Shown here: in pieces, positions 1-64,000 of the stretch | Position numbering within the stretch: position 1 is the stretch's first letter | Layout: every line of letters begins with the position of its first letter | NCBI RefSeq assembly: GCF_001602375.1 | Contig: NZ_BCNY01000013.1 | Coordinates: 62,001-126,000 of the forward strand | Reading direction: 5' to 3' | Source: Methanoculleus horonobensis | GTDB lineage: Archaea; Halobacteriota; Methanomicrobia; Methanomicrobiales; Methanoculleaceae | Length of the DNA stretch: 64,000 bases | The notes under the pieces: generated by a model | What the model was told of the DNA's origin: nothing | Databases searched by the model: none | What the model saw: only the letters and a program-made list of their open reading frames with translations | Program-made: the position numbers and the translations under genes

Positions 1-826
1 TATCGGGATACGCCTGCGGTTGCCGGATCGCTGATGCCGGTCTGTGACCGGAAAGCAACTCCCTGCCGAAGGGGGAGGACCCGGATTCTGTTCCGCCGAC
101 AACGTTCGTCCCCCTCATCTTGCCAAAACCACGGCCGAGGCGTTCAATGCCGGAATACCGTCCCTCCCGCAGGGATCGGGTTAAAAGGCCCTGTACAACA
201 CCGCCAACCAGGCTCATACCCCTTATGATGCACAGGTACCATTTAATGATTTAGGGCGGAGGAGGCTGTTCTCTCTCTCTATGACGGGAAAACGGGGTAT
301 GGTCATTTCGGTTCACGGCGCCCCGGCAGGCCGACATGTGTCGGGGGATCGCTGTGTATTTTGGGAGACAATGGTCCGGTGCGCAGCTGGAAGTTGGCCC
401 ATGGCAGACAGGATGTTCGAGTCCCAAAACCGGCCTGGATCGGGTCGGAGCGACCGGGACGCAGACCGTTCCGGAGCCGGTGCGGGTCCGTGAGCGTGGG
501 AGCAGTCGTCGGGATGCCCGCCTACAGGTGTCAGGCGACGCGGGGAAAGCCCTGTTCCGGGTGGGGATGTTCTCGAACTCCGTTCCTCAAAGATCTGTTC
601 GGCCTGCGGGTACCGGAAGGCCGGCCTGACTCTCAAAGACCCGGGAGTGAAGACAGTAACTCATTTACTGTAACATTTTTTTGAGTTGCAGTTGTTTGCA
701 GTAACTATGGATCTCGATATCTCTCGCCCTCATTAGCGATGGAGAATCCGAGCAACGGGGAAGCATCCCTGCCGTCCGGTTCGATATGAGCAGCCTTTTA
801 TCCGATTGATTGTGATATTCCTTTCT
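1..826. other. Intergenic region with no supported gene
   Basis: Several GC-driven open frames exist on both strands between 34 and 684, but they overlap each other, lack family resemblance and lack convincing ribosome binding sites, so no gene is called. From about 640 the sequence becomes less GC-rich. An inverted repeat (ACAGTAA at 653-659, TTACTGT at 665-671) is followed by a run of seven T, which could be a terminator or an operator ahead of the pilin-like gene. Confidence 0.6.
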
Positions 827-1207
827 ATGGCAGGCACGGATATCGAGGGCGGGGTCTCGGAGGTGGTGAGCGCGCTCCTGATGGTGGCGGTCGTGGTCAT
901 CCTCGCGGCAATCGTGGCATCGATGGTCTTCGGGATCGGGCTCCCGGAAGAGCCGAAGACCGTCGCGGTGACGGCCGTCCGGACGGGGGAGACGATCACG
1001 TTCACGAACTATGGCGGGATGGACATGGACCGGGTCACGGAGATCCGGTGCTGGATCGGGGGAGTGGATCCGGCGAACGACAACTTCACGCTCGATGCCC
1101 GGGCGGGGACGTCCGAGAAGCGCACCGTCTCCGAGCCGACGCGGGTCGTGGTCGTGGGGACGTTTGTCGGGAACGAGTCGTGGATCCTGCTTGATAAGAC
1201 GGTTTGA
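827..1207 (+). CDS. Type IV pilin-like protein (archaeal Pilin_N/DUF1628 type)
   Basis: A protein of 126 residues. A short N-terminal stretch ending in GGVSEVVSALLM leads into a single hydrophobic helix (about residues 10-32, with VAVVVILAAIVASMVFG), which is the archaeal type IV pilin N-terminal signature. A small beta-rich domain follows, as expected for a surface pilin or adhesin. The ATG at 827 is preferred over a TTG at 806, because it places the conserved hydrophobic helix at the usual distance from the N-terminus. A second, clearly related pilin gene lies at 2652-3065 on the other strand. The substrate or adhesive role cannot be deduced. Confidence 0.8.
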   Translation: MAGTDIEGGVSEVVSALLMVAVVVILAAIVASMVFGIGLPEEPKTVAVTAVRTGETITFTNYGGMDMDRVTEIRCWIGGVDPANDNFTLDARAGTSEKRTVSEPTRVVVVGTFVGNESWILLDKTV

Positions 1208-1320
1208 GCGGGTTCCCCGCTGTGACCCCCGGTGATCGGCGTTTTTTCGGTTTTTGAGTGTGGTTATGCTGTTGCATGTGGGATTCTGCTCTACTGGCGA
1301 AATCACTTAGGCATTTTAGA

Positions 1321-1745
1321 CGAGGAAAAAGCCGGTGCAGTGGACCGGGGGGGTATCGCCAGCACTGCCCCCGCCCCCTGGAGTGGGGTGCGACGGGCCG
1401 TAGAGCCGGAGCACGAGCACCGAAGGTGCGGAGGAGGAGCGCGAAGCGCGGGCGGGGTGGGGTTTACAAATATGCCCAATGCGATGGAGACAGGGGAGGG
1501 GGGATGCTCCCCTTCGCACCTATCGGTGCTCAAGCTCGCTTCGCTCGCACTCCGCACCCTCCGGGTGCTCGAGCTCCGGGCGTTCCGCCCATCGCACTCC
1601 CCGTCAGCCCCACTTCGCACCTAACGGTGCTCACGCTCACTGCGTTCGCTCCTCGCACCTTCGGTGCTCGAACTCCGCTCCTAGCGGAGCGTCGTTCCCC
1701 CAGTGGCGATAGTCGATGGAAAGCCGTTTACGGGATGTGTGATTG
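1321..1745 (+). repeat. Dispersed nested-palindromic repeat, copy 1 (long form)
   Basis: This is the largest copy of a repeat family also seen near 32.6, 43.7, 43.9 and 59.1 kb. The left end (AGTGGACCG, then TATCGCCA at 1354-1361) and the right end (TGGCGATA near 1704, then GGAAAGCCG) match the ends of the other copies. The core contains CTGCCCCCGCCCC, GGAGACAGGGGAGGGG and CCCCGTCAGCCCCAC, shared with the other copies. This copy is expanded by a run of short hairpins of the type GCACC-loop-GGTGC (1417-1429, 1516-1529, 1554-1568, 1617-1630, 1655-1667) and GCGCGAAGCGC (1439-1449). Open frames across it are by-products of the composition. Confidence 0.75.
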
Positions 1746-1835
1746 AGCGAACACTGTGATTTTGAGCGTTTTCCAACACGGGCAACCGGCGAGAACGAAC
1801 AAAAAAGAGATTCAACCCACAACAAAAAGGGATGA

Positions 1836-2366
1836 TTACTGTTCCTCTTCCATCCCTTCCCCGTATTCCTCCTCTTCTCCCTCATCCTCCAATACATCGT
1901 CCTCCTCTGCCGTCATGACGTACCCCGCGACGGCGAGGATGAGCGGCACCCCGACCGGGACGGCAAACCCCGCCGGGCCGTACAGGGTAGGGCCGTACTG
2001 GGCGACGCAGGAGAGGAGGTAGGCGACGGCGCCCCCGGCGACGAGGAGGGCGAGGGGTTTTCTGGCCGCCTCGTAGCAATCCTTCCGCCTGGCGGCGAAG
2101 TAGACGATTGCGGCGATGAGGAGGGTGGTGCCGAGGACCCAGAGGAGGATCGAGACGGCCGACCGGCCGCCGATGGTGCCGGAGGTGATGTAGGAGATCT
2201 CCCGCCAGACCGGGATCAGGGAGGTGCCGTAGGCGGTGTCCTGGTACAGGAACAGGGGGAAGCGGAGTCCGGCGCCGATACCGTTGCCGATGGCGTAGAT
2301 GTTCGCCGGGAGGAGGAGGGCGGCGGCGAGGAGGGCAGGGAGGAGGGATCTTGTGGTAATGGGCAT
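1836..2366 (-). CDS. Hypothetical membrane protein with acidic tail
   Basis: A protein of 176 residues with no recognised family. It has about four hydrophobic segments: an N-terminal signal-like helix (residues 7-26), one near 70-90, one near 104-122 and one near 131-150. The last 28 residues are almost entirely Glu, Asp and Gly (for example EDEGEEEEYGEG), which would form a very acidic cytoplasmic tail. It stands alone on the minus strand between two pilin-like genes. No function is assigned. Confidence 0.65.
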   Translation of the reverse strand: MPITTRSLLPALLAAALLLPANIYAIGNGIGAGLRFPLFLYQDTAYGTSLIPVWREISYITSGTIGGRSAVSILLWVLGTTLLIAAIVYFAARRKDCYEAARKPLALLVAGGAVAYLLSCVAQYGPTLYGPAGFAVPVGVPLILAVAGYVMTAEEDDVLEDEGEEEEYGEGMEEEQ

Positions 2367-2651
2367 TCTGATATCTCCTTTTGGATGGGCGTTAGGTAAA
2401 TCTTTGGTTGACTGGCTAAAAAAGACCGCTGGTGCGGTCCTGTAGATGTTCTGCAGTAAGATGTCCAGCCCTAAAATTACGGTTTAATCAGGTGCGTCAT
2501 CTGCGTCATACCTCTCGCATTGGTGACTGATGGGCGAGGGTTGCGAGATAACTGCCGTTCCGGTGTTCTTACCGCTGAAAATCGTCTGCCTAACTGGGAT
2601 TTCTTCTTTACGGTACTCAGGGAGAGTTATCCTGGCCTAAAAAAGATGATT

Positions 2652-3065
2652 TTAGAGTTGCCGCTCTAGAACGACCTGTGACGAACCGTCCTTGAAGTGC
2701 GCCACAACTACCGCATGGCAGTTTCCAGGCACAATTTCGTCATCGCTGGTGAAGGATCCACCAATCTTAGGAATATCTTGCGCCGCATCTCCTGGAGCCC
2801 CTAATGAATTAGTTTGGGACTCGCCGTTGATAGTCAGGTTTAGATAATCCACAGAGTTGGCATCAGCACCGCCCTGGAAGGTTACCACAACGAACTTTGA
2901 GTTATTCACGGACGCCGTAACCGCAACCGTCTTCGTCGTCTCGACGCTGCCGGTCATTCCGAACACGAACGCCGCAATAACAGCGGCGAGGATCACCGTG
3001 ATGGCGACCATCAGGATAACGCCGATAACCGGCGACACTGCTTCTTCATTCTTGAAGTTCATCAT
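2652..3065 (-). CDS. Type IV pilin-like protein (archaeal Pilin_N type)
   Basis: A protein of 137 residues, starting at the first of two consecutive ATG codons (3065), which has GAGGTG just upstream. The N-terminus reads EEAVSPVIGVILMVAI and continues into a hydrophobic helix to about residue 36, the classic archaeal type IV pilin N-terminal domain cleaved by a class III signal peptidase. The remainder is a small hydrophilic domain with N-glycosylation-like NLT and NNS sites. The open frame continues upstream to 3713 without a stop, but that part is GC-rich noise and a TATA box at 3131-3138 lies inside it. Probably a surface pilus or adhesion component. Confidence 0.88.
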   Translation of the reverse strand: MMNFKNEEAVSPVIGVILMVAITVILAAVIAAFVFGMTGSVETTKTVAVTASVNNSKFVVVTFQGGADANSVDYLNLTINGESQTNSLGAPGDAAQDIPKIGGSFTSDDEIVPGNCHAVVVAHFKDGSSQVVLERQL

Positions 3066-3128
3066 ACACACCTCTAGACTCCGTGCCCCGATGGGGCAGA
3101 TAGTCGATAAAACAAACTGATTTTCCAT

Positions 3129-3142
3129 GGTATATATAGATA
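3129..3142 (-). promoter_or_regulatory. Probable promoter (box A) of the pilin gene
   Basis: TATATATA at 3131-3138 lies about 65 bases upstream of the pilin start, which leaves a leader of about 40 bases carrying the ribosome binding site. A second AT-rich TATA-like stretch (CATATATATAAAAAG) lies further upstream near 3281. Confidence 0.5.
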
Positions 3143-3824
3143 TCGTAGTGATCTTTTCCGGAATGATTTTATTTCCCTGCCGTCGGATCTGTGAAAATAT
3201 CTTTCGGGATATAAATGAGTTGTTGAAAAGAACAAACGGGGCTAGAATGGTGTTTTGGGGATAATACGAATTCATTGCTTCATATATATAAAAAGAACCC
3301 CTCCGATACGCCCCCCGGGTGCGGGGGGGTGGGGGCGTTTTCGGCCCGGACGGACCGGATTTGAGGCGACGCGCACGCGCAACGCCCGTGGGAGGGATAT
3401 CCGGGCGCCGTGGGGCGCAACGGCGGCATGGATCGCGCCGGCCGCCGCCCCGGGCGTTGCCGGACGGAGATGGATACCGATAAGGAGCGGGGATATGCCC
3501 AAACCCCAAACTCGCCGGCAAGAAACGCCCCGGATGCCCGGACAGTGATCCCCGGCAGCAGTTCCTCGATCCGGTCGCGGTCGCTCGGGATAGGTGTCGG
3601 TGAAAGCAGACCTCTTCCCGGATCCTGGAGACCCGCAGGAAGTACGAGTCCGGCACCACAGGGATATCCAGGTTTCGGCCGGGGCGCTCTCCTCTCCCCG
3701 GGGACGTGGGCATCGCAGTCCCCAGGGGCGGCAGGTGTGGCGGAGGGCCGGGGCGGCGGGGTCGTCCGCGTTCTTAACGGTAGATGCTGCTCCGGTGTCC
3801 TGCCTCGACCACAATCCGGAGCCG
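3143..3824. other. Intergenic region with a possible broken coding remnant
   Basis: No intact gene is supported. On the minus strand near 3530-3680 two adjacent frames read VVPDSYFLRVSRIREEVCF, then TDTYP, and after a one-base shift DRDRIEELLPGI. The last piece resembles RGRIEEILP, encoded on the minus strand at about 5310-5411. This suggests decayed copies of one unidentified protein. The rest is strongly GC-rich and uninformative. Confidence 0.35.
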
Positions 3825-3986
3825 CTACTCCTTAGTCAAGGACAGGAGTTGTCTTTTCAGCGTCGGCAGGTCATCTTCGACCACGTTCCAGACCGCATCC
3901 CGGTCGATTCCAAAATAGTGGTGGATGAGGATACCCCTCACCCCGATGATGGGAGATGAGCGGATCACCCCGGACGCACAAAGCGA
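3825..3986 (-). pseudogene. HEPN/HepT-like (DUF86) toxin, C-terminal fragment
   Basis: The minus strand encodes GVRGILIHHYFGIDRD and then AVWNVVEDDLPTLKRQ, ending at a TAG at 3825-3827. This matches the C-terminus of HepT/DUF86 proteins, including the RX4HXY RNase motif (R-GILI-H-H-Y) and the FGID..VW..V signature. Upstream the frame reaches a stop within about 50 codons and runs into the DUF1016 nuclease gene, so the N-terminal two thirds are missing. A broken MntA-like partner lies at 5433-5723 in the same orientation. Together they look like one MNT-HEPN operon split by the nuclease gene. Confidence 0.65.
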
Positions 3987-4021
3987 TCCCGAACATCATC
4001 CGATACGCTCTTATTTCCGCA

Positions 4022-5176
4022 TCAAACTCCGGAACGGATCTGTTCTTCAATAAAATCCTGCATTTCATCTTTTTTCGGCAGTTTTAGCAGATACCTGGAT
4101 ACGAAAAGGTTATTGTCCATGCCTGCCAGAGCGTATTCCGCCAGCGCCTGATTTTTATGGGTGCAGAGCAGAATGCCCACCGGCGGGTTATCTCCTTCAG
4201 TCATCATGTTCTCTCTATACCAGCTCACATAGGTGTTAAGTTGGCCAATGTTTTCATGACTGAAACCGTCCAGTTTCATCTCCACCAGTACATGGCATTT
4301 AAGAATACGGTGGTAAAAAACCAGGTCCACAAAAAAATGCTCGTCACCAACGAGTATGCGTTTCTGCCGGGCTTCGAAACAGAATCCGTGGCCTAACTCG
4401 AGAAGAAATGCTTCCAACCTCTTGAGGAGTTGACTTTCCAGATGTGATTCGCTCATTACTTCTTCAGGCTTGAGTCCCAGAAATTCGAAAATGTAGGGGT
4501 CACGGATAGCCAGATTAGGCTCGGCCTGATCCGCATTCTGCTGTGCCACCTCTGAAAGTTTCTTTTTATCGGTCGAGAGCCCGGAGCGTTCATAATATAG
4601 ACTGTTAATCTGACGTTTCAACTCGCGCACCGACCAATTACCGCGAATGCACTCGACTTCATAAAAAGCGCGCCTGGTTTCGTCCTCCAGATTGATGAGC
4701 TCCGCGAGATGGGTAAAGGAGAGTCTGGAGATCAATATCTTCCCTGCAATGCGGGATTGTGGAGTCGCTGACTCCACAATCAGAGATCCGCTATCCTGGG
4801 AGTCAATCCCCGATCCAGCGAAAAGTCTCTGTCGAATCGATGCAATCAGGAACTGCGTCAATTGTGGAGGCACTGCCTCCACAATCTGTGGATAGGTGAG
4901 ATAGAACCGCCGATATCGGTACAACTCCCGACGGTCGCAACGTGATATCCCCTGAGCCGTCAGGATTTCTGCAAGCCTGTCCATTAGCCTGTCTCCATAA
5001 TCCGCACGATCAATGCCGGAACGCTCGTATTCCTCAATGTAGCAACCAATGAGCCAGTTTCTGAGCGTCAGGCTGATATTGACTGCACGACTGGCCTGAG
5101 TAACCAGTTCATCATGAAAGTGATGGATAGACCCTACCAGTCCATCAAAATTGAACAGCTGTTCTTCTGCACTCAT
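4022..5176 (-). CDS. DUF1016 / PDDEXK nuclease domain protein (YhcG-type)
   Basis: A protein of 384 residues of the YhcG/DUF1016 family, found in bacteria and archaea and often near restriction or toxin loci. The N-terminal region (about 10-180) carries the helical DUF1016 domain (NWLIGCYIEEYE, YGDRLMDRLAEIL). The C-terminal half (about 215-370) is a PD-(D/E)XK nuclease fold, with Asp in FFVDLVFYH, E-x-K in VLVEMKLDGF and a downstream IGQLNTYVSWY helix. Base composition is less GC-rich than neighbouring genes, which suggests transfer. Two near-identical 25-bp palindromes (4756-4780, 4861-4885) lie in frame inside the gene. The DNA target is unknown. Confidence 0.88.
   Translation of the reverse strand: MSAEEQLFNFDGLVGSIHHFHDELVTQASRAVNISLTLRNWLIGCYIEEYERSGIDRADYGDRLMDRLAEILTAQGISRCDRRELYRYRRFYLTYPQIVEAVPPQLTQFLIASIRQRLFAGSGIDSQDSGSLIVESATPQSRIAGKILISRLSFTHLAELINLEDETRRAFYEVECIRGNWSVRELKRQINSLYYERSGLSTDKKKLSEVAQQNADQAEPNLAIRDPYIFEFLGLKPEEVMSESHLESQLLKRLEAFLLELGHGFCFEARQKRILVGDEHFFVDLVFYHRILKCHVLVEMKLDGFSHENIGQLNTYVSWYRENMMTEGDNPPVGILLCTHKNQALAEYALAGMDNNLFVSRYLLKLPKKDEMQDFIEEQIRSGV
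4756..4780. repeat. 25-bp palindrome inside the nuclease gene, copy A
   Basis: ATTGTGGAGTC followed by a 3-base centre and GACTCCACAAT makes a perfect 11-bp-arm palindrome. It differs from copy B at 4861-4885 at only a few positions, and lies exactly 105 bases away in the same codon phase. Confidence 0.85.
4861..4885. repeat. 25-bp palindrome inside the nuclease gene, copy B
   Basis: ATTGTGGAGGC, a 3-base centre and GCCTCCACAAT form a perfect palindrome. The arms differ from copy A by compensating changes, so pairing is preserved. It is translated in frame within the DUF1016 domain. Confidence 0.85.
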
Positions 5177-5432
5177 CTGTGGTGCCTCATAATCTTAGAT
5201 CATCCCCTGCAGATGATCGTTGAATCGCATGACGGGGAAGAGTCGCTCTTATGAATCCTCCCATCTCCTCATCTGTTCATATTTGCGTAGGATTACATAA
5301 TCCATTTGATTAGCCAGCCTGGAGAACCGGATAAGATATTGGCAGGATCTCCTCGATCCGGCCGCGTTTTCCCTGGATATGGGTGGTGTCAGTGGTGACG
5401 AAGCATGTGGATCAGATAAAGCCGGGCATCCT

Positions 5433-5723
5433 TCACAGCGGAACGGCATCCGGAGAGATGCGGTCCCTGATATACCAGTGCAGTCCTCCCTCGGTCACCA
5501 CGTCGACCTCGCGGCCGAGCAGGTCTTTTTAGTCCTGAGCGAGAGCGATGTGGTCGAGGAGACTCCTCCCCGGCTCGAACTCGACGAGGAGGTCGAGGTC
5601 GCTCTCCGGGGTCTCCTCGTCCCGGGCCACCGACCCGAAGACCCTGACCCTGCGGGCGCCGTGTCCGGCTGCGACTCCAAGGATCTCTTCCCGCCGCTCA
5701 AGCAGGTCGGCACACAAACTCAA
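5433..5723 (-). pseudogene. MntA-like nucleotidyltransferase antitoxin with an in-frame TAA
   Basis: The frame encodes a minimal nucleotidyltransferase of about 96 codons, the normal length for MntA-type antitoxins of MNT-HEPN systems. It has RVRVFGSVARDE and ESDLDLLVEFEPG, giving the full GSX10DXD active-site motif. After LAQD a TAA (5529-5531) interrupts the frame. The same frame then resumes with KDLLGREVDVVTEGG and ends with DRISPDAVPL, exactly like the family C-terminus. A TTG at 5723 behind GGAGAGG is a plausible start. MntA normally AMPylates or neutralises HepT, whose fragment lies at 3825-3986. Confidence 0.75.
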
Positions 5724-5865
5724 TCCGCCCCTCTCCTGTATCGGTCTTATGGACCGGGGGATATAAGAGTTCTCCTGAGAGTTTGGTAACGACCAGAGAT
5801 GCGCTGATCTACCGGCAACGAAATGCATATCCTGCAGTGGGGCCACTACTGAATAGAGGATTGGC

Positions 5866-6084
5866 GTGAGCAGACTCCGGGGGATCAAAGGTCACGAGGC
5901 GGTGCGGGCCTTTGTGCGGGCAGGTGGGGTGATGCGGCAGGGAAAGGGCGATCATGTCAATATAAAAATGCCCTCCGGGGCGATCATCACATTGCCCTGG
6001 TCGAAGGAGTTAAAGATCGGGCTTCTCATGGCGGCAATAAAGAAGGCCGGTTTAACTGAGAAAGAGTTTCTTGAACTACTTTAA
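5866..6084 (+). CDS. hicA: HicA-family mRNA interferase toxin
   Basis: A 72-residue protein starting with GTG. It has the small double-stranded-RNA-binding-like HicA fold: an N-terminal helix (KGHEAVRAFVRAGG), the strand with the presumed catalytic His in KGDHVNIKMPSG, and the C-terminal helix KIGLLMAAIKKAGLTEKEF. HicA toxins cleave mRNA or tmRNA and are neutralised by HicB. The hicB gene follows after 14 bases, in toxin-first order. This is the first of three hic modules in the window and looks intact. Confidence 0.85.
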   Translation: MSRLRGIKGHEAVRAFVRAGGVMRQGKGDHVNIKMPSGAIITLPWSKELKIGLLMAAIKKAGLTEKEFLELL

Positions 6085-6098
6085 AATGGAGCGTTAAA

Positions 6099-6326
6099 AT
6101 GGAGTTTACAGTTGTGATCCAGAAGGCTGAAGAAGGAGGGTTCTGGGCGGAAGTCCCGGCACTTCCCGGATGCTACTCCCAGGGAGAGACGGTCGAGGAG
6201 ACGATGGAAAACATCAGAGAAGCGATCGAGGGGCACGTGGAAGCGCTGCGACAGGAGGGGCAGGGTGTTCCCCTGGAGGAAGACCTGATCATCGGCAGGG
6301 TCCGGGTCTCCAAAAGCGCGGCATGA
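6099..6326 (+). CDS. hicB: HicB-family antitoxin
   Basis: A 75-residue protein with the partial RNase-H-like HicB fold: FTVVIQKAEEGGFWAEVPAL, then PGCYSQGETVEETMENIREAI and a C-terminal HVEALRQEGQ helix. It lacks a long C-terminal DNA-binding extension, as in short HicB-like proteins. It immediately follows hicA, and its role is to bind and silence that toxin. Confidence 0.87.
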   Translation: MEFTVVIQKAEEGGFWAEVPALPGCYSQGETVEETMENIREAIEGHVEALRQEGQGVPLEEDLIIGRVRVSKSAA

Positions 6327-6501
6327 GCAGGGCGTTCCGAAGCCTGTAGAGGTTCAGCGGCGGCCCGGTGAGGATCTCAAAAATCGCTCCCTGGCACCAG
6401 CGCTACGCTTCAGAATTTCTGTATCTCTCGTAGTTTATCCTGTGGGAGTAAAGTGGGGCGGAAGTTCCCCGTCCCGGTGAGCGTGGGGCAATTCGCCGAT
6501 C

Positions 6502-7026
6502 TTACTCCTGCCACCTCGGCAGCGTCGAGAGGTACTGGCCGACCATCTCCTTCGCCTTCTCGACGGGCATCCCGAGGTTCTCGGCCATCATCGGCGCGTA
6601 CTGCTCGACCGCCCCCTCCCGCGTCAGATCGGGCTCGATGAGCCCCCCGTCCCGGTAGCAGTAGGTGCAGTACCGCGTGCTCAGCGACCCGTCCGCCTCC
6701 GTCCCGGCGTCTTCGTCGCGGGCAAGGGGCATCCCGCAGCTCTCGCAGAGCGGGATCTCCCTCCCCGCCCACCGCTTCAGGCACGAGAGTTGCTCCTTCG
6801 CGAAGGCCACCGCCTTTTCGAGGGGAATCATGTACATCTGCGACATCATCCCTCCGCCGAGCTTCGCCATCTCGTCGATGGTGATTGCGGGGTTCGTAAA
6901 GGCCCCGTCCCGGTAGCAGTAGGTGCAGTAGTCCTTAGATGGTGTGCCGTCCGCTTCCGTCCCGAACTGTTCCTTCGCGCTCATCGGCATCCCGCAGCTC
7001 TGGCACGCACGTATCCCGTCTGTCAA
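6502..7026 (-). CDS. Double zinc-ribbon protein (Zn_ribbon_2 type)
   Basis: A 174-residue protein made of two tandem copies of the same 80-residue unit. Each begins with a zinc knuckle (ACQSCGMPMSAKEQFGTEADG and LCESCGMPLARDEDAGTEAD) and continues with YCTYCYRDG, giving CxxC...CxxC ligand sets, and ends in a helical stretch. This arrangement is known from PF12674-type putative zinc-ribbon proteins, for which no biochemical role is established. A TTG start at 7026 is supported by GGAG 8 bases upstream. Confidence 0.82.
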   Translation of the reverse strand: MTDGIRACQSCGMPMSAKEQFGTEADGTPSKDYCTYCYRDGAFTNPAITIDEMAKLGGGMMSQMYMIPLEKAVAFAKEQLSCLKRWAGREIPLCESCGMPLARDEDAGTEADGSLSTRYCTYCYRDGGLIEPDLTREGAVEQYAPMMAENLGMPVEKAKEMVGQYLSTLPRWQE

Positions 7027-7154
7027 TTTACAATCTCCTTTTAGCGATTGGACGCTTTAAATAAACAAAATAACCGCAATGGTGATAAATATTTGCAAAA
7101 AAGTTCGCGAGAAACGCTGCCGCATCCCGCTGCTGCCGGAGGGCCGGCCGTCGC

Positions 7155-7607
7155 CTACTCGTTCCGGGGAGGGAACCGGATCGTCATCCTGCCGCCTCCG
7201 CCGTGCACGAGCACCGCGTCGCGCTGGAGCGCCCAGGCGTAGCCCTCAAGGTAGGGCTCGGCTACCCGGATATCCGCGAAGGCTTCCCGGACGGCCGTTG
7301 CCGCGCCGTCGACCGCGATAGCCACCCCACCGTCGGCAGCGTCCGTTGCTTCGCAGGGGATCCCCCACGTCAGCAGGAGCCCCTCCATCAGGGTCGGGGG
7401 ATCGAGCTGCTCCTCTGCATGGGTGAGGAGTTCCGTCCCGCTCTCTTCACCAAGTCGCCTGGCGGTGGCGGCTATCCGCTCCGTGAGCCCGGGCGGAGCG
7501 TCCAGAAGGAGTTTCTGCACGAGCGATCCGATGACGTCGTGCCGCTGGAGCGACCGTGCCACCTTGATCAGCTGCCAGTCCCGGGCAAACGAAGTACCGG
7601 TGCGCAT
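7155..7607 (-). CDS. Hypothetical protein, third gene of an Lrp operon
   Basis: A 150-residue soluble protein of unknown family. The first half is helical (DWQLIKVARSLQRHDVIGSLVQKLL). The second half is beta-rich, with GGVAIAVDGAATAVREAF and the Gly-rich VLVHGGGGRMTIRF near the C-terminus. It starts one base after the stop of the small membrane protein upstream, so the two are co-transcribed with the Lrp-family regulator. No function can be given. Confidence 0.7.
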   Translation of the reverse strand: MRTGTSFARDWQLIKVARSLQRHDVIGSLVQKLLLDAPPGLTERIAATARRLGEESGTELLTHAEEQLDPPTLMEGLLLTWGIPCEATDAADGGVAIAVDGAATAVREAFADIRVAEPYLEGYAWALQRDAVLVHGGGGRMTIRFPPRNE

Positions 7608-7608
7608 A

Positions 7609-7896
7609 CTACCCTCTCATGATGCCGTAAGCCATCACGCAGAGGCCGAGGATCACCACAACGCGGGAGAAGATCGCCGACCAGGCGATGGTGAATTCAT
7701 CGGGTGTGAAGACGCTCACGAGATCGGCGAACGTGATTCCCACGACCAGTGTAAACAGCCCGTAGATGAAGAGGAGCAGGGTTGGCTGCCTCACGATCCG
7801 GTAGGCATTGAAGATGATGCCGATGAGAAGCGCTCCTAAAAGAAGCGTCACTATCGCAAGCATCTGCTGTATGGTCTCAACTTCCATTCCGTTCAT
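7609..7896 (-). CDS. Small three-helix membrane protein
   Basis: A 95-residue protein with three hydrophobic segments (about residues 11-30, 38-58 and 70-92) and short loops. Its start overlaps the stop of the Lrp-family regulator by four bases (ATGA-type overlap), which implies translational coupling. Small three-helix membrane proteins next to HTH genes are common in archaea, but their role is not known. Confidence 0.72.
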   Translation of the reverse strand: MNGMEVETIQQMLAIVTLLLGALLIGIIFNAYRIVRQPTLLLFIYGLFTLVVGITFADLVSVFTPDEFTIAWSAIFSRVVVILGLCVMAYGIMRG

Positions 7897-8324
7897 GTCT
7901 GTTCCTTGACCTTCCTCACCGAGATGATCGTCTGGATATCCCTTACCCCCGGAAGGCCGGAGAGGGGGACGAGCACGCTCCGTTTCAGCTCAGATATATT
8001 CTGCACCCGGACCTTGACGAAGAAGTCGCCGGGCTCGAGAACCTCGTAGAGTTCAAGGATGCTCGGGAGGCTCCGCATGAACTCTTCGACCTCCGGTTTC
8101 CCGTCGGGGTGAACCCTGACGTTCAGAAAAGCGACCAGTGTATGCTCGAAACACTTCTGGTTGATGACGATCGTGAACCGCTCGAGGATACCGGCGTTCT
8201 TTAACTTCTCGATCCGTTTAAAGACCGTCGACGGTGCGATGCCCAGCATTGAGCCGAGTTCTGCCATAGACATCCGCCCGTCTCTCTGCAGCTCCCGAAG
8301 GATCGCGTCGTCGATCTCGTCCAT
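7893..8324 (-). CDS. Lrp/AsnC-family transcriptional regulator
   Basis: A 143-residue protein with an N-terminal helix-turn-helix (DDAILRELQRDGRMSMAELG and SMLGIAPSTVFKRIEKL) and a C-terminal RAM/ligand-binding domain (VAFLNVRVHPDGKPEVEEFM, GDFFVKVRVQNISELKRSV, GVRDIQTIISVRKV). Lrp-type proteins bind DNA as octamers and often respond to amino acids or other small metabolites. It leads a three-gene operon with a membrane protein and an unknown protein, and may regulate that operon. An AT-rich TATA-like element lies near 8353-8362. Confidence 0.9.
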   Translation of the reverse strand: MDEIDDAILRELQRDGRMSMAELGSMLGIAPSTVFKRIEKLKNAGILERFTIVINQKCFEHTLVAFLNVRVHPDGKPEVEEFMRSLPSILELYEVLEPGDFFVKVRVQNISELKRSVLVPLSGLPGVRDIQTIISVRKVKEQT

Positions 8325-8349
8325 TCAGTACAATAGTTACAAGTTTTTA

Positions 8350-8364
8350 GTTATAAAAATTCCG
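8350..8364 (-). promoter_or_regulatory. Probable promoter of the Lrp operon
   Basis: The minus strand reads TTTTTATAACT about 30 bases before the start codon at 8324, the right distance for a box A serving a leaderless or nearly leaderless transcript. Confidence 0.4.
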
Positions 8365-8524
8365 CATTTGCTTTTAAATTATTGGTGGATTATTTTTCAT
8401 TTCTGTCGGATAATGGGGGTGATAATAAGTTTAACCGGGGCTCGGCATGGTGATTAAATGCAAGTTTTTCGAGAGGCAAGAGGAAATAATGTCCGGATCC
8501 TTACAAAAATGTGGAAATATTGTT

Positions 8525-9325
8525 TCAAAGCCTGTGAAAGACCGTTCCTCCCGGATTGACGATCCTGACCTGCCCGGAATCTCCCGCTGCTTCCCGGATG
8601 GCCGTGTCGATGAACTCTCTTGCCGCGCGGAACCCCCCCTCTACGGGCATCCCCCGGGCGAGGCATGCCGCGAGCGCCGCCGAGAAGCAGCACCCCGACC
8701 CGTGCACCGCATAGGGGTATCGCTCCCCGGAGAGCCGTATCCCGCCGTCCCGGTCGACCAGGATATCGACCGCCGCACCGCCGGCGAGGTGTCCGCCCTT
8801 CACCACCACGGCACGGGCACCGAGGTCGAGGATTCGCCGGCCGGCGTCAGCCATCTCCTCGACGGTCGTGACCGGCATACCGGCGAGAACCTCCGCCTCC
8901 GGGATGTTCGGGGTGACGACCGCCGCCCGGGGGATGAGGAGTTCCGCGAGATCCCTGACGGCATCCTCCGCGAGCAGCCGGTGGCCCGACGTCGAGACCA
9001 TCACCGGGTCGATCACGAGCGCGGCTCCCTCCGGCAGGGCCTCCGCGACCGCACGGACGTTTGCGGCGTTCCCGAGCATCCCGGTCTTCCACGCCCCGAT
9101 CGAAAAGCCGTCCGCGACCGCTTCCATCTGCGCCCGGATTGCGTCGGCGGGGAGCATCCAGGTCCCCCGCACCTCGCGGGTGTTCTGGGCGGTCACCGCC
9201 GTAATGACCGTCAGCCCATAGACCCCGAGCGCCGTGAACGTCTTCAAGTCCGCCTGGATGCCCGCCCCTCCCCCCGAGTCCGAACCGGCGACGGAGCAGG
9301 CGGCGATCATCTCTCCACCCGTCAT
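8525..9325 (-). CDS. thiD: Hydroxymethylpyrimidine/phosphomethylpyrimidine kinase (ThiD)
   Basis: A 266-residue ribokinase-family enzyme of thiamin synthesis. It phosphorylates 4-amino-5-hydroxymethyl-2-methylpyrimidine and its monophosphate. Family motifs are GSDSGGGAGIQADLKTF near the N-terminus, ITAVTAQNT, VIDPVMVSTSGHRL, VKGGHLAGG and the anion-hole and base region YPYAVHGSGCCFSAALAAC. In archaea ThiD is often fused to a ThiN domain; the length here shows a stand-alone kinase. An alternative start is the ATG at 9310. It is divergent from the AIR-synthase-related gene. Confidence 0.92.
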   Translation of the reverse strand: MTGGEMIAACSVAGSDSGGGAGIQADLKTFTALGVYGLTVITAVTAQNTREVRGTWMLPADAIRAQMEAVADGFSIGAWKTGMLGNAANVRAVAEALPEGAALVIDPVMVSTSGHRLLAEDAVRDLAELLIPRAAVVTPNIPEAEVLAGMPVTTVEEMADAGRRILDLGARAVVVKGGHLAGGAAVDILVDRDGGIRLSGERYPYAVHGSGCCFSAALAACLARGMPVEGGFRAAREFIDTAIREAAGDSGQVRIVNPGGTVFHRL

Positions 9326-9411
9326 CCATCAGGTGTCGCCCGGGATCTGCTTGAATCTTTGCCTCTTTTTCGCCATTTCCTTTATCTCGTTCTGCACCGA
9401 CCACTCTTACA

Positions 9412-10740
9412 ATGGATGTAGAAGAGATCAGCCGCCGGCACCTCGCCGCCGGCACCCCTGACGACGAGATCGTGCGCTTTCTCTCCCGGGATATCCTCTC
9501 GATCAAGCACCACCGCGTAACACCCGCATACGCCGAGGCATTCGCCCGGGCGGTCGTTGCCGAAGCAAAGAACTCGACCGGGCTCTCCGGCGACCTCTTC
9601 ACGTTCGAGCCATCCGGTTCGACGATGGGCGAGTTCGGCGTCGGCTCGCGGGGGTCGGGCGACTTCTTCGCCCACCGGCAGCTCGCCCGGATCATCGGCC
9701 GGACGGAGGCCGCGGTCGGCGTCGACGAGATGGACGACGCCGGCGCCGTCCGTGCCGGCGGGGACTACATCATCACCACCGTCGACGGGATGCACTCCCG
9801 CCTCTCCGACTTCCCCTTCCTTGCCGGGTTCCACGTCACCCGGGCGACGCTCCGCGACGTCTACGTCATGGGTGCAAAACCCGTCGCGCTCCTCTCCGAT
9901 ATCCACGTCGCCGACGACGGCGATGTGGCAAAGATATTCGACTACACGGCAGGCGTCTCCGCCGTCGGCGAGGCGATGGGCGTCCCGCTCGTCACCGGCT
10001 CGACCCTCCGGATCGGCGGGGACATGGTGCTCGGCTCCCGGATGACCGGGTGCGTCGGCGCCGTCGGCGTCGCGAACCACCTCACCGCCCGGAAGCAGAT
10101 CGCCCCCGGCGACGTCCTCCTCATGACCGAAGGGGCGGGCGGCGGGACGATCGCCACCGCCGCGATCTACTCCGGGTTCCCCGAGGTCGTCGAGGAGACG
10201 ATCAACCTCCACTTCCTCAAAGCCTGCGAGGCGCTGCTTGCGAGCAGTGTCCTCAATAGCATCCACGCCATGACCGACGTCACGAACGGCGGGCTCCGGG
10301 GCGACGCCTACGAGATGGCCGAGACCGCTGGCTGCCGGATCGTCGTCGTCGAGGACGAACTCCGCACCCTCGTCCGGCCGAAAGTTCTCGAGATGCTCGA
10401 CGCGCTCGAGATCGACTACCTCGGCGTATCCCTCGACGCCCTCCTGGTCGTCGCGCCGCCCGAGGCTGCGCCGGAGATCCGGCGGGTCGTGGAGTCCGCG
10501 GGCGTCGCGATGAAAGAGATCGGCTACGTCGAGGTAGGAAAGCCCGAATCCGTCCTCTCGGTCGGCGGCGAGATCCGGGACTTCACTCCCCGGTTCCGGG
10601 AGTCGGCATACACCCCGGTCAAGAAGGTCGTGGACGAGGACAAACGGGACTTCGAGGAGATGAAGGTCGGGGTCGAGCGGGCGGCGGAAGCGGCGCTTGA
10701 AAAGAAGCTCCGGATCCTCTCCCGGCTCCGGTCTTCGTGA
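9412..10740 (+). CDS. AIR synthase-related protein (PurM/SelD/HypE superfamily, COG2144-like)
   Basis: A 442-residue protein. The N-terminal 90 residues are a helical extension. The central part carries the PurM-like N domain (AAVGVDEMDDAGAVRAGGDY, TVDGMHSRLSDFPFLAGFH, DVYVMGAKPVALLSDIHVAD) and the C domain (ALLASSVLNSIHAMTDVTNG, GGLRGDAYEMAE). The superfamily uses ATP to activate an oxygen or carboxamide substrate. Long methanogen versions like this have no assigned reaction. It is not a SelD or HypE, because their Cys features are missing. Highly GC-rich but otherwise regular. Confidence 0.82.
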   Translation: MDVEEISRRHLAAGTPDDEIVRFLSRDILSIKHHRVTPAYAEAFARAVVAEAKNSTGLSGDLFTFEPSGSTMGEFGVGSRGSGDFFAHRQLARIIGRTEAAVGVDEMDDAGAVRAGGDYIITTVDGMHSRLSDFPFLAGFHVTRATLRDVYVMGAKPVALLSDIHVADDGDVAKIFDYTAGVSAVGEAMGVPLVTGSTLRIGGDMVLGSRMTGCVGAVGVANHLTARKQIAPGDVLLMTEGAGGGTIATAAIYSGFPEVVEETINLHFLKACEALLASSVLNSIHAMTDVTNGGLRGDAYEMAETAGCRIVVVEDELRTLVRPKVLEMLDALEIDYLGVSLDALLVVAPPEAAPEIRRVVESAGVAMKEIGYVEVGKPESVLSVGGEIRDFTPRFRESAYTPVKKVVDEDKRDFEEMKVGVERAAEAALEKKLRILSRLRSS

Positions 10741-10796
10741 GGAGATCGGATGCATTCTCGATTGGCGGAAGGATATCTGTTGCCTTAAGAAGAGGG

Positions 10797-11039
10797 TTAT
10801 CGTAAGAGATCGTAGACGTGTTCTTTCGTCATGCCCTCAAATTCTGCGATGTCGGTGACGATTGCGTTCAGTGTAGCTACATTAAGTTCGTCGTGAAGGG
10901 GTATGGTAACCCGAAGTCGTTTATCTCCAACAACTTTACGCATCTGGACGTGACTTCCGGCCTGCCGGAGAAAAGAAAATCCAAGTTTTTCAAGGACTTT
11001 GATAGTCTTGAAACCACTAACAACCGGGTGTCGCGGCAA
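10797..11039 (-). CDS. hicA: HicA-family toxin
   Basis: An 80-residue protein with the HicA arrangement: GFKTIKVLEKLGFSFLRQAG, then the presumed catalytic His in GSHVQMRKV, a strand RVTIPLHDEL and a C-terminal helix pair. It overlaps the 3' end of the upstream hicB-like gene by 23 bases, in antitoxin-first order. Presumed mRNA interferase. It shares little sequence with the HicA at 5866, so the two loci were probably acquired separately. Confidence 0.82.
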   Translation of the reverse strand: MPRHPVVSGFKTIKVLEKLGFSFLRQAGSHVQMRKVVGDKRLRVTIPLHDELNVATLNAIVTDIAEFEGMTKEHVYDLLR

Positions 11040-11292
11040 TGATATCGACCTTGTATTCGAAATTTGACGGGATCGGGCTCTCCTGTTCGTGGGTTTCGGA
11101 TTTGTACCTGGTTACAATGGTGATTCGTTCTCCCGCTTCGAGCTCTTCCGTGTAATGGAGCGACGTTGCTTCCAGGATGTTGTCGATGAGTTCTCCGATG
11201 CTTTTGCCCTGGGTAAAGATGGCATTTTCAGGTGCATGTGCGCTGGCGCTCCACCATCCTTCGGCATACGTTACTTCAAATGTGACCAGCAT
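11017..11292 (-). CDS. hicB: HicB-like antitoxin
   Basis: A 91-residue protein beginning MLVTFEVTYAEGWWSASAHA, with FTQGKSIGELIDNILEAT in the position of the HicB helix. This is the short HicB-type fold. It lies immediately upstream of and overlaps hicA, as expected for a coupled antitoxin-toxin operon. Confidence 0.8.
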   Translation of the reverse strand: MLVTFEVTYAEGWWSASAHAPENAIFTQGKSIGELIDNILEATSLHYTEELEAGERITIVTRYKSETHEQESPIPSNFEYKVDIIAATPGC

Positions 11293-11610
11293 GACGTTAC
11301 ACCTCTGCGTAATTGGGATATTGGGTTTTTCAGGGATAAGTTTGGTGGTGACATGGTTGCCACATCCAGATCACATTATCTGTCATCATCTTATCGGACG
11401 CGCACGACGGGGTCGGCGGTATCGGTATCCGCAGTCAGAGGAGATGCCGTTCCCCGCGCCTGCCATCAGGGTGGTGTTCTCGGCAACGCCCTCGTAGTCG
11501 TTAACCTGCTCTTTTCTCCTGTCTCCTGCAGGAGTATGCAGGTGGGCGAGTGCGATGGGCATCGGGATGCCGGATGGGAGGGCACCCTGCGCCCCCTCCC
11601 ACGAACCGAC
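11293..11610. other. Intergenic region without a supported gene
   Basis: About 300 bases between the hicB start and the serpin terminator region. Frames present here are short and show no family features. A GC-rich inverted repeat (GGGAGGG / CCCTCCC) lies at 11577-11600. Confidence 0.5.
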
Positions 11611-11646
11611 GGAAGGGGGGAAAGAACGACCCCTTGTTCCCCCCTT
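11611..11646 (-). terminator. Hairpin at the serpin 3' end
   Basis: GAAGGGGGGAA and TTCCCCCCTTC form a strong inverted repeat directly after the serpin stop codon, followed on the minus strand by a second hairpin (11577-11600). It is probably a transcript-end or stability structure. Archaeal termination does not require hairpins, so the role is inferred. Confidence 0.4.
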
Positions 11647-12920
11647 CACGTGCCTTCGGGGTTGACGACCCTCCCCATGAAGAGGATCGCGCCTGAATCC
11701 TTCTCAGTGATGAGGAAGATAAACGGGTGGTCCGCACGGAAGACGGGTGCGGTCTCCGGACCTACAGCCCCCCCGCCCGCGATGATGACGGCGGTCGCCG
11801 CCGCTGCCTCGGTTCCCTCCTCGTTCACGTCGACGAACGCCTTGTGGACGACATCGCTGATGAAGAGCATATCCGTGCCGTCCATCCCCGAGAAGTTGGC
11901 CGCATCAGTGAACGCCGTCGGCATCCCCATCGCTGCGAGCGCCTGCGGGAGACTGTACTCCGTCTCAAGCGTGAACTTCGGGAAGACGACCCTGACGCGC
12001 CGGTCGGTCAGCGAATCCCGGATCCCGGTGAGCGTCCCGACGTCGAGAACCTCTTCTGCTGCCGTCAGGTTGTCTTCCTTCGGGAGGAGGACGAGCATCG
12101 AGAGTTCCGTTCCGTTCCCGTGCGCATACGGCATCCTGAGCACCTGGAGGGTCCCCGTCTCGGTATATCCGTATATGGCATCCTCGTCCGTCCGGTGCAT
12201 CATCTGGACCTGCACTGTCTCGTCCTGAGCGATCCGGAACGCCTCCTCCGTCGTCTCGGCGGGATCGAACTGCTTGACCCAGGTACCCTTGAAGTAGATA
12301 GCGTTCGTGATCACGAGCCGGGTGAGGTCGTCGATCGAGTCGGCTGGGAGAAGGTCGCGGATTTTATCCTCGGTCTGCTCTTCCACCCACCGGTTGATCG
12401 TCTCCCGCGACCCCTCGGGGTCGTTGATGAAGTCGAAGTTCGTGACGTTCGCCCCGTACCAGCGTTCGGCAATCCCAGTGTAGTCCGGGAGGAACGAATA
12501 GGTCTCCTCCGCCCAGAGGGCGTTTGCGGTGCGGAGGGTGTAGTTGGCGCTCCCCCGATTGAGGCCGGCATCCAGCCAGGCAAACCCGGCTCTCCGGAGG
12601 GTCTTGTTCTCCGGAAGGTGCAGCACCGACCGGATCTCGTCGGCGGTCGTGCCGCGGGCGCCCTCGCAGGTGATCGCGAGGGCCGAGGTGATGCTGTAGG
12701 GCGAGAAGAAGAGGTTGTCTCCCGCATGCGCCGGCTCGGCCGCGAGGTGGCGGTAGAGGTCGACCGCGAACCGGTTGTTGCCGGCCGCCACACTATCGTC
12801 GGCTACGGATTCACCGGAGACCGAGGTCGTGTTCAGAGGTGCGGTCCCGCAGACAGCCAGTCCTGCAAGAATGAGCGCCAGAACCAGGATGCCTATTCCA
12901 GAGATCAATAGTCTTTTCAT
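11646..12920 (-). CDS. Serpin-family serine protease inhibitor, predicted lipoprotein
   Basis: A 424-residue serpin. The start at 12920 gives an N-terminal signal (MKRLLISGIGILVLALILAG) ending in a lipobox-like LAVC, so the protein is probably secreted and membrane-anchored. Serpin signatures are NLFFSPYSITSALAITCEGA, NAIYFKGTWVKQFDP, VVHKAFVDVNEEGTEAAAA and HPFIFLITEKDSGAILFMGR. The hinge (EEGTEAAAAT) has the small residues needed for loop insertion, so it should be inhibitory. The reactive-centre region is AGGGAVGPETAP, rich in Gly and Ala, which would suit subtilisin- or elastase-like proteases. It is followed on the chromosome by a membrane winged-helix regulator gene. Confidence 0.93.
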   Translation of the reverse strand: MKRLLISGIGILVLALILAGLAVCGTAPLNTTSVSGESVADDSVAAGNNRFAVDLYRHLAAEPAHAGDNLFFSPYSITSALAITCEGARGTTADEIRSVLHLPENKTLRRAGFAWLDAGLNRGSANYTLRTANALWAEETYSFLPDYTGIAERWYGANVTNFDFINDPEGSRETINRWVEEQTEDKIRDLLPADSIDDLTRLVITNAIYFKGTWVKQFDPAETTEEAFRIAQDETVQVQMMHRTDEDAIYGYTETGTLQVLRMPYAHGNGTELSMLVLLPKEDNLTAAEEVLDVGTLTGIRDSLTDRRVRVVFPKFTLETEYSLPQALAAMGMPTAFTDAANFSGMDGTDMLFISDVVHKAFVDVNEEGTEAAAATAVIIAGGGAVGPETAPVFRADHPFIFLITEKDSGAILFMGRVVNPEGT

Positions 12921-13058
12921 CGTTCTCTCCCGTGGATGGCATCGAGGTGGCCGGTGATCCGCGAACCGGGTAACTTCCGGGCATCCACACGGAGTCTTTC
13001 TGCAGGAAGACGATAATATCGGCGAAAGCGTTCGATCCCGGTCGAACGGGTTCAAAAA

Positions 13059-13619
13059 CTATATCAGTCGCGTGGCTTCCCCACCCGCAGGATTGGGAGA
13101 CTGCGTCGCTGCACGCATCTCCCGCCACCGGACGCAGGCATACGCCATGAGGACCCCCCCGATCACCGCGAGCGCGATCCCGGCAACGAGCAGTTCCACG
13201 GGAGGCCCCTCCGTGACCGGGAGGCCGCCGCCGCCTATTGGTCTCGGAGAGATCGGCCCTTCCCGGACCGGCGCGGTCAGGAAGGCCGCGAGGGCACAGA
13301 CCCCTCCGGCGAGGCTTGCCAGTCCCGCAGCCAGGATTATCCGGATCCGGGCACCGCCGTGCGGCTGCAGGAGGGCCAGCCCCTCCGGCGTGAGCGCGTA
13401 GTACACCCAGGCGTGTCCGTCGTCGCCTGCGGCGACAAAACCGGCGTCGGCCAGTCTCTGCAGGTGGTGATGAACCGTGGATTTTGCCAGGTTGAGGTCG
13501 GCCGCAAGTTCCGTGATCGTCATCCTGCGTATATGCAGAGCCTTTAAAATATCAAGCCGGGTTTCGGATGCGAGAACCTCGAACGTATCCTTCGTCAGGA
13601 TGATATCGGCCGGCTCCAT
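13059..13619 (-). CDS. Membrane-anchored ArsR-like winged-helix regulator
   Basis: A 186-residue protein. Residues 8-75 form a winged helix of the ArsR type (EVLASETRLDILKALHIRRM, ITELAADLNLAKSTVHHHLQ, HAWVYYALTPEGLALL). Two hydrophobic segments follow, at about 91-112 and 143-163, so the DNA-binding domain is tethered to the membrane. It lies about 140 bases upstream of the serpin on the same strand and could control it, perhaps in response to an extracellular or membrane signal (inference). Confidence 0.8.
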   Translation of the reverse strand: MEPADIILTKDTFEVLASETRLDILKALHIRRMTITELAADLNLAKSTVHHHLQRLADAGFVAAGDDGHAWVYYALTPEGLALLQPHGGARIRIILAAGLASLAGGVCALAAFLTAPVREGPISPRPIGGGGLPVTEGPPVELLVAGIALAVIGGVLMAYACVRWREMRAATQSPNPAGGEATRLI

Positions 13620-13747
13620 AGGGGAGTAGTTCGGAAAGACGGGATATAACTATTCCGTTATCCCCACATCGCAAAAAAGAAGCCTCCTCATGCGGCCGGG
13701 TCGAGTGAGAGCAGGGAACGGCCCGTGCGTCCCCTCACAGACGTGAC

Positions 13748-14464
13748 TTAACTCTCTGGTTTCTTCCCCGCCGCGCAGACGTTATACGCCAGGTACGGCA
13801 GTTTCTCCTCGACGATCGGCTCCACCTTCCGTGCGAGGTTGAAGACCGGATCGGCGAGGTTCAGGTGCGCAAACGAGCACCGGCCGACCGAGACGTCCGT
13901 AAAGCCGGCCTCGCGGAAGAGCCCCGCGATCTCGGCATTGGTGTAGTAGTGCTCGTCGAAGTGCCCGACGCCCACCTTCTTCAGGCCGACCTTCTCCCCC
14001 ACCTGGTAGGCGATAGGGACGATGCTCGTGAAGACCGTCCTTGATAAGGTGCAGATCGCGATCCGGCCGCCGGGCTTCAAGACCCGGTAGCACTCCCGGA
14101 GCATCCCCTCCGGGTTGGGGACGTAACTGAAGGCGAGCAGGCTCGCGAGGGCGTCGAAAGTGCCGTCCTTGAACGGGAGGACGTCTGCCGTACCGACGCA
14201 GAACCCGCTCTCCGGGCACCGCTGCCGCCCGTGCCGAACCATCCCCGGGCTGATATCGAGCCCGAAGGCCCGGCCGCCTTCCGCGACGTAGCGCTGCACG
14301 AAGAGCCCGGTTCCGCACCCGACGTCGAGGAGGAACCCCCCCTTCGGGAGTTCGCTCATCACGTGTTCGGAGATGTGCCCGTGGTAATACTTCCCGCGGC
14401 TACCGTCGTAGCGCTCGTCGTAGATATCCGCGACCTCGTCATAATGTTGCTGTACTTTCTTCAC
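13748..14464 (-). CDS. Class I SAM-dependent methyltransferase
   Basis: A 238-residue UbiE-like methyltransferase: motif I LLDVGCGTGLFVQRY, the acidic loop GLDISPGMVRHGRQRCP, motif III VLPFKDGTFDALASLLAFSY and VLKPGGRIAIC. The N-terminus (HYDEVADIYDERYDG) is typical of small-molecule methyltransferases. The substrate is not predictable. Its start overlaps the 3' end of the RFC-like gene by 26 bases. Confidence 0.85.
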   Translation of the reverse strand: MKKVQQHYDEVADIYDERYDGSRGKYYHGHISEHVMSELPKGGFLLDVGCGTGLFVQRYVAEGGRAFGLDISPGMVRHGRQRCPESGFCVGTADVLPFKDGTFDALASLLAFSYVPNPEGMLRECYRVLKPGGRIAICTLSRTVFTSIVPIAYQVGEKVGLKKVGVGHFDEHYYTNAEIAGLFREAGFTDVSVGRCSFAHLNLADPVFNLARKVEPIVEEKLPYLAYNVCAAGKKPES

Positions 14465-15449
14465 TGAACACCTCCCGGGCTATCCGGGCAAGTAGTGCAT
14501 TGATCTGCACAAAATCGTTTGCGTTGTGGGAGAGCCGGAGATCCGCGTCGGCGAGCGCGACGGCAAGGGCCGGGTGGTTGTACTCGCGCCGGGCCACCTG
14601 CCGGAGTTCGCCGACGACCTCCCGCGCCGAGAGTCCGTACTCGATCATCAGCGACTCGGCGATCCGGCGGGCGGCGTCGAAGTTGCCGTCCCGGAGGGCG
14701 ACGAACGCCGACGTAGCGACGTTTGTGGTCTCGGAGCGCGAGATCTCCGCAAGATCGAACTCCTGCTCCGCTCTTGCGGCGATCTGCAGGTACATGATCG
14801 CACGCCGCAGGTCTCCCTGCGCGGCATACACGATCAGGTCGATGTCGTCGGCCGGAACCGCCGCCCCTTCCGCGGCCAGGATCTCCTCGAGCCGGGTCAG
14901 GACGAGACTGCTCTCGACCGGGGCGAAGAAGAGCGGCAGGCAGCGCGACGCGATGGCGGGGATGATCGCCGAGGGGCGGACGGTGACGAAGATGAACCGG
15001 CAGGTGGCGCTGTAGCGCTCCATCGTCCGGCGCAGGGCCTGCTGCGCCTCGAACGTCAGGCCGTGCGCGTCCTCGAAGACCATCAGCTTGAAGTCGGCGT
15101 CGAGCGGGCGCATCGAGGCGTACCACTTCACGATCTGCTTGAAGTTGACGATCAGGCTCCGGTCTTTGCGGTAGATCATGCTGAACCGCTCGTCCGTCTC
15201 GAGCGCGCTCCTCCCCCGCCCGAGAAGGTCGGTCGCGCTGAAGACGGTCGTGTTCGCCTTCCAGTTCTCGCCGTAGAGCCTTTTTGCGAGGCACTCGACG
15301 GCCGCGGTCTTCCCGGTGCCGTGCGGGCCGGAGATGAGCATGTGGGGCACGCTGCCGGAGTCCGAAAACGCCGTTAAATGGCGAACGACCTCGTCCTGTC
15401 CGATGATATCGTCGCACCGCGCCGGGCGGTAGACCTCACTCCAGAGCAT
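14439..15449 (-). CDS. RFC small-subunit-like AAA+ clamp loader protein
   Basis: A 336-residue AAA+ protein of the replication factor C small-subunit family, distinct from the canonical RfcS at 27228. It begins LWSEVYRPARCDDIIGQDEV. Walker A is GPHGTGKT and the arginine-finger SRC motif is kept (AIASRC). The Walker B region reads FEDAH instead of the usual LDEAD. Some methanogens have a three-subunit RFC with two different small subunits; this is the likely second one. It overlaps the methyltransferase gene downstream and, by 14 bases, the CoA gene upstream. Confidence 0.87.
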   Translation of the reverse strand: MLWSEVYRPARCDDIIGQDEVVRHLTAFSDSGSVPHMLISGPHGTGKTAAVECLAKRLYGENWKANTTVFSATDLLGRGRSALETDERFSMIYRKDRSLIVNFKQIVKWYASMRPLDADFKLMVFEDAHGLTFEAQQALRRTMERYSATCRFIFVTVRPSAIIPAIASRCLPLFFAPVESSLVLTRLEEILAAEGAAVPADDIDLIVYAAQGDLRRAIMYLQIAARAEQEFDLAEISRSETTNVATSAFVALRDGNFDAARRIAESLMIEYGLSAREVVGELRQVARREYNHPALAVALADADLRLSHNANDFVQINALLARIAREVFSEESTATL

Positions 15450-16167
15450 GGGCCAGTCTCTCTCTCATCTCATCTATTGCCGCCCGAAGGAGATAGGCAT
15501 TGTCCAGTGAGGCGACCAGTCGCTCGGCCTCGTCAGGCTCGAGGGAGGCACACGCCGCGGCGATGGCCGGAATGGCGCGCGTCACCTCGTCGACGATCGT
15601 GAGGCTCGCCGTGCGGGCTGTCCGGGAGAGCGGGTTTAGGTCGACGGTGATGACCGCTTTGCCCATCTCGCGGAGCGCGGCGCACCGGTCCCCGTCCTCG
15701 AGCGGCACCAGCACCACGTCGGCGTCCCCGATCCCCTCCGGCAGCGAGAGCGCCCGGTCGTGGGAGAGCGGGACGATCCGCTCCGGCGTACCCGAAAGAA
15801 CGCGGACGCCGTGCTCCGTAAGAAGCCGGTTGATCCGCTCGATCCGCTCCTCCGTCCGGTGGAAGAGGTTCACCTCGACGTCCGCGCCGCTCGCCCGCTG
15901 GAGCGCTGCGATCTCCGCCGCCGCAAGCGCCGCGGTGTTGCCGTTCACCGATATCACCGCGTGCCGGGCGGAGAGCAGCATCGCCGCAGCCGTCCGCTCG
16001 GCGAGGGCGGCGCTCTCGGTCGTCTTCTCGCCGATCAGGTAGTCGAACGCTTCTCCGCGCCCATGGGCGGCGAGCCCTTCCGGTGCGACGATACCCTCGC
16101 GTGCGCACCGGGCCAGCTGTTCGCGGGCGACAAGGGATCGGTAGCGTGGATGGTCTTTTGGAATCAT
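15436..16167 (-). CDS. 4-phosphopantoate--beta-alanine ligase (archaeal phosphopantothenate synthetase)
   Basis: A 243-residue DUF137-family enzyme. It joins 4-phosphopantoate and beta-alanine with ATP to give 4'-phosphopantothenate, the archaeal replacement for PanC/PanK. Recognisable blocks are DHPRYRSLVAREQLARCARE at the N-terminus, DYLIGEKTTESA, AVISVNGNTAALAAAEI, DVEVNLFHRTEERI and ITVDLNPLSRTAR. The start overlaps the pantoate kinase stop by four bases, and CoaBC follows, so the three steps are encoded consecutively. Confidence 0.93.
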   Translation of the reverse strand: MIPKDHPRYRSLVAREQLARCAREGIVAPEGLAAHGRGEAFDYLIGEKTTESAALAERTAAAMLLSARHAVISVNGNTAALAAAEIAALQRASGADVEVNLFHRTEERIERINRLLTEHGVRVLSGTPERIVPLSHDRALSLPEGIGDADVVLVPLEDGDRCAALREMGKAVITVDLNPLSRTARTASLTIVDEVTRAIPAIAAACASLEPDEAERLVASLDNAYLLRAAIDEMRERLAHALE

Positions 16168-17006
16168 GGTTTCACCTCGATCAGGTATGCGCCGCGGCGG
16201 GCGACGCGGAGACGGTAGACCTCCCCGAACAAAGAGAGCACCTGCTCCGCCCCATCTCCTGCGGCAAAGACGCCGTTTCCAAGCATCGTCATGCTCGCCG
16301 GGACCCTCTCGGCGTCGCAGGCAACGAGCACCTGCCGCACCTCCGGTGCGATGAGCCCGCTCTTCTCGGCGAACCCCCGCGAGAGGAGGCAGAAGTCGGG
16401 GAGGTCGCGGGGGCAGCGGTCCGGGAACGCGTCGGCTATCCGTGCCATCGCCTCCGCCGACGAGAGAACCGAGGCGGTCGGGAGCGCCCCGAGGCTCACG
16501 GCGTAGAGGGGCTCTTCCGGATAGATGCGGGTGATATCCGCGTGAATCCCCGCTCCCTTCCGGCAGACGACCCCGCCGGAGATGCTCGCGGCGACGTCCC
16601 CGAGTCCGGTGCGGTGGAGAACCTCGGCCTCATGCGCCCGTGCGGACACGTCGTCCGCGGAAAGATCGAGATCGAAGAGATGGTTCACCGCCGTGAGCGT
16701 CGCAAGAAGCGCCGCCGCCGAGAGCCCGAACCCGGCGCCGATGGGGAGCCGGCATTCCGTCGTGACGCGGGCCGTGACCCCCAGCCGTTCGAGGGCGTAC
16801 TCGATCGGCGGCGACCCGGCGCTCGCGTGACCCTGCCGGACGACCCGGACGCTCGTCTCCGGGGCCTTCTCGACCGTCGAGCGCACCCCTTCACTGATGA
16901 CCACGCCGGCCCCGACGCTCCCGGTATCTTCCGGCCCGATTCCTTCGACGCGCCGGAAGTAGCCGGAGATGTGTCCGGGGGAGAAGGCTACAGCAGTTCG
17001 GACCAT
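16164..17006 (-). CDS. Pantoate kinase
   Basis: A 280-residue GHMP-family kinase that converts pantoate to 4-phosphopantoate in archaeal CoA synthesis. The first residues, TAVAFSPGHISGYFR, hold the substrate-binding motif. The ATP motif is ECRLPIGAGFGLSAAALLAT (PxGxGFGxSaA), and the C-terminal part has VPASMTMLGNGVFA. It overlaps coaBC (start) and the phosphopantothenate synthetase gene (end), forming a tight CoA operon. Confidence 0.93.
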   Translation of the reverse strand: MVRTAVAFSPGHISGYFRRVEGIGPEDTGSVGAGVVISEGVRSTVEKAPETSVRVVRQGHASAGSPPIEYALERLGVTARVTTECRLPIGAGFGLSAAALLATLTAVNHLFDLDLSADDVSARAHEAEVLHRTGLGDVAASISGGVVCRKGAGIHADITRIYPEEPLYAVSLGALPTASVLSSAEAMARIADAFPDRCPRDLPDFCLLSRGFAEKSGLIAPEVRQVLVACDAERVPASMTMLGNGVFAAGDGAEQVLSLFGEVYRLRVARRGAYLIEVKP

Positions 17007-18112
17007 ATCGCCCTGGCGACCTCCTCTTTGCTCCCGGAGACGTCGCGCGTCCCGCCGGCGGTCATGATCCGGAACGATCCTTCGGCCGCGCCCATCGTCG
17101 GGGGAGCGTTCACGACGACAACGCTTGCGCCCTCTTCAAGCATCGCTCGCGCCCGCTCCTCCTCGTCCCAGCCCAGTTTGAACGCCACCGTCACGGGACT
17201 GCATGCCGCCGCCACCGCGCCGATCACCTTCGGGAGGGGGTCGAGCCGGACGGTCAGCGGCGAACCGCTCGGGATCTTCCCCTCGTGCCGTTCGGGGGCA
17301 AAGTCCGATATCGCGGCCGCGCTGACGTAGATGTCGACCCCCTCGTCGCGGCAGACCGAAATGACCGCATCCCGCATTTCGGCCGCGGTCGTGGCACGGA
17401 TGTTTTTGACGCAGGGGATCGACCCCGCGTGCACCACCGTCACGTCCGCCCCGAGCCGGAAGGCCTCGAGCGCGAGCGCCCTCCCCATCCGCCCGGTCGA
17501 CCGGGTGGTGAGAACCCGGACGTCGTCGAGGGGTTCCGCGCACGCCCCGCTCGTGATCAGCACCCGTTTCCCCGCGAGCGGCCGGCCCGAGACCGCACGC
17601 TCCGCGTGGAGGACGATCGTATCGGTATCGGCGATCTTCGCCTTCTCCTCCTCGATCCGGGGGTCGATGACGTCGATGCCCCAGGAGCGGAGCCGTCCGA
17701 GGTTCTCCGCGACCCCCGGGTGGCGGTACATGCTCTCGTGCATCGCCGGGACGACCACCACCGGCATCCCCCGGCCGAGCGCCGTCGTCGCGAAGGTCGT
17801 GACCGTTGTATCGTCGATCCCGCAGGCGATCTTACCGATGGTGTTTGCCGTAGCGGGCGCGACGAGCAGGAGGTCGGCCTCCCCGCCCTCCCCGCAGTAG
17901 AGGACGTGCTCCACCAGGCCGGTGATCCGGCTGATCGCCGGCCGCCCCGTCGCGTAGGTCAGGGCGTCGGGGTGGATTATCCCCGCTGCCGCCTCCGTCA
18001 TCACCGCCTGCACCGTCGCGCCCCGGCGGCGCAGGGCATGGGCGAGTTTCACCGTCTCGACGGCCGCAATGCTCCCCGTCACGGCAAGCACCACCGTCTT
18101 TCCCGAAAGCAT
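16988..18112 (-). CDS. coaBC: Bifunctional phosphopantothenoylcysteine decarboxylase/phosphopantothenate--cysteine ligase
   Basis: A 374-residue protein (start at 18112, two bases after the upstream stop). The N-terminal CoaC flavoprotein domain has VLAVTGSIAAVETVKLAHAL, ADLLLVAPATANTIGKIACG and PAMHESMYRHP. The C-terminal CoaB domain has KRVLITSGACAEPLDDVRVL, TRSTGRMGRALALEAFRLGA and AAISDFAPERHEGKI. It makes and decarboxylates 4'-phospho-N-pantothenoylcysteine. A longer start at 18148 would overlap the upstream gene and adds a non-family N-terminus. Confidence 0.94.
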   Translation of the reverse strand: MLSGKTVVLAVTGSIAAVETVKLAHALRRRGATVQAVMTEAAAGIIHPDALTYATGRPAISRITGLVEHVLYCGEGGEADLLLVAPATANTIGKIACGIDDTTVTTFATTALGRGMPVVVVPAMHESMYRHPGVAENLGRLRSWGIDVIDPRIEEEKAKIADTDTIVLHAERAVSGRPLAGKRVLITSGACAEPLDDVRVLTTRSTGRMGRALALEAFRLGADVTVVHAGSIPCVKNIRATTAAEMRDAVISVCRDEGVDIYVSAAAISDFAPERHEGKIPSGSPLTVRLDPLPKVIGAVAAACSPVTVAFKLGWDEEERARAMLEEGASVVVVNAPPTMGAAEGSFRIMTAGGTRDVSGSKEEVARAIWSELL

Positions 18113-18114
18113 CT

Positions 18115-18984
18115 TCACGATATCGTCACATCCTGCACCATATGCCACGCGTGCGGGCCGTATTTCTTCACCCGGCGCGAGATCACCGTTGCCGAAAATC
18201 CAGCGCCCGCAACCTCTTTTTGGATCGTCTCGCCCGCGTCCCCGATACTGTGGACGTGGAGCACGCTCCCCTCCCGGACGTGGGCGAGGGCGTCGGCGAG
18301 CATCGAAGGCGCGTCGAAATGCCCCATCAGAACCCGATCGTAGACCCCGGAGAGGAGGTCCCGGCAGTCGCCGAGTTCTCCCGTGGCCCGGTCTGCAACG
18401 TGGTTTGCCATAATGTTACGTTGCAGGTATTCAAAGGCTATTGGGTTGATCTCCATCGCGTGGACCCGTGCACCGCTCATGGCAGCAGGTATGGTGAAGT
18501 AGCCGATCCCGGCGAACATATCCGCGGCCCGCTCGCCGGGCCGGACGAGGGCGGCGATCTTCGCCTTCTCGTTGCGGTTTCCCTGCGCGAACATCACCCT
18601 TGTCGGGTCGAGGAAGAACGTGTAGCCCTGCTCGCGGTGCCGCACCTCGCCGGCGGTGCCGTAGAGGATCTCGGCCTCCGGGATGCGCATCGCGTCGATA
18701 AACCCCTTCACCCGGACGACGCCCCGGGGACGGCACTGCTCCACGATCGCGGCAAGTTCCTCATCCGTCGGCGCGTCGCCGTGGAGAATCGCGACGTCGC
18801 CGACGAGATGGTAGCCGCGGCCGCGGTAGGTCTCCCGCTCGGGAAGATCCGTATCGGCAGAATAGCCCTCCCTGACCGGAACCCAGGCGACGCCGCCCTC
18901 GATATACGGCCGTCGGGAGGTATCCACCCACTCTTCGTCCGCGATATCGGCGAGGGCGGCCGCCGGCACCTTCCGCGCACGCAT
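18115..18984 (-). CDS. taw2: tRNA wybutosine-pathway aminocarboxypropyltransferase (Taw2-type)
   Basis: A 289-residue Trm5/TYW2-superfamily protein. The SAM-binding core is ERAADMFAGIGYFTIPAAMS, and the region VMFAQGNRNEKAKIA precedes it. The segment DRVLMGHFDAPSMLADAL, followed by VLHVHSI, matches the Taw2/TYW2 branch (MG..., HxH/HYHE) rather than the NLPxSA motif of Trm5. Taw2 transfers the 3-amino-3-carboxypropyl group of SAM to the tricyclic base at tRNA-Phe position 37. The ATG at 18984, 8 bases after the nmd3 stop, is chosen over the upstream frame extension. Confidence 0.82.
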   Translation of the reverse strand: MRARKVPAAALADIADEEWVDTSRRPYIEGGVAWVPVREGYSADTDLPERETYRGRGYHLVGDVAILHGDAPTDEELAAIVEQCRPRGVVRVKGFIDAMRIPEAEILYGTAGEVRHREQGYTFFLDPTRVMFAQGNRNEKAKIAALVRPGERAADMFAGIGYFTIPAAMSGARVHAMEINPIAFEYLQRNIMANHVADRATGELGDCRDLLSGVYDRVLMGHFDAPSMLADALAHVREGSVLHVHSIGDAGETIQKEVAGAGFSATVISRRVKKYGPHAWHMVQDVTIS

Positions 18985-18992
18985 GCCAGGAC

Positions 18993-20036
18993 TCACCCGA
19001 CGATGACCAGCCGGTCCTGCTCCTCGTCGCGGAGCACCCGGATCGGCTCCCCCTCTACCGGGAACGTCCACGAGACCATATTGAGTTCCCGCGTCTGGTA
19101 GGTCTTCGGGTCCATCAGCCCCACGACGCCCGGTTGCGTGAAGACGACGAGCGCGGACTCGGCCTCGCGGACGTTCCCTAAACGGCGCTCGATCTCGCCC
19201 TCGGTAAGCGTCCGGGCAACGCCGGCCGTGAGATCGAAGACCCGGAGACGGTGCCCGTCGATATCGCGCACCTCGAAGTAGTTGCCATGGGAGACCACCA
19301 CGTCGCCTTTCTGGTAGAACGGCAGCCGGAGAGAGTAGGTGATCCGGTAGAGCGCTTTTCCGTCTTTCTCGCCGACCAGCTTCGGGTGGGTCGTGAACCG
19401 CCCGCCGAGCGCCCCCGTGATCGCCCTCGATATCTCCTGGCCGAGGTGCTGCGTCCCGACGGTGATATCGACGCCGTCCTTCGTCTCATCGAGATCCGAT
19501 ATGAAGGAGAAACGGTCGCCCCCCTGCTGGAGCGACTCTTCGGCCTGCTGTGCAAGGCTCGTGGCGACCTCGCGCTCGTAGGCGTTGATCTTTCTATTGG
19601 TCGCCCGCACCTGGACGATACCCTCGTAGTAACCTCCGGAGATGCGGCTGCACCGGTCGCAGGACTCCCTCTGCCAGCGGATCTCGGTTCCGCAGGTTCC
19701 CCTGACCGGGACACCGTAAATGGTCGCCTCCACCTCGACGGTGCAGGCTGTCCTGTTCGTCGCGATCTCTTCCGAACGGACGGTGACCCGGATATCCTTC
19801 GCATCCTCGTGGATGCTGACCGCCGAGACCGCCAGCTCGGTGATCTGGTCTTCCCGCGGCATCTGCAGGTCAGACCAGGTCTTGCCGCGTTTCTGCGACT
19901 CGCAGACCGGACAGTAGATAGCGGTCACGTACGGCTCGCAGGTCAGCAGCCGCACGTCCGCGGCCCGGCACTCCGGGCAGACTCCTTCCTCGCTCGGTTT
20001 CCCGCAGCGGGGGCAGATGCTCGTCTGGATGGTCAT
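18993..20036 (-). CDS. Nmd3-related ribosomal export/biogenesis protein
   Basis: A 347-residue protein. The N-terminus is a four-Cys zinc unit (CPRCGKPSEEGVCPEC), followed by AIYCPVCESQKRGKTW and a third pair, RESCDRCSRISGGYYEGIVQ, characteristic of NMD3. The central part is the NMD3 OB-like domain (VGTQHLGQEISRAI, YRITYSLRLPFYQKGDVV). In eukaryotes NMD3 carries 60S subunits; in archaea it is thought to act in 50S maturation. It is encoded directly after DUF424 and before taw2. Confidence 0.9.
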   Translation of the reverse strand: MTIQTSICPRCGKPSEEGVCPECRAADVRLLTCEPYVTAIYCPVCESQKRGKTWSDLQMPREDQITELAVSAVSIHEDAKDIRVTVRSEEIATNRTACTVEVEATIYGVPVRGTCGTEIRWQRESCDRCSRISGGYYEGIVQVRATNRKINAYEREVATSLAQQAEESLQQGGDRFSFISDLDETKDGVDITVGTQHLGQEISRAITGALGGRFTTHPKLVGEKDGKALYRITYSLRLPFYQKGDVVVSHGNYFEVRDIDGHRLRVFDLTAGVARTLTEGEIERRLGNVREAESALVVFTQPGVVGLMDPKTYQTRELNMVSWTFPVEGEPIRVLRDEEQDRLVIVG

Positions 20037-20039
20037 GGA

Positions 20040-20360
20040 TCAGATCCTGAATATCTGGACGTGGGGCACGTCGCCGATCATGATACACTCGTTCTCGGCG
20101 ACGAGTCCCATGGCAACGGCGAGGGCTACAACGCGCTTGCCGATGATATTGGCGTTCTCCGCGCCCGCGAGCGCTCCCCGGACGTCCTCTTCGCCGGCGC
20201 GCTCGGTGCCGTAAAAACCCCCGGTGATGCAGACCTCGACGTCTCCGTGCATCAGGGTGACGTCCATGAGTTCGGCGTCGCAGGCAGCCACCACTTCACC
20301 GGCGCCCGGTATGCGGTGCACTTTCAGGTACATCACATACCGTTTGACGGGAGTCGTCAA
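20040..20360 (-). CDS. DUF424 family protein
   Basis: A 106-residue (or 97, from the ATG at 20333) archaeal DUF424 protein: YLKVHRIPGAGEVVAACDAE, then FYGTERAGEEDVRGALAGA, NIIGKRVVALAVAMGLV and HVQIFRI. The family is conserved in archaea and often sits near translation genes. No reaction is known. It ends 3 bases before nmd3. Confidence 0.88.
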   Translation of the reverse strand: MTTPVKRYVMYLKVHRIPGAGEVVAACDAELMDVTLMHGDVEVCITGGFYGTERAGEEDVRGALAGAENANIIGKRVVALAVAMGLVAENECIMIGDVPHVQIFRI

Positions 20361-20377
20361 AAAGGTGCGCAGTTCCG

Positions 20378-21208
20378 TTAAGGAAGCGCGATATCCACGC
20401 CGTAGGTGCGCGACGGGGTCTCTCGATGGATGCGCCAGGCGTCCTCTTCGGTGATCAGCCCTTCTTCGAGGTACCGGCGCGTGAACCGCGGCACCGACTT
20501 CGGCCCGATGACCGCGCCGGGCCGGGAGTTCTCGTCCATGTAATCGCTCTCCATGGTGAACCGCCGGCCCGACCGGGCGAGCGCGGGGATCTCCTCGTGC
20601 CGCGCGATGAATGAGGGCATGAGCGGGGTGTCGGGTGTCGCGAAGTGTTTGACGACCCGCTCGACCGGGATGCCGGCCCGCTGTGCCATATCGACGACGT
20701 CGGTGCAGGGCCCGCTCTCGGCGTGGAGCTGGACGGCACAGCTGCAGTCGGCGGCAAGTTCGAGCGCGTGGAAGAGGACCGCGTTCGAGGCGGCAAGCAC
20801 CTCCGGCGCGACCTCGTAGTGGGGCCGGCCGCTCTTGAGGGCGACGGCCTGTCCGCCCTCGACGTAGCGGGCGGCGAGGTCGAGCCCGGCCATCATCACG
20901 CCGGCGGCCGCTTCAAGGCTCATCCGCGCCGTAAGCCGGCCTATCTCCGCGGGGTGGACGCCGAGGACCGGGTAGACGACGAGCCCGGTCTCGCGGACCA
21001 TCTCCGCCACCCGGAGCGTGGCGTCGAAGACCTCCCGGTAATCCTCGCCCGACGAGGGTTCGACTCCAAGCGACCAGGAGGGTTTCGCGACCAGGAAGAT
21101 GTGCGTCCCCCCGCTGCGGCGAAAGTCCTTTGCGGCCTCGACGCCCCGGCCGTTTGCCGGGTCGATGTGGATATGGTCGTCAGTGATCGGTATCGCGGGG
21201 AGTTTCAT
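20378..21208 (-). CDS. TatD-family metal-dependent hydrolase (archaeal COG1099-type)
   Basis: A 276-residue TIM-barrel hydrolase. Metal-ligand motifs are ITDDHIHIDPANG at the N-terminus, PVLGVHPAEI, the His in CAVQLHAESGP and VVKHFATPDTP, and the late Asp in MESDYMDENSRPG. Related TatD proteins are DNases or deaminase-like hydrolases. The archaeal branch is uncharacterised. It overlaps mptD by 29 bases. Confidence 0.86.
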   Translation of the reverse strand: MKLPAIPITDDHIHIDPANGRGVEAAKDFRRSGGTHIFLVAKPSWSLGVEPSSGEDYREVFDATLRVAEMVRETGLVVYPVLGVHPAEIGRLTARMSLEAAAGVMMAGLDLAARYVEGGQAVALKSGRPHYEVAPEVLAASNAVLFHALELAADCSCAVQLHAESGPCTDVVDMAQRAGIPVERVVKHFATPDTPLMPSFIARHEEIPALARSGRRFTMESDYMDENSRPGAVIGPKSVPRFTRRYLEEGLITEEDAWRIHRETPSRTYGVDIALP

Positions 21209-21533
21209 GGAACTCGACGATCTCCATCATGGGGTAGTCGTCCTCGAGGTGCAGCCGGGCGCGGCAGACGGTCGTCCCGACCTCGGTCGTGATAGCGGCG
21301 TCGAACATCTTCCCGGCAAGTTCCGAGTAGCCGAACCGGTTCGAGACCATCATCTCGCGGTTCAGCCGGACGGTGATGTTCGTCACATAGGGCTGCAGGC
21401 CGACGGCCTGCTCGATGGCGGTCTCGACGGCGGCGGCCGTCTCGCGGGCGATCGGCGTCCCGACGAACTGGTGGTAGAGGGCGCCGAGCTTGATCCCGGC
21501 TTCGAAGGCCGCTCTCTCGCGGTCGGTGATCAT
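21180..21533 (-). CDS. mptD: Dihydroneopterin aldolase, archaeal MptD type
   Basis: A 117-residue DUF372 protein. It releases glycolaldehyde from 7,8-dihydroneopterin to give 6-hydroxymethyl-7,8-dihydropterin, a step towards tetrahydromethanopterin. Matching segments are AFEAGIKLGALYHQFVGTP, AAVETAIEQAVGLQPYV, SNRFGYSELAGKMFDAAI and the ending EDDYPMMEIVEFHE. The length is normal for the family. Confidence 0.9.
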   Translation of the reverse strand: MITDRERAAFEAGIKLGALYHQFVGTPIARETAAAVETAIEQAVGLQPYVTNITVRLNREMMVSNRFGYSELAGKMFDAAITTEVGTTVCRARLHLEDDYPMMEIVEFHETPRDTDH

Positions 21534-21607
21534 GGTTAGTAGGTTTGTGGGTATGGGAGTAAGAAGGTGCGCCCCCCCGGAGGGGGTGAGAAAGAAGGGG
21601 TTCTGTT

Positions 21608-21844
21608 TTACACGCGCTCATAAACACGCAAGAACTCTTCTCGAGAGATACCTGCCTGCGTGCAGATGGTTCGGAGGGTCGGGCCTTTGATTTTGGGGTG
21701 ATTCGGCATCGTGAGCGGCGTCGTTGTGCCGTCCGGATTGCTGCGGATAAGCGCGATAGGGTTGCCCGTCCTGACGATCTGAAAACCGAGCGCCTCCAGC
21801 GTTTTCAGCACCTTCCGCTGGGGCGCATCGTGCGGGAACTTCAT
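21608..21844 (-). CDS. HicA-like protein lacking the usual catalytic His
   Basis: A 78-residue HicA-family protein: RKVLKTLEALGFQIVRTG, then NPIALIRSNPDG, TPLTMPNHPKIKGPTLRTI and QAGISREEFLRVYE. In this subfamily the residue after GN is normally His (GNHI), the catalytic position. Here it is Pro (codon CCT, one base from CAT). It may therefore be an inactive toxin, although the rest of the fold is intact. It follows hicB with adjacent coordinates. Confidence 0.8.
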   Translation of the reverse strand: MKFPHDAPQRKVLKTLEALGFQIVRTGNPIALIRSNPDGTTTPLTMPNHPKIKGPTLRTICTQAGISREEFLRVYERV

Positions 21845-22066
21845 CTATACAGCGACTTCGGCGACGAAGGTCTCCATGATGTCGTTGTTCTCGAACGCAT
21901 CGTTCCCGAAGGTCTCTATGTGAAACTGTATGGCGGATTTCACCTCGGCAAGCGCCTCTTCGTAGGTATCCCCCTCTGCAACGACGACACCCTTCAGACC
22001 CAGGGGGTAGGCGACATAGCCGTCAGGATGCTTCTCGACGATGATTTTCAAGGTTTTCATGGACAC
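21845..22066 (-). CDS. hicB: HicB-family antitoxin
   Basis: A 73-residue protein: LKIIVEKHPDGYVAYPLGLK, then VVVAEGDTYEEALAEVKSAI and QFHIETFG. This is the short HicB fold. It directly precedes the HicA-like gene with no intergenic base, in antitoxin-first order. It is the third hic module in the window. Confidence 0.86.
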   Translation of the reverse strand: MSMKTLKIIVEKHPDGYVAYPLGLKGVVVAEGDTYEEALAEVKSAIQFHIETFGNDAFENNDIMETFVAEVAV

Positions 22067-22216
22067 TTATCTCTCCTGCATGTAATCAGAGTAGAGGCGA
22101 TCAGTGTGATATTCAACTCGTTTGGCGATATACTTTAGCCCGGCTTCTCCACCGGCGAAGGTTGTTGATTCATCTTTCGTTTTCGGTATTGATAGTGCTT
22201 CTTCCTGTTGCCGGGT

Positions 22217-22657
22217 TCACACTCCCCGGCTCCAGGTTTTCCAGAAGAACACTCCGAGAATCAGCATGAAGACGTAGCCCCCGGCGACGTAATAGGGATA
22301 CTCCACGGCAACCCCGGAAACCTCCAGAGCCGCCAGCACGAGGAGCCACAGGAGGAAACCCGAGGCCGAGGCCGCAAGCCCTGCCCTGCCCAAAAGGCGT
22401 TCCGCTTCAGGCATCGTATCGCGGGCAAACAGGTGGTAGCCGAGGGTGATGAAGACCGGCAGCATTCCTGCACTGAGCCAGACCTGCACCATCTGCGAGA
22501 ATTCGACTATGAATGCTCCCATGGCGTTCGGTTCCGCGAAGAACGTGAAGAGGATCGCCATGAGCACGGCGATCCAGACGTAATACAGGAATAAGCCGAA
22601 GAGCGCGCCCAGAACGCCCACGATCCTGTCCGGCTTTTTCTCTGTTTCTGTGGTCAT
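22217..22657 (-). CDS. Four-helix membrane protein, paralogue of 23434-23868
   Basis: A 146-residue protein with four hydrophobic segments (about 10-38, 49-72, 90-110 and 118-138). Its plan, N-terminal charged residues then LGALFGLFLYYVWIAVLM and later GFLLWLLVLAALEVSGVA, parallels the protein at 23434 (IFGVLLVIIWIALLF, GFLLWFAVLGVLYLAG). The two flank a lipoprotein gene on the same strand. Function unknown. Confidence 0.7.
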   Translation of the reverse strand: MTTETEKKPDRIVGVLGALFGLFLYYVWIAVLMAILFTFFAEPNAMGAFIVEFSQMVQVWLSAGMLPVFITLGYHLFARDTMPEAERLLGRAGLAASASGFLLWLLVLAALEVSGVAVEYPYYVAGGYVFMLILGVFFWKTWSRGV

Positions 22658-22723
22658 TCCATGTTACCCTCTTCTCCGGTGTTCGGGCGGCACGATTTGT
22701 TTCCTCTCTGTGATATCCACCGA

Positions 22724-23320
22724 TTAACAGGCGATCGACCGCGCCACCCGGATCAATTCGTTGCGGTCAAGCGACCCGCGCACGTAGTATGTAGCGTTCC
22801 CGGCCGCCGTCCAGGCGATCAGCCGTTCCTCTTCGGTCTCGTAGATCCGCCCCGTATACCCCCTGATATCAACGGGTTTTGGTTCTCTGTCAACGATCTG
22901 ATCTATTGCGCAGGGGTTGTACCCGTATCTGCTCCAGGTGATTTCGAGCAGCGTCATATCGGTAGTCCACGATGCGTTCTGCATTGTATCGTTGCGTGCG
23001 TAGCGCAGAGTCTCGCCGACCGTTGTGTAGTGGCTGCAGGTCTCGTTCCAGACAGTGGCTATCAGGAGGCCGTAGAGAGTATACTCCCCGGGGATGTATG
23101 ACGGCGGGGGGAAACCCGTGTACTCGGCGGGGTCCTCCCATTCCTCGATCCTGATGAAGGCTGAATCCCGGAGTGATGGTGCATTATCGGGGGGGAGTTC
23201 GGTTGTGGCGTCCATTATGGGTGGCGGCGTAACCCCTGCGGGATCGGTGGCCACGGGCTCGATGCACCCCGCGGTGAGGAGAATAAAAAAGAGTCCTATC
23301 GCGATATTACGGATCTTCAT
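22724..23320 (-). CDS. Hypothetical lipoprotein
   Basis: A 198-residue protein beginning MKIRNIAIGLFFILLTAGC, a signal peptide with lipobox LTAGC, so it should be exported and anchored outside. The mature part is Asp-, Pro- and Thr-rich at first, then folded. No family is recognised. It lies between two related membrane protein genes on the same strand. A start at 23335 is possible but would only lengthen the signal. Confidence 0.75.
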   Translation of the reverse strand: MKIRNIAIGLFFILLTAGCIEPVATDPAGVTPPPIMDATTELPPDNAPSLRDSAFIRIEEWEDPAEYTGFPPPSYIPGEYTLYGLLIATVWNETCSHYTTVGETLRYARNDTMQNASWTTDMTLLEITWSRYGYNPCAIDQIVDREPKPVDIRGYTGRIYETEEERLIAWTAAGNATYYVRGSLDRNELIRVARSIAC

Positions 23321-23433
23321 GCGCTTTCCTCCCATGATAGGGACCAGCCTTCAAAAAGCCGCTTATCCCGGCACAGACGAGCAGAGTTCGGGGAAATGTG
23401 ATCCGTAGAGAACGATATCCTCATCTGACGGAA

Positions 23434-23868
23434 TCACCCCTGCTCCGCGTCCACCCGAGGCTTTCTCCGCATTACGCTCCAGTCCCACGCCAGGTACAGA
23501 ACGAGAATCGTAAGAAGACCCCCCACCCCGTTGGTCTGATAAGGGATGGCGTAGCCAGCGAGATACAGAACCCCGAGAACGGCGAACCACAGCAGAAAAC
23601 CCAGGAAGTTGCTCTTAAGCCAGATCACGCTGCGAACGGTCTCGATTCCGCCCAGTTTTCGAGTGTAGAGCAGGTAGTTACCGGCATATGCGACGAACGG
23701 GATGAGACCCAGGGTAAACCAGGCCCTGAACGGATTTTGCGTGAATACCTGGCGTGGGAAGAGAGCCTGTCCGATGAGAAACAGCAGAGCAATCCAGATG
23801 ATCACTAACAGAACCCCAAATATGGCCCCTAACTCTCGATCGTATTTATCCGGGCCCGGCTCCGTCAT
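23434..23868 (-). CDS. Four-helix membrane protein, paralogue of 22217-22657
   Basis: A 144-residue protein with four hydrophobic helices and a short basic C-terminus (MRRKPRVDAEQG). The helix pattern and motifs such as GFLLWFAVL are shared with the protein at 22217. No function known. Confidence 0.7.
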   Translation of the reverse strand: MTEPGPDKYDRELGAIFGVLLVIIWIALLFLIGQALFPRQVFTQNPFRAWFTLGLIPFVAYAGNYLLYTRKLGGIETVRSVIWLKSNFLGFLLWFAVLGVLYLAGYAIPYQTNGVGGLLTILVLYLAWDWSVMRRKPRVDAEQG

Positions 23869-24037
23869 ACAGGAACCTGAACGTGAGGTTATTTATAAAT
23901 TCTGTCCCGTTGCTCTACGCGTCCGGGGCACTGCTGCAAAAGGAAGCGGAACGAAACGCTCGCTGGAAGAATAGAGCCGGGGGGTGGCGTAGGACGGGAA
24001 GGAAGAGCCCGGAGTGCCGGGGGAGGAGGCGCTCCTC

Positions 24038-27000
24038 CTACCCGATCAGCTTCACCAGCCCGTGCCGGGGCTCGAGCACCTCGCCGCCCCGTTTCAGCTG
24101 CTCGAGGGTGTGCTCGATCTTGTCGCGGGAGAAGCCCTGCTGCACCAGGATCTCGATAACCTCGTCGACCCGTGCCTGGCCGCCGGAGTCACCCGAGACG
24201 TTCCGGATCGCCTCCTTCACCGACCGGATGATGTCGCGCTGCGACTTCGTGACCCCGGTCACGAGCTTGTCGATGTCGAAACTCCCGCTCTCGGCGTCGT
24301 AGGCGACCTGCCGAAGACAGGCGTCCACGATCTTCAGGATCCGGTCGGTATCCTCCGTATCGACGGTGTTCGAGAGCCGCATCCGTGCGCTCGCCTCTGC
24401 AAGCCGCACCAGCGCCTCGAGCTGCCGTGCGGTGACCGGGACGGGCTTGTTCCCGCTCGCGAGGTTTCTGAGGCGCATGTAGTAGGCGATCAGCGCCTCC
24501 TTCGCCCCGTCGGAGAGGATGGGGAAGCACGTCCGTTTCGCGTAGGCGATGTACTTCCGTAAGAGCTTCGGGTCGATGTCGGGAATGACCGGCGCAAGCG
24601 CCTGCTCGATAAATTTGTCGTCGACGTCCGGCAGCGGTTCGTACGCGTGCTGCTTGATCAACTCGCCCACGCTGTGGGTCTTGATGATGTGCTGCGCAAT
24701 CGCCCCGTCCCGTTGAACCTCCGGCTGATCGGTCATCACGAAGATGAGGTCGAACCGGGAGAGGAGCGACGGCGGCATGTTGATCTGCTCGCCGATCGGG
24801 ACGAACTGGTCGAACCGCCCGAGTTTCGGGTTCGCCGCGCCGAGGAGGGCGCACCGGGACTTCAGGGTCGCGGTGATGCCGGCTTTTGCGACCGAGATCG
24901 AGTTGCCGCACCAGACCGGGATGCCGTTCCGCCGGACGTAGAGGATGTGGTTTGGGACCTCGAGGCAGTAGATCGTGCCCTTATACGGCCGCTTCTCGAT
25001 ATGCTCCTTTCCATTTGTGTTGATGTTCGGCTCGTTCTGACCGTCGCGGATGAAGGTCACCTGGAAGATGTCGTGGGTCGCCGTCGAGGTCCCGCCCCGC
25101 GGGTTTGCGGCGACGGTTCCTGCCTCCCGCCTGAGGTAGACGTTCCCTGACCATCCCTTCTTCAGCAGGAGCTCGGTGACGTCGTCGGCCAGTCTCCTCG
25201 ACGAGGTGGTGTATATCGAGACCCCGGTCGTCTTATTGACGTAACCGTCCCCGAGCATGAGCGCATCGAGGAGTATCTCGATCTGCTCCGGCGGGAGGCT
25301 CTTCGCGTAGTCGGGGACGTGCTTCTCGTGGCACTTGCCGAACGGTGCAAGGTGCTCCGCGAGTTGCTTTGCGTTGATCGAGAAGTTCTTGCCGTCGTAG
25401 GAGAAGTTAAACGGCAGTCGCTCAAGGCACCGCCGGATCGTTTCGGCAGACTCCGGGTTCGTCTGCGATATGATCACGCGATAAGGAACCCCGGTCTGAT
25501 GGTGCCGCTGAACCGAGCCCTCGGAGAGGAAGTAGCCCAGGAACTCAAGCCAGTCGTCCATCCCGACCGTGATGGGCTCGGTGAGTTTCCCTTCGGCGTT
25601 CTGGTTCGCGAACTTGACGACGGGCGGGATCACGTAGGTCTCCTGCCGCTCCCCTGTCCATGCGGCGTTCTTCTTGAACCGCATCCGCTTGTGGATGGGA
25701 AGTTCGTCCATGCGGACGAGCCGGAACCCCTCCCACTCGTCGGCACGCCGGTTCAGGTTGACGTACATCCGGTGGTTCGGCGTGACCGCGAGGTCGACCT
25801 GCCGCGACTTGACGTAGTACATCTCTCCGTCATACTCCGATGCCACGAAGTTGGACGGGGGTGCGTACTCGAGCCTGCCGTCGGCAGAGAGCGTCGCGAC
25901 ACGGTCGCCCGCGGTCACGTCGCGGAAGAGTTTCCACCCGCTCTCCGTGAGGACCTCGGTCTCGTCGTCGTAGCACTGCTGTTCCATCGCCTCGTGCAGC
26001 GCGCTCCGGTCCTCTTTCTGCATCTTGTCCATCTCATCGACGGCGGCGATCCCCATATCCGCGAGAACCAGCGCACCGGCCTCGAGCGTCCACCGCCCGT
26101 CGCCGAACTCGTCCTTGACCGCCGTCGCCGTCAGACCGGCGGATGTCGACGACTTGCCGCTCGTGTAGATCCCGCGGGGCGAGAGTTTCACGACGTACCG
26201 CAGGATCTGACTCTTTGCGATACCCGGGTCGCCGACCAGCAGGACGTGAACGTCGCCGCGGAGACGGGAGCCGTCCGGCATATCCTTCGCGATACCGCCG
26301 AAGAGCTGGAGCGCGATCGCCTCCTTCACGTCGTCGGTACCGTAGATCGTCGGCGCGATCGACCGGGCGATCTTCTTGTAGACCATGGGGTCGCGGGCGA
26401 GCGCCATGATATTCGCCTCGTCCTCCTCGGAGATCGAGACCTCCTCGAACTCCTTCTCGGCGACCTCGATGGAGTTGCACTCGAGATAGATGTCAAAGAG
26501 CGTGCTCTTCTGGCCGTAGTTGACCCTCTGCACCGACCGGAGGATGCCGTTCAGCACCACCCGGTCGCCCGGCGAGACCATGCCGGTCAGGTCGTCGGTG
26601 ACGTCGATATCGAGCGTCTGGGGCTGCTCGCCGCCCCGGAGGCCTTCCGGGGACTCCTGGATCCGGAGTTTCTGGGCGTCGACGAACCGGCACCGGTTCA
26701 TCACCAGGTCGAGACGGGTCTTCCTCTCGCAGTTCGGGCAGAAATCGGGCTCGTCGAACCGCCCGTAACCCTGCGGAACCGGGTCGGTGTTCTTGCCGCA
26801 GGTGCGGCACCGGAAGACCGCGCTGACGATCCGGGGGCGCACCTCGGTGGTCTTTCGGAGAATTCCCTCGAGGGCGACGAAAGTGTTGATCTGGTCGGCC
26901 CGGATGTCGCGGACGTCGGTCTTCTGCGGCAGGTTCGTGAACCGGATATTGATGAGATCCGGGTCCTGGCCGTCCTTCAGTTTGAGAAGTTTGTTCTGGA

Positions 27001-27217
27001 CGATCGCGTCCCGGATATCTCCGAGAACCTTTCCGGGGCTCCTCAGAAGTTCGAACGCGAGTTTGTTATTCAGGATCTTGCGGTAATCGATGAGGAGCGA
27101 GTGCTTGTGGGGGTACTCGCGGGAGAGTTCGGCAAGCTCGCGCTTGTACTGCTTCTTCAGGAACTTCGTCCACTCACCGACGTTGTCGGTAACTTCGACG
27201 GTTATCTCTTCGGTCAA
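24038..27217 (-). CDS. mcm: MCM replicative helicase containing an intein
   Basis: A 1059-residue precursor; after removal of a 358-residue intein the host protein is 701 residues, normal for archaeal MCM. The N-domain has the zinc ligands CRTCGKNTDP and FCPNCERK. The AAA+ core has Walker A GDPGIAKS, Walker B VDEMDKM, and after the intein AKAGITATLKSRCALLGAAN and the arginine-finger segment SRFDL. The C-terminus is a winged helix (VIEILVQQGFSRDKIEHTLE). MCM unwinds DNA at the replication fork. rfcS lies 10 bases upstream, suggesting a shared transcript. Confidence 0.97.
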   Translation of the reverse strand: MTEEITVEVTDNVGEWTKFLKKQYKRELAELSREYPHKHSLLIDYRKILNNKLAFELLRSPGKVLGDIRDAIVQNKLLKLKDGQDPDLINIRFTNLPQKTDVRDIRADQINTFVALEGILRKTTEVRPRIVSAVFRCRTCGKNTDPVPQGYGRFDEPDFCPNCERKTRLDLVMNRCRFVDAQKLRIQESPEGLRGGEQPQTLDIDVTDDLTGMVSPGDRVVLNGILRSVQRVNYGQKSTLFDIYLECNSIEVAEKEFEEVSISEEDEANIMALARDPMVYKKIARSIAPTIYGTDDVKEAIALQLFGGIAKDMPDGSRLRGDVHVLLVGDPGIAKSQILRYVVKLSPRGIYTSGKSSTSAGLTATAVKDEFGDGRWTLEAGALVLADMGIAAVDEMDKMQKEDRSALHEAMEQQCYDDETEVLTESGWKLFRDVTAGDRVATLSADGRLEYAPPSNFVASEYDGEMYYVKSRQVDLAVTPNHRMYVNLNRRADEWEGFRLVRMDELPIHKRMRFKKNAAWTGERQETYVIPPVVKFANQNAEGKLTEPITVGMDDWLEFLGYFLSEGSVQRHHQTGVPYRVIISQTNPESAETIRRCLERLPFNFSYDGKNFSINAKQLAEHLAPFGKCHEKHVPDYAKSLPPEQIEILLDALMLGDGYVNKTTGVSIYTTSSRRLADDVTELLLKKGWSGNVYLRREAGTVAANPRGGTSTATHDIFQVTFIRDGQNEPNINTNGKEHIEKRPYKGTIYCLEVPNHILYVRRNGIPVWCGNSISVAKAGITATLKSRCALLGAANPKLGRFDQFVPIGEQINMPPSLLSRFDLIFVMTDQPEVQRDGAIAQHIIKTHSVGELIKQHAYEPLPDVDDKFIEQALAPVIPDIDPKLLRKYIAYAKRTCFPILSDGAKEALIAYYMRLRNLASGNKPVPVTARQLEALVRLAEASARMRLSNTVDTEDTDRILKIVDACLRQVAYDAESGSFDIDKLVTGVTKSQRDIIRSVKEAIRNVSGDSGGQARVDEVIEILVQQGFSRDKIEHTLEQLKRGGEVLEPRHGLVKLIG
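24902..25975 (-). mobile_element. Intein in MCM with LAGLIDADG-type homing endonuclease
   Basis: 358 residues (precursor 415-772), between AMEQQ and SISVAKAG. It begins with Cys (CYDDETEVLTESGW), has a block-B-like LAVTPNHRMYV and ends ILYVRRNGIPVWCGN, followed by Ser as the +1 residue. The penultimate residue is Gly instead of the usual His. Two dodecapeptide motifs, FLGYFLSEGSV and LLDALMLGDGYV, indicate a DOD homing endonuclease that may still be active. The insertion lies right after the Walker B region, at a conserved ATPase segment. Confidence 0.95.
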
Positions 27218-27227
27218 GACAGAATCC

Positions 27228-28202
27228 TCAGCGGTGCTGCTCTGCGGCGAGGACGAACCGTGCGAGCAGCGCCTCCATCTGGATATCGCTGCTCGCCCCT
27301 TCCGAGAGGCGGAAATCGGTCTCGCCGAGGGCGTCGATCAGTTTCACTTTGAGCGTCCGGTCGATATCGCGTTTGACCAGCGCACGGTAGCACTGGTTGA
27401 TCAGCTCGTTCGGGGCGATGCCCCGGACGCGGGTCAGTTCGATGAGCGCCTGCTCCGCCTCGTCGAACTTCCCCGCTATCGAGAGGTCGAGGAGTTCGTC
27501 GATCTCTTCCGGGCGGGCGGTCGCGGTGATCTCGTAGACCGTCTCCTCGTCGATATCCGTCCGGAGGATGGCGGCGCCCTGCAGGGCGTTGATCGCCTTC
27601 CTCATATCCCCCGAGGCGACGTAGACGATGGCGTCGAGCGCACCCTCCGTGACCGTGAGACCTTCGGCCGCGGCGATCCTCCGGGTCTCCTCGATGACCG
27701 CCTCTCTATCAAGCGGCCTGAACCGGTAGATGGCGCACCGGCTCTGGATAGGGTCGATGATCTTCGAGGAGTAGTTGCACGAGAGGATGAACCGGCAGGT
27801 TCGGGCGTAGGTCTCCATCGTCCGCCGAAGGGCTGCCTGCGCGTCCGTCGTCAGCGCATCCGCTTCGTCGAGGAAGAGGATCTTGAACGTCGCCCCGGCA
27901 AGCGGCGACGTCCGGGCGAACTCCTTGATCTGGTTTCTGACAACATCGATGCCGCGCTCGTCGGAGGCGTTCATCTCGCGGAAGTTCGTCTGCCAGGAAT
28001 CGCCGAAGAACTCCCGGGCGAGCGCCACGGCGGCGGTGGTCTTGCCGATCCCCGCGGTGCCCGTGAAGAGGAGGTGCGGCAGGTTGCCGGTCTTCACGTA
28101 GGACTGGAGGCGCACCACGATCTCCTTCTGTCCGACCATCTCGTCGAGTCTTCTGGGCCGATACTTCTCTATCCAGATGGTGTGGTTGCCGTCCATTTGC
28201 AT
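27228..28202 (-). CDS. rfcS: Replication factor C small subunit
   Basis: A 324-residue canonical clamp-loader small subunit. It has [20 protein letters not shown] at the N-terminus, Walker A GTAGIGKT, Walker [10 protein letters not shown], and SRC in [11 protein letters not shown]. No intein is present. It loads PCNA at primer ends together with RfcL. The ORF starts at ATG 28202; the ATG at 28196 is also possible. It is located directly upstream of mcm. Confidence 0.96.
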
Positions 28203-28382
28203 AGGTGTTGGTGCTCGTCCATCGTAAAAGGATCGTCATCCGTTCCGGTGATCCTTTTTAGAGGGTTGAGGGTGAACAGATGAGTACGGAATCGTTATGG
28301 AAATACCGGGAGTTCGCGTGGAGATCCGGCAGGTTCTCCCACCCCGGCATATCCGCACCCCCTTCCTCGAACGGACGGATTT

Positions 28383-29141
28383 ATGGAACCGGCAGAACGG
28401 GTATTTGCGCAGGACTTCTCCGCCGCGCGGCACACGGCGGACGCCGGCGACGGCCGGGGCGGCCTGTACGTGGTGACGCCCACTGGTGCCTGGTGTCGCC
28501 GCCTCTTCATCATCGGTGCCCTCACCGAGAAGAGGGGGAGCGGCGACGTCATGCAGGCCCGGCTTGCCGATCCCACCGGCGCGTTCCAGGTCTCGGTCGA
28601 CTGGCAGAGCCCGGACGCGGTCGAGACGCTCGGCTACATCGAGCCGCCTGCGTTCGTCGCCGTCACCGGTCGGGCAACGCTGACCGGATCCGGTGAGAGG
28701 GCATGCGCGACGGTGGAGGCCGAAGCGCTCTCTGTGGTGAACCGCACCGCCCGCGACCTCTGGGTGCTTGCGACCGCCGGCGCGACGCTCGACCGCCTCG
28801 AAGCGCTCCAGGAAGGCGGCGACGAACGGGCCGCGACCGCCCGCCGCCTCTACGCGACCACGGACGAGGATATCCGCGGGATGGCCGCGGTGGTGCGTAC
28901 AGCCCTTGCAACCGTCCGCCCGGAGATCGCCGTCGGCGAGATCGCGCCCCTCGTCGCCCGCGACCTCCTCCTTGACGCCCTTGAGGGAGAGGGCGGCGCC
29001 CGGGGTGTCGAGTTCGAAGACGCCGTCGCCGCCGGGGTGCGCTCGGGCCTCTCCGCCCGGGAGGCACGCACCGCGCTCGAGGAACTCCTCGCCGCAGGGG
29101 AGTGCTACCAGCCCGCATCGGGCATGATAAAACTGATCTGA
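28383..29141 (+). CDS. RPA-like OB-fold protein (archaeal RPA-associated, COG3390 type)
   Basis: A 252-residue protein with one OB-fold at about 25-115 (GAWCRRLFIIGALTEKRGSG, MQARLADPTGAFQVSVDW, PPAFVAVTGRATL) and a helical C-terminal domain that ends in a winged-helix-like FEDAVAAGVRSGLSAREART. The architecture matches the small RPA-associated proteins of euryarchaea, which work with single-strand-binding RPA in replication or repair. It is divergent from rfcS-mcm and precedes the phosphoesterase-helicase pair. Confidence 0.82.
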   Translation: MEPAERVFAQDFSAARHTADAGDGRGGLYVVTPTGAWCRRLFIIGALTEKRGSGDVMQARLADPTGAFQVSVDWQSPDAVETLGYIEPPAFVAVTGRATLTGSGERACATVEAEALSVVNRTARDLWVLATAGATLDRLEALQEGGDERAATARRLYATTDEDIRGMAAVVRTALATVRPEIAVGEIAPLVARDLLLDALEGEGGARGVEFEDAVAAGVRSGLSAREARTALEELLAAGECYQPASGMIKLI

Positions 29142-29148
29142 CACGATA

Positions 29149-29883
29149 ATGCACCTTCATTTCATCGAGAACGGCCCTGCCCTCCTGGTCGAGAGCGACC
29201 GGCGGGTGCTGGTCGTCGCCGACCTGCACATGGGCATCGAATCGGGCCTCGAACGTCACGGCGTCCATATCGCGAGCCGGAGCGCCGCCCGGGCCGACCG
29301 GGTGATCGCCTGCATCGAAGAGACACAGCCCGACCTCCTCCTCCTCCTCGGGGACGTCAAGCACAACGTCCCGACAACGAGCAGACAGGAGTACCGGGAA
29401 CTCCCCGGCGTCCTCCAGTCGTTCCGGGAGTGGGTGCCGATCGCCGTCGCCCCGGGCAACCACGACGGGGGTATCGGGCGGTTCCTCGAGCCCGGGGAAC
29501 TCCTGCCCGCCGACGGCACGCTCATCGACAGCGTCGGCTACCTCCACGGCCACACCCATCCCGCCCCCGAACTCCCCGGCCACCTCGTCGTCGTCGGCCA
29601 CCACCACCCGGTCGTCTCGCTCGTCGATACCGTCGGGTGCGCCGCACGCGCCCGGCCGGCCTACCTCTACTCGACGGTCGAAGAGCCGTCCGGGGAGCGC
29701 ACCCGGCTCCTCTTCGTCCCGGCCTTCAACGAGTTCGCGGGCGGCATCGACGTCGGGAGATTGCGGGAGAGCGGGCTCGGCCCCCTCTCCCGGTGCATAG
29801 ACCCAAATTCAGCGGAGGTGTTCTTGGCAGATGGTACGTACGTCGGCTCCCCGGCCACGCTCTGCCCCGCAGACGACCGCTGA
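29149..29883 (+). CDS. Metallophosphoesterase linked to an Lhr-type helicase
   Basis: A 244-residue calcineurin-like phosphoesterase: VADLHMGIESGLERHG, LLLLGDVKH, VAPGNHDGGI, HGHTHPAPELPG and VGHHHPVV provide the metal ligands. Its 3' end overlaps the helicase start by 53 bases. Such MPE-Lhr pairs are a known genomic arrangement, which suggests joint nucleic-acid processing. It begins 7 bases after the RPA-like gene. Confidence 0.88.
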   Translation: MHLHFIENGPALLVESDRRVLVVADLHMGIESGLERHGVHIASRSAARADRVIACIEETQPDLLLLLGDVKHNVPTTSRQEYRELPGVLQSFREWVPIAVAPGNHDGGIGRFLEPGELLPADGTLIDSVGYLHGHTHPAPELPGHLVVVGHHHPVVSLVDTVGCAARARPAYLYSTVEEPSGERTRLLFVPAFNEFAGGIDVGRLRESGLGPLSRCIDPNSAEVFLADGTYVGSPATLCPADDR

Positions 29884-32560
29884 CCTCCTCGACCCGCGGG
29901 TGCAGGAGGTTGTTTGGAGGCGCGGGTTCACCGGGTTCTCGGCAGCGCAGGAGCAGGCCATCCCGCGGCTTCTTGCGGGAGAGAACCTGGTCCTGGTGGC
30001 ACCGACCGGCACGGGAAAGACCGAGAGCGCGATGCTCCCGGTCTTCGACCGGCTCCTCGAAACCGTCGGCGCGGGGTTCAAGGCGCTCTACATCACCCCC
30101 CTCCGGTCCCTGAACCGGGATATCCTCAACCGGATGGAGTGGTGGTGCCGGGAGCTCGGTCTCTCGGTCGGTGTCCGGCACGGGGACACGCCGCAGAACG
30201 AGCGGCGGAAGCAGGCGCTCAACCCCCCCGACCTGCTCATCACCACCCCGGAGTCGCTGCAGGCGCTCTTCATGGGCAAACGCCTCAGGGAGCACCTCAA
30301 GAACGTGAGATACGTCGTCATCGACGAGATCCACGAGCTCGCCGACAGCAAGCGGGGAGCGCAGCTCGCGGTGGCGATTGAACGCCTTGCCGAATACGCG
30401 GGAGAGTTCCAGCGGATCGGCCTCTCGGCGACCGTCGGGAACCCCGGCGATATCGGCCGGTTCCTCTGCGGAGCGAGACCGTTCTCGCTCGTCGAGGTGC
30501 CGGTCGCGAGCAGCCTCGATATCGGCGTCCGGTTCGCCGGGGAAGACTTCGGCGCCCAGGCGCGTGCCGTCGGGAAGTGCCTGGACTCCCCCGGTTCCAC
30601 CCTCGTCTTCGTCAACACCCGGGTGACCGCCGAGGCGCTCGGCCACCACCTCTACTCCCGCGGGGACGTCGAGGTTCACCACGGTTCGCTCTCGCGGGAC
30701 GTCAGGGTCGATGCCGAGGACCGGTTTCGGAAGGGCGAGGTCCGGACGCTGATCGCCACGTCCTCGATGGAACTCGGGATCGACATCGGGCACATCGAGC
30801 ACGTCGTCCAGTTCGGCTCCCCCCGGCAGGTCTCGCGCCTGGTGCAGCGGGTCGGCCGGGCCGGCCACCGTCTCGACGCCGTATCGCGCGGAACCGTCCT
30901 CGCGACGGGGTTTGACGACCTGTTGGAGTCGCTCGTGATCGCGCGGAGGGCGAAGGCGAACGAGTGCGAACGGATCGTCCCGCCCGCCGGCGCCGCCGAC
31001 GTCCTCGCGAACCAGGTTGCGGCGATCGCGGTCGAGTATGGCGAGATCGAGGTCTCCCGCGTCCGCGAGATGATCGAGCGGTCGAACGTCTTTACCGGCT
31101 CCGGGTCGCTCCTCGACGACGTCTGCCGCCAGATGGCCGAGCACCGGCTGATCCGGCTTGACGGGACCCGGATCGTCCGGACGGGCCGGGCGCGGCGCTA
31201 CCTCATCGAGAACCTCTCGATGATCCACGACGAGAGGAAGATGGAGATCTTCGATATCGTCTCGCGCCGCACCGTCGGGACGCTCGACGAGTCGTTTGTC
31301 CTCGGGTGGATGCACACCGGCGCGGTCTTCATCACGAAGGGCCAGCTCTGGCGCGTGCTCGAGATCGAGGGCACGAGGATCACGGTCGAGCCGGCCACGA
31401 AGGCAAAAGGAGAGGTCCCGTCCTGGGAAGGCGAGCAGATCCCGGTGCCGTTCCCCGTCGCCCGGGAGGTCGGGGCGCTCAGGAGGACCCGGGCGTTCGG
31501 CCGCTACTCCGATATCCCGGCGGCGATCGCCTACGCAGAGCGGTTCATCGGCCGGATGGACGAGGGACGCTACCCCGTCCCCTCGGACACCCTCATCACC
31601 CTCGAGAACGCGGACGAAGGCGTGGTCTGCAACGTCTGCGGCGGGCACAAGGCGAACGAGGCGCTGGCCCGGGCGCTCTCGGTCCTCCTCTCCGCCCGCT
31701 ACGGGACGACCGTCGGGATCGAGGTCGGGGCCTACCGGTTCCTCCTGCGCCTGCCGCCGGAAGTCCGCTCGCTCGAGGTACAGGAGACCCTTGCGGCGCT
31801 CGAACCCGAACACCTCCCCGGGATCCTGAGACTCGCCCTGAAACGGACGGCGCTCTTCAAGTGGAAACTCGTGCAGGTGGCGAAGAAGTTCGGCGCCATC
31901 GACGCCGACGCCGACTACGAGCGGTTCAGCATCCACCGGCTCATCGACCTCTTCGACGGCACGGTCATCGCGGCCGAGGCCTACCGCGAGCTCTTCAGCA
32001 CCTCCATGGACACGGACGCGGCGCAGGAGATCCTCACCGCCGTCCATGACGGCCGCATCGCCGTCGCCACGGGACGGCTGAGCCCGCTCGGGAGCGACGT
32101 GCTCTCGTCCTCGCGGGACATGATCCCGCCGCCGATGGTCGACCAGGCGGTTATCGGGACGCTCATGCGCCGCCTCGAGAAGGAAGACGTCGTCCTCTTC
32201 TGCATGAACTGCCGGAAGTGGAAGAGCCGGACGGTCGTCGAACGTGTCCCCGATAGGCCGCAGTGCCCCCTCTGCAGCGCCCGCCTCGTCGCGGCGCTGA
32301 AACCCTGGGACGAAGACCTGATCCCGGCGGTGAAGAAGAAGAACAAGTCCGAGGAGGAGCGGGCGATCGAGATCCGGTTCCTCCGGAACGCAAACATCGT
32401 CCTCTCCAGCGGGAAGAAAGCGGTGACCGCCCTCGCGGCCAAAGGTGTCGGCCCGGATGTGGCCTCACGGATTCTCGCGACCCTCTCCGAGGGGGACGCC
32501 TTCTACCGGGAGATCTTGAAGGCCGAGCGGAACTATGTGAAGACGCACAGATACTGGTAA
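29831..32560 (+). CDS. Lhr-like DEAD/DEAH-box helicase
   Basis: A 909-residue superfamily 2 helicase of the Lhr-core type. Motifs are FSAAQEQAIPRLLAGE (Q-like), APTGTGKTES (I), TPLRSLNRD (Ia), TTPESLQ, VIDEIHELADSKRG (DEIH), LSATVGN (III) and VQRVGRAGHR (VI). The C-terminal region adds zinc ligands: VCNVCGGHK near 596 and FCMNCRKWK...CPLCSAR near 790-820. Lhr-family enzymes act on DNA or RNA-DNA hybrids in repair. The last 60 residues resemble a helix-hairpin-helix tail. It overlaps the upstream phosphoesterase gene. Confidence 0.92.
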   Translation: MVRTSAPRPRSAPQTTADLLDPRVQEVVWRRGFTGFSAAQEQAIPRLLAGENLVLVAPTGTGKTESAMLPVFDRLLETVGAGFKALYITPLRSLNRDILNRMEWWCRELGLSVGVRHGDTPQNERRKQALNPPDLLITTPESLQALFMGKRLREHLKNVRYVVIDEIHELADSKRGAQLAVAIERLAEYAGEFQRIGLSATVGNPGDIGRFLCGARPFSLVEVPVASSLDIGVRFAGEDFGAQARAVGKCLDSPGSTLVFVNTRVTAEALGHHLYSRGDVEVHHGSLSRDVRVDAEDRFRKGEVRTLIATSSMELGIDIGHIEHVVQFGSPRQVSRLVQRVGRAGHRLDAVSRGTVLATGFDDLLESLVIARRAKANECERIVPPAGAADVLANQVAAIAVEYGEIEVSRVREMIERSNVFTGSGSLLDDVCRQMAEHRLIRLDGTRIVRTGRARRYLIENLSMIHDERKMEIFDIVSRRTVGTLDESFVLGWMHTGAVFITKGQLWRVLEIEGTRITVEPATKAKGEVPSWEGEQIPVPFPVAREVGALRRTRAFGRYSDIPAAIAYAERFIGRMDEGRYPVPSDTLITLENADEGVVCNVCGGHKANEALARALSVLLSARYGTTVGIEVGAYRFLLRLPPEVRSLEVQETLAALEPEHLPGILRLALKRTALFKWKLVQVAKKFGAIDADADYERFSIHRLIDLFDGTVIAAEAYRELFSTSMDTDAAQEILTAVHDGRIAVATGRLSPLGSDVLSSSRDMIPPPMVDQAVIGTLMRRLEKEDVVLFCMNCRKWKSRTVVERVPDRPQCPLCSARLVAALKPWDEDLIPAVKKKNKSEEERAIEIRFLRNANIVLSSGKKAVTALAAKGVGPDVASRILATLSEGDAFYREILKAERNYVKTHRYW

Positions 32561-32624
32561 AGGGGGATCACGGGGATGTTGGACGTGAGGCGCACCTTAT
32601 CGGTGGGCTGAGTATAGTCTGTGG

Positions 32625-32835
32625 CTGGAAGGCGGCATAGCTAGTGGACCGTGGGTGTATCGCCATGACTGCCCCCGCCCCTTGGGGCGGGGGAGGAGGC
32701 CGAAGGCCGGGTGGGGTGGGGGTTGCAGAGATCAGGTTACGAGTGGAGACAGGGGAGGGGGGCGTGCCCCCCTCCCCGTCAGCCCCACCCCCAATGGCGA
32801 TGCCCACACGGAAGCCGTGCATGTGAATTGCGTGC
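32625..32835 (+). repeat. Dispersed nested-palindromic repeat, copy 2
   Basis: A compact copy of about 210 bp. It starts with AGTGGACCGTGGG and TATCGCCAT (32658-32666), then GCCCCCGCCCC-TT-GGGGCGGGGG (a strong hairpin), GGCCGAAGGCC, a variable central part, GGAGACAGGGGAGGGGGG, CCCCCCTCCCCGTC and AGCCCCACCCCC, and closes with ATGGCGAT (32794-32801) and CACACGGAAGCCGTGCATGTG. It lies after the helicase gene. About 200 further bases to 33040 hold no supported gene. Confidence 0.8.
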
Positions 32836-33041
32836 AAGAACAGCACTCTTGTGTAGGATCGACGGCGCACACTTGACGGCACAAGTCCCCTCGATGCGGC
32901 CACCGAAGAGATCCACTTCAGGTCAGGATACTCCGCCGGCACATGCGGGCAGGCTCTCCCGGCAACCAGACCGCAACCGCAAAAAAAGAACGGAGGCTCC
33001 TGCCGCTCTTCTCCTGATAAAAAGAATGTGACAGAAAAAAG

Positions 33042-33596
33042 TTACATAATATTTTCGAGCCGCTGCTCCAGGAAATCAAGCCCTCTCTTGATATCCTCGA
33101 TATTTTTCCCGCCGGTCAGGATGATCTTGCCGGAACTGAAGAGAAGGGCGACGATCTTCGGATCGTCGATGCGGTAGACGAGCCCCGGGAACTGCTCGGG
33201 TTCATACTCGATGTTCTCGAGGTTGAGGGTGATGACCACCTTGTTCAGGTTGATGTACCTGCCCATGTCGTACGAGCAGACCATATTCGTGATCGCAACC
33301 TGCGGCACATCGTAAGTCTCGACGCCGGCATCCCGGAGCGACTGCATAATAATCTCCAGGCCCGGGCGGAGGTCGGATTTCTTCCTGATACCGGTGAGCA
33401 CCACTTTTCCCGAGGAAAATATCAGGGATGCGATCTTTGGATTTTCGATGCGGTAAACCGCCCCGGGGAACCTCTTCGTATTCAGTTCGCAGTTTTTTAT
33501 TTTATCTGATACGTTTTCGAGGTCGATCGCGTCGGCAATCACCCCAGAGGCAACGATGTTCTCAATTTTCAGTGACTCGTATCCCTTCTCAGCCAT
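33042..33596 (-). CDS. tbp: TATA-box-binding protein (TBP)
   Basis: A 184-residue protein made of the two direct TBP repeats: SLKIENIVASGVIADAIDLE, FPGAVYRIENPKIASLIFSS and GKVVLTGIRKKSDL, then VAITNMVCSYDMGRYINL, FPGLVYRIDDPKIVALLFSS and GKIILTGGKNIED. It binds box A of archaeal promoters and recruits TFB and RNA polymerase. The start at 33596 (MAEKGYESLK) fits the family length; ATGs at 33611 and 33623 would extend it. Confidence 0.96.
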   Translation of the reverse strand: MAEKGYESLKIENIVASGVIADAIDLENVSDKIKNCELNTKRFPGAVYRIENPKIASLIFSSGKVVLTGIRKKSDLRPGLEIIMQSLRDAGVETYDVPQVAITNMVCSYDMGRYINLNKVVITLNLENIEYEPEQFPGLVYRIDDPKIVALLFSSGKIILTGGKNIEDIKRGLDFLEQRLENIM

Positions 33597-33724
33597 CGAT
33601 ATGAGTATCATTTTTTGAACCATAATACTAATGGGTAATCTTTATGCCTATTCCGGATACGGAGGCCGTTTCAACTTCGTGAATGCTTTAAACCATAAAC
33701 GCGCAACTTTTAACGGATCGCGTT

Positions 33725-35428
33725 ATGGCAGATGAAGAGCAAAAACCACCGTCCTACGACGACCTATGCGCCAGGTTCAAGATAGACGTCCCTGAATACT
33801 ATAACTTCGGCTTCGACGTGATCGACGCATGGGCGAAGAAAGACCGGAACAAGCTGGCAATGATCTGGGTTGACCAGAAGGGAAACGAGAAGAAGTACAC
33901 GTTCTTCGACCTCATGCGCCTCTCGAATCAGGCCGTCAACATCTGCCTGAAGTACGGGATCAAGAAGGGCGACCGGGTCATGCTGATGCTCCCCCGGACA
34001 CCCGAATGGTGGATCTTCACCATCGCCCTGATCAAACTCGGCGCGGTCTACTGCCCCGCGACGACGATGCTGACCCCGAAAGACCTGAAATACCGCATCC
34101 AGGCGGCCGATATCAGGATGATCATCACCATGGCCGAGCACGCCGATAAGGTCGAGGAGATCCGCGAAGAGTGCCCCACGCTCGCCGTCCGGCTCATGAC
34201 CGACGGCGTGCGGGACGGGTGGGTCAGCTACCCCGTCGAGCTCGACTACCCCGCGCCCTGCTCGCACAAACTGGTGAACCTCCCCGGCATGCACCGGACG
34301 AAAGCGACCGACCCGCTGCTGATCTTCTTCACCTCCGGCACCACCGGCGAGCCGAAGATGGTGGTTCACGCCCACTCCTACCCGCTCGGGCACCTCGTCA
34401 CCGCGCAGTTGTGGCACGACCTGCACCCGAACGACCTGCATCTCACGATCTCCGATACCGGCTGGGGAAAGAGCGCGTGGGGGAAACTCTTCGGCCAGTG
34501 GATCGTCGGCGCCTGCATCTTCGTCTACGACATCCGGGGCCGGTTCCACGCCACCGAGATCCTCCCCCTGCTGGAGAAGTACGGGGTCACGACGTTCTGC
34601 TGCCCCCCTACCATCTACCGGATGCTGATCCTCGCTGACCTCGACAAGTTCGATCTCGCCGACATGCGGCACTGCTGCAGCGCCGGCGAAGCCCTCAACC
34701 CCGAGGTGATCCGGGCATGGGAGGAGGGAACCGGGCGGACGATCTACGAGGGCTACGGCCAGACCGAGACGGTGCTCTGCATCGGGACGCTTCCCGGCAT
34801 GAAGACCAAACCCGGCTCAATGGGAAGGCCGATGCCGGGCTGGCAGATCGAACTCCTCGACGACGACGGCAACCCGGTGGGCGTCGGGGAGGAAGGGCGG
34901 ATCGCGATCAGGGTTGATCCCCGGCCGGTCGGGCTCTTCTCCGGGTACCTGAACAACGGCGACGAGAACCACAAGGTCTTCTCGAATGGATTCTACTTCA
35001 CCGGCGACAAGGCCTACGTGGACGAGGACGGCTACTTCTGGTTCATCGGGCGCGACGACGACGTCATCAAGTCCTCCGGCTACCGGATCGGACCGTTCGA
35101 GGTCGAGAGCGCCCTCATGGAACACCCGGCTGTCCAGGAGGCGGCGGTCGTCGGGTCGCCCGACGTGCTCCGCGGGCTGGTCGTCAAGGCCTTCATCGTC
35201 TTGAAGCCCGGGTACCGGCCCACGGAGTCGCTCGTCAAGGAGATCCAGAAGCAGGTCAAGCGCGTGACGGCGCCCTACAAGTATCCGCGCCTGATCGAGT
35301 TCGTCGAGTCGCTCCCGAAGACCATCTCCGGCAAGATCAAGCGGCACGAACTGCGCGAACTGGAGATGAGGCGGTTTATGGACAACAACTCCCGCGACTC
35401 TCCGGGCATCGGAGAGGGCGGGGAGTAA
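33725..35428 (+). CDS. AMP-forming acyl-CoA synthetase
   Basis: A 567-residue ANL-superfamily enzyme. Core motifs are FFTSGTTGEPKMVVH (P-loop), YEGYGQTETVLCIG, FYFTGDKAYVDEDGYFW and the hinge FIGRDDDVIKSSGYRIGP; the catalytic Lys lies in PKTISGKIKR. The N-terminus (NFGFDVIDAWAKKDRNKLAM) matches medium-chain acyl-CoA synthetase-like proteins used by methanogens for acetate, branched or medium-chain acids. The exact acid cannot be told. It is divergent from tbp; a TTTAAA element near 33685 could be its box A. Confidence 0.9.
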   Translation: MADEEQKPPSYDDLCARFKIDVPEYYNFGFDVIDAWAKKDRNKLAMIWVDQKGNEKKYTFFDLMRLSNQAVNICLKYGIKKGDRVMLMLPRTPEWWIFTIALIKLGAVYCPATTMLTPKDLKYRIQAADIRMIITMAEHADKVEEIREECPTLAVRLMTDGVRDGWVSYPVELDYPAPCSHKLVNLPGMHRTKATDPLLIFFTSGTTGEPKMVVHAHSYPLGHLVTAQLWHDLHPNDLHLTISDTGWGKSAWGKLFGQWIVGACIFVYDIRGRFHATEILPLLEKYGVTTFCCPPTIYRMLILADLDKFDLADMRHCCSAGEALNPEVIRAWEEGTGRTIYEGYGQTETVLCIGTLPGMKTKPGSMGRPMPGWQIELLDDDGNPVGVGEEGRIAIRVDPRPVGLFSGYLNNGDENHKVFSNGFYFTGDKAYVDEDGYFWFIGRDDDVIKSSGYRIGPFEVESALMEHPAVQEAAVVGSPDVLRGLVVKAFIVLKPGYRPTESLVKEIQKQVKRVTAPYKYPRLIEFVESLPKTISGKIKRHELRELEMRRFMDNNSRDSPGIGEGGE

Positions 35429-35514
35429 TTACCTTTATTTTGTTGGAGATACTACAGTATTAGGCGCGAGGAACGCCGGGACACGCCAACGGCGGAGGTT
35501 CGCTACACATTCGC

Positions 35515-35599
35515 GCGAGAGTTGCCAAGCCAGGTCAAAGGCGCCAGGTTCAGGGCCTGGTCTCGTAGGAGTTCGCCGGTTCGAATCCGGCCTCTCGCA
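35515..35599 (+). tRNA. tRNA-Leu (anticodon CAG)
   Basis: The acceptor stem GCGAGAG pairs with CTCTCGC, followed by the discriminator A. The D arm holds GCC...GGC. The anticodon stem is CCAGG/CCTGG with loop TTCAGGG, giving anticodon CAG. A long class II variable arm (TCTCGTAGGAG) identifies leucine. The T arm is GCCGG-TTCGAAT-CCGGC. There is no intron and CCA is not encoded. Confidence 0.95.
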
Positions 35600-35671
35600 T
35601 GCACTTTTTCAGGATTGATCCGATCACGGGATACGTTCAGCGCCGTCGTCCGGGGAGTTTGAAAACGGCGC

Positions 35672-35800
35672 TCAGTAAACGATCGTATTGTCCGGTTTCG
35701 GCTCTTCGTTCTCCTGCTTCCGTGTGATGATGAGATCGTCCGCGTCCCAGCAGAACCTGTCCGCGGGGTTCGGCATCTTCTTCTTCGTCTCGTCTGCCAT
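35672..35800 (-). CDS. Small hypothetical protein (42 residues)
   Basis: Begins MADETKKKMPNPADRFCWDA and ends EEPKPDNTIVY. A strong GGAGGAG ribosome binding site lies just upstream of the ATG. The protein is highly charged with a single Cys and Trp. No family is recognised. The frame continues upstream without a stop, but only this short form has a proper translation start. Confidence 0.6.
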   Translation of the reverse strand: MADETKKKMPNPADRFCWDADDLIITRKQENEEPKPDNTIVY

Positions 35801-35995
35801 ATCGGCTACTCCTCCTGTCGGGATCTTCACATTGGGGCATTCGGTGATTCTTCTGTATATTCTTATGGAAAACCGCCTCATGACATCTCCGCCCACACCC
35901 CGGCCGGCAGGACGGTGCCGCAACCCTCCCCCGGGAGAGACTCGAGCTCTTTTAGTCCTCCTGTGCCAACCCTTGAACCAGGAGAGGCTACCGTT

Positions 35996-36484
35996 ATGGA
36001 TACGCGCACCTTCACTGCAAAGGCGGTCGGCATCGTGCATGCCGACAACGAATCGTTCTCGATCGAGGTTGCCGGGCCGTTCCGGCCCGCGCTCCAGGAA
36101 CTGGAGGGGTTCAGCCATATCGTCGTGCTCTGGTGGGGAGACCGGGTCGATACGCCGGAGCGCCGGAACGAGACGGTCTGCAAAAAACCCTACACGAGGG
36201 GTCCGGAAACGATCGGGATCTTCGCCACCCGGTCGCCCGCCCGGCCGAACCCGATCGCGCTCTCGGTGGCTCCGGTCATCGATATCGACATCGCATCGGG
36301 CATCATCAGGGTCGCGTATATCGATGCCGACGACGCGACGCCGGTGCTGGACATCAAGCCCTACTTCCCGGTCACCGAACGGGTTCGGGACGTGAGCGTG
36401 CCTGCCTGGTCGTCTCACTGGCCGCAGTGGTATGAAGACAACGGAGAGTTCGACTGGGCGGCGGAGTTCACCTGCGAAGAATGA
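35996..36484 (+). CDS. trmO: tRNA m6t6A37 methyltransferase TrmO-type (UPF0066)
   Basis: A 162-residue beta-barrel SAM-dependent protein. The UPF0066 signature is visible in ELEGFSHIVVLWWGDRVDTP, TRGPETIGIFATRSPARPNP, IALSVAPVIDIDIASGII and VLDIKPYFPVTE. TrmO N6-methylates t6A at tRNA position 37; the archaeal branch may act on other tRNAs. GGAGAGG sits before the chosen ATG. It is unlinked to other tRNA genes except tRNA-Leu 400 bases away. Confidence 0.88.
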   Translation: MDTRTFTAKAVGIVHADNESFSIEVAGPFRPALQELEGFSHIVVLWWGDRVDTPERRNETVCKKPYTRGPETIGIFATRSPARPNPIALSVAPVIDIDIASGIIRVAYIDADDATPVLDIKPYFPVTERVRDVSVPAWSSHWPQWYEDNGEFDWAAEFTCEE

Positions 36485-36532
36485 GGGATACAGAGAGTCG
36501 CGACTGACCTTGCGGCGCAAAAAAAAGTAGGG

Positions 36533-36787
36533 TTATTTGACCCTGCCGAACTCCTGGCTCACGTCTGCTGCGGACTGGAAGGACTTGTCCTGGAACATCT
36601 CGAGAACCTGGATCACCGCGTCGGGTGCGTTGTTCTTCCGTGCGTGGCTGATCAGGTCCTGTTTGCCGGCCGGATAGTCCATGCCGCTGAGGAACTTCTG
36701 GAATGCGGATGCACTCAGATCCCGGACGGAAGATGCCTGTGCTGCAGAGGCCATTCCGCCTTTAACTGAAGGTCGCTCTTCTGCCAT
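36533..36787 (-). CDS. DUF2795 family protein
   Basis: An 84-residue protein: SSVRDLSASAFQKFLSGMDY, PAGKQDLISHARKNNAP, and DAVIQVLEMFQDKSFQSAAD followed by VSQEFG. This is the small helical DUF2795 fold found across bacteria and archaea; function is not known. GGTGGTGAG precedes the ATG at 36787. Confidence 0.85.
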   Translation of the reverse strand: MAEERPSVKGGMASAAQASSVRDLSASAFQKFLSGMDYPAGKQDLISHARKNNAPDAVIQVLEMFQDKSFQSAADVSQEFGRVK

Positions 36788-37167
36788 GGTTCTCACCACC
36801 TTTTTTGCCTGCATCCCGCATCGCGAGACACAGGCCGCCACCATAGCTCGGATAAAATAAAAAGGTTGCTGTCGCGTATGGCGAAAATACCTGCAATCCG
36901 GCGAGAGAACGTTTCGGGCCGGGAGTGGTGACGGCTGTGTCGGGCGGGGTAGGGCACTCCACCTCCCACACAACCCTCGCGGAGACAGTCTCCTGACGGT
37001 AGAAAGGCGATACCTCAGAGCCGACGCGGGTCGAGTACGGCGAAACGGCGCACAGGCCGGAACCAGGAACAGGATCGTCCATACCGGACAATCAGAGATG
37101 AGGTTCGCATGAACCCCGGCTCTTCAAAAATGTGGGATATTCGGAATACTGTTCTTCGGAGATATGC

Positions 37168-37428
37168 CTAGTACCGCCGGAAGTCGCTTCTTGGTCTCGG
37201 GGGCCGAGCCTCATCGATCTTCATGGTCCGGCCTTCGAATACGGTGTCGTTCAGGGCTTCCTTTGCTGCCTCAGCCTCTTCGGGGCTGGACATCTCGACA
37301 AACCCGAAGCCTTTGCGCTCGATGACTCTGACGTCGTTTACCGTCCCGTACTGGCTGAACAGTTCTTTCAGTTGCTCTTCATTTACCGAGTAGGTGAGGT
37401 TGCCGACGTACAGCTTGTTGCTTTCCAT
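37168..37428 (-). CDS. RRM-domain RNA-binding protein
   Basis: An 86-residue single RRM protein: RNP2 KLYVGNLTYS at the N-terminus, EEQLKELFSQYGTVNDVRVI, RNP1 RKGFGFVEM, and a C-terminal Arg/Pro tail (RPPRPRSDFRRY). Single RRM proteins of this size are rare in archaea and widespread in cyanobacteria, where they act in cold response. Here the role is unknown. Acquisition from bacteria is plausible. Confidence 0.9.
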   Translation of the reverse strand: MESNKLYVGNLTYSVNEEQLKELFSQYGTVNDVRVIERKGFGFVEMSSPEEAEAAKEALNDTVFEGRTMKIDEARPPRPRSDFRRY

Positions 37429-37705
37429 TCAAAGATCCTCTTCACACATGTACGCTCAAACCTTAATTATTCTTCGGAAGAAAAACCGGAGAGCGGTTTG
37501 GGGTCAGCTCTCCCGGCAAGGGTCACACCCGCTACCGGGATCATGCACCCCCGGTATAGATGCGGCATCTCAAAGACCCGATCCATGGTGTGACACCTCC
37601 GAACCGGAAGGCGTCCACCCCCGCGGGATCGCGGTTGTGGGGATCATCCCCGGGATAGATACTTTAATAGTGACCCGGGTCATTGATATACACTCCCAGT
37701 AACAT

Positions 37706-37741
37706 ATGGGCGGGATGCGCCGCCGCCTTTTACGGAGTTGA
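37706..37741 (+). other. Tiny upstream ORF before aIF1A
   Basis: An ATG at 37706 opens an 11-codon frame (MGGMRRRLLRS) that ends at TGA 37739-37741, five bases before the CTG start of aIF1A. The GGAG site for aIF1A lies inside it. A TTTAATAG box-A-like element at 37673-37680 would place the RNA start close to this ATG. Whether it is translated is unknown. Confidence 0.35.
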
Positions 37742-37745
37742 TTAA

Positions 37746-38063
37746 CTGACAAATACAAGAGGAACACACAATAACGGAAGCGAAGAGATCGTACGCGTAC
37801 GGTTACCGAAGAAGAAGAATCGCGAGATCTTCGCCCGGGCCGACCTGATGCTCGGGGCAAACCACATCCGTGTCCGCTGCGAGGACGGCGTCACACGCAC
37901 GGGAAGGATCAAGGGCAAGATCAAGAAGCGGCTCTGGATACGCGAAGGCGACCTCCTGATTGTCGTCCCCTGGAGTTTCCAGGACGAGAAGTGCGATATC
38001 GTCTACCGGTACATCAAGCCTCAGGTAGACTGGCTCAAGAAGCACAACTATCTCAGCCAGTAA
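37746..38063 (+). CDS. Translation initiation factor aIF1A, CTG start predicted
   Basis: The S1/OB-fold core MLGANHIRVRCEDGV, then RTGRIKGKIKKRLWIREGDL and LLIVVPWSFQDEKCDIV, is typical aIF1A. The first ATG (37848) would delete the basic N-terminal tail and the first strand. In frame upstream lie EEIVRVRLPKKKNREIFARA and further family-like residues back to a CTG at 37746, next to a TAA. No ATG, GTG or TTG exists between them. GGAG at 37734-37737 has an 8-base spacer to CTG. A start at CTG gives 105 residues, the normal size. Confidence 0.9.
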   Translation: MTNTRGTHNNGSEEIVRVRLPKKKNREIFARADLMLGANHIRVRCEDGVTRTGRIKGKIKKRLWIREGDLLIVVPWSFQDEKCDIVYRYIKPQVDWLKKHNYLSQ

Positions 38064-38140
38064 CTTCCGCATTTTGCGCGCCGGGGTTGAGGCAGCGTCG
38101 CCTGTCTCCGGCAGGGCCCCGCACCTGATCGGGATTGAAC

Positions 38141-38734
38141 TCAATCCGGCTTTTGTTCTTTTCGGGCATCGTTAGCGATAGCGCCTGAGATATCCGCCAT
38201 GGTATCGGTATGCACCAGTACAAACGTTCTGCTCACCGACGTCGTTACGCTTGCCGCTATCTGCATGGTGAGCATGATGAGACGCAACGCATCCCGGATC
38301 GTTCCCCCTTCCCACATCCCCTGGATACACTGGTCGGCGACTCTCTTCGTGATCTCGTTTCCCAGCACCACGAAGTTGCTCGCTCTCCCTTTCTGCGTCA
38401 CCTGCAGCCGGGACTCGACGACCTCGGCGATCGCATAGTTCCCCTTCGTAGCATAAAGCCTCTTTCTTGAGGTCTTCGCCCCCTCCGTCTCGGTCACCTC
38501 GCCGACGAGCATCCCGTCCCGCTGCGAGACCTTGGCTTTGTCGTCCCGGACACGGATTGCCACTCCGATAGCGTCCGCCCGCTCCGCGAGGTCTCTGTCG
38601 GAGGCGATCGAACCATCGTAGAGTTCGCGTTCCAGCTCCTCGATGAGGGAATCGTCCCCTCCGAATGCGATCTCCCGCATATCCCCTGCCATTACGGCGC
38701 CCTGTTTTCCGATGAAGGCAATCACAAGCGTCAT
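38141..38734 (-). CDS. DUF2121 family protein (methanogen, proteasome-like fold)
   Basis: A 197-residue protein beginning TLVIAFIGKQGAVMAGDMRE, then ERELYDGSIASDRDLAERAD, TSRKRLYATKGNYAIAEVVE and VLGNEITKRVADQC. The family is methanogen-centred. The IGxxGAVMAGD start resembles proteasome beta-type (Ntn hydrolase) proteins, but the N-terminal Thr nucleophile would have to be exposed by removal of Met (M-T). No reaction is known. ATG 38734 is preferred over 38749. Confidence 0.8.
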   Translation of the reverse strand: MTLVIAFIGKQGAVMAGDMREIAFGGDDSLIEELERELYDGSIASDRDLAERADAIGVAIRVRDDKAKVSQRDGMLVGEVTETEGAKTSRKRLYATKGNYAIAEVVESRLQVTQKGRASNFVVLGNEITKRVADQCIQGMWEGGTIRDALRLIMLTMQIAASVTTSVSRTFVLVHTDTMADISGAIANDARKEQKPD

Positions 38735-38749
38735 ACTATGAACCCTCAA

Positions 38750-39113
38750 CCCCCGGCACGGGGCGGGGAGTTGCGCTCATCCCAACTCCTTCGTATCCGT
38801 ATCAATCTGTCGATGCCCCTTCGGATAGCCGTTTCATGCCTCGCCTGCCGCGGTCTGAAGATCGTCCCCCGGCAAGATGCCGGGCGGACCTCTGCGTGAA
38901 AAACATTCACTGATTGCAGCGAGCATATGAATGATATTCACGTGTACATATATACTGGAATTCAAGGACGGCATGATTTCCGGGAATTCTGGATATTATG
39001 TTTAAATGTGCATAAAAATGCCTGAAATCGCGGATCGGCTATTTAGATCCATTAAAATCTGATATTTTGGACGAGTATCATTTTTTTGTCAATGGGTAGA
39101 TTAATATATTAAA
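38750..39113. promoter_or_regulatory. Long intergenic region with operator-like palindromes and TATA boxes
   Basis: Two related 15-bp inverted repeats, GTGAAAAACATTCAC (38896-38910) and ATGAATGATATTCAC (38927-38941), are centred 31 bp apart, about three helical turns. They abut a TATA-like ACATATATACTGG (38945-38957). A second TATA-like TTAATATATTAAA near 39101-39113 sits about 25 bases ahead of ATG 39132 and would give a leaderless HAMP-protein mRNA. Confidence 0.5.
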
Positions 39114-39131
39114 ATGAGAAACTATTCTCTC

Positions 39132-39560
39132 ATGGCTGAATCCTTCTCGCAAGATATCGGGGTATTCCAGGACGGCCTCACCATCCAGATCCCGATGTTT
39201 TACAAACTTATGGCGAGCATGCTCACCGTTGCAGTCATCCCCATCTTCCTGCTCGGGATCGTCTCGGCAGGGGACACCGGGAGTGTCATCGCCACGCTCG
39301 GCCTGCAGAACAGCATCATCATCATGACCCTGCTCACGGTTCTCGTGGTCTTCATGTGGAGTTTCTTCCTTGCAAAGAGCATCACGAACCCCATTGAGCA
39401 GCTCTCGAAGGCCGCGACCAGTGCAAGCCAGGGCGATCTCACGAACGTCGAGATCACGGTGACGAGCAACGATGAGATCGGCGAACTCGCAGTCGCGTTC
39501 AACCGCCTGATCAACTCCTACATGATCCTCGACACCCTTGCCAAGGACGACGCCGAGTAG
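39132..39560 (+). CDS. HAMP-domain membrane protein
   Basis: A 142-residue protein with two transmembrane helices (about residues 24-46 and 56-80) and a cytoplasmic HAMP domain (AKSITNPIEQLSKAATSASQ, GDLTNVEITVTSNDEIGELA). It has no output domain such as a kinase or MCP, so it is a minimal sensor or adaptor. The ATG at 39132 suits the TATA box; 39114 is an alternative. The next gene, 62 bases downstream, has a DUF2226-like/roadblock-like architecture and is probably its partner. Confidence 0.85.
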   Translation: MAESFSQDIGVFQDGLTIQIPMFYKLMASMLTVAVIPIFLLGIVSAGDTGSVIATLGLQNSIIIMTLLTVLVVFMWSFFLAKSITNPIEQLSKAATSASQGDLTNVEITVTSNDEIGELAVAFNRLINSYMILDTLAKDDAE

Positions 39561-39622
39561 GGGAAACGGGCGGTGAGGACGCTTGTTTTCGACACATTGG
39601 ATGCGTTCGGGCAGGATTGTAA

Positions 39623-40399
39623 ATGACGGATAAAATGCCGGAGGGAACGGCCATCGGGGAGATGCAGGCGCCGCTCCGGTGGATCTTCTCCCATACGACC
39701 CGTTTTTCCGGGATGGTACGGATCAGGATGCAGGACGGAGAGGGGTTCATGCTGGTGCGGAAGGGCGAGCCTCTCGCCGCACAGTTCATGCACCCGCTGA
39801 AGTCCCTGAGCGGGCCGTCGGCATTGAAGTACTTCGGCAGCCAGCCGATCCTCGACTTCGGCCTCTTCCGGTACGAGCCCGGGGAGATGCAGGAGGCTCT
39901 CGCCGTATCAGTAGAGATGCAGGCCCTCGTGCAGCCCGGCAATGGCTCTTCCATGACCGGCCGGTCTGCAGAGAATGACAGGCCGGAGGATATCGTGGCC
40001 GAAACCGTGGAGCACGAAGACGCCGTACCCCACGATGCAACGTTCGGGCAGGAACCCGATCAGTTCGGGGCGTTGCTCCGGCATCCCGGGGTGACCGCCA
40101 TCGCCTGTTTTGCCGACGGCCTCTGCACCTCATCGTACGGGAAGATCGATGCCGACTATACCGTTGCCGTCGCCGAGGATCTGCTCCGGTGGGTGCTCCG
40201 CCTGCAGTCGGCTGTGCCGTCAAACGGGGAATTTGTACAGATGACACTCTTCTACCGCGGTGGAAACATCATCATCGCTCCCTACGGCGATGAACATCTC
40301 TGTATCTTTACCCGGCCGGAGGTGCAGTTCGGCCAGGTGCGGCGGATTATCAGGGAGATGCAGGGCGGGGTAGGATCCTATCCTGCACGGATCCCCTGA
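39623..40399 (+). CDS. DUF2226-like / roadblock-like signalling protein
   Basis: A 258-residue soluble protein. Residues 10-95 (WIFSHTTRFSGMVRIRMQDG, GFMLVRKGEPLAAQFMHPL) resemble the archaeal DUF2226 or PatA-N type domain. An acidic linker follows (RPEDIVAETVEHEDAVP). The C-terminal part (GVTAIACFADGLCTSSYG, MTLFYRGGNIIIAPYGDEHL, CIFTRPEVQFGQVRRIIREM) has a roadblock/LC7-like strand-helix pattern. Roadblock proteins usually regulate small GTPases or motility. Domain calls are by eye only. Confidence 0.6.
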   Translation: MTDKMPEGTAIGEMQAPLRWIFSHTTRFSGMVRIRMQDGEGFMLVRKGEPLAAQFMHPLKSLSGPSALKYFGSQPILDFGLFRYEPGEMQEALAVSVEMQALVQPGNGSSMTGRSAENDRPEDIVAETVEHEDAVPHDATFGQEPDQFGALLRHPGVTAIACFADGLCTSSYGKIDADYTVAVAEDLLRWVLRLQSAVPSNGEFVQMTLFYRGGNIIIAPYGDEHLCIFTRPEVQFGQVRRIIREMQGGVGSYPARIP

Positions 40400-40696
40400 A
40401 ATACCCATCCGTTTCGCCGTGTCGTCCTGCCTGATTCGGTAGTGTTTTGCTGTTTTGACGGTGGAATTACCCTTTTATAGTCGATGCCCCATTCACCCGC
40501 ACCTCATGGTGAGAGACGGATGACGGCAGGAGAGAGCGTGATGGGCGGGGCAGGGGCCCGCCGGTATCGCCCATCTCACGAACAGGTAAAACCCAATCGG
40601 CCGCGCGGAAGAGAACGGCGCGCCGGGCGGGGGTATCCCCGGCCTGCAGCGGATGCAAGAGGCGCCCGTTGAGACAGATGATCGGGGGATGACGGT
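40400..40696. other. Intergenic region without a supported gene
   Basis: About 300 bases with several overlapping GC-rich frames on both strands, none with family features. A GGGGATGA stretch precedes the next gene start. Confidence 0.5.
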
Positions 40697-41026
40697 ATGA
40701 CCGGAAAGAAGGGATTGGCAAAACGAGGTCTTGCATCGGCCAACAAAGCGACCCGGCAGCGGGTCGCGAGAATCGGCGGGATGGCGGCGCACACCGAACG
40801 GGGGCTTCAGGCTGCAAGTATTGAGACCCGGCAGAGGGTCGCGAGTGCCGGGGGCAGGGCACCGCACACCGAGCGGGGACTTCAGGCCGCCGACGAAGCG
40901 ACCCGGCAGCGGGTTGCGCGGGCCGGCGGAAGAACCCCGCATGTGAAGCGGGGCGCAGGGGAGGGCCGAAGGAAGGGGGGCCGTAAGGGCAACCGCTCCG
41001 GGATCGCCCCGGAGGTCTCCCCATAG
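40697..41026 (+). CDS. Hydrophilic tandem-repeat protein (stress/KGG-like)
   Basis: A 109-residue, very basic protein with no hydrophobic segment. Three consecutive 25-residue repeats have the consensus LQAA-ETRQRVA-AGGRAPHTERG (residues about 12-86), followed by a GRRKGGRKGN tail. The pattern of EA-RQRVA--GG repeats recalls con-10/GsiB-type hydrophilins that protect against desiccation or osmotic stress. This is inference from composition. Nearest neighbours are unrelated. Confidence 0.65.
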   Translation: MTGKKGLAKRGLASANKATRQRVARIGGMAAHTERGLQAASIETRQRVASAGGRAPHTERGLQAADEATRQRVARAGGRTPHVKRGAGEGRRKGGRKGNRSGIAPEVSP

Positions 41027-41048
41027 GAGGCCCCGGCGTCTCACGTGC

Positions 41049-43295
41049 TCACGGGGAGAAGAGATCGTCAGCTTCTTTTCCCTGTACCTGCGGGTTCCAG
41101 ACCGGCGATTGCCGGGGTTTCACCGTCGCCGGGTTTGGAGCGTATGCCGCCCCCGCGGCCTTCAGGAGCGACGGGTAGTACCGGCCGACGTACTCCTTCA
41201 CCATCCGGCGGGATGAGAACCGGGGGCCGTTGCTCTTGATCGCCTCTTTCATCATCGTTACCCAGCCGTGAGGGATATCGTCGATGGAACGGTCGTAGTA
41301 GAGCGGGACGACCTCGTTCTCCAGGAGGTCGTAGATCGCCGCGGCATCGACGCCGTCTCTTGCCTCGCAGTCGGCTGCCGCTTCCCCGAACGCCCATCCG
41401 TTTCTGCCGTTGTAGCCTTCAATCCACCACCCGTCCATGATGGAGAGGTTCAGCACCCCGTTGAGCGACGCCTTCATCCCGCTCGTGCCGCTCGCCTCCA
41501 TTGGGGGCAGGGGGTTGTTCAGCCAGACGTCGACGCCGTGCACCAGGTACCGGGCCACCTGATCGTTGTAGTCCTCGATGAACACAACCCGTCCTCCAAA
41601 CGCTGGATCCTGCGTGTAGCGGTAGATCTGCCGGAGTACTTCCTTGCCCTCGTTATCGGCCGGGTGCGCCTTGCCGGCGAAGATGATCTGGACGGGGCGC
41701 CAGGGGTTGTTCAGGATGCGTTTCAACCGCTCCAGGTCCTCGAAGACGAGGTATGCACGCTTGTAGGTCGAGAACCGCCGGGCAAACCCGATCGTCAGGA
41801 CGGAGGGGTTGAGGAACGCGCCTTCGATTGCTGAGTTCGGCACCCCGCCGGGGCGCGTCGTCCATCGGAGCCGTTCGCGTTCACGGAGCCGGTTGATCAG
41901 TTTCGCCTTCAGCCAGAGATGCAGTTGCCAGAGTTCGGCGTCCGGTATCTCGTCGATGAGTTCCCAGATCGCCGGATCGTCGTGCTCCGGGAGCCAGTCA
42001 GGAGAGATCGGCCCGATATGCCGGTCGTAGAGAGCCTTCATCCGGGGGTTCAGCCAGGTCGGCACGTGGACGCCGTTCGTGACGTAGTCGATGGGCGCCG
42101 CCGCTTCCGCGGCCCCGGGCCAGAGGCACCTCCACATGTCGGAGGCGACGGCCCCGTTTGCGCGCGAGACGCCGTTATGGTGCGCCGACGCACGCAGGGC
42201 GAACGCAGTCATGTTGAACCCCGAGGCGGGGCTTTCCGGGTGGACGCCGAGTTGCAGGAACCTCGTCCGGTCGATGCCGAGCGCCGCGTAGTAGGGCGCG
42301 AAGTAGCGGTCGATGAGGTCGACGGAGAAGACGTCGTGGCCTGCAGGGACGGGCGTATGCGTGGTGAAGACGGAGGTCGCCCGCACCTCGCGGAGCGCCT
42401 CCTCAAACTCCATCCCCCGGTCGACCCGCTCGCGGATCCGTTCGAGCAGCGCGAACGCCGGGTGGCCTTCGTTCAGGTGCACCGCCGCGTACTCGATACC
42501 GAGGGCGTGGAGCACCTTCCGCCCGCCGATGCCGAGGACGATCTCCTGCCGGAGCCGCTGCTCCCGATCGCCGGCATACAGCCGGGACGATATGCCACGG
42601 TTTTTGGGGTCGTTACAGGGGATATCCGTATCGAGGAGATAGAGCGGGATCCTGCCGACCTGCACCTTCCGGACGGCGACGTAGATGGGCGGGTCGATGT
42701 GGGGAACCCGGACCAACAGGTCTTCGCCGTCGGCATCGAGCACGGGGGTTACGGGCGCCGCATCGCGGTCGAAGGGCTCGGTGACGTCCTCCTGCCAGCC
42801 GTCGTGGTTGACCTGCTGGTGCAGGTAGCCCTGCGAGTAGAGGAACCCCACGGCGACCATCGGGAATCCGAGGTCGCTTGCCTCTTTCAGGTGGTCTCCG
42901 GCGAGGAACCCGAGCCCCCCCGCGTAGATGGGAAGCGAGTGGTGGAGCCCGTACTCCGCCGAGAAGTAGGCGACGGGGAGCGGGGGCCGGTCGCCGTACT
43001 CTTCAGCGAACCAGGTTCCGGCGGCGCTCATGTACTTCCTGAACCGGTGCATGACGATATCGTAGCGGTGGCAGTAGGCGGGATCCTCCGCCGCCCGGTT
43101 CAGGAACTCGACCGGGATCTCGGATAGCATACGAACCGGGTTGTGGACGCTTGCTTTCCAGGCCTGGTTGTTCAGTTGCTTGAAGAGTGTCCGGGCTTCC
43201 GCGTTCCAGCTCCACCAGAGGTTGTATGCGAGGTCGACCAGCCCGGAGAGCCGCTCCGGGACATGATCGAATTGATTGGGTATGGAGTATTCCAT
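41049..43295 (-). CDS. glgP: Alpha-glucan (glycogen) phosphorylase
   Basis: A 748-residue GT35 enzyme of the archaeal/bacterial alpha-glucan phosphorylase type. It releases glucose-1-phosphate from glycogen. Segments: NLWWSWNAEARTLFKQLN at the N-terminus, AYFSAEYGLHHSLPIYAGGL, TTHTPVPAGHDVF, RFSTYKRAYLVFEDLERLKR, and the PLP-lysine region EASGTSGMKASLNG. ATG 43295 is chosen over the ATG at 43364, since a TATA box at 43336-43348 falls inside the longer frame. It is monocistronic but beside the glycogen operon. Confidence 0.93.
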   Translation of the reverse strand: MEYSIPNQFDHVPERLSGLVDLAYNLWWSWNAEARTLFKQLNNQAWKASVHNPVRMLSEIPVEFLNRAAEDPAYCHRYDIVMHRFRKYMSAAGTWFAEEYGDRPPLPVAYFSAEYGLHHSLPIYAGGLGFLAGDHLKEASDLGFPMVAVGFLYSQGYLHQQVNHDGWQEDVTEPFDRDAAPVTPVLDADGEDLLVRVPHIDPPIYVAVRKVQVGRIPLYLLDTDIPCNDPKNRGISSRLYAGDREQRLRQEIVLGIGGRKVLHALGIEYAAVHLNEGHPAFALLERIRERVDRGMEFEEALREVRATSVFTTHTPVPAGHDVFSVDLIDRYFAPYYAALGIDRTRFLQLGVHPESPASGFNMTAFALRASAHHNGVSRANGAVASDMWRCLWPGAAEAAAPIDYVTNGVHVPTWLNPRMKALYDRHIGPISPDWLPEHDDPAIWELIDEIPDAELWQLHLWLKAKLINRLRERERLRWTTRPGGVPNSAIEGAFLNPSVLTIGFARRFSTYKRAYLVFEDLERLKRILNNPWRPVQIIFAGKAHPADNEGKEVLRQIYRYTQDPAFGGRVVFIEDYNDQVARYLVHGVDVWLNNPLPPMEASGTSGMKASLNGVLNLSIMDGWWIEGYNGRNGWAFGEAAADCEARDGVDAAAIYDLLENEVVPLYYDRSIDDIPHGWVTMMKEAIKSNGPRFSSRRMVKEYVGRYYPSLLKAAGAAYAPNPATVKPRQSPVWNPQVQGKEADDLFSP

Positions 43296-43335
43296 GAATC
43301 CTGTCCCCTTTTGGTTGGAGTACTCTCCCTGTTTA

Positions 43336-43348
43336 TTATTATATATGT
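43336..43348 (-). promoter_or_regulatory. Probable promoter of the glucan phosphorylase gene
   Basis: The minus strand reads ACATATATAATAATAAAC ahead of the gene, about 45 bases from the chosen start codon, leaving a leader of about 20 bases. Confidence 0.5.
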
Positions 43349-43384
43349 TTCCATATTTCATCAAAATGGTGAGAAAATAAAAAA

Positions 43385-43702
43385 TAAAAGTTAATATGCT
43401 GCTTGTTGAGGGGTGTCAGGGTCTGGACGGGTGCCGTGGTGAATGGTGTGGCGGGGGTCTGTAGGACGCTCTGAAAGGAAGAGAAGGAGGTCTGGGGTGC
43501 AAGGTGCTCGCCACTTCCTGGTGTGATCCTGCCTCAGGGCGGTCTGGCGACGATGTAGGGTGGGTTTAACTCCCCTGTTGATTGCTTCGCTCTTATCTGT
43601 TGCAGAGGTCATCCCGAAAAAATCCTGAACGTTCTGCATCCCCTGATCGGAACACTCAACTCCGAGGTTTCTCCCATCTGTTCTATATCCCGAGCAAGGG
43701 GG
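43385..43702. other. Intergenic region with nothing recognised
   Basis: About 300 bases between the phosphorylase promoter and repeat copy 3a. The frames are short and featureless. Confidence 0.5.
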
Positions 43703-43836
43703 GGTGAAACGGCTTCCCATCGGGTATCGCCACTTGGGTGAGGGATCGGGGAGGTGCGACCGAAGGGAGCTTGAGCACCGTCAGGTGCGAAGTGCGAGTG
43801 TAGCGAGCATGAGAAGCCATCAGGCTTCGAAGGGGT
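43703..43836 (-). repeat. Dispersed nested-palindromic repeat, partial copy 3a
   Basis: Starts ACGGCTTCCCATCGGGTATCGCCACT, which is the reverse complement of the right end of copy 1, then includes GAGCACCGTCAGGTGCGAAG (GCACC...GGTGC hairpin at 43775-43788) and ends near GTGTCCCCCTCCC. The other half is absent. It lies about 40 bases before copy 3b. Confidence 0.6.
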
Positions 43837-43877
43837 GTCCCCCTCCCGGCAAAGAGGTTTTGGGACAACTTCGCGTA

Positions 43878-44060
43878 TAGTGTGCACGGATTTCCGCTGG
43901 ATATCGCCGCTCGGGGTGGGGCTGACGGGGAGGGGGGCGCAGCCCCCTCCCCTGTCTCAACCGCAGAAGGCCCTACCTGTGACCCCCACCGCCCGCGCTT
44001 CGCGCTCCTCCCGCCCCCATGGGGGCGGGCAGTGCGTGGCGATAGGTGACTGACCGAAGG
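43878..44060 (-). repeat. Dispersed nested-palindromic repeat, copy 3b
   Basis: In reverse orientation relative to copies 1 and 2: TGTGCACGGATTTCCGC, ATATCGCC, GGGGTGGGGCTGACGGGGAG, CCCCTCCCCTGTCTC, then CCACCGCCCGCGCTTCGCGC, CTCC and the hairpin CCCGCCCCCATGGGGGCGGG, closing with GTGGCGATAGG. The outermost flank on the right is diverged. Confidence 0.72.
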
Positions 44061-44159
44061 TACCCAGCCTCGCAATCCCGCGCGTCAGGCTCTGTCATCG
44101 TTTTCTGGCTGGTGCGTCTATCTGCGCTCGAAATTTATCTTTCGAACCCCAACGCCCCT

Positions 44160-45656
44160 TCATCCCCTCCCGTAGATCCCCGTCACCTCGGCGAACTCCC
44201 GCATGCCCTCTTCTCCCGCCTGATCCGGCCGGAGCCGCCACTCCCAGTTCCCCTCCGTCGTGCCCGGCCGGTTCATCCGCGCCTCCTCCCCGAGACCGAG
44301 GACGTCCTGCATCGGGACGATGACGGTATCGGCAGGGGAGAGCATCGCGAGACGGATGAGGATCCGGTGTATCTCATCGCCGCTCACCGGCCCTCCGATG
44401 TAGCGGAAGAGGAGATTCTTCTGCTCCTCGGAGGTCTCGCGCTCGAACCATCCGCGGACGGTGTTGTTGTCGTGCGTCCCCGTGTAGGCGACGGAACCTT
44501 CCGTGATGTTATGAGGCGCATGGGGGTTGTGCGCGACGTCGCCGGCAAAGCCGAAGGTCAGGATCTTCATCCCCGGGAACCCGAAGTACGCCATCATCTC
44601 GTGGACGTCGGGAGTGATGTGGCCGAGGTCTTCGGCGATGATGGGAAGGCACGGCCTGCTCCGTGCAAGCAGGGTGAAGAGATCCCTTCCGGGCGCGTCG
44701 ACCCAGCGCCCGTTCCGTGCGGTCTCTTCCCCGGCCGGCACCTCCCAGAACTGCACGAACCCCCGGAAATGGTCGAGGCGCAGCCGGTCGACGAGAGTGA
44801 GGGTGCGATCGATCCGGCTCTCCCACCACCCGAATCCCCGCTCCCGGTGCGCATCCCAGTTGTAGACCGGGTTCCCCCAGAGCTGCCCGGCATCGCTGAA
44901 CATATCCGGCGGCACGCCCGCGACGGCGGTCGGTTTCTTCTGCTCGTCGAGCTTGAAGAGCCCGGGGTTTGCCCAGAGGTCGACGCTGTCGTAGGTGAGG
45001 TATATGGGGATATCCCCGATGATCTGGAGGTGGCGCATGCGGCAATGGTTCTTGAGCGTCTCCCACTGGCGGTCGAAGACGTACTGGAGGAACTTCTCCC
45101 GGAAGATCCGGTCAGCAAGTTCCGCGCCGTGTTTCCGCAGCGCCTCCTCGTGCCGGTCCCGGATCCCGGCCGGCCAGTCGCCCCAGACCCTCCCGGAGAA
45201 CCGCTCCCTGAGAGCCATGAAGATAGCATAGTCGTTGAGCCACGACGTGTTGTCGGCCGCGAAATCCTCGTAGCGAAAATCCGAGCCGCGCTCCTTGAAC
45301 CGTTCGAACGCCGTATCGAAGAGACCGTTTTTGTAGTCGAGAACCGCACGGTAGTCGACCCGGTCCACAGGAAAGTCGGGCGGGTCTGCGATATCCTCGG
45401 GGGCGAGGAAGCCGTCCGCGACCATCTGCTCGGGGCTGATGATCCAGGTGTTTCCGGCGAACGCCGAGGTGCTCTGGTAAGGCGAGTTGGCGAACTCCGG
45501 GCACGTCGGGTTGAGCGGGAGGATCTGCCAGTAGCGCTGCCCGGCACTGCTGAGGAGATCCGCGAACCGGTACGCCGCGGGCCCGAGATCGCCGATCCCG
45601 TACGGCGACGGGAGCGACGTTATGTGCAGGAGAACCCCGCTGCTCCGCTTGTTCAT
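44160..45656 (-). CDS. malQ: 4-alpha-glucanotransferase (amylomaltase, GH77)
   Basis: A 498-residue GH77 enzyme. It transfers alpha-1,4-glucan segments between chains. Motifs: SGVLLHITSLPSPYGIGDLG, YWQILPLNPTCPEFANSPYQ, nucleophile Asp in RLRLDHFRGFVQFWEVP, acid/base Glu in IIAEDLGHITPDV, and GTHDNNTVRGW. Last gene of the five-gene operon 52575-44160, 13 bases after the GH57 gene. Confidence 0.95.
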   Translation of the reverse strand: MNKRSSGVLLHITSLPSPYGIGDLGPAAYRFADLLSSAGQRYWQILPLNPTCPEFANSPYQSTSAFAGNTWIISPEQMVADGFLAPEDIADPPDFPVDRVDYRAVLDYKNGLFDTAFERFKERGSDFRYEDFAADNTSWLNDYAIFMALRERFSGRVWGDWPAGIRDRHEEALRKHGAELADRIFREKFLQYVFDRQWETLKNHCRMRHLQIIGDIPIYLTYDSVDLWANPGLFKLDEQKKPTAVAGVPPDMFSDAGQLWGNPVYNWDAHRERGFGWWESRIDRTLTLVDRLRLDHFRGFVQFWEVPAGEETARNGRWVDAPGRDLFTLLARSRPCLPIIAEDLGHITPDVHEMMAYFGFPGMKILTFGFAGDVAHNPHAPHNITEGSVAYTGTHDNNTVRGWFERETSEEQKNLLFRYIGGPVSGDEIHRILIRLAMLSPADTVIVPMQDVLGLGEEARMNRPGTTEGNWEWRLRPDQAGEEGMREFAEVTGIYGRG

Positions 45657-45669
45657 ACCCGGATCACGC

Positions 45670-48033
45670 TCACGTCACCCGCACGCCGAGGCATGCCGCC
45701 GCTCTCCTGAAGGCCTCCGCCCATCGTTCTGCACCCCCGTCACCCCTGCCGGCGCGCTCCCGCACCTCCGCATAGTGCCCGCGCATCCCGACGCAGATGT
45801 TCTGGCTCTCCCATAGAGCGAGCGGCAATGGAAATACCTTTGCACACCCGACGATGCGGGAGACCTCTTCGAGCGGGGCAGGATCGTTCGGTCGGGCCGA
45901 TGCCGCCCGGAGAGCAAGCGTGATCCGCCTGCTCGCCGCCTCTCCGAGGGCCGCGAGATCGGGTTCGATGCTCTCTCCCCGCACCTCCTCCGCGAGCACG
46001 TAAAACCGCTCCGGGTCGGTGCATCCCTCTTCGAGCATCGCGAACAGCCATTCGGCGCGGGCGTGCGCCAGGAGACGGGCGACTGCCCCTGGTAAGGGGA
46101 TCGCGAGGTCGTCAAGCGTCCCGATCAGCGCCGCCGAATCACGATAGACCCGGGAGACTGCGTCCCCGATACCGGGCGCGATCTCGCGGGCGATCGTCCA
46201 CCGCTCCTCGTCGGAGAGGTCGGGCGCGGTGTAGACCCGGGAGAAGGTTCCGGCTATCGCTCCGGCCGGATCGGAACCCTCCCATACCGTCCTGAACGTC
46301 TCGCCGCCCCCGGGTTCGCGCACGCCGATGACGACCCGGTCAAGCCCGTCGAAGCACGCGGCCGCATCGAAGAGCGCCTCTTCCCCCGTCGCCCGCGACC
46401 GCACCCGGACGGTCCCGAGAAGACGTCGTTCTTCCGCGTTCAAGCGGTACGGCCAGTCTCCATGAACGGCGTACATCCCCGACGCGGCCGCGGGATGCTC
46501 GAGGCCGAAGAGCGCGTAGAGAGCGGCCCCGGCCGCGATCCGGGAGAGATCGACCGCCGCCGTTCGGACGAGGGCCTCGTAGACCTCCGCGCCGGTCGCG
46601 TACCGCGGATCGTTCACCGGAGCACGGCGGAGGATCTCGACGAACGCCGCCTCGATGTCGAGGTCGAGAACCTGCCGGGCAAGATCCATAGCCCGTTTCG
46701 CGTGACGCATCACCTGAACGCTCCCCGGTTCCGTGATGTCGTCGAAGAACCAGCCGCAGCTCGTCTGCATCAGCATCGCCTGCCGTTCCAGCTCAAGGAG
46801 GGAGAGCACCCGCCGCCGCCCTTCGGCATCGATGCCGCCGGGCGCGTGCCGGGAGAAGAACGCCGCCACGCTCTCATCCGACCACCGGCCGAGGACGAGA
46901 TCGGCGGCGGCGTCGCGGACACCGGCCGCGAGCGCCTCCTCCGTCCGAGGAGCGAGAGCGTCCCTGACCATGACGATCGCCTCCCGGAGCGGGCACCGCC
47001 ACGCCTGCGACCACCCGGGCTCTCTCCCGGTACGGCACCCGCACTCCCCCCGCCACCGCTCGACGCCGTGGGCACAGCTCCACGACGTCCCTTCACGAAC
47101 CAGTGCCTCGTGCGTGGGCGGATGGCCGTCGAGGTACTCGCCGTAGACCGTGAGGCGAACGTCGCTCTGCGCCTCGATGACGCGGAGACAGCGGGCGAGC
47201 GCCATCTCCCCGAACGTGCGGTGATGGCCGTAGGTCTCTGCATCGGTTGCGATATGCACGAGTTCCGGGCGGCCTCTCTCCCAGGAGAATGCACCCAGCA
47301 ACCGGTCGGCGAACCGCCGCCCGTCGGAGAGCAGGTCGCCGAACGCGACGTCCCGGGCGATTGTCCCGTTGTAGAAGAAGACCGTGATGCTCCGCCCGGA
47401 CGGGAGGCGGCAGAGGTAGGGCATCCTCGTCTCGACCCGCCCGCCGGAGACGTCCGTCCAGCCCTCCTCCCCGATCACCCGCACGCCTGCGGCCTGGTGA
47501 GGGGCGAGGATGGTGTACCGGATTCCTGCTGCCGCCATCAGGTCCAGGGACTCGATATCGACCGCTGTCTCCGAAAGCCAAATCCCTTCGGGTTCCCGGC
47601 CAAATCGTGCCGTGAAATCGCGCACACCCCAGGCGACCTGGGCCCGTTTGTCCCGCCGGGTCGCAAGCGGCATGATGGCATGGCTGTAGCAGCAGGCGAT
47701 CGCAGAGCCATGGCCACCGTAGCGCTCCCGGCTCGCGCGGTCGGCATCAAGGATCGCGCCGTAGATATCCGGACGGTGGCGCTCGAGCCAGGAAAAGAGC
47801 GTCGGTGCGGCCGTGAAACTGATCCGGGAACAGGTGTTCACGAGTTCCTCGATCAGCCCGTCGTCATCGAGGATGCGTGCGGCGGTGTTCGGGGCGTAGC
47901 ACTCCGCGGTCACCCGCTCGTTCCAGTCGTGGTACGGGGCGGCGGAACGCTGCACCCCGACCTCCCCGAGCCAGGGGTTCTCGCGCGGGGGCTGGTAGAA
48001 GTGACCGTGGATGCAGACGGCATGTTTCACCAC
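45670..48033 (-). CDS. GH57 family glycoside hydrolase with DUF3536
   Basis: A 787-residue protein. The N-terminal GH57 barrel begins VCIHGHFYQPPRENPWLGE. The putative nucleophile Glu lies in PEGIWLSETAVDIESL and the acid/base Asp in VHIATDAETYGHHRTFGEMA. A long helical DUF3536-type C-terminal region follows (SWSCAHGVERWRGECGC, NVELERQAMLMQTSCGWFF-like segments, FGLEHPAA). GH57 enzymes cleave or branch alpha-glucans; the exact reaction of this subgroup is not known. It adjoins glgB with no spacer. Confidence 0.85.
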   Translation of the reverse strand: MVKHAVCIHGHFYQPPRENPWLGEVGVQRSAAPYHDWNERVTAECYAPNTAARILDDDGLIEELVNTCSRISFTAAPTLFSWLERHRPDIYGAILDADRASRERYGGHGSAIACCYSHAIMPLATRRDKRAQVAWGVRDFTARFGREPEGIWLSETAVDIESLDLMAAAGIRYTILAPHQAAGVRVIGEEGWTDVSGGRVETRMPYLCRLPSGRSITVFFYNGTIARDVAFGDLLSDGRRFADRLLGAFSWERGRPELVHIATDAETYGHHRTFGEMALARCLRVIEAQSDVRLTVYGEYLDGHPPTHEALVREGTSWSCAHGVERWRGECGCRTGREPGWSQAWRCPLREAIVMVRDALAPRTEEALAAGVRDAAADLVLGRWSDESVAAFFSRHAPGGIDAEGRRRVLSLLELERQAMLMQTSCGWFFDDITEPGSVQVMRHAKRAMDLARQVLDLDIEAAFVEILRRAPVNDPRYATGAEVYEALVRTAAVDLSRIAAGAALYALFGLEHPAAASGMYAVHGDWPYRLNAEERRLLGTVRVRSRATGEEALFDAAACFDGLDRVVIGVREPGGGETFRTVWEGSDPAGAIAGTFSRVYTAPDLSDEERWTIAREIAPGIGDAVSRVYRDSAALIGTLDDLAIPLPGAVARLLAHARAEWLFAMLEEGCTDPERFYVLAEEVRGESIEPDLAALGEAASRRITLALRAASARPNDPAPLEEVSRIVGCAKVFPLPLALWESQNICVGMRGHYAEVRERAGRGDGGAERWAEAFRRAAACLGVRVT

Positions 48034-49962
48034 TCACGCCCCCTCGGGACAGAATATCACCGCCCCGAGCGGGGGCAGGGTAAGCGGGAGCGAACACGGC
48101 CGGCCGTGAACCGGAACCCGTTCCGCCTTCACCCCGCCGAGGTTCCCGACACCGCTCCCGCCGTACTCGACCGCATCGCTGTTGAGCACCTCCTTCCAGA
48201 ACCCGCCGAACGGTATGCCGACCCGGTAGTCGTAGCGCGGCACCGGGGTGAAGTTGCAGACGACCAGGATGACGTCGTCGGCCGACCGGCCCCGCCGCAG
48301 GTAACTGACGACGCTCTTCTCGGCGTCCGAGAAGTCGACCCATTCGAACCCCCCCCGATCGGAGTCCCGCTCGTGGAGCGCGGGCTCCCGCCGGTAGAGG
48401 CGGTTTAAGTCGGCGACCCACCGGAGGATCCCCTGGTGCGGGGCATACTCCAGGAGGTGCCACTCAAGTCCGGTCTCGTGGCCCCATTCCGACCACTGCC
48501 CGAACTCCCCGCCCATGAAGAGGAGTTTCTTGCCCGGGTGCGTGAACATATACCCATACAGGAGTCGGAGATTCGCCCGTTTCCGCCACTCGTCGCCGGG
48601 CATCTTCCCGATGAGCGAACTTTTCTCGTGAACGACCTCGTCGTGCGAGAGGGGGAGGACGTAACGCTCGGAGAACGCGTACCATATGCTGAACGTCAGG
48701 AGATCGGGGCGGTACTTCCGAAAGACCGGGTCGAGCGTGAAGTAATCCAGCGTATCGTGCATCCAGCCCATGTTCCACTTCAGGTCGAACCCGAGCCCCC
48801 CGGTCGCGGTCGGGGCGGTCACCCCCGGCCAGGCGGTCGCCTCCTCGGCGATGACGAGGACGTCGGGGAAGTTTGCGTGGACGGTCTCGTTCACCTTCCG
48901 GAGGAACGCCATCGACTCGAGGTCCTCCCGCCCGCCGTAGGCGTTCGGCGTCCACTCCCCGGCGCTCCGGGCGTAGTCGAGGTAGAGCATCGACGAGACC
49001 GCATCCACCCGGAGGCCGTCCGCGTGGTAGCGTTCGAGCCAGAAGACGGCGCTGCTCGTGAGGAACGACCGGACCTCGTTCCTCGCGAGATTGAAGACGT
49101 AACTCTTCCATTCCGGGTGGTAGCGCCGGCCGGGGAGGGCGTGCTCGTAGAGGTAGGTGCCGTCGAAGTAAGAGAGGCCGTAGCCGTCGGAAGGGAAGTG
49201 GGACGGCACCCAGTCGAGGATCACCCCGATCCCGCGGTGGTGGAGATGGTCGACGAGGTGCATGAACTCCTGCGGGGTGCCGTACCTGCTCGTGGGGGCG
49301 AAGTAGCCGAGCGTCTGGTAGCCCCAGGAGGGATAGAACGGGTGCTCCATCACCGGAAGGAACTCGACGTGGGTGAACCCCGTCTCAAGCAGGTGGTCGG
49401 CGAGTTCGGTTGCGAGGTCCCGGTAGTTATTGCACCGCCGTTCCCCCTCCTGCATCCGCCACGAACCGAGATGGACCTCGTAGACCGATATCGGGGCGTC
49501 CGGTGTGTTCACCTCCTCCCGGCAGCGCATCCACGCCCGGTCTCGCCAGGCGTAGGAGAGATCCCAGACGACGGACGCGGTCTTCGGCGGAACCTCCCAG
49601 AAGCGGGCGAACGGATCGCCTTTCTCCACGCAGTAATCGCGGTACCTGCTCCGGATATGGTATTTATAGAGCGCCCCGTGACCGATATCCGGGACGAACC
49701 CCTCCCAGATGCCTGAGTCGTCGCCCCGCACCGTGAGCGGGTCTTCTCCCGCCCTCCACCCATTGAAGTCCCCGATGACCGAGACTTCGGCGGCGTTCGG
49801 CGCCCAGACGGAGAAGAACGTCCCCTGCACACCGTCGGCGACGGCGAGATGTGTCCCCAGCTTCTCGTAGAGGCGGGAGTGGTTCCCCTGCCGGAAGAGG
49901 TAGACGTCGTAATCGGTGACGAGGCTCCCGGTCTTCGTGATATCGGGCAACGCCTGCTGCAC
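48034..49962 (-). CDS. glgB: 1,4-alpha-glucan branching enzyme (GH13)
   Basis: A 642-residue GlgB with an N-terminal CBM48-like domain (FSVWAPNAAEVSVIGDFNGW) and the GH13 barrel: YEVHLGSWRMQEGERRCNN, VLDWVPSHFPSDGYGL, nucleophile Asp in GLRVDAVSSMLYLDY, Glu in VLVIAEEATAWPGVT, and PLSHDEVVHEKSSL. It introduces alpha-1,6 branches in glycogen. Located between the GT4 synthase (4-base gap) and the DUF3536 gene. Confidence 0.95.
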   Translation of the reverse strand: MQQALPDITKTGSLVTDYDVYLFRQGNHSRLYEKLGTHLAVADGVQGTFFSVWAPNAAEVSVIGDFNGWRAGEDPLTVRGDDSGIWEGFVPDIGHGALYKYHIRSRYRDYCVEKGDPFARFWEVPPKTASVVWDLSYAWRDRAWMRCREEVNTPDAPISVYEVHLGSWRMQEGERRCNNYRDLATELADHLLETGFTHVEFLPVMEHPFYPSWGYQTLGYFAPTSRYGTPQEFMHLVDHLHHRGIGVILDWVPSHFPSDGYGLSYFDGTYLYEHALPGRRYHPEWKSYVFNLARNEVRSFLTSSAVFWLERYHADGLRVDAVSSMLYLDYARSAGEWTPNAYGGREDLESMAFLRKVNETVHANFPDVLVIAEEATAWPGVTAPTATGGLGFDLKWNMGWMHDTLDYFTLDPVFRKYRPDLLTFSIWYAFSERYVLPLSHDEVVHEKSSLIGKMPGDEWRKRANLRLLYGYMFTHPGKKLLFMGGEFGQWSEWGHETGLEWHLLEYAPHQGILRWVADLNRLYRREPALHERDSDRGGFEWVDFSDAEKSVVSYLRRGRSADDVILVVCNFTPVPRYDYRVGIPFGGFWKEVLNSDAVEYGGSGVGNLGGVKAERVPVHGRPCSLPLTLPPLGAVIFCPEGA

Positions 49963-49966
49963 GCTC

Positions 49967-51139
49967 TCACCCGACCCGGTGGTCTTCGTCGCGGTCCGTC
50001 CGGATGACCTCCGCGTAGACGCCGAGCATCCGTTCGCTGACGACGCTCCACCTGAACCTCTCCATCACTTTCCTCCGCCCGGCTTTCCCGAGTCTCTGCA
50101 TGGAGGCCGGGTCGTCGATGAGGTGGCAGATCCCCCAGGCGATCGAGTCCGGCCGGACGGGAACTTTGATACCGTTCCTGAAGTTATCGATGTTCTCGGC
50201 GAGCCCCCCGACATCGGTCGCGACAACGCAGCGCTCCGCGCTCCAGGCCTCCGTGAGGACGAGCCCGAAGGGTTCGTTCCTGCTTGGTATGACGACGAGG
50301 TCGCAGGCGTTCAGGAGCCGGATATGCTCCTCATCGGAGACGTAGCCGAGGAACTGCACGGGAAGACCGTGCGCCATTCCCTCCAGGTAACCGCGCATAT
50401 CCCCGGTGCCGGCGAAGAGGAACTGCACGTCCCAGCGTTTGGCCAGGATATCGGGTATGGCCTGCATCAAGAGATCGGGCCCCTTCTGGTAGGTGAGGCG
50501 TCCGACGAAGAGGACGACGGGCGCGAGCGGGTGGATACCGTAGTGCTTCTTCACCTCGCCCGGGTCGACCCTGGTGCGGTAGGCAGAAGGGTCGATCCCG
50601 TTCGGAATGACGGTGATCTTCCATCCCGGGACGTTATAGAGCCACATCACCTCGGTCTTCGTCGAGTTCGAGACGGTCGTGACCGCCTTTGCGATGTAGC
50701 CCCCATACCACTCTTTGCCCGATATCTCCTGAAACTCCCACCAGCCCCCGAAGTTCCCCCCGTGCCGCCCATACTCGGTCGAGTGGTAGGAGAGGACGGT
50801 GTTTCGGTCACGGAGGGCGTGCAGCGCCTCCACGACATGCCAGTCGTGGAAGTGGAGGATGTCGAAAGCCGGGGTGTCGCAGGCACGGAAGGCATCCACG
50901 AGCATGTTGCTCATGGTCCTGCAGTACTCGACGATGTTGTCGCCATAGGGAAGGCAGTAGTGGTAGTGGACGTTATTGATCGCCGCGTCGTCTCCCTCTC
51001 CCCGCGTGAAGAAATGGACCTCGTGCCCCTTCTGTGCGAGGCGTTCGGCGAGGTGGGTCGCTGCCGGCGCAAGGCCGCCCACCTTGAACGTGGCATTGAG
51101 CGACTCCCAGCAGAAGAATGCTAACTTAAGCGTTTCCAT
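49967..51139 (-). CDS. GT4-type glycogen synthase-like glycosyltransferase
   Basis: A 390-residue GT-B transferase. The N-terminus has the synthase-like KVGGLAPAATHLAERLAQKG. DILHFHDWHVVEAL, VSNSTKTEVMWLYNVP and VIPNGIDPSAYR follow. The C-terminal domain has VLFVGRLTYQKGPDLLMQAI and the E-x7-E motif EPFGLVLTE. By context it elongates alpha-1,4-glucan from an NDP-glucose. Its start overlaps the GH57 amylase gene by 19 bases. Confidence 0.88.
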   Translation of the reverse strand: METLKLAFFCWESLNATFKVGGLAPAATHLAERLAQKGHEVHFFTRGEGDDAAINNVHYHYCLPYGDNIVEYCRTMSNMLVDAFRACDTPAFDILHFHDWHVVEALHALRDRNTVLSYHSTEYGRHGGNFGGWWEFQEISGKEWYGGYIAKAVTTVSNSTKTEVMWLYNVPGWKITVIPNGIDPSAYRTRVDPGEVKKHYGIHPLAPVVLFVGRLTYQKGPDLLMQAIPDILAKRWDVQFLFAGTGDMRGYLEGMAHGLPVQFLGYVSDEEHIRLLNACDLVVIPSRNEPFGLVLTEAWSAERCVVATDVGGLAENIDNFRNGIKVPVRPDSIAWGICHLIDDPASMQRLGKAGRRKVMERFRWSVVSERMLGVYAEVIRTDRDEDHRVG

Positions 51140-52575
51140 AGTTTGTTGATCCTCTTCTGAATCATCGTTCGGAGTCTCGTGCGGTCGGAGATACCCCAGA
51201 TCTTCTGCGCCAGTTGCGTATCACCGATGACCTGGGCGATCCAGCGGTTGAAGTCCTCCCGCTCCACGTGGTACCGGATGACATCGTCCGGGGCAAACTC
51301 GAGCATATTTGCAAGTTCCTGGAGACTGTGGGCGGCGTACCCGGCCGGCCGGTCATAGGACGAGAAGTAGAACGCCTTATCCGGGGGGACGCAGCGGAGC
51401 GAGAGAGCGGCCTTGGGCGACCGGGCGATGGTTGCAGACCGTTCCTCGGCGTGCGAGAGGATCCGCATGAATGAGGCGAAGTAGTCGTAGGTCGCCTGGT
51501 GGCTGACGGCGTGGAGCGGCTTTCCGCACGAGGTCGAGCGCATGGCCATCCGGCGAATATGCTCGGTCTCAAGGAGGCGGCGCCAGATCTCCGCGTCTGT
51601 CACCAGGCCCCCGGCCTCCTCGAGCGCCTCGAGGGCGGACTGCTGCATGATGGTCCTCTGCCGGCCCGGCAAGCCGGTCGGGTCGCCTGTCTCCCCGATC
51701 TCCTCGTGCGGTGGAAGCCGGGCGGCGTCTGAGGGGCGTACGGTCTCTATCCCCTCCGCCGCGAGGGCGGACGGGAGCGCACGCAGGAACTCGAGGATGC
51801 CCGCTTCGGGGCCGATGAAGTCCCCGAAGATGCGGTAGTCGAGGAAGAGCGTGATGCAGTCGCCGGGGGATACGGAGAGCCACCCCGCATACTGGTCGGC
51901 CATCAGCGGCCACTTGTCCCACCCCCGCCACGGAAACCGTACGGCGATATCGTCGGAGAGGTCGCAGTGGGTGACGAGGACCGGGAGGCCCCGGTAGGTG
52001 TAGGTGTGGTTTGGGTCCCTCTCAAGAGCAGGGCCTTCGCCTCCCTCGATGATGGCCGCCTCAATTCCGGCCCCGGCAAGCGCCTCTGCGGTGGTCGGGG
52101 TGATCGGGTAGTCGGTATGCGCAAACGTGGTCGGCGTGACCGAGAAGTGCTCCTTCATCAGGTTCCGGTGCATGAGAAGTTCGTCCGTGAACTCCGTGAG
52201 ATCGGTGAACTGTCCGGCGACGCTGTGATGGTAGGTCTGGGCGAGGAGTTCGACGTTAGGGTGGGTGGCCGCACGGGAGAGGAGGTCGAGCATCTCCGGG
52301 TACCACGCATCGAGGTTCTCCACCACCGTTCCGGATATCGCAAAGGCGCACGTAAACCCCTCATCGAGGAGTTCGAGGAGGAGTTCCGTCGTCGGTCGGA
52401 AGGAGCGGTCGATGACCTCCCCCAGGTCTTCCTTCGCGTCAGGGTTAAAGTAACTCTCTTTTACGTTTCTCTTTCCCTTTACCAGATCAGGTAAAAACCC
52501 GGGGTTAAGGTAGCAGGGATAATGAATATCGAATCCCAGACAGACCTTCGGTGGATTTAAGCCCTCGCCCGTCAT
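51121..52575 (-). CDS. GH57 alpha-amylase-like protein with DUF5752-like tail
   Basis: A 484-residue protein, first gene of the operon. N-terminal GH57 barrel: GFDIHYPCYLNPGF, FAISGTVVENLDAWYPEML, LAQTYHHSVAGQF, the nucleophile segment IEAAIIEGGEGPALERDP and the acid/base segment LFLDYRIFGDFIGPEAGI. The C-terminal 70 residues (FAPDDVIRYHVEREDFNRWI, AQVIGDTQLAQKIWGI) look like DUF5752. Likely an alpha-glucan debranching or amylase step. A TATA box at 52597-52607 would give a leaderless start. Confidence 0.88.
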   Translation of the reverse strand: MTGEGLNPPKVCLGFDIHYPCYLNPGFLPDLVKGKRNVKESYFNPDAKEDLGEVIDRSFRPTTELLLELLDEGFTCAFAISGTVVENLDAWYPEMLDLLSRAATHPNVELLAQTYHHSVAGQFTDLTEFTDELLMHRNLMKEHFSVTPTTFAHTDYPITPTTAEALAGAGIEAAIIEGGEGPALERDPNHTYTYRGLPVLVTHCDLSDDIAVRFPWRGWDKWPLMADQYAGWLSVSPGDCITLFLDYRIFGDFIGPEAGILEFLRALPSALAAEGIETVRPSDAARLPPHEEIGETGDPTGLPGRQRTIMQQSALEALEEAGGLVTDAEIWRRLLETEHIRRMAMRSTSCGKPLHAVSHQATYDYFASFMRILSHAEERSATIARSPKAALSLRCVPPDKAFYFSSYDRPAGYAAHSLQELANMLEFAPDDVIRYHVEREDFNRWIAQVIGDTQLAQKIWGISDRTRLRTMIQKRINKLWKRLS

Positions 52576-52596
52576 CGGTGGTAGATGTCCGTTTCC

Positions 52597-52607
52597 GTAT
52601 ATAAATG
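52597..52607 (-). promoter_or_regulatory. Promoter of the glycogen operon
   Basis: CATTTATATAC on the minus strand lies about 25 bases upstream of the ATG at 52575, the expected spacing for box A of a leaderless mRNA. Confidence 0.6.
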
Positions 52608-52767
52608 TCGTCGGCTCCGGCCTCCCATCGATCCACTCCGTCTCTCCAGGCTCCGATACAACGGCGGCGTGCGGATGTTGCTCCGGCAGGAGATAGAGAG
52701 AGTCTCATCCCGTTATCTTCCGGATGGCTCAAATCCTGGGACGATCCATCGCATAGTGAGGAACATC

Positions 52768-53616
52768 GTGAGCAGCAACGGATTTCTGGTGCGGACGATG
52801 GACCGGCGAGAGGTCGAGACCGCCGTCGACTGGGCGGAGCAGGAGGGGTGGAACCCGGGGATTCACGACGCGGAGCCCTTCTACGCCGCCGATCCCGGGG
52901 GGTTCTTCGTCGGGGAACTCGACGGCGAGCCGATAGGCTCCGTTTCGGTCGTCAACTACGGCGGGACGTTTGCCTTTGCCGGACTGTACGTCCTGAAACC
53001 CGAGTACCGGAACCGGGGCTACGGGAGCAGGCTTTTTGCCGCAGGCATGGCCCATGCCGGTGACCGGAACGTCGGGGGCGACGGCGTCGTCGCGATGCAG
53101 GAGAAGTACCGCACGCGATCCGGGTTTAAGCCTTCATACCGTAACATCAGGTTCGAGGGCACCGGCGGCGGGAGCGTTCCCGAAGGCACGGTCGACCTCG
53201 CGGAGGTGCCGTTCCAGCGCCTCTGCGCATACGATGCCCGGCACTTCCCGGCGCCGCGCCCCGCGTTCCTGAAATCCTGGATCCGGCAGGAGGGAACGCT
53301 GGGCCGTGCCGTTCTCGCGGACGACGGCGATGTCAGGGGATACGGCGTCATCCGGCGGTGCCGGAGCGGCTATAAGATCGGGCCGCTCTTTGCGGAGACG
53401 CCGGGGATCGCGGAGGAGATCCTCCTTTCGCTCTCTTCGCAGGCAGCGGGCGAACAGGTCTATCTGGATACGCCGGAACCGAACGCCGCCGCCGTGGCGC
53501 TCGCCCGCCGGCACGGGATGGTTCCGGTCTTCGAGACGGGGCGGATCTACACGAAGGCGATCCCCGACCTCCCCATTCGCGAGATCTTCGGCGTAACGTC
53601 GTTCGAGCTCGGGTGA
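52768..53616 (+). CDS. Two-domain GNAT acetyltransferase
   Basis: A 282-residue protein. The N-terminal GNAT domain has VETAVDWAEQEGWNPGIHDA, FFVGELDGEPIGSVSVV and the acetyl-CoA loop LKPEYRNRGYGSRLFAAG. A second GNAT-like domain (GYGVIRRCRSGYKIGPLFAE, VYLDTPEPNAAAVALARRHG) completes the YitH-like layout. The substrate is unknown. A GTG start at 52768 behind GAGG is preferred; ATG 52798 is too short and 52585 adds an unrelated tail. Confidence 0.82.
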   Translation: MSSNGFLVRTMDRREVETAVDWAEQEGWNPGIHDAEPFYAADPGGFFVGELDGEPIGSVSVVNYGGTFAFAGLYVLKPEYRNRGYGSRLFAAGMAHAGDRNVGGDGVVAMQEKYRTRSGFKPSYRNIRFEGTGGGSVPEGTVDLAEVPFQRLCAYDARHFPAPRPAFLKSWIRQEGTLGRAVLADDGDVRGYGVIRRCRSGYKIGPLFAETPGIAEEILLSLSSQAAGEQVYLDTPEPNAAAVALARRHGMVPVFETGRIYTKAIPDLPIREIFGVTSFELG

Positions 53617-53674
53617 CCCGGCCAAAAGATTCTAAAACGACCTCTCCCGATCACCCTCCGGGAAGTGTGGCTGC

Positions 53675-55975
53675 ATGGACTACCTGGAGGAGTTTCCCGT
53701 TCTTGTCATCGACGACGAACTGCACTCGGATACCGCAGAAGGACGGGCGTCGCGGGAGATCGTGAAAGAGCTGAAACGCGAGAACTTCCCCGTCATCGAG
53801 GCGCTGACCGCCCGCGACGGGGTTCACGCATTCCTCTCGCACCCCCACGCGAGTTGCATCGTCATCGACTGGGAACTCTCCTCCGAGGCCGCGGACGGCA
53901 CGCTCACCGCGCGAGACCTCATCACCCTCATCCGGGAGAGGAATCCGAAGATCCCGATATTCCTGAACACCGAGAAACTGGCGATCTCCGCGATACCCCT
54001 CTCCGTCATATCCCGGATCGACGGCTACATCTGGAAACTCGAGGATACTCCCGGCTTCATCGCCGGCCACATCAAGCGGGCGGCAACGAACTACCTCGCC
54101 GACGTCCTTCCACCGTTCTTCCGGGGGCTGATGGACTACGTCGAGGAGTACCGCTACTCCTGGCACACGCCGGGGCACATGGGCGGCGTCGCATTCCTCA
54201 AGAACGCCGCAGGCCGGATCTTCTACAACTTCTTCGGGGAGAACGCTCTCCGGGCAGACCTCTCGGCCTCGGTGCAGGAACTCGGTTCGCTTCTCGAGCA
54301 TTCCGGCGTCGTCGGGGAGGCGGAGCGGAAGGCCGCGGAGGTCTTCGGGGCCGACCGCACCTACTTCGTCACCGGCGGCACGTCGGCCGCGAACAAGATC
54401 GTCTGGCTTTCGACCGTCACCAGCGGCGATGTCGTCCTCGTGGACCGGAACTGCCATGCGTCGGTGATGCACGCGATCGTCATGACCGGCGCCGTCCCGA
54501 TCTACCTGATCCCGGCCCGGAACGAGTACGGGATCATCGGCCCCATCCGGAGCAGCGAGTTCCTTCCTGCAGTCGTCGCGGAGAAGATCAGGAACTGCCC
54601 CCTCATCGACGACCCTGCGTCGCAGACGGTCAGGATGGCCGTGGTCACGAACTCCACCTACGACGGGATCTGCTACAGCGCGGAGAGGATCGAGGAGCAG
54701 CTCCAGGACACCGACCCGTACATCCACTTCGACGAGGCGTGGTCGGGCTACGCCCGGTTCCACCCCCTCTACGCCGGGAGGTTCGGGATGCACGAGACGG
54801 ACGCGGTCGGCCCGACGGTCTTTGCCACCCAGTCGACCCACAAGGTTCTCGCGGCATTCTCGCAGGGCTCGATGCTCCACGTCAGGCAGGGCCGGGGACC
54901 GGTCGACCACCCGCGGTTCAACGAGGCGTTCATGATGCTCACCTCGACCTCCCCCCAGTACACCATCATCGCGTCGCTCGACGTCGCCGCCAGGATGATG
55001 GCCGGGCACTCGGGGAGGTTCCTCGTCGAAGAGGCGATCGAGGAGGCGATCGTCTTTCGAAAGAAGATGGTGACGGTGGCCGAAGAGATCCGGGCAGGGA
55101 GCCGGGCCGGGGAGGACTACTGGTGGTTCACCGTCTGGCAGCCCGACTGCATCATGGACGAGGAGACGGAGAGACCACTTGGTGAGGCGGACGAGGTGCT
55201 CCTCCGGAACCACGCCGGCTGCTGGCTCCTCCAGCCTCACGATGCCTGGCACGGGTTCGACGGCGTCGAGGAGGGCTACGCCATGCTCGACCCGATCAAG
55301 GTGACGATCCTCACCCCGGGGATCGGGCCGGGCGGGAGGATGGAGGAGCGGGGAATACCGGCGGCCGTCGTCACGAAGTATCTCCGGGAGAACGGGATCG
55401 TCGTCGAGAAGACCGGGTACTACTCGTTCCTGGTTCTCTTCACGCTCGGGATCACCAAGGGCAAGTCCGGGACGCTGCTTGCGGAGCTCTTCCGGTTCAA
55501 GGCGCTTTACGACGGTAACAGCCCGCTCGAGGAGGTCTTCCCCGATCTCGTGCGGGAGCACCCGGCCCGGTACGCGGGCCGCGGCCTTGCCGACCTCTGC
55601 CGGGAGATGCACGGCTACCTCCGGGACGAGTCGATCGCCGGCACGCTCAGGAGCGTCTACGCAATGCTGCCTGAACCGGCGATGACGCCGGCGGAGGCCT
55701 ACCGCCGCCTGGTGCGCGGCAAGGTGACGCCGGTGCCCGCGAACGACCTCGAGGGGAGGACGGTCGCGGTGATGGTCGTTCCCTACCCGCCCGGTATTCC
55801 CGTCATCATGCCGGGGGAGCGGTGCGGGGCGGCCACGCGGGCGATCGTCGATTATCTCACGGCGTCGCAGGAGTTCGACACCCTCTTCCCCGGGTTCGAG
55901 AACGAGGTGCACGGGGTGGACGTCGTGACGAGGGAGGGGCGCCGGGTCTACTACGTCTACTGTGTCAGGGAGTGA
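53675..55975 (+). CDS. Orn/Lys/Arg decarboxylase class I (PLP-dependent)
   Basis: A 766-residue enzyme. Residues 1-130 are the receiver-like wing domain (FPVLVIDDELHSD, SCIVIDWELSSEAADGTL). The fold-I core follows: YSWHTPGHMGGVAFLKNA, VTGGTSAANKIVWLSTV, IHFDEAWSGYARFHPLYAGR and the PLP lysine in ATQSTHKVLAAFSQGSM. This is the large bacterial acid-inducible Arg/Lys/Orn type. Which amino acid is used cannot be told. Archaeal Arg decarboxylases are usually of other types, so bacterial origin is likely. Confidence 0.9.
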   Translation: MDYLEEFPVLVIDDELHSDTAEGRASREIVKELKRENFPVIEALTARDGVHAFLSHPHASCIVIDWELSSEAADGTLTARDLITLIRERNPKIPIFLNTEKLAISAIPLSVISRIDGYIWKLEDTPGFIAGHIKRAATNYLADVLPPFFRGLMDYVEEYRYSWHTPGHMGGVAFLKNAAGRIFYNFFGENALRADLSASVQELGSLLEHSGVVGEAERKAAEVFGADRTYFVTGGTSAANKIVWLSTVTSGDVVLVDRNCHASVMHAIVMTGAVPIYLIPARNEYGIIGPIRSSEFLPAVVAEKIRNCPLIDDPASQTVRMAVVTNSTYDGICYSAERIEEQLQDTDPYIHFDEAWSGYARFHPLYAGRFGMHETDAVGPTVFATQSTHKVLAAFSQGSMLHVRQGRGPVDHPRFNEAFMMLTSTSPQYTIIASLDVAARMMAGHSGRFLVEEAIEEAIVFRKKMVTVAEEIRAGSRAGEDYWWFTVWQPDCIMDEETERPLGEADEVLLRNHAGCWLLQPHDAWHGFDGVEEGYAMLDPIKVTILTPGIGPGGRMEERGIPAAVVTKYLRENGIVVEKTGYYSFLVLFTLGITKGKSGTLLAELFRFKALYDGNSPLEEVFPDLVREHPARYAGRGLADLCREMHGYLRDESIAGTLRSVYAMLPEPAMTPAEAYRRLVRGKVTPVPANDLEGRTVAVMVVPYPPGIPVIMPGERCGAATRAIVDYLTASQEFDTLFPGFENEVHGVDVVTREGRRVYYVYCVRE

Positions 55976-56065
55976 TGGGGCCGGATGCTGCAGGACTGTT
56001 CTCAAAAGAGTGTATGCAGGGCGGGTACACCCTGATCGATCTCCCGCCGGAGCCGTGGAAGAGCC

Positions 56066-57409
56066 TTACTCTCCCTTCAGCATCGCGTCGATCGCCGCGG
56101 CCGCCTTCTTCGCCGAGCCCATCGCTTCGATCACCGTCGCGGCGCCGGTGGCGATGTCCCCGCCGGCGTAAACATGGGGGATCGAGGTCCGGCCGTTCTC
56201 GTCGACGACAACGTTGCCCTTCCGCCCGCGCTCGAGCCCCGGGATCAGGGAGACGAGGAGCGGGTTCGGGCTCGTGCCGATCGCCTGAACCACCATGTCC
56301 ACGTCGAGGATGAACTCGCTCCCCTCGGTTGGCTTCGGCGACCGGCGGCCGCTCGCGTCCATGCCGCAGAGGGACATCTTCACGCACTCGATACCGGTGA
56401 CGCACTGCTCGCCGAGGATCCGGGTCGGGTTCGTGCAGGTGAGGAACTCGATCCCCTCCTCCCTCGCGTGCAGGACTTCGGCCCTCCGTGCCGGCATCTC
56501 CTCCTCGCCGCGCCGGTAGACGAGCGAGACCTTCGCCCCCAGGCGGCGTGCCACCCGGGCGGAGTCCATCGCGACGTTCCCGCCGCCGATCACCGCGACG
56601 CGGGCTCCGTGCATGACCGGCGTGTCGAACTCGGGGAACGCCTCGGCGTGCATCAGGTTCACCCTTGTGAGGAACTCGTTTGCCGAGTAGACACCGCTCA
56701 AGTTCTCGCCGGGGATGCACATGAACGCGGGGAGCCCCGCCCCGGTCGCGAGGAAGACCGCATCGTAAGCGAGGAGCTCGTCGACGCTGACGCTCCGGCC
56801 CACGAGGTGGTTCTTCTTCAGCCGGGCGCCGAGGGCGAGAACCTGGTCGATCTCTGCCCTGACGACGTCTTTCGGGAGCCGGAATGCGGGGATGCCGTAG
56901 GTCAGGACGCCGCCGGCCTCGTGGAGCGATTCATAGATCGTGACAGCATGACCGGCACGGGCGAGCTCGGCCGCGGCCGTCAGCCCTGCGGGACCGGAGC
57001 CCACGATCGCCACGCGCTTCCCGGTCGGCTTCGCCACGTCGGGGAGGGTGGGGTCGTTCGCCCGCTCCCAGTCGGCCACGAACCGCTCGATTGCGCCGAT
57101 CCGGATCGGGGTCTCCTTGTTGCCGAGGATGCAGACACCCTCGCACTGGGTCTCCTGCGGGCAGACACGCCCGCAGATGGCGGGGAGCATGTTCTGCTCC
57201 TTGAGCGCCCGTGCGGCCGCGGGGAAGTCCCCCTCCGCGACGTGCCCGATGAAGGCGGGGATGTCGATGCAGACGGGACAGCCCCTGACGCAGAGCGGTT
57301 TCTTGCACTGCAGGCAGCGTTCCGCCTCGGCGACGGCCTCGGCGGGGGAGAGGCCGCCGTCGACTTCCTTGAAGTCCTTAACCCGGACGTCGGCCGGCCG
57401 ATCACTCAT
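56066..57409 (-). CDS. NADPH-dependent glutamate synthase-type subunit (SudB/NfnB-like)
   Basis: A 447-residue flavoprotein. The N-terminus has two Fe-S cysteine clusters (CLQCKKPLCVRGCP and CGRVCPQETQCEGVC). The first FAD site is KRVAIVGSGPAGLTAAAELA. The second, NAD(P) site is RVAVIGGGNVAMDSARVARR. The end IPHVYAGGDIATGAATVIEA binds FAD. It overlaps the partner gene at 57402. Such pairs act as sulfide dehydrogenase (SudAB) or electron-bifurcating NADH-ferredoxin:NADPH oxidoreductase (NfnAB); the present pair could be either. Confidence 0.9.
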   Translation of the reverse strand: MSDRPADVRVKDFKEVDGGLSPAEAVAEAERCLQCKKPLCVRGCPVCIDIPAFIGHVAEGDFPAAARALKEQNMLPAICGRVCPQETQCEGVCILGNKETPIRIGAIERFVADWERANDPTLPDVAKPTGKRVAIVGSGPAGLTAAAELARAGHAVTIYESLHEAGGVLTYGIPAFRLPKDVVRAEIDQVLALGARLKKNHLVGRSVSVDELLAYDAVFLATGAGLPAFMCIPGENLSGVYSANEFLTRVNLMHAEAFPEFDTPVMHGARVAVIGGGNVAMDSARVARRLGAKVSLVYRRGEEEMPARRAEVLHAREEGIEFLTCTNPTRILGEQCVTGIECVKMSLCGMDASGRRSPKPTEGSEFILDVDMVVQAIGTSPNPLLVSLIPGLERGRKGNVVVDENGRTSIPHVYAGGDIATGAATVIEAMGSAKKAAAAIDAMLKGE

Positions 57410-58262
57410 GGTGGTGGCCTCCTTCGCCGCACCGGCACCGGTGCTCCGCGAACCGCTCGAGCGAGGCCTTCTCCTGCCCGGTGTAGATCCGCTGCCGCTG
57501 CATCAGTTCGGCGAAGTCGACCTGGTGGGCGTCGAACTCGGGGCCGTCGACGCAGGCGAACTTCGTCTCCCCGCCGACGGTCACCCGGCAGGAGCCGCAC
57601 ATCCCCGTCCCGTCGACCATGATCGGGTTGAGGCTGACGTAGGTCTTGACGCCGTAAGGCGCCGTCGCGCCGGAGGTGACCTTCATCATGATGGCGGGGC
57701 CGATGATCCAGACCCGGTCGATCTTCCTCTCTTCGAGCAGTTTCTTCAGGACGTCGGCTGCAAACCCGTGGATGCCCTTGCTCCCGTCGTCGGTCGTGAT
57801 GAAGAGCTCGTCGCAGATCTCCTCCATCTCGTCTTCGAGGATGAGGAGATCGGCGTTCCTCGCCCCAATGATCCCGATGACGTGGTTGCCGGCTTCTCTC
57901 AGTTCCTTTGCGATGAGGGGAGTGCTCGCGATCCCGACACCGCCGCCGATGACGCAGCAGGTGCCGTAGTTGCCGATCTCGCTCGGTTTGCCGAGCGGCC
58001 CCACGACGTCGCTGATGCTGTCGCCCGCGCCGAGGGTCGCAAGTTCCTCGGTCGTCTTGCCGACGGTCATGAAGATCACCCGGACGGTGTCCCCCTTGAC
58101 CGCGGAGATGGTGAGCGGTATCCGCTCGCCCGCTTCGTGCAGGCGCAGGATGACAAACTGGCCCGCCCGCGCGTGCTCGGCCACCTGCGGCGCCCGTATC
58201 CAGTATTCGTAAACCCGGTCGGCGAGTTTCGTCGCCAATTCTATCTTATACAACCGCTTCAC
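57402..58262 (-). CDS. FAD/NAD-binding ferredoxin-reductase subunit (SudA/NfnA-like)
   Basis: A 286-residue protein of the dihydroorotate dehydrogenase electron-transfer subunit type. The FAD domain holds RAGQFVILRLHEAGERIPLT; the NAD domain CVIGGGVGIASTPLIAKELR. A [2Fe-2S] cluster is indicated by GTGMCGSCRVTVGG and KFACVDGPEFD. It overlaps the flavoprotein subunit gene by 8 bases. Confidence 0.9.
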   Translation of the reverse strand: MKRLYKIELATKLADRVYEYWIRAPQVAEHARAGQFVILRLHEAGERIPLTISAVKGDTVRVIFMTVGKTTEELATLGAGDSISDVVGPLGKPSEIGNYGTCCVIGGGVGIASTPLIAKELREAGNHVIGIIGARNADLLILEDEMEEICDELFITTDDGSKGIHGFAADVLKKLLEERKIDRVWIIGPAIMMKVTSGATAPYGVKTYVSLNPIMVDGTGMCGSCRVTVGGETKFACVDGPEFDAHQVDFAELMQRQRIYTGQEKASLERFAEHRCRCGEGGHHHE

Positions 58263-58440
58263 TCCTGATGATGTTGGTCGTCATAACGTCGAAATGCATC
58301 TAACGCTTCGTACATATTGTGGCTCCAGCCTCTTTACTGCAGCTGCTCGACCTTGAACGTACTCCATGACCGATCGGAGCAAGTATGGGTATGGAGCAAA
58401 AAGCCGAAGAATTATCCACTTATCCGTCACAGGGATAGGT

Positions 58441-58617
58441 ATGCGGAGCCAGGTAATCTGGGGGATTGCCCTGACCGCCATCGGCGCGGCGATCGCGATC
58501 GTCGCGGTCCTGGGGATCCCGTTCCTCCTCATCTACAGCATCCCGCTCATCGTGATCGGTCTCGCGCTGATCATCTGGCGGGGGCGCGAGGAGATCATCG
58601 AAACAATCAGGGAGTGA
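58441..58617 (+). CDS. Small two-helix membrane protein
   Basis: A 58-residue protein with two hydrophobic helices (about 5-24 and 27-45) and a charged tail (RGREEIIETIRE). The ATG at 58441 follows an AGGGATAGG stretch; a longer frame from 58366 adds a non-hydrophobic leader. It ends 4 bases before the UPF0145 gene, suggesting a common transcript. Unknown function. Confidence 0.6.
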   Translation: MRSQVIWGIALTAIGAAIAIVAVLGIPFLLIYSIPLIVIGLALIIWRGREEIIETIRE

Positions 58618-58621
58618 ACAG

Positions 58622-58945
58622 ATGATAGTGACGACGACAGAAGAGGTTCCGGGCTACGCCGTGGGAGAGGTTCTCGGCGTGGTCTCCGGCAACACGGTAC
58701 GATCGAAGAACGTAGGAAGAGACGTCATGGCCGGGCTAAAGAGCCTGGTCGGCGGGGAGCTCGAGGAGTATACCGCCATGCTCTCCGATGCCCGAACCGA
58801 GGCGTACAACCGGATGGTCAACGCCGCGCGCGACCTCGGCGCCGATGCGGTGGTGAACGTCCGGTTCGCGACGTCCCAGACGATGGCGGCGGCGGCGGAA
58901 CTCCTGGCCTACGGGACGGCAGTGAAACTCGTCCCGAAGAAGTAA
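58622..58945 (+). CDS. YbjQ/UPF0145 family protein
   Basis: A 107-residue protein: TTEEVPGYAVGEVLGVVSGN, RSKNVGRDVMAGLKSLVGGE, EEYTAMLSDARTEAYNRMV and AARDLGADAVVNVRFATSQ. This matches UPF0145 (YbjQ), small oligomeric proteins often annotated as heavy-metal-binding on weak evidence. Confidence 0.92.
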   Translation: MIVTTTEEVPGYAVGEVLGVVSGNTVRSKNVGRDVMAGLKSLVGGELEEYTAMLSDARTEAYNRMVNAARDLGADAVVNVRFATSQTMAAAAELLAYGTAVKLVPKK

Positions 58946-59138
58946 GGTTTATTAGGGGCTGGGGGTGAGTCCCCGGCTCTTTACGGCAGAACATTCTGCC
59001 CTTTTTTGGTTGGAATTTACGGGCATAGGTTGAGCCCGTGGTTATCGTGAACGGCGTCGTGTGGCCCACTAGCAGGTGGGACTATCTTTGCGGTAAGGAG
59101 GGCTGGAGATGAAGTGACCGTGGGGTATTGTGTAGACT

Positions 59139-59335
59139 CATACACGGATTTCTACCGAGTATCGCCACGCACTGCCCCCGCCCCTCTGGGGCGGGGGAGG
59201 AGGCCGGGCGGGTGGGGTTATAATCATCCTCGTATGAGTTGGAGACAGGGGAGGGGGGATACTCCCCCTCCCCGTCAGCCCCACCCCATGGCGATACTCC
59301 CACGGTCCACTGTACCGGGCTTTATCCTCGCTCGA
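59139..59335 (+). repeat. Dispersed nested-palindromic repeat, copy 4
   Basis: Begins TACACGGATTTCTACCGAG and TATCGCCA, then ACTGCCCCCGCCCC-TC-TGGGGCGGGGGAGG, GGCGGGTGGGG, a variable AT-rich part, GGAGACAGGGGAGGGGGG, ACTCCCCCTCCCCGTCAGCC, CCACCCC, and closes ATGGCGATACTCCCACGGTC, CACTGTACCGGGCTTTATCC. The right flank matches the left flank of copy 1 in reverse complement. It lies between the UPF0145 gene and arcS. Confidence 0.8.
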
Positions 59336-59451
59336 CTGTTTTGACCCTTGAGTGCCACAGATATGAATAACGACGCCCTGCAGCGATTTCAGGGTTAACC
59401 GCCGAAAAACGTGAGTCCCGGAGGGACAAAAGCCCCCGGTCGCTCTTCCTC

Positions 59452-61080
59452 CTAAAACTTCTGCGTCTTCCTTACCCTGACCGCGACCCCGCGCTTCGAC
59501 CGGAGCATCTCGTCCGCGCCCATCGTCGCCCGGCCGGTGGCGATCGCGAGCGGGCCTTCGACCAGCACCTCGTCGCCTTCCCGTATCCGGGGGTCGCATG
59601 CCGTGATCCCCGGGGCGAGGACGTCGCCCTGCGGCACGAACGAATCGATCCTGACCCGGTAGCCCTCCGGGATCAGGTCCCAGCCCTCGAACGTCGGGCG
59701 GAAGAGCCCGGTTCCCGCGTCGATGCTGAAGAGCTGCTGCTTGCCGCGGAGCACCGCCATCTGCATGCTCCTTCCCCGGAGCTGGAGACCCTTTGTGTTG
59801 ATGTCGGTCGCGAACTGCCAGGAGACCGTGCCGCGGATGGTGTCGGTCTGTATCCGCCGCTCGCCTTCGAGGGCGGCATCGAGCGCTCTAAGCGAGCCCG
59901 GCGCCGTCGGGTGCCCCTTGCAGGTCACCTCGAGGTCGATCCCGCAGGCTTCCGCCGCCATCTCCGCAACCGTGAGCGCCCCGCCTTCGAGGTGGGCGAT
60001 CACCCGCCGGTAGGGATGCGCAGCGAAGTAGCGGGTGAGGATATCGGCGATGAAGGCGCACTCCTCGCGGTCCCAGTAGCCGGTCACCGGCACGTCGTAG
60101 TGCGCCGCCGGGTAGACCCGCTCGAGTTCTCTCGGCACGAGGCCGAGGGGCGAGGTGACGATCAGTTCGTGCGCCCGCCGGTTCACGGTGTTCACAAAAA
60201 GCCGGTGGCTCCGTGAGAGCGAGTAGGGCTTCCTCGCCGAGCAGGGGAGGAGGACCGCGACGTCCGTCCGGGTCGGGACGAACCGCTCGATCACCCGGTC
60301 GGCGAACCGCCGGACTTCTGAGCGGTTCTGCGACTCGGCGGTGTTGGCCCGCATCGGGATCGCCCGCGCCACCGGGAGTGAGCGCTCCATGAATGCGTAG
60401 TTGCGGTCGAGGAACCGGAGGATGCCGACCTGTGCGGCATCCGTGCGGCACCGGGCCTCCATCAGTTCCCGGAGCCTGCCGGCCTCGACGTAGTGCCGTA
60501 CGAGGGCAAGCTCGCGGTCGAGCGCGAGACGGTTATGCCTGAGAAGGTCGCCCTCCCGGCAGCCCTCGCACCCGCAGACCCCGGTCTCCATCAGCGAGGC
60601 GGGGAACTCGCCTTCGGAGAGGCAGAACTTCTTCTGCGCGGAGGCGAGATCGACTGCCCGGTAGTCGAAGAGGTCGAAACCTGAGTAGACGAGGAGGCAG
60701 GCGGTCGAGGGGAGCGCCGCGGCCGGGGCGTACCATGCGGTGTCCGGCAGGATCTTCTCTTTCATGGCAGCAAGCCATCCCACGTAATTCCTGGGGTTCT
60801 TCTCCGCCGTATGCCAGTTCGCGACCATGATGCAGTCGCCGGACTCCGCCGAGGCGGCGAGCGGGTGGACGGTCACCGGCTGCCCCTCGCCGGGGCTGAA
60901 GTAGTTCTCCACGAACGCCGGGTCGATGGCGAGCGGGACATTCGAGAGAGCCCGGTCGCGGAGCGTGGGGAAGAGGGCATCCGTATCGAGGGCGGCGGGA
61001 AGGGATACGCTCGCCTCTTCGTGCTCGTAGGTTCCTATCCGGGCAAGGCCGTCGCGCTTTACCGCCTCATACCTGCTCAT
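59452..61080 (-). CDS. arcS: Archaeosine synthase ArcS (tRNA position 15)
   Basis: A 542-residue TGT-like protein with a C-terminal PUA domain ([40 protein letters not shown]). In the central part, [20 protein letters not shown], then [18 protein letters not shown] and [19 protein letters not shown] resemble ArcS. ArcS converts preQ0 at tRNA position 15 to archaeosine using Lys or glutamine-derived nitrogen. It overlaps tgtA by 14 bases, which confirms the pathway. Confidence 0.88.
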
Positions 61081-62518
61081 GGAACACCTCCGCATCCGGA
61101 ACCTCTTCGAGGACGAGACGCGCCCACTCCTCGCCGCACCGGACGGCAAACCGGCTCTCCGGGTGTGCCTCCATCAGCGCCCGGATGCCTGCGCAACCCG
61201 ACCTGACCATATCGTCGTCCCACTCCGGAACCTCGCTCTGGCCTACCGGGAAGGTCTCGGCGAGTTCCACCGGGTAGGGCCCGAAGGGCGGTTTGAAGTT
61301 CAGGAGGGTGTCGAACCCGGACGCTCCCTGCCCGTCGAACGAGACGAGCACCCGCTCGCCGACGGGGATTCTCGGGATGACCTCGTGGAACCGGAGCACC
61401 TCGGTTCTCCGGCAGGTCTCCGAGCCCCGGTAGAAGAACCGGCGTTTGGAGACGGGATCGTCGCGTTCGAGTTCCGCAACGTGGGCGAGGAGTTCCCGGT
61501 AGCCGTCGAGCAGGCGCGGGTGGCTCCGGCACCGCTCGTCGACGAGCTCCCAGAGTGTTCCGTCCTGGATCGCCTGCCGGATGCGGGCGATCTCCGCAAG
61601 AGTGACGTGCAGGTTGTGGAGGGCGAGCAGCCGCTCCCGGTCGTCGGACTTCCGGAGTTCGTCGGCGGTCATCGAACGGCAGACCCGGCAGGGGCAGGGG
61701 AGTTCCGCGAGTTCGTCGATCTTAAGGCTCCCGTGCGGGGTGATGTAGCGCCCTTCCCGGGCGAAGAGGGCGTATGCGGCCGAGTCGAAGAGGTCGCAGC
61801 CCATCGCGACGGCGAGGGCGAACATCGACGGGTGGCCTGCGCCGAAGAGGTGGATGGCGGTCGCCGGGGAGAGGCCGCGTTTCGCCGCAAGGACGACCTG
61901 CACGAGTTCCTTGTAGCGGTAACTCTCCATCAGCGGCACCACGGCACCGATGGGTGCGAAGGCAAAGTCGAGGTCCCGGACGGCCCGGCCCGCCTCCTCG
62001 CGGAGGTCGGTGAAGATGCCGCCCTGCACCGGCGCTGCCAGGTTCGCGTCGGGGAAGAGTGTCTGTGCCTCCCGGATCCGCTCCATCGTGACCGCGAGTT
62101 CCCGTGCCGCCCTCTCATGCCCTGCGTCCGGCGGGGTGGGGATGTCCAGAGGGACGACGATGTCGCTTTTTATCGCCTGCTGGAACTCGAGCGTGTCCCG
62201 GTTGCTCACCTCGACCTCCCCGTAGACGGAGAGCTGAAACGAGCCCGAGTCGGTCATGATGACGCCGTCGAAGTCGAGGACGCCGTGAAGCCCTTCCGCG
62301 AGCGCCCGGTCGTGGAACTCGGTGCTCCGCCTGAAGATGTAGGCGTTCGTGATCAGCGCTTCGACACCCATCTCCCGCATCTCGCGGGGGGTGACCAGGG
62401 GGAGGTGGGGATTGACAACGGGCAGGAGCGCGGGCGTCCGGACTGTTTTATCGTTCACCCTGAGTTTGCCGACCCTTCCCGCGATATCTTTGTGTATAAC
62501 TTCAAAAGTAATTGCCAT
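61067..62518 (-). CDS. tgtA: Archaeosine tRNA-guanine transglycosylase
   Basis: A 483-residue TGT. Segments: [28 protein letters not shown] (nucleophile Asp in MTDSGSFQ), [40 protein letters not shown] with [14 protein letters not shown], and the zinc ligands PCPCRVC...H downstream (CPCRVC and LHNLHV). It inserts preQ0 in place of G15 of archaeal tRNAs. The ATG at 62518 starts at [11 protein letters not shown]; the open frame upstream is not conserved. ArcS is encoded directly downstream. Confidence 0.94.
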
Positions 62519-62523
62519 TCGGA

Positions 62524-63090
62524 TTAAACCGCCTTTTCTTCGAATATCTGCCCCTCGAACGTCTGCACGGCGACATCGCCGCGTTTCCAGCACCCGGGCG
62601 GAAGCCCCGCCTTGGCGCAGGTCTGGTCGAGGAACTCTCTGCTGCTCCAGCCGTACTCGGTCGGGACCTGCGGGAGGAGAAGACCTCCTCTCCCGAGGCC
62701 GCTGACGATCAGGCCGTGCTTCCCGACTTCGACGTGGTCGAGGCGCTCCTCCGGCGGGCAGTCGAGCGTCAGGGGAAGCGTGAGCACCGTCACCTCGAGT
62801 TCGAGGGCGTCGAGTTCCGACCGCGATACCGGCGGGAACCGGGGATCCTCGAGGGCCGCCGATGCTGCCGCCTCGACGATCGCGTCGCCGAGCGGTTTTA
62901 CCGGGTACGGGAGGCCGATACAGCCTCGGAGGTGCCCCTGCCGCTTTATCGTGACGAAGACGCCGCGCTTCTCCCCAAAAATCTCCGGGAGATCGGGCTG
63001 CACCATCCGTTTGCCGTCGACGGCGTTCTCGACGGCGCTCCGTGCCAGTCGAACTGCCGTTCTGCCTTCTTCCGGGGTCAGCATTTCCAT
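62524..63090 (-). CDS. AMMECR1-domain protein
   Basis: A 188-residue protein: [40 protein letters not shown] (the conserved LRGCIG motif), [32 protein letters not shown] and [20 protein letters not shown]. The AMMECR1 family is conserved from archaea to humans and has no firmly established reaction. It lies 5 bases upstream of tgtA on the same strand. Confidence 0.93.
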
Positions 63091-63119
63091 CAAAATGGGT
63101 TGTATGATATTGAATACTT

Positions 63120-63680
63120 TTAGTCTTTCTCGGGTGAAGAGGAAGCGGGAGCATCGAGAGAAGAGGTGACGGAACAGGGCACGTTGCCCTCGGGGCGCAC
63201 CAGAACGGTCAGGGTCTCGCCCGCGGGGATGGGCCGGTCGAGGCAGAGGCGGATCATGCACTCTTCCCCGGCACCGAGGAGGTTACCGCCCCCGGGCGTT
63301 GCCGCCGACCATGTCCCCGGTTCCGGGAGGAGGTCTTTGGACGGGGCGAGGATCTCGAGGTAACTCCCTGCCATGACCGTCACGGTGGCCCGGGCAAGGT
63401 CGACCGGATCGCCTTCCCCGGTATGGGCGACGCGGACGGCGACGGTATCGACGAAGGCCCCGGAGGGCCCCGGAACCGACGAGGAGCCGGTGACCCCCCC
63501 GACCGGTTCAAGACATGGTTCGCCTGCAGTGCAGACAGGATACATATTCGAGTCAAGCGTTGAGCCGCCGTTCATGCCGCCCACCCCGTACGAGACGAGC
63601 GAGAAGAGTGTGGTGACCGCGACGAACGCCGCAAAGATTGCCGCTAGCTCCAGGTGTGTATGAACTTCGTTTCCCCCCAT
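63120..63680 (-). CDS. Archaellin/pilin-like surface protein
   Basis: A 186-residue protein. After a short polar start ([12 protein letters not shown]) comes one hydrophobic helix ([20 protein letters not shown]), then a Ser/Gly/Pro linker and a beta-rich domain whose end ([12 protein letters not shown]) resembles the C-terminus of archaellins. Four Cys are present, unusual for archaellins. It is alone, without fla/arl neighbours, so a pilin-like or minor filament role is only inferred. Confidence 0.55.
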
Positions 63681-63815
63681 GGTAACGCCAATGGTAAGAC
63701 CCCGGAACCGGTATAAAAACGTATCTCCATCCAGGGTGTGCGCGGCTGAACGGGAAATGCCCACAAAATGGTTCTATTTCCGGCAGATCCGGGTGAACCC
63801 GGGCGGAGCACCCGT

Positions 63816-63830
63816 ACGGGTATATACTCC
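63816..63830 (+). promoter_or_regulatory. Promoter (box A) of RNase P RNA
   Basis: ACGGGTATATACTCC places TATATA at 63821-63826, about 25 bases before the probable RNA start at 63846-63850. Confidence 0.6.
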
Positions 63831-63846
63831 CGCGATGAATAGTATA

Positions 63847-64000
63847 GGGGAGAGGGAGAGTGCGGCCGACGGTGGCACATGCTTGTGCCGCTGAGGAAAG
63901 TCCTCCCACCAGCCAGACACGCAGCCGCATGCAAGTGCGGGTGGCGAGAGTCACGGCAATGACACAGAAACGACACGGCCCGCCGTCAGTGATGAAACGA
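63847..64000 (+). ncRNA. rnpB: RNase P RNA, 5' part (continues beyond the window)
   Basis: The conserved CR I region GCTGAGGAAAGTCC lies near 63890, followed by CCACCAGCCAGACACGCAGC and later GACACAGAAACGACACGGC. These match the P4/CR I and adjoining conserved segments of archaeal type A RNase P RNA. The 3' half lies outside the window. It processes tRNA 5' ends. Confidence 0.88.

Follow-up and report, generated by a model that had tools for sequence, protein, structure and literature searches.

What prokaryotic serpins do and how they are controlled is called enigmatic or little known in the available parts of two reports (PMC8233489, PMC10090351). The question is raised here by a locus in a 64,000-nucleotide stretch of the Methanoculleus horonobensis genome (the window), where a serpin gene lies behind, and on the same strand as, the gene of a putative membrane-bound winged-helix protein. 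The original prediction had read the pair as a surface lipoprotein inhibitor, of a kind rare in archaea, possibly under the control of a surface sensor. Our analysis keeps the inhibitory-type serpin and the membrane-bound candidate regulator and gives up the surface lipoprotein and the rarity; it also adds what the prediction had missed, a protease gene at the same place in relatives. Features of the locus are listed in Table 1, and compared loci and genomes are cited by their L and G labels.

Table 1. Features of the serpin locus, in window positions
Feature	Position	Strand	Basis
Remnant of a gene for a C39-like peptidase, next to the serpin on its downstream side	11376..11498	-	blastn to the L057 and L079 peptidase genes
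Serpin gene of the regulator-linked type, 424 aa; has a signal segment and no canonical lipobox	11646..12920	-	PF00079 and translation
Serpin reactive-centre loop tip AVIIAGGGAVGPETAPVF, variable among orthologues	11739..11792	-	extent set by the author
Serpin hinge P17-P8 EEGTEAAAAT, inhibitory consensus	11793..11822	-	sequence, translation
Dyad GTTCGA-N6-TCGAAC, proposed operator	13030..13047	.	conservation, single genome site, covariation
TATA-like GATATAG, putative serpin promoter, 12-18 nt upstream of the dyad	13059..13065	-	sequence
ArsR-type winged-helix regulator, membrane-anchored, 186 aa	13059..13619	-	profiles, predicted structure, intact orthologues (21, from 40 genomes of the family)
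Second predicted membrane helix, about residues 141-165	13125..13199	-	hydropathy; model helix 141-173
First predicted membrane helix, residues 88-115	13275..13358	-	hydropathy; model helix 88-115
Winged-helix core, residues 18-62	13434..13568	-	PF01022 match; nearest fold CzrA 1r1v
TATA-like element GTTATATCCC, putative promoter of the regulator, about 22 nt before its ATG	13641..13650	-	sequence

The serpin was matched to PF00079 over its whole domain, with 390.8 bits (cut-off 27) and profile positions 2-370 of 370 covered. Translation was started at the ATG at 12920, which is preceded by GGGAGAG; a longer frame, opening with TTG, is also listed among the ORFs and was not needed. As predicted, the hinge is of the inhibitory type: the segment EEGTEAAAAT (11793-11822) carries at P17-P9 the residues EEGTEAAAA, in agreement with the consensus ExGTEAAAA that the available parts of two papers give for prokaryotic serpins (PMC8233489, PMC10090351). 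Pnserpin, Tk-serpin, chloropin (8GXV) and miropin likewise combine a full serpin domain with this hinge, and chloropin is the second-best solved structural match of the window serpin. Among serpins linked to the regulator (L057_4848 left out), mean pairwise identity was 1.00 in the hinge (n = 18), 0.81 in the core and 0.51 in the loop tip; L062, L085, L087, L088, L078 and L086 were left out of the corresponding unlinked set. The invariant hinge beside a divergent loop tip suggests that the inhibitory machinery has been retained while the specificity loop is changing.

Serpins are not rare in this part of the archaea. PF00079 matches were found in 38 of the 40 family genomes (37 above the cut-off) and in 110 of 232 genomes of the order (109 above it), in 31 of 40 genera, an abundance across the order that distinguishes this case from the prokaryotic serpins compared above. 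Local expansions were also observed, with nine serpin matches in G103 and eight in G189.

A lipobox has Gly, Ala or Ser at -1 and Cys at +1. In the window serpin this region reads L-A-V-C, with Val at -1, and the predicted lipobox is therefore degenerate; nor is one conserved among 19 regulator-linked serpins, in which the two residues are V-C (12), A-C (1) or G-C (1), the Cys is missing at that place (4, among them L075 with a Cys inside the hydrophobic segment) or there is no in-frame signal (1). Unlinked serpins have G-C at the lipobox in 36 of 40. The 2.45-Mb genome of the window (G000) holds two serpins, the second of which (C15:767903-769027) has the clear lipobox that the window serpin lacks. 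After this comparison with paralogues the lipoprotein reading was dropped: the lipoprotein serpin is the paralogue elsewhere in the genome, and a surface-lipoprotein role of the window serpin is unsupported. In a tree built by a quick method from 57 rows (L062, L085, L087 and L088 left out), the 19 linked serpins formed a single clade (SH-aLRT 94) within the Methanoculleus lipoprotein serpins, and L057_4848, the basal member of this clade, retains a lipobox. Because the linked clade is nested in this way and its basal member keeps the lipobox, the linked serpin is most likely the product of a duplication, after which the lipid anchor was lost.

The predicted winged helix and two membrane helices of the upstream gene product were recovered by profile and hydropathy searches. 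The protein scored 50.4 bits against HTH_5/ArsR (PF01022; cut-off 22) and 61.6 bits against NF033788 (cut-off 55), hydropathy marked two hydrophobic segments at residues of about 92-118 and 138-165, and the best fold match of the predicted model, of modest quality (pLDDT 68), was CzrA at E 9e-4. Hydropathy and model agree in placing two membrane helices after the winged helix, as in a membrane-tethered regulator. The helices are joined by a short Gly/Pro-rich loop and followed by a basic tail, an arrangement which suggests that both ends of the protein are inside the cell. The winged-helix fold is shared with the ArsR/SmtB repressors CzrA, SmtB and SdpR, from which the window regulator differs in its two C-terminal membrane helices, in the lack of an invariant Cys and in the position of its invariant His residues in the DNA-reading helix; against the SdpR profile it scored 41.3, far below the cut-off of 100. 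On inspection no conserved metal ligands were found, and since the invariant residues His50-52 sit in the DNA-reading helix the protein does not have the features of a metalloregulator. The sequence TTATAT, upstream of the gene, recurs upstream of orthologues.

Regulator and serpin genes are separated by 138 nt in the window, and this pairing is conserved. Intact regulator orthologues numbered 21 among the 40 family genomes and were followed by a serpin in 17 loci (L094 and L095 end at a contig edge inside the serpin), by a C39-like peptidase and then a serpin in two (L057, L079) and by a peptidase alone in two (L092, L093); L072 and L057 each hold, in addition, a truncated regulator copy that adjoins a serpin. 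When the count was confined to family genomes of 90% completeness or more (n = 26), the regulator was present in 18 (16 with a linked serpin, two with the peptidase only), and the remaining eight each had exactly one serpin, of the unlinked kind. The two genes have thus stayed linked in relatives, except in the two genomes with a peptidase in the serpin's place. That they are chance neighbours with no functional link is barely credible, since 19 of 21 regulators have a serpin as the first or second gene after them and since a linked serpin is lacking in all eight near-complete genomes without the regulator. Two further arrangements were noted. At L057 4333-6116 (+), the second, truncated regulator copy, with the dyad variant GTTCGACCGAGATCGAAC, adjoins a lipobox-bearing serpin and is a possible intermediate in the capture of this place by a serpin. 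The other, L257 (G107:C116; 400-3175), comes from a different family of the order: at the end of a contig, a regulator homologue has two same-strand serpin genes upstream of it, which may be a serpin association of independent origin.

Between the regulator and the next gene lies the dyad GTTCGA-N6-TCGAAC, which is exact in 19 of the 21 orthologous loci, has one mismatch in the other two and starts 14-27 nt past the last sense codon of the regulator. Its exact form occurs at a single site in the G000 genome. Across the 40 family genomes there are 24 exact sites, 22 of them at the regulator locus, and across the 232 order genomes 53 sites in 48 genomes, 29 at the regulator locus and 24 elsewhere. 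The reversed pattern, used as a control in the same 232 genomes, gave 11 sites, so that the bare pattern is not rare and location is what counts; the figure of 86/4000 from a random-window control takes in windows covering the site itself and is not taken as a rate. The spacer differs between loci and conservation of the left flank is 0.52, while the value of 1.00 for the arms arises by selection, because sites were collected with the exact pattern. In the 200 nt upstream of the regulator, the best match to the dyad had 4-5 mismatches in all 21 loci, so autorepression through the dyad is unsupported. Separately, a recurring dyad site, GTTCGAGCGGGATCGAAC, was seen away from the regulator in eight order genomes (14 counting spacer variants after GCGG).

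Outside the genus, close regulators were found by protein search (L205-L212), and the exact dyad is present in all seven of these loci with enough sequence (L212 is at a contig edge), 26-413 nt beyond the regulator. With other spacers it stands behind regulators 55, 40 and 36% identical to that of the window (L112 = L205, L115 = L208 and L116 = L207, respectively). No exact dyad was found at the more distant regulator loci read (L213 onward). In two of these, L216 and L217, the stretch separating regulator and peptidase contains GTTCGG-N6-CCGAAC, in which the two arms have changed in concert, and a search of 12 distant regulator loci for other inverted repeats returned the covaried form in these two only.

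A TATA-like hexamer, NTATA[TAG], precedes the dyad by 12-21 nt in 21 of the 31 sites (0.012 in random windows); the sites are related, and the 21 matches are not independent events. The strict hexamer is missing at L208, L210, L211, L069, L070, L079 (twice), L081, L216 and L217; slot genes, that is, those occupying the place behind regulator and dyad, are decayed or partial in the first three, and the other seven misses are at intact loci. When the usual archaeal TATA-to-start spacing was applied, the predicted serpin start site fell inside the dyad, which would be a repressor's position; this placing of the proposed operator over the start site derives from the hexamer. The conserved linkage and the conserved dyad at the putative serpin promoter support the regulator as a candidate for control of the serpin, as originally proposed.

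The regulator might instead be an activator, or another protein might read the dyad and the regulator be linked to the locus in some other way. Dyads of the same form away from the regulator (24 of 53 sites), the lack of the exact form at more distant regulators and the indirect placing of the start site would all suit such an arrangement, which we nevertheless regard as unlikely because the dyad tracks the close regulator clade both within the genus (19 of 21 exact, one mismatch in two) and outside it (seven of seven) and because its arms covary in two distant members; activation in particular is at odds with the dyad's place downstream of a TATA-like hexamer. It is decidedly improbable that the dyad forms a hairpin in the leader RNA or terminates the regulator gene instead of binding a protein. 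A 6-bp stem with covarying arms would look alike, and most Methanoculleus loci have 3-4 T just after the dyad, but no longer T-run is present, the TATA position would begin the transcript inside the dyad, and in L057 and L079, where peptidase and serpin each have their own copy, the dyad recurs directly before the serpin (L057:9640, L079:4697) and behind a peptidase gene, not the regulator. The sole Rfam match within 10500-14500 was elsewhere than the dyad and below the gathering score, and the dyad was rejected both as a terminator and as an Rfam element.

The slot genes of relatives match the secreted cysteine peptidases of Peptidase_C39_2 (PF13529). Scores were 31-37 bits in L112, L116, L206 and L213 and 24-26 bits in L057 and L258 (cut-off 24), and the L092 orthologue of the L057 peptidase (6797-8110), which has a signal-like N-terminus, scored 22.9 bits, just below the cut-off. 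Gln42, Cys48 and His136 are invariant in ten of ten slot peptidases and an Asp is present in nine of ten; we read these residues as catalytic. The slot peptidases differ from the PF13529 family in a C-terminal domain of their own, for which Pfam gave no match above cut-off. The peptidase model had a pLDDT of 66, with much of the C39 part below 50, and no Foldseek match at 0.001 or better, the C39 domain of ComA (5xe8) appearing only at E 1.0; with structure this weak, the C39 assignment rests on Pfam and the conserved residues. Within the family, a slot peptidase was found in four of 40 genomes, always behind the regulator. Outside the genus, regulator and dyad are followed by a C39-like peptidase gene in L205, L206, L207 and L209 (called by Pfam above cut-off in the first three and by likeness to L207 in L209), and the distant regulators L213, L216, L217 and L258 also precede C39-like genes.

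Other distant regulator homologues adjoin streptogrisin-like proteases, a class for which Pfam gave no match and a single-sequence PDB search only a weak one (best relevant 0.05), the profile search being clear (streptogrisin B, 1sgd, 1.2e-7). Proteins with signal-like N-termini are encoded beside three more homologues, at L215 5108-5800 (-), L223 5049-5807 (-) and L256 3304-4074 (+); L223 and L256 match DUF6345, L215 has no Pfam match, and by their His-Gly and later Cys motifs all three look caspase-like. Outside the Methanoculleus subfamily, 32 of 59 regulator ORFs (one duplicate locus removed) adjoin a tested protease gene, namely C39-like (11, including decayed genes), DUF6345/caspase-like (3) or streptogrisin-like, downstream (10) or divergent (8); the profiles were partly built from regulator neighbours, and the tally is thus descriptive and no blind test for enrichment. 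The other 27 adjoin no protease gene of the tested classes; 20 of them fall together on one side of a branch in the regulator tree (SH-aLRT 95), and five of the remaining seven are at contig ends. Duplicated, truncated, contig-end or unlabelled ORFs were left out of this tree (both copies of L057, L072, L094, L095, L097, L212, L218, L220, L236, L240, L242 and L257). A separate regulator clade from Methanoculleus and relatives (L096, L231, L233, L235, L237 and L259-L261) is without tested proteases alongside; in L237, L259, L260 and L261 the regulator precedes what we read as a permease-like membrane protein.

The linkage, the dyad and the exchange of slot genes are firmly established at the sequence level. 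Together with the covariation of the dyad, the serpin duplication and the intact hinge, which are likewise read from the sequences, they are best explained, we think probably, by a membrane-tethered ArsR-type repressor that controls one secreted proteolysis gene and whose slot was taken in Methanoculleus by a duplicated serpin. The locus would then be a one-component regulatory module for extracytoplasmic proteolysis. In the proposed mechanism, which supplies the dyad binding, repression, membrane topology, signal, inhibition and target, the repressor would keep its winged helix in the cytoplasm, show the short Gly/Pro-rich loop outside and sit on the dyad at 13030-13047 over the predicted start site, holding the neighbouring gene off. 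Release would come from a signal in the membrane or on its outer side, possibly the activity of foreign proteases. The gene so controlled would be a secreted cysteine peptidase in related genera; in Methanoculleus, the duplicated serpin would have captured the slot, lost its lipobox and come to be exported as an inhibitor, most likely acting against foreign proteases.

The gene neighborhood also bears on the serpin's target. Just downstream of the serpin, blastn against eight chosen loci revealed similarity to the intact peptidase gene of L057 over 123 nt (74.8%, 7e-16) and to that of L079 over 77 nt (7e-10), and comparable remnants follow the serpin in L051 and L055. At least part of the peptidase gene was therefore once present at this place in the window's lineage. 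These remnants beside the serpin, and the presence of both genes behind separate dyads in G027 and G030, would fit a serpin that restrains the linked C39-like peptidase as an enzyme-inhibitor pair, the peptidase having since been lost in most lineages; serpins inhibiting papain-like enzymes exist (Serpin B3). We hold this pairing to be doubtful, since most serpin loci are without an intact peptidase (four of 40 genomes have one) and yet the hinge is invariant, and since peptidase-only loci persist in G015 and G019, although each of these genomes has one unlinked serpin. Apart from the remnant, the genome of the window gave no match to PF13529, and none to the other two protease classes sought, subtilase (PF00082) and the streptogrisin-like query. 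The serpin's targets are therefore more likely foreign than own proteases, which agrees with the exported inhibitor of the preferred reading.

A wider form of the repressor reading is offered tentatively and has somewhat less than an even chance: a Methanomicrobiales family of membrane-tethered ArsR-fold regulators might sense extracellular proteolysis, with the outer loop as protease bait or signal sensor, and each might control a single neighbouring gene for secreted proteolysis by way of a dyad at its start site. The slot, swapped among cysteine peptidases, streptogrisin-like and caspase-like proteins and, in Methanoculleus, a serpin as their functional opposite, would then make up a rewired protease/antiprotease switch.

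A working parallel is offered by Bifidobacterium breve, whose serpin gene adjoins a sensor-regulator pair, a two-component system, and is induced by proteases, papain in particular (Alvarez-Martin 2012, as cited in the part available of PMC8012564). The window locus differs in that a single membrane-tethered winged-helix protein, in an archaeon and with homologues beside proteases, stands in the place of the two-component system. From the prokaryotic serpins listed above, the window serpin is set apart by its linkage to a membrane regulator, by a promoter dyad common to secreted peptidases and by its degenerate lipobox. No description of such a module was found among the literature matches listed (titles and abstract starts), and no paper joining Methanoculleus and serpin was found in the literature search. 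The component kinds are known; what is new is the placing of a serpin under a putative membrane-tethered regulator whose relatives adjoin secreted proteases. For an archaeal serpin there is now a regulator candidate, one candidate operator site and a set of natural exchanges with proteases, so that the signals to which such serpins respond can be tested through a single promoter and a single binding site. If the proposal is true, a compact archaeal switch for extracellular proteolysis is defined.

Beyond the peptidase remnant, at 10800-11292 (-), lies a HicA-like gene (PF07927, 4.4e-14). It is overlapped upstream by a small gene that resembles a HicB partner and has no Pfam match, a copy of which also occurs after the first serpin in L057.
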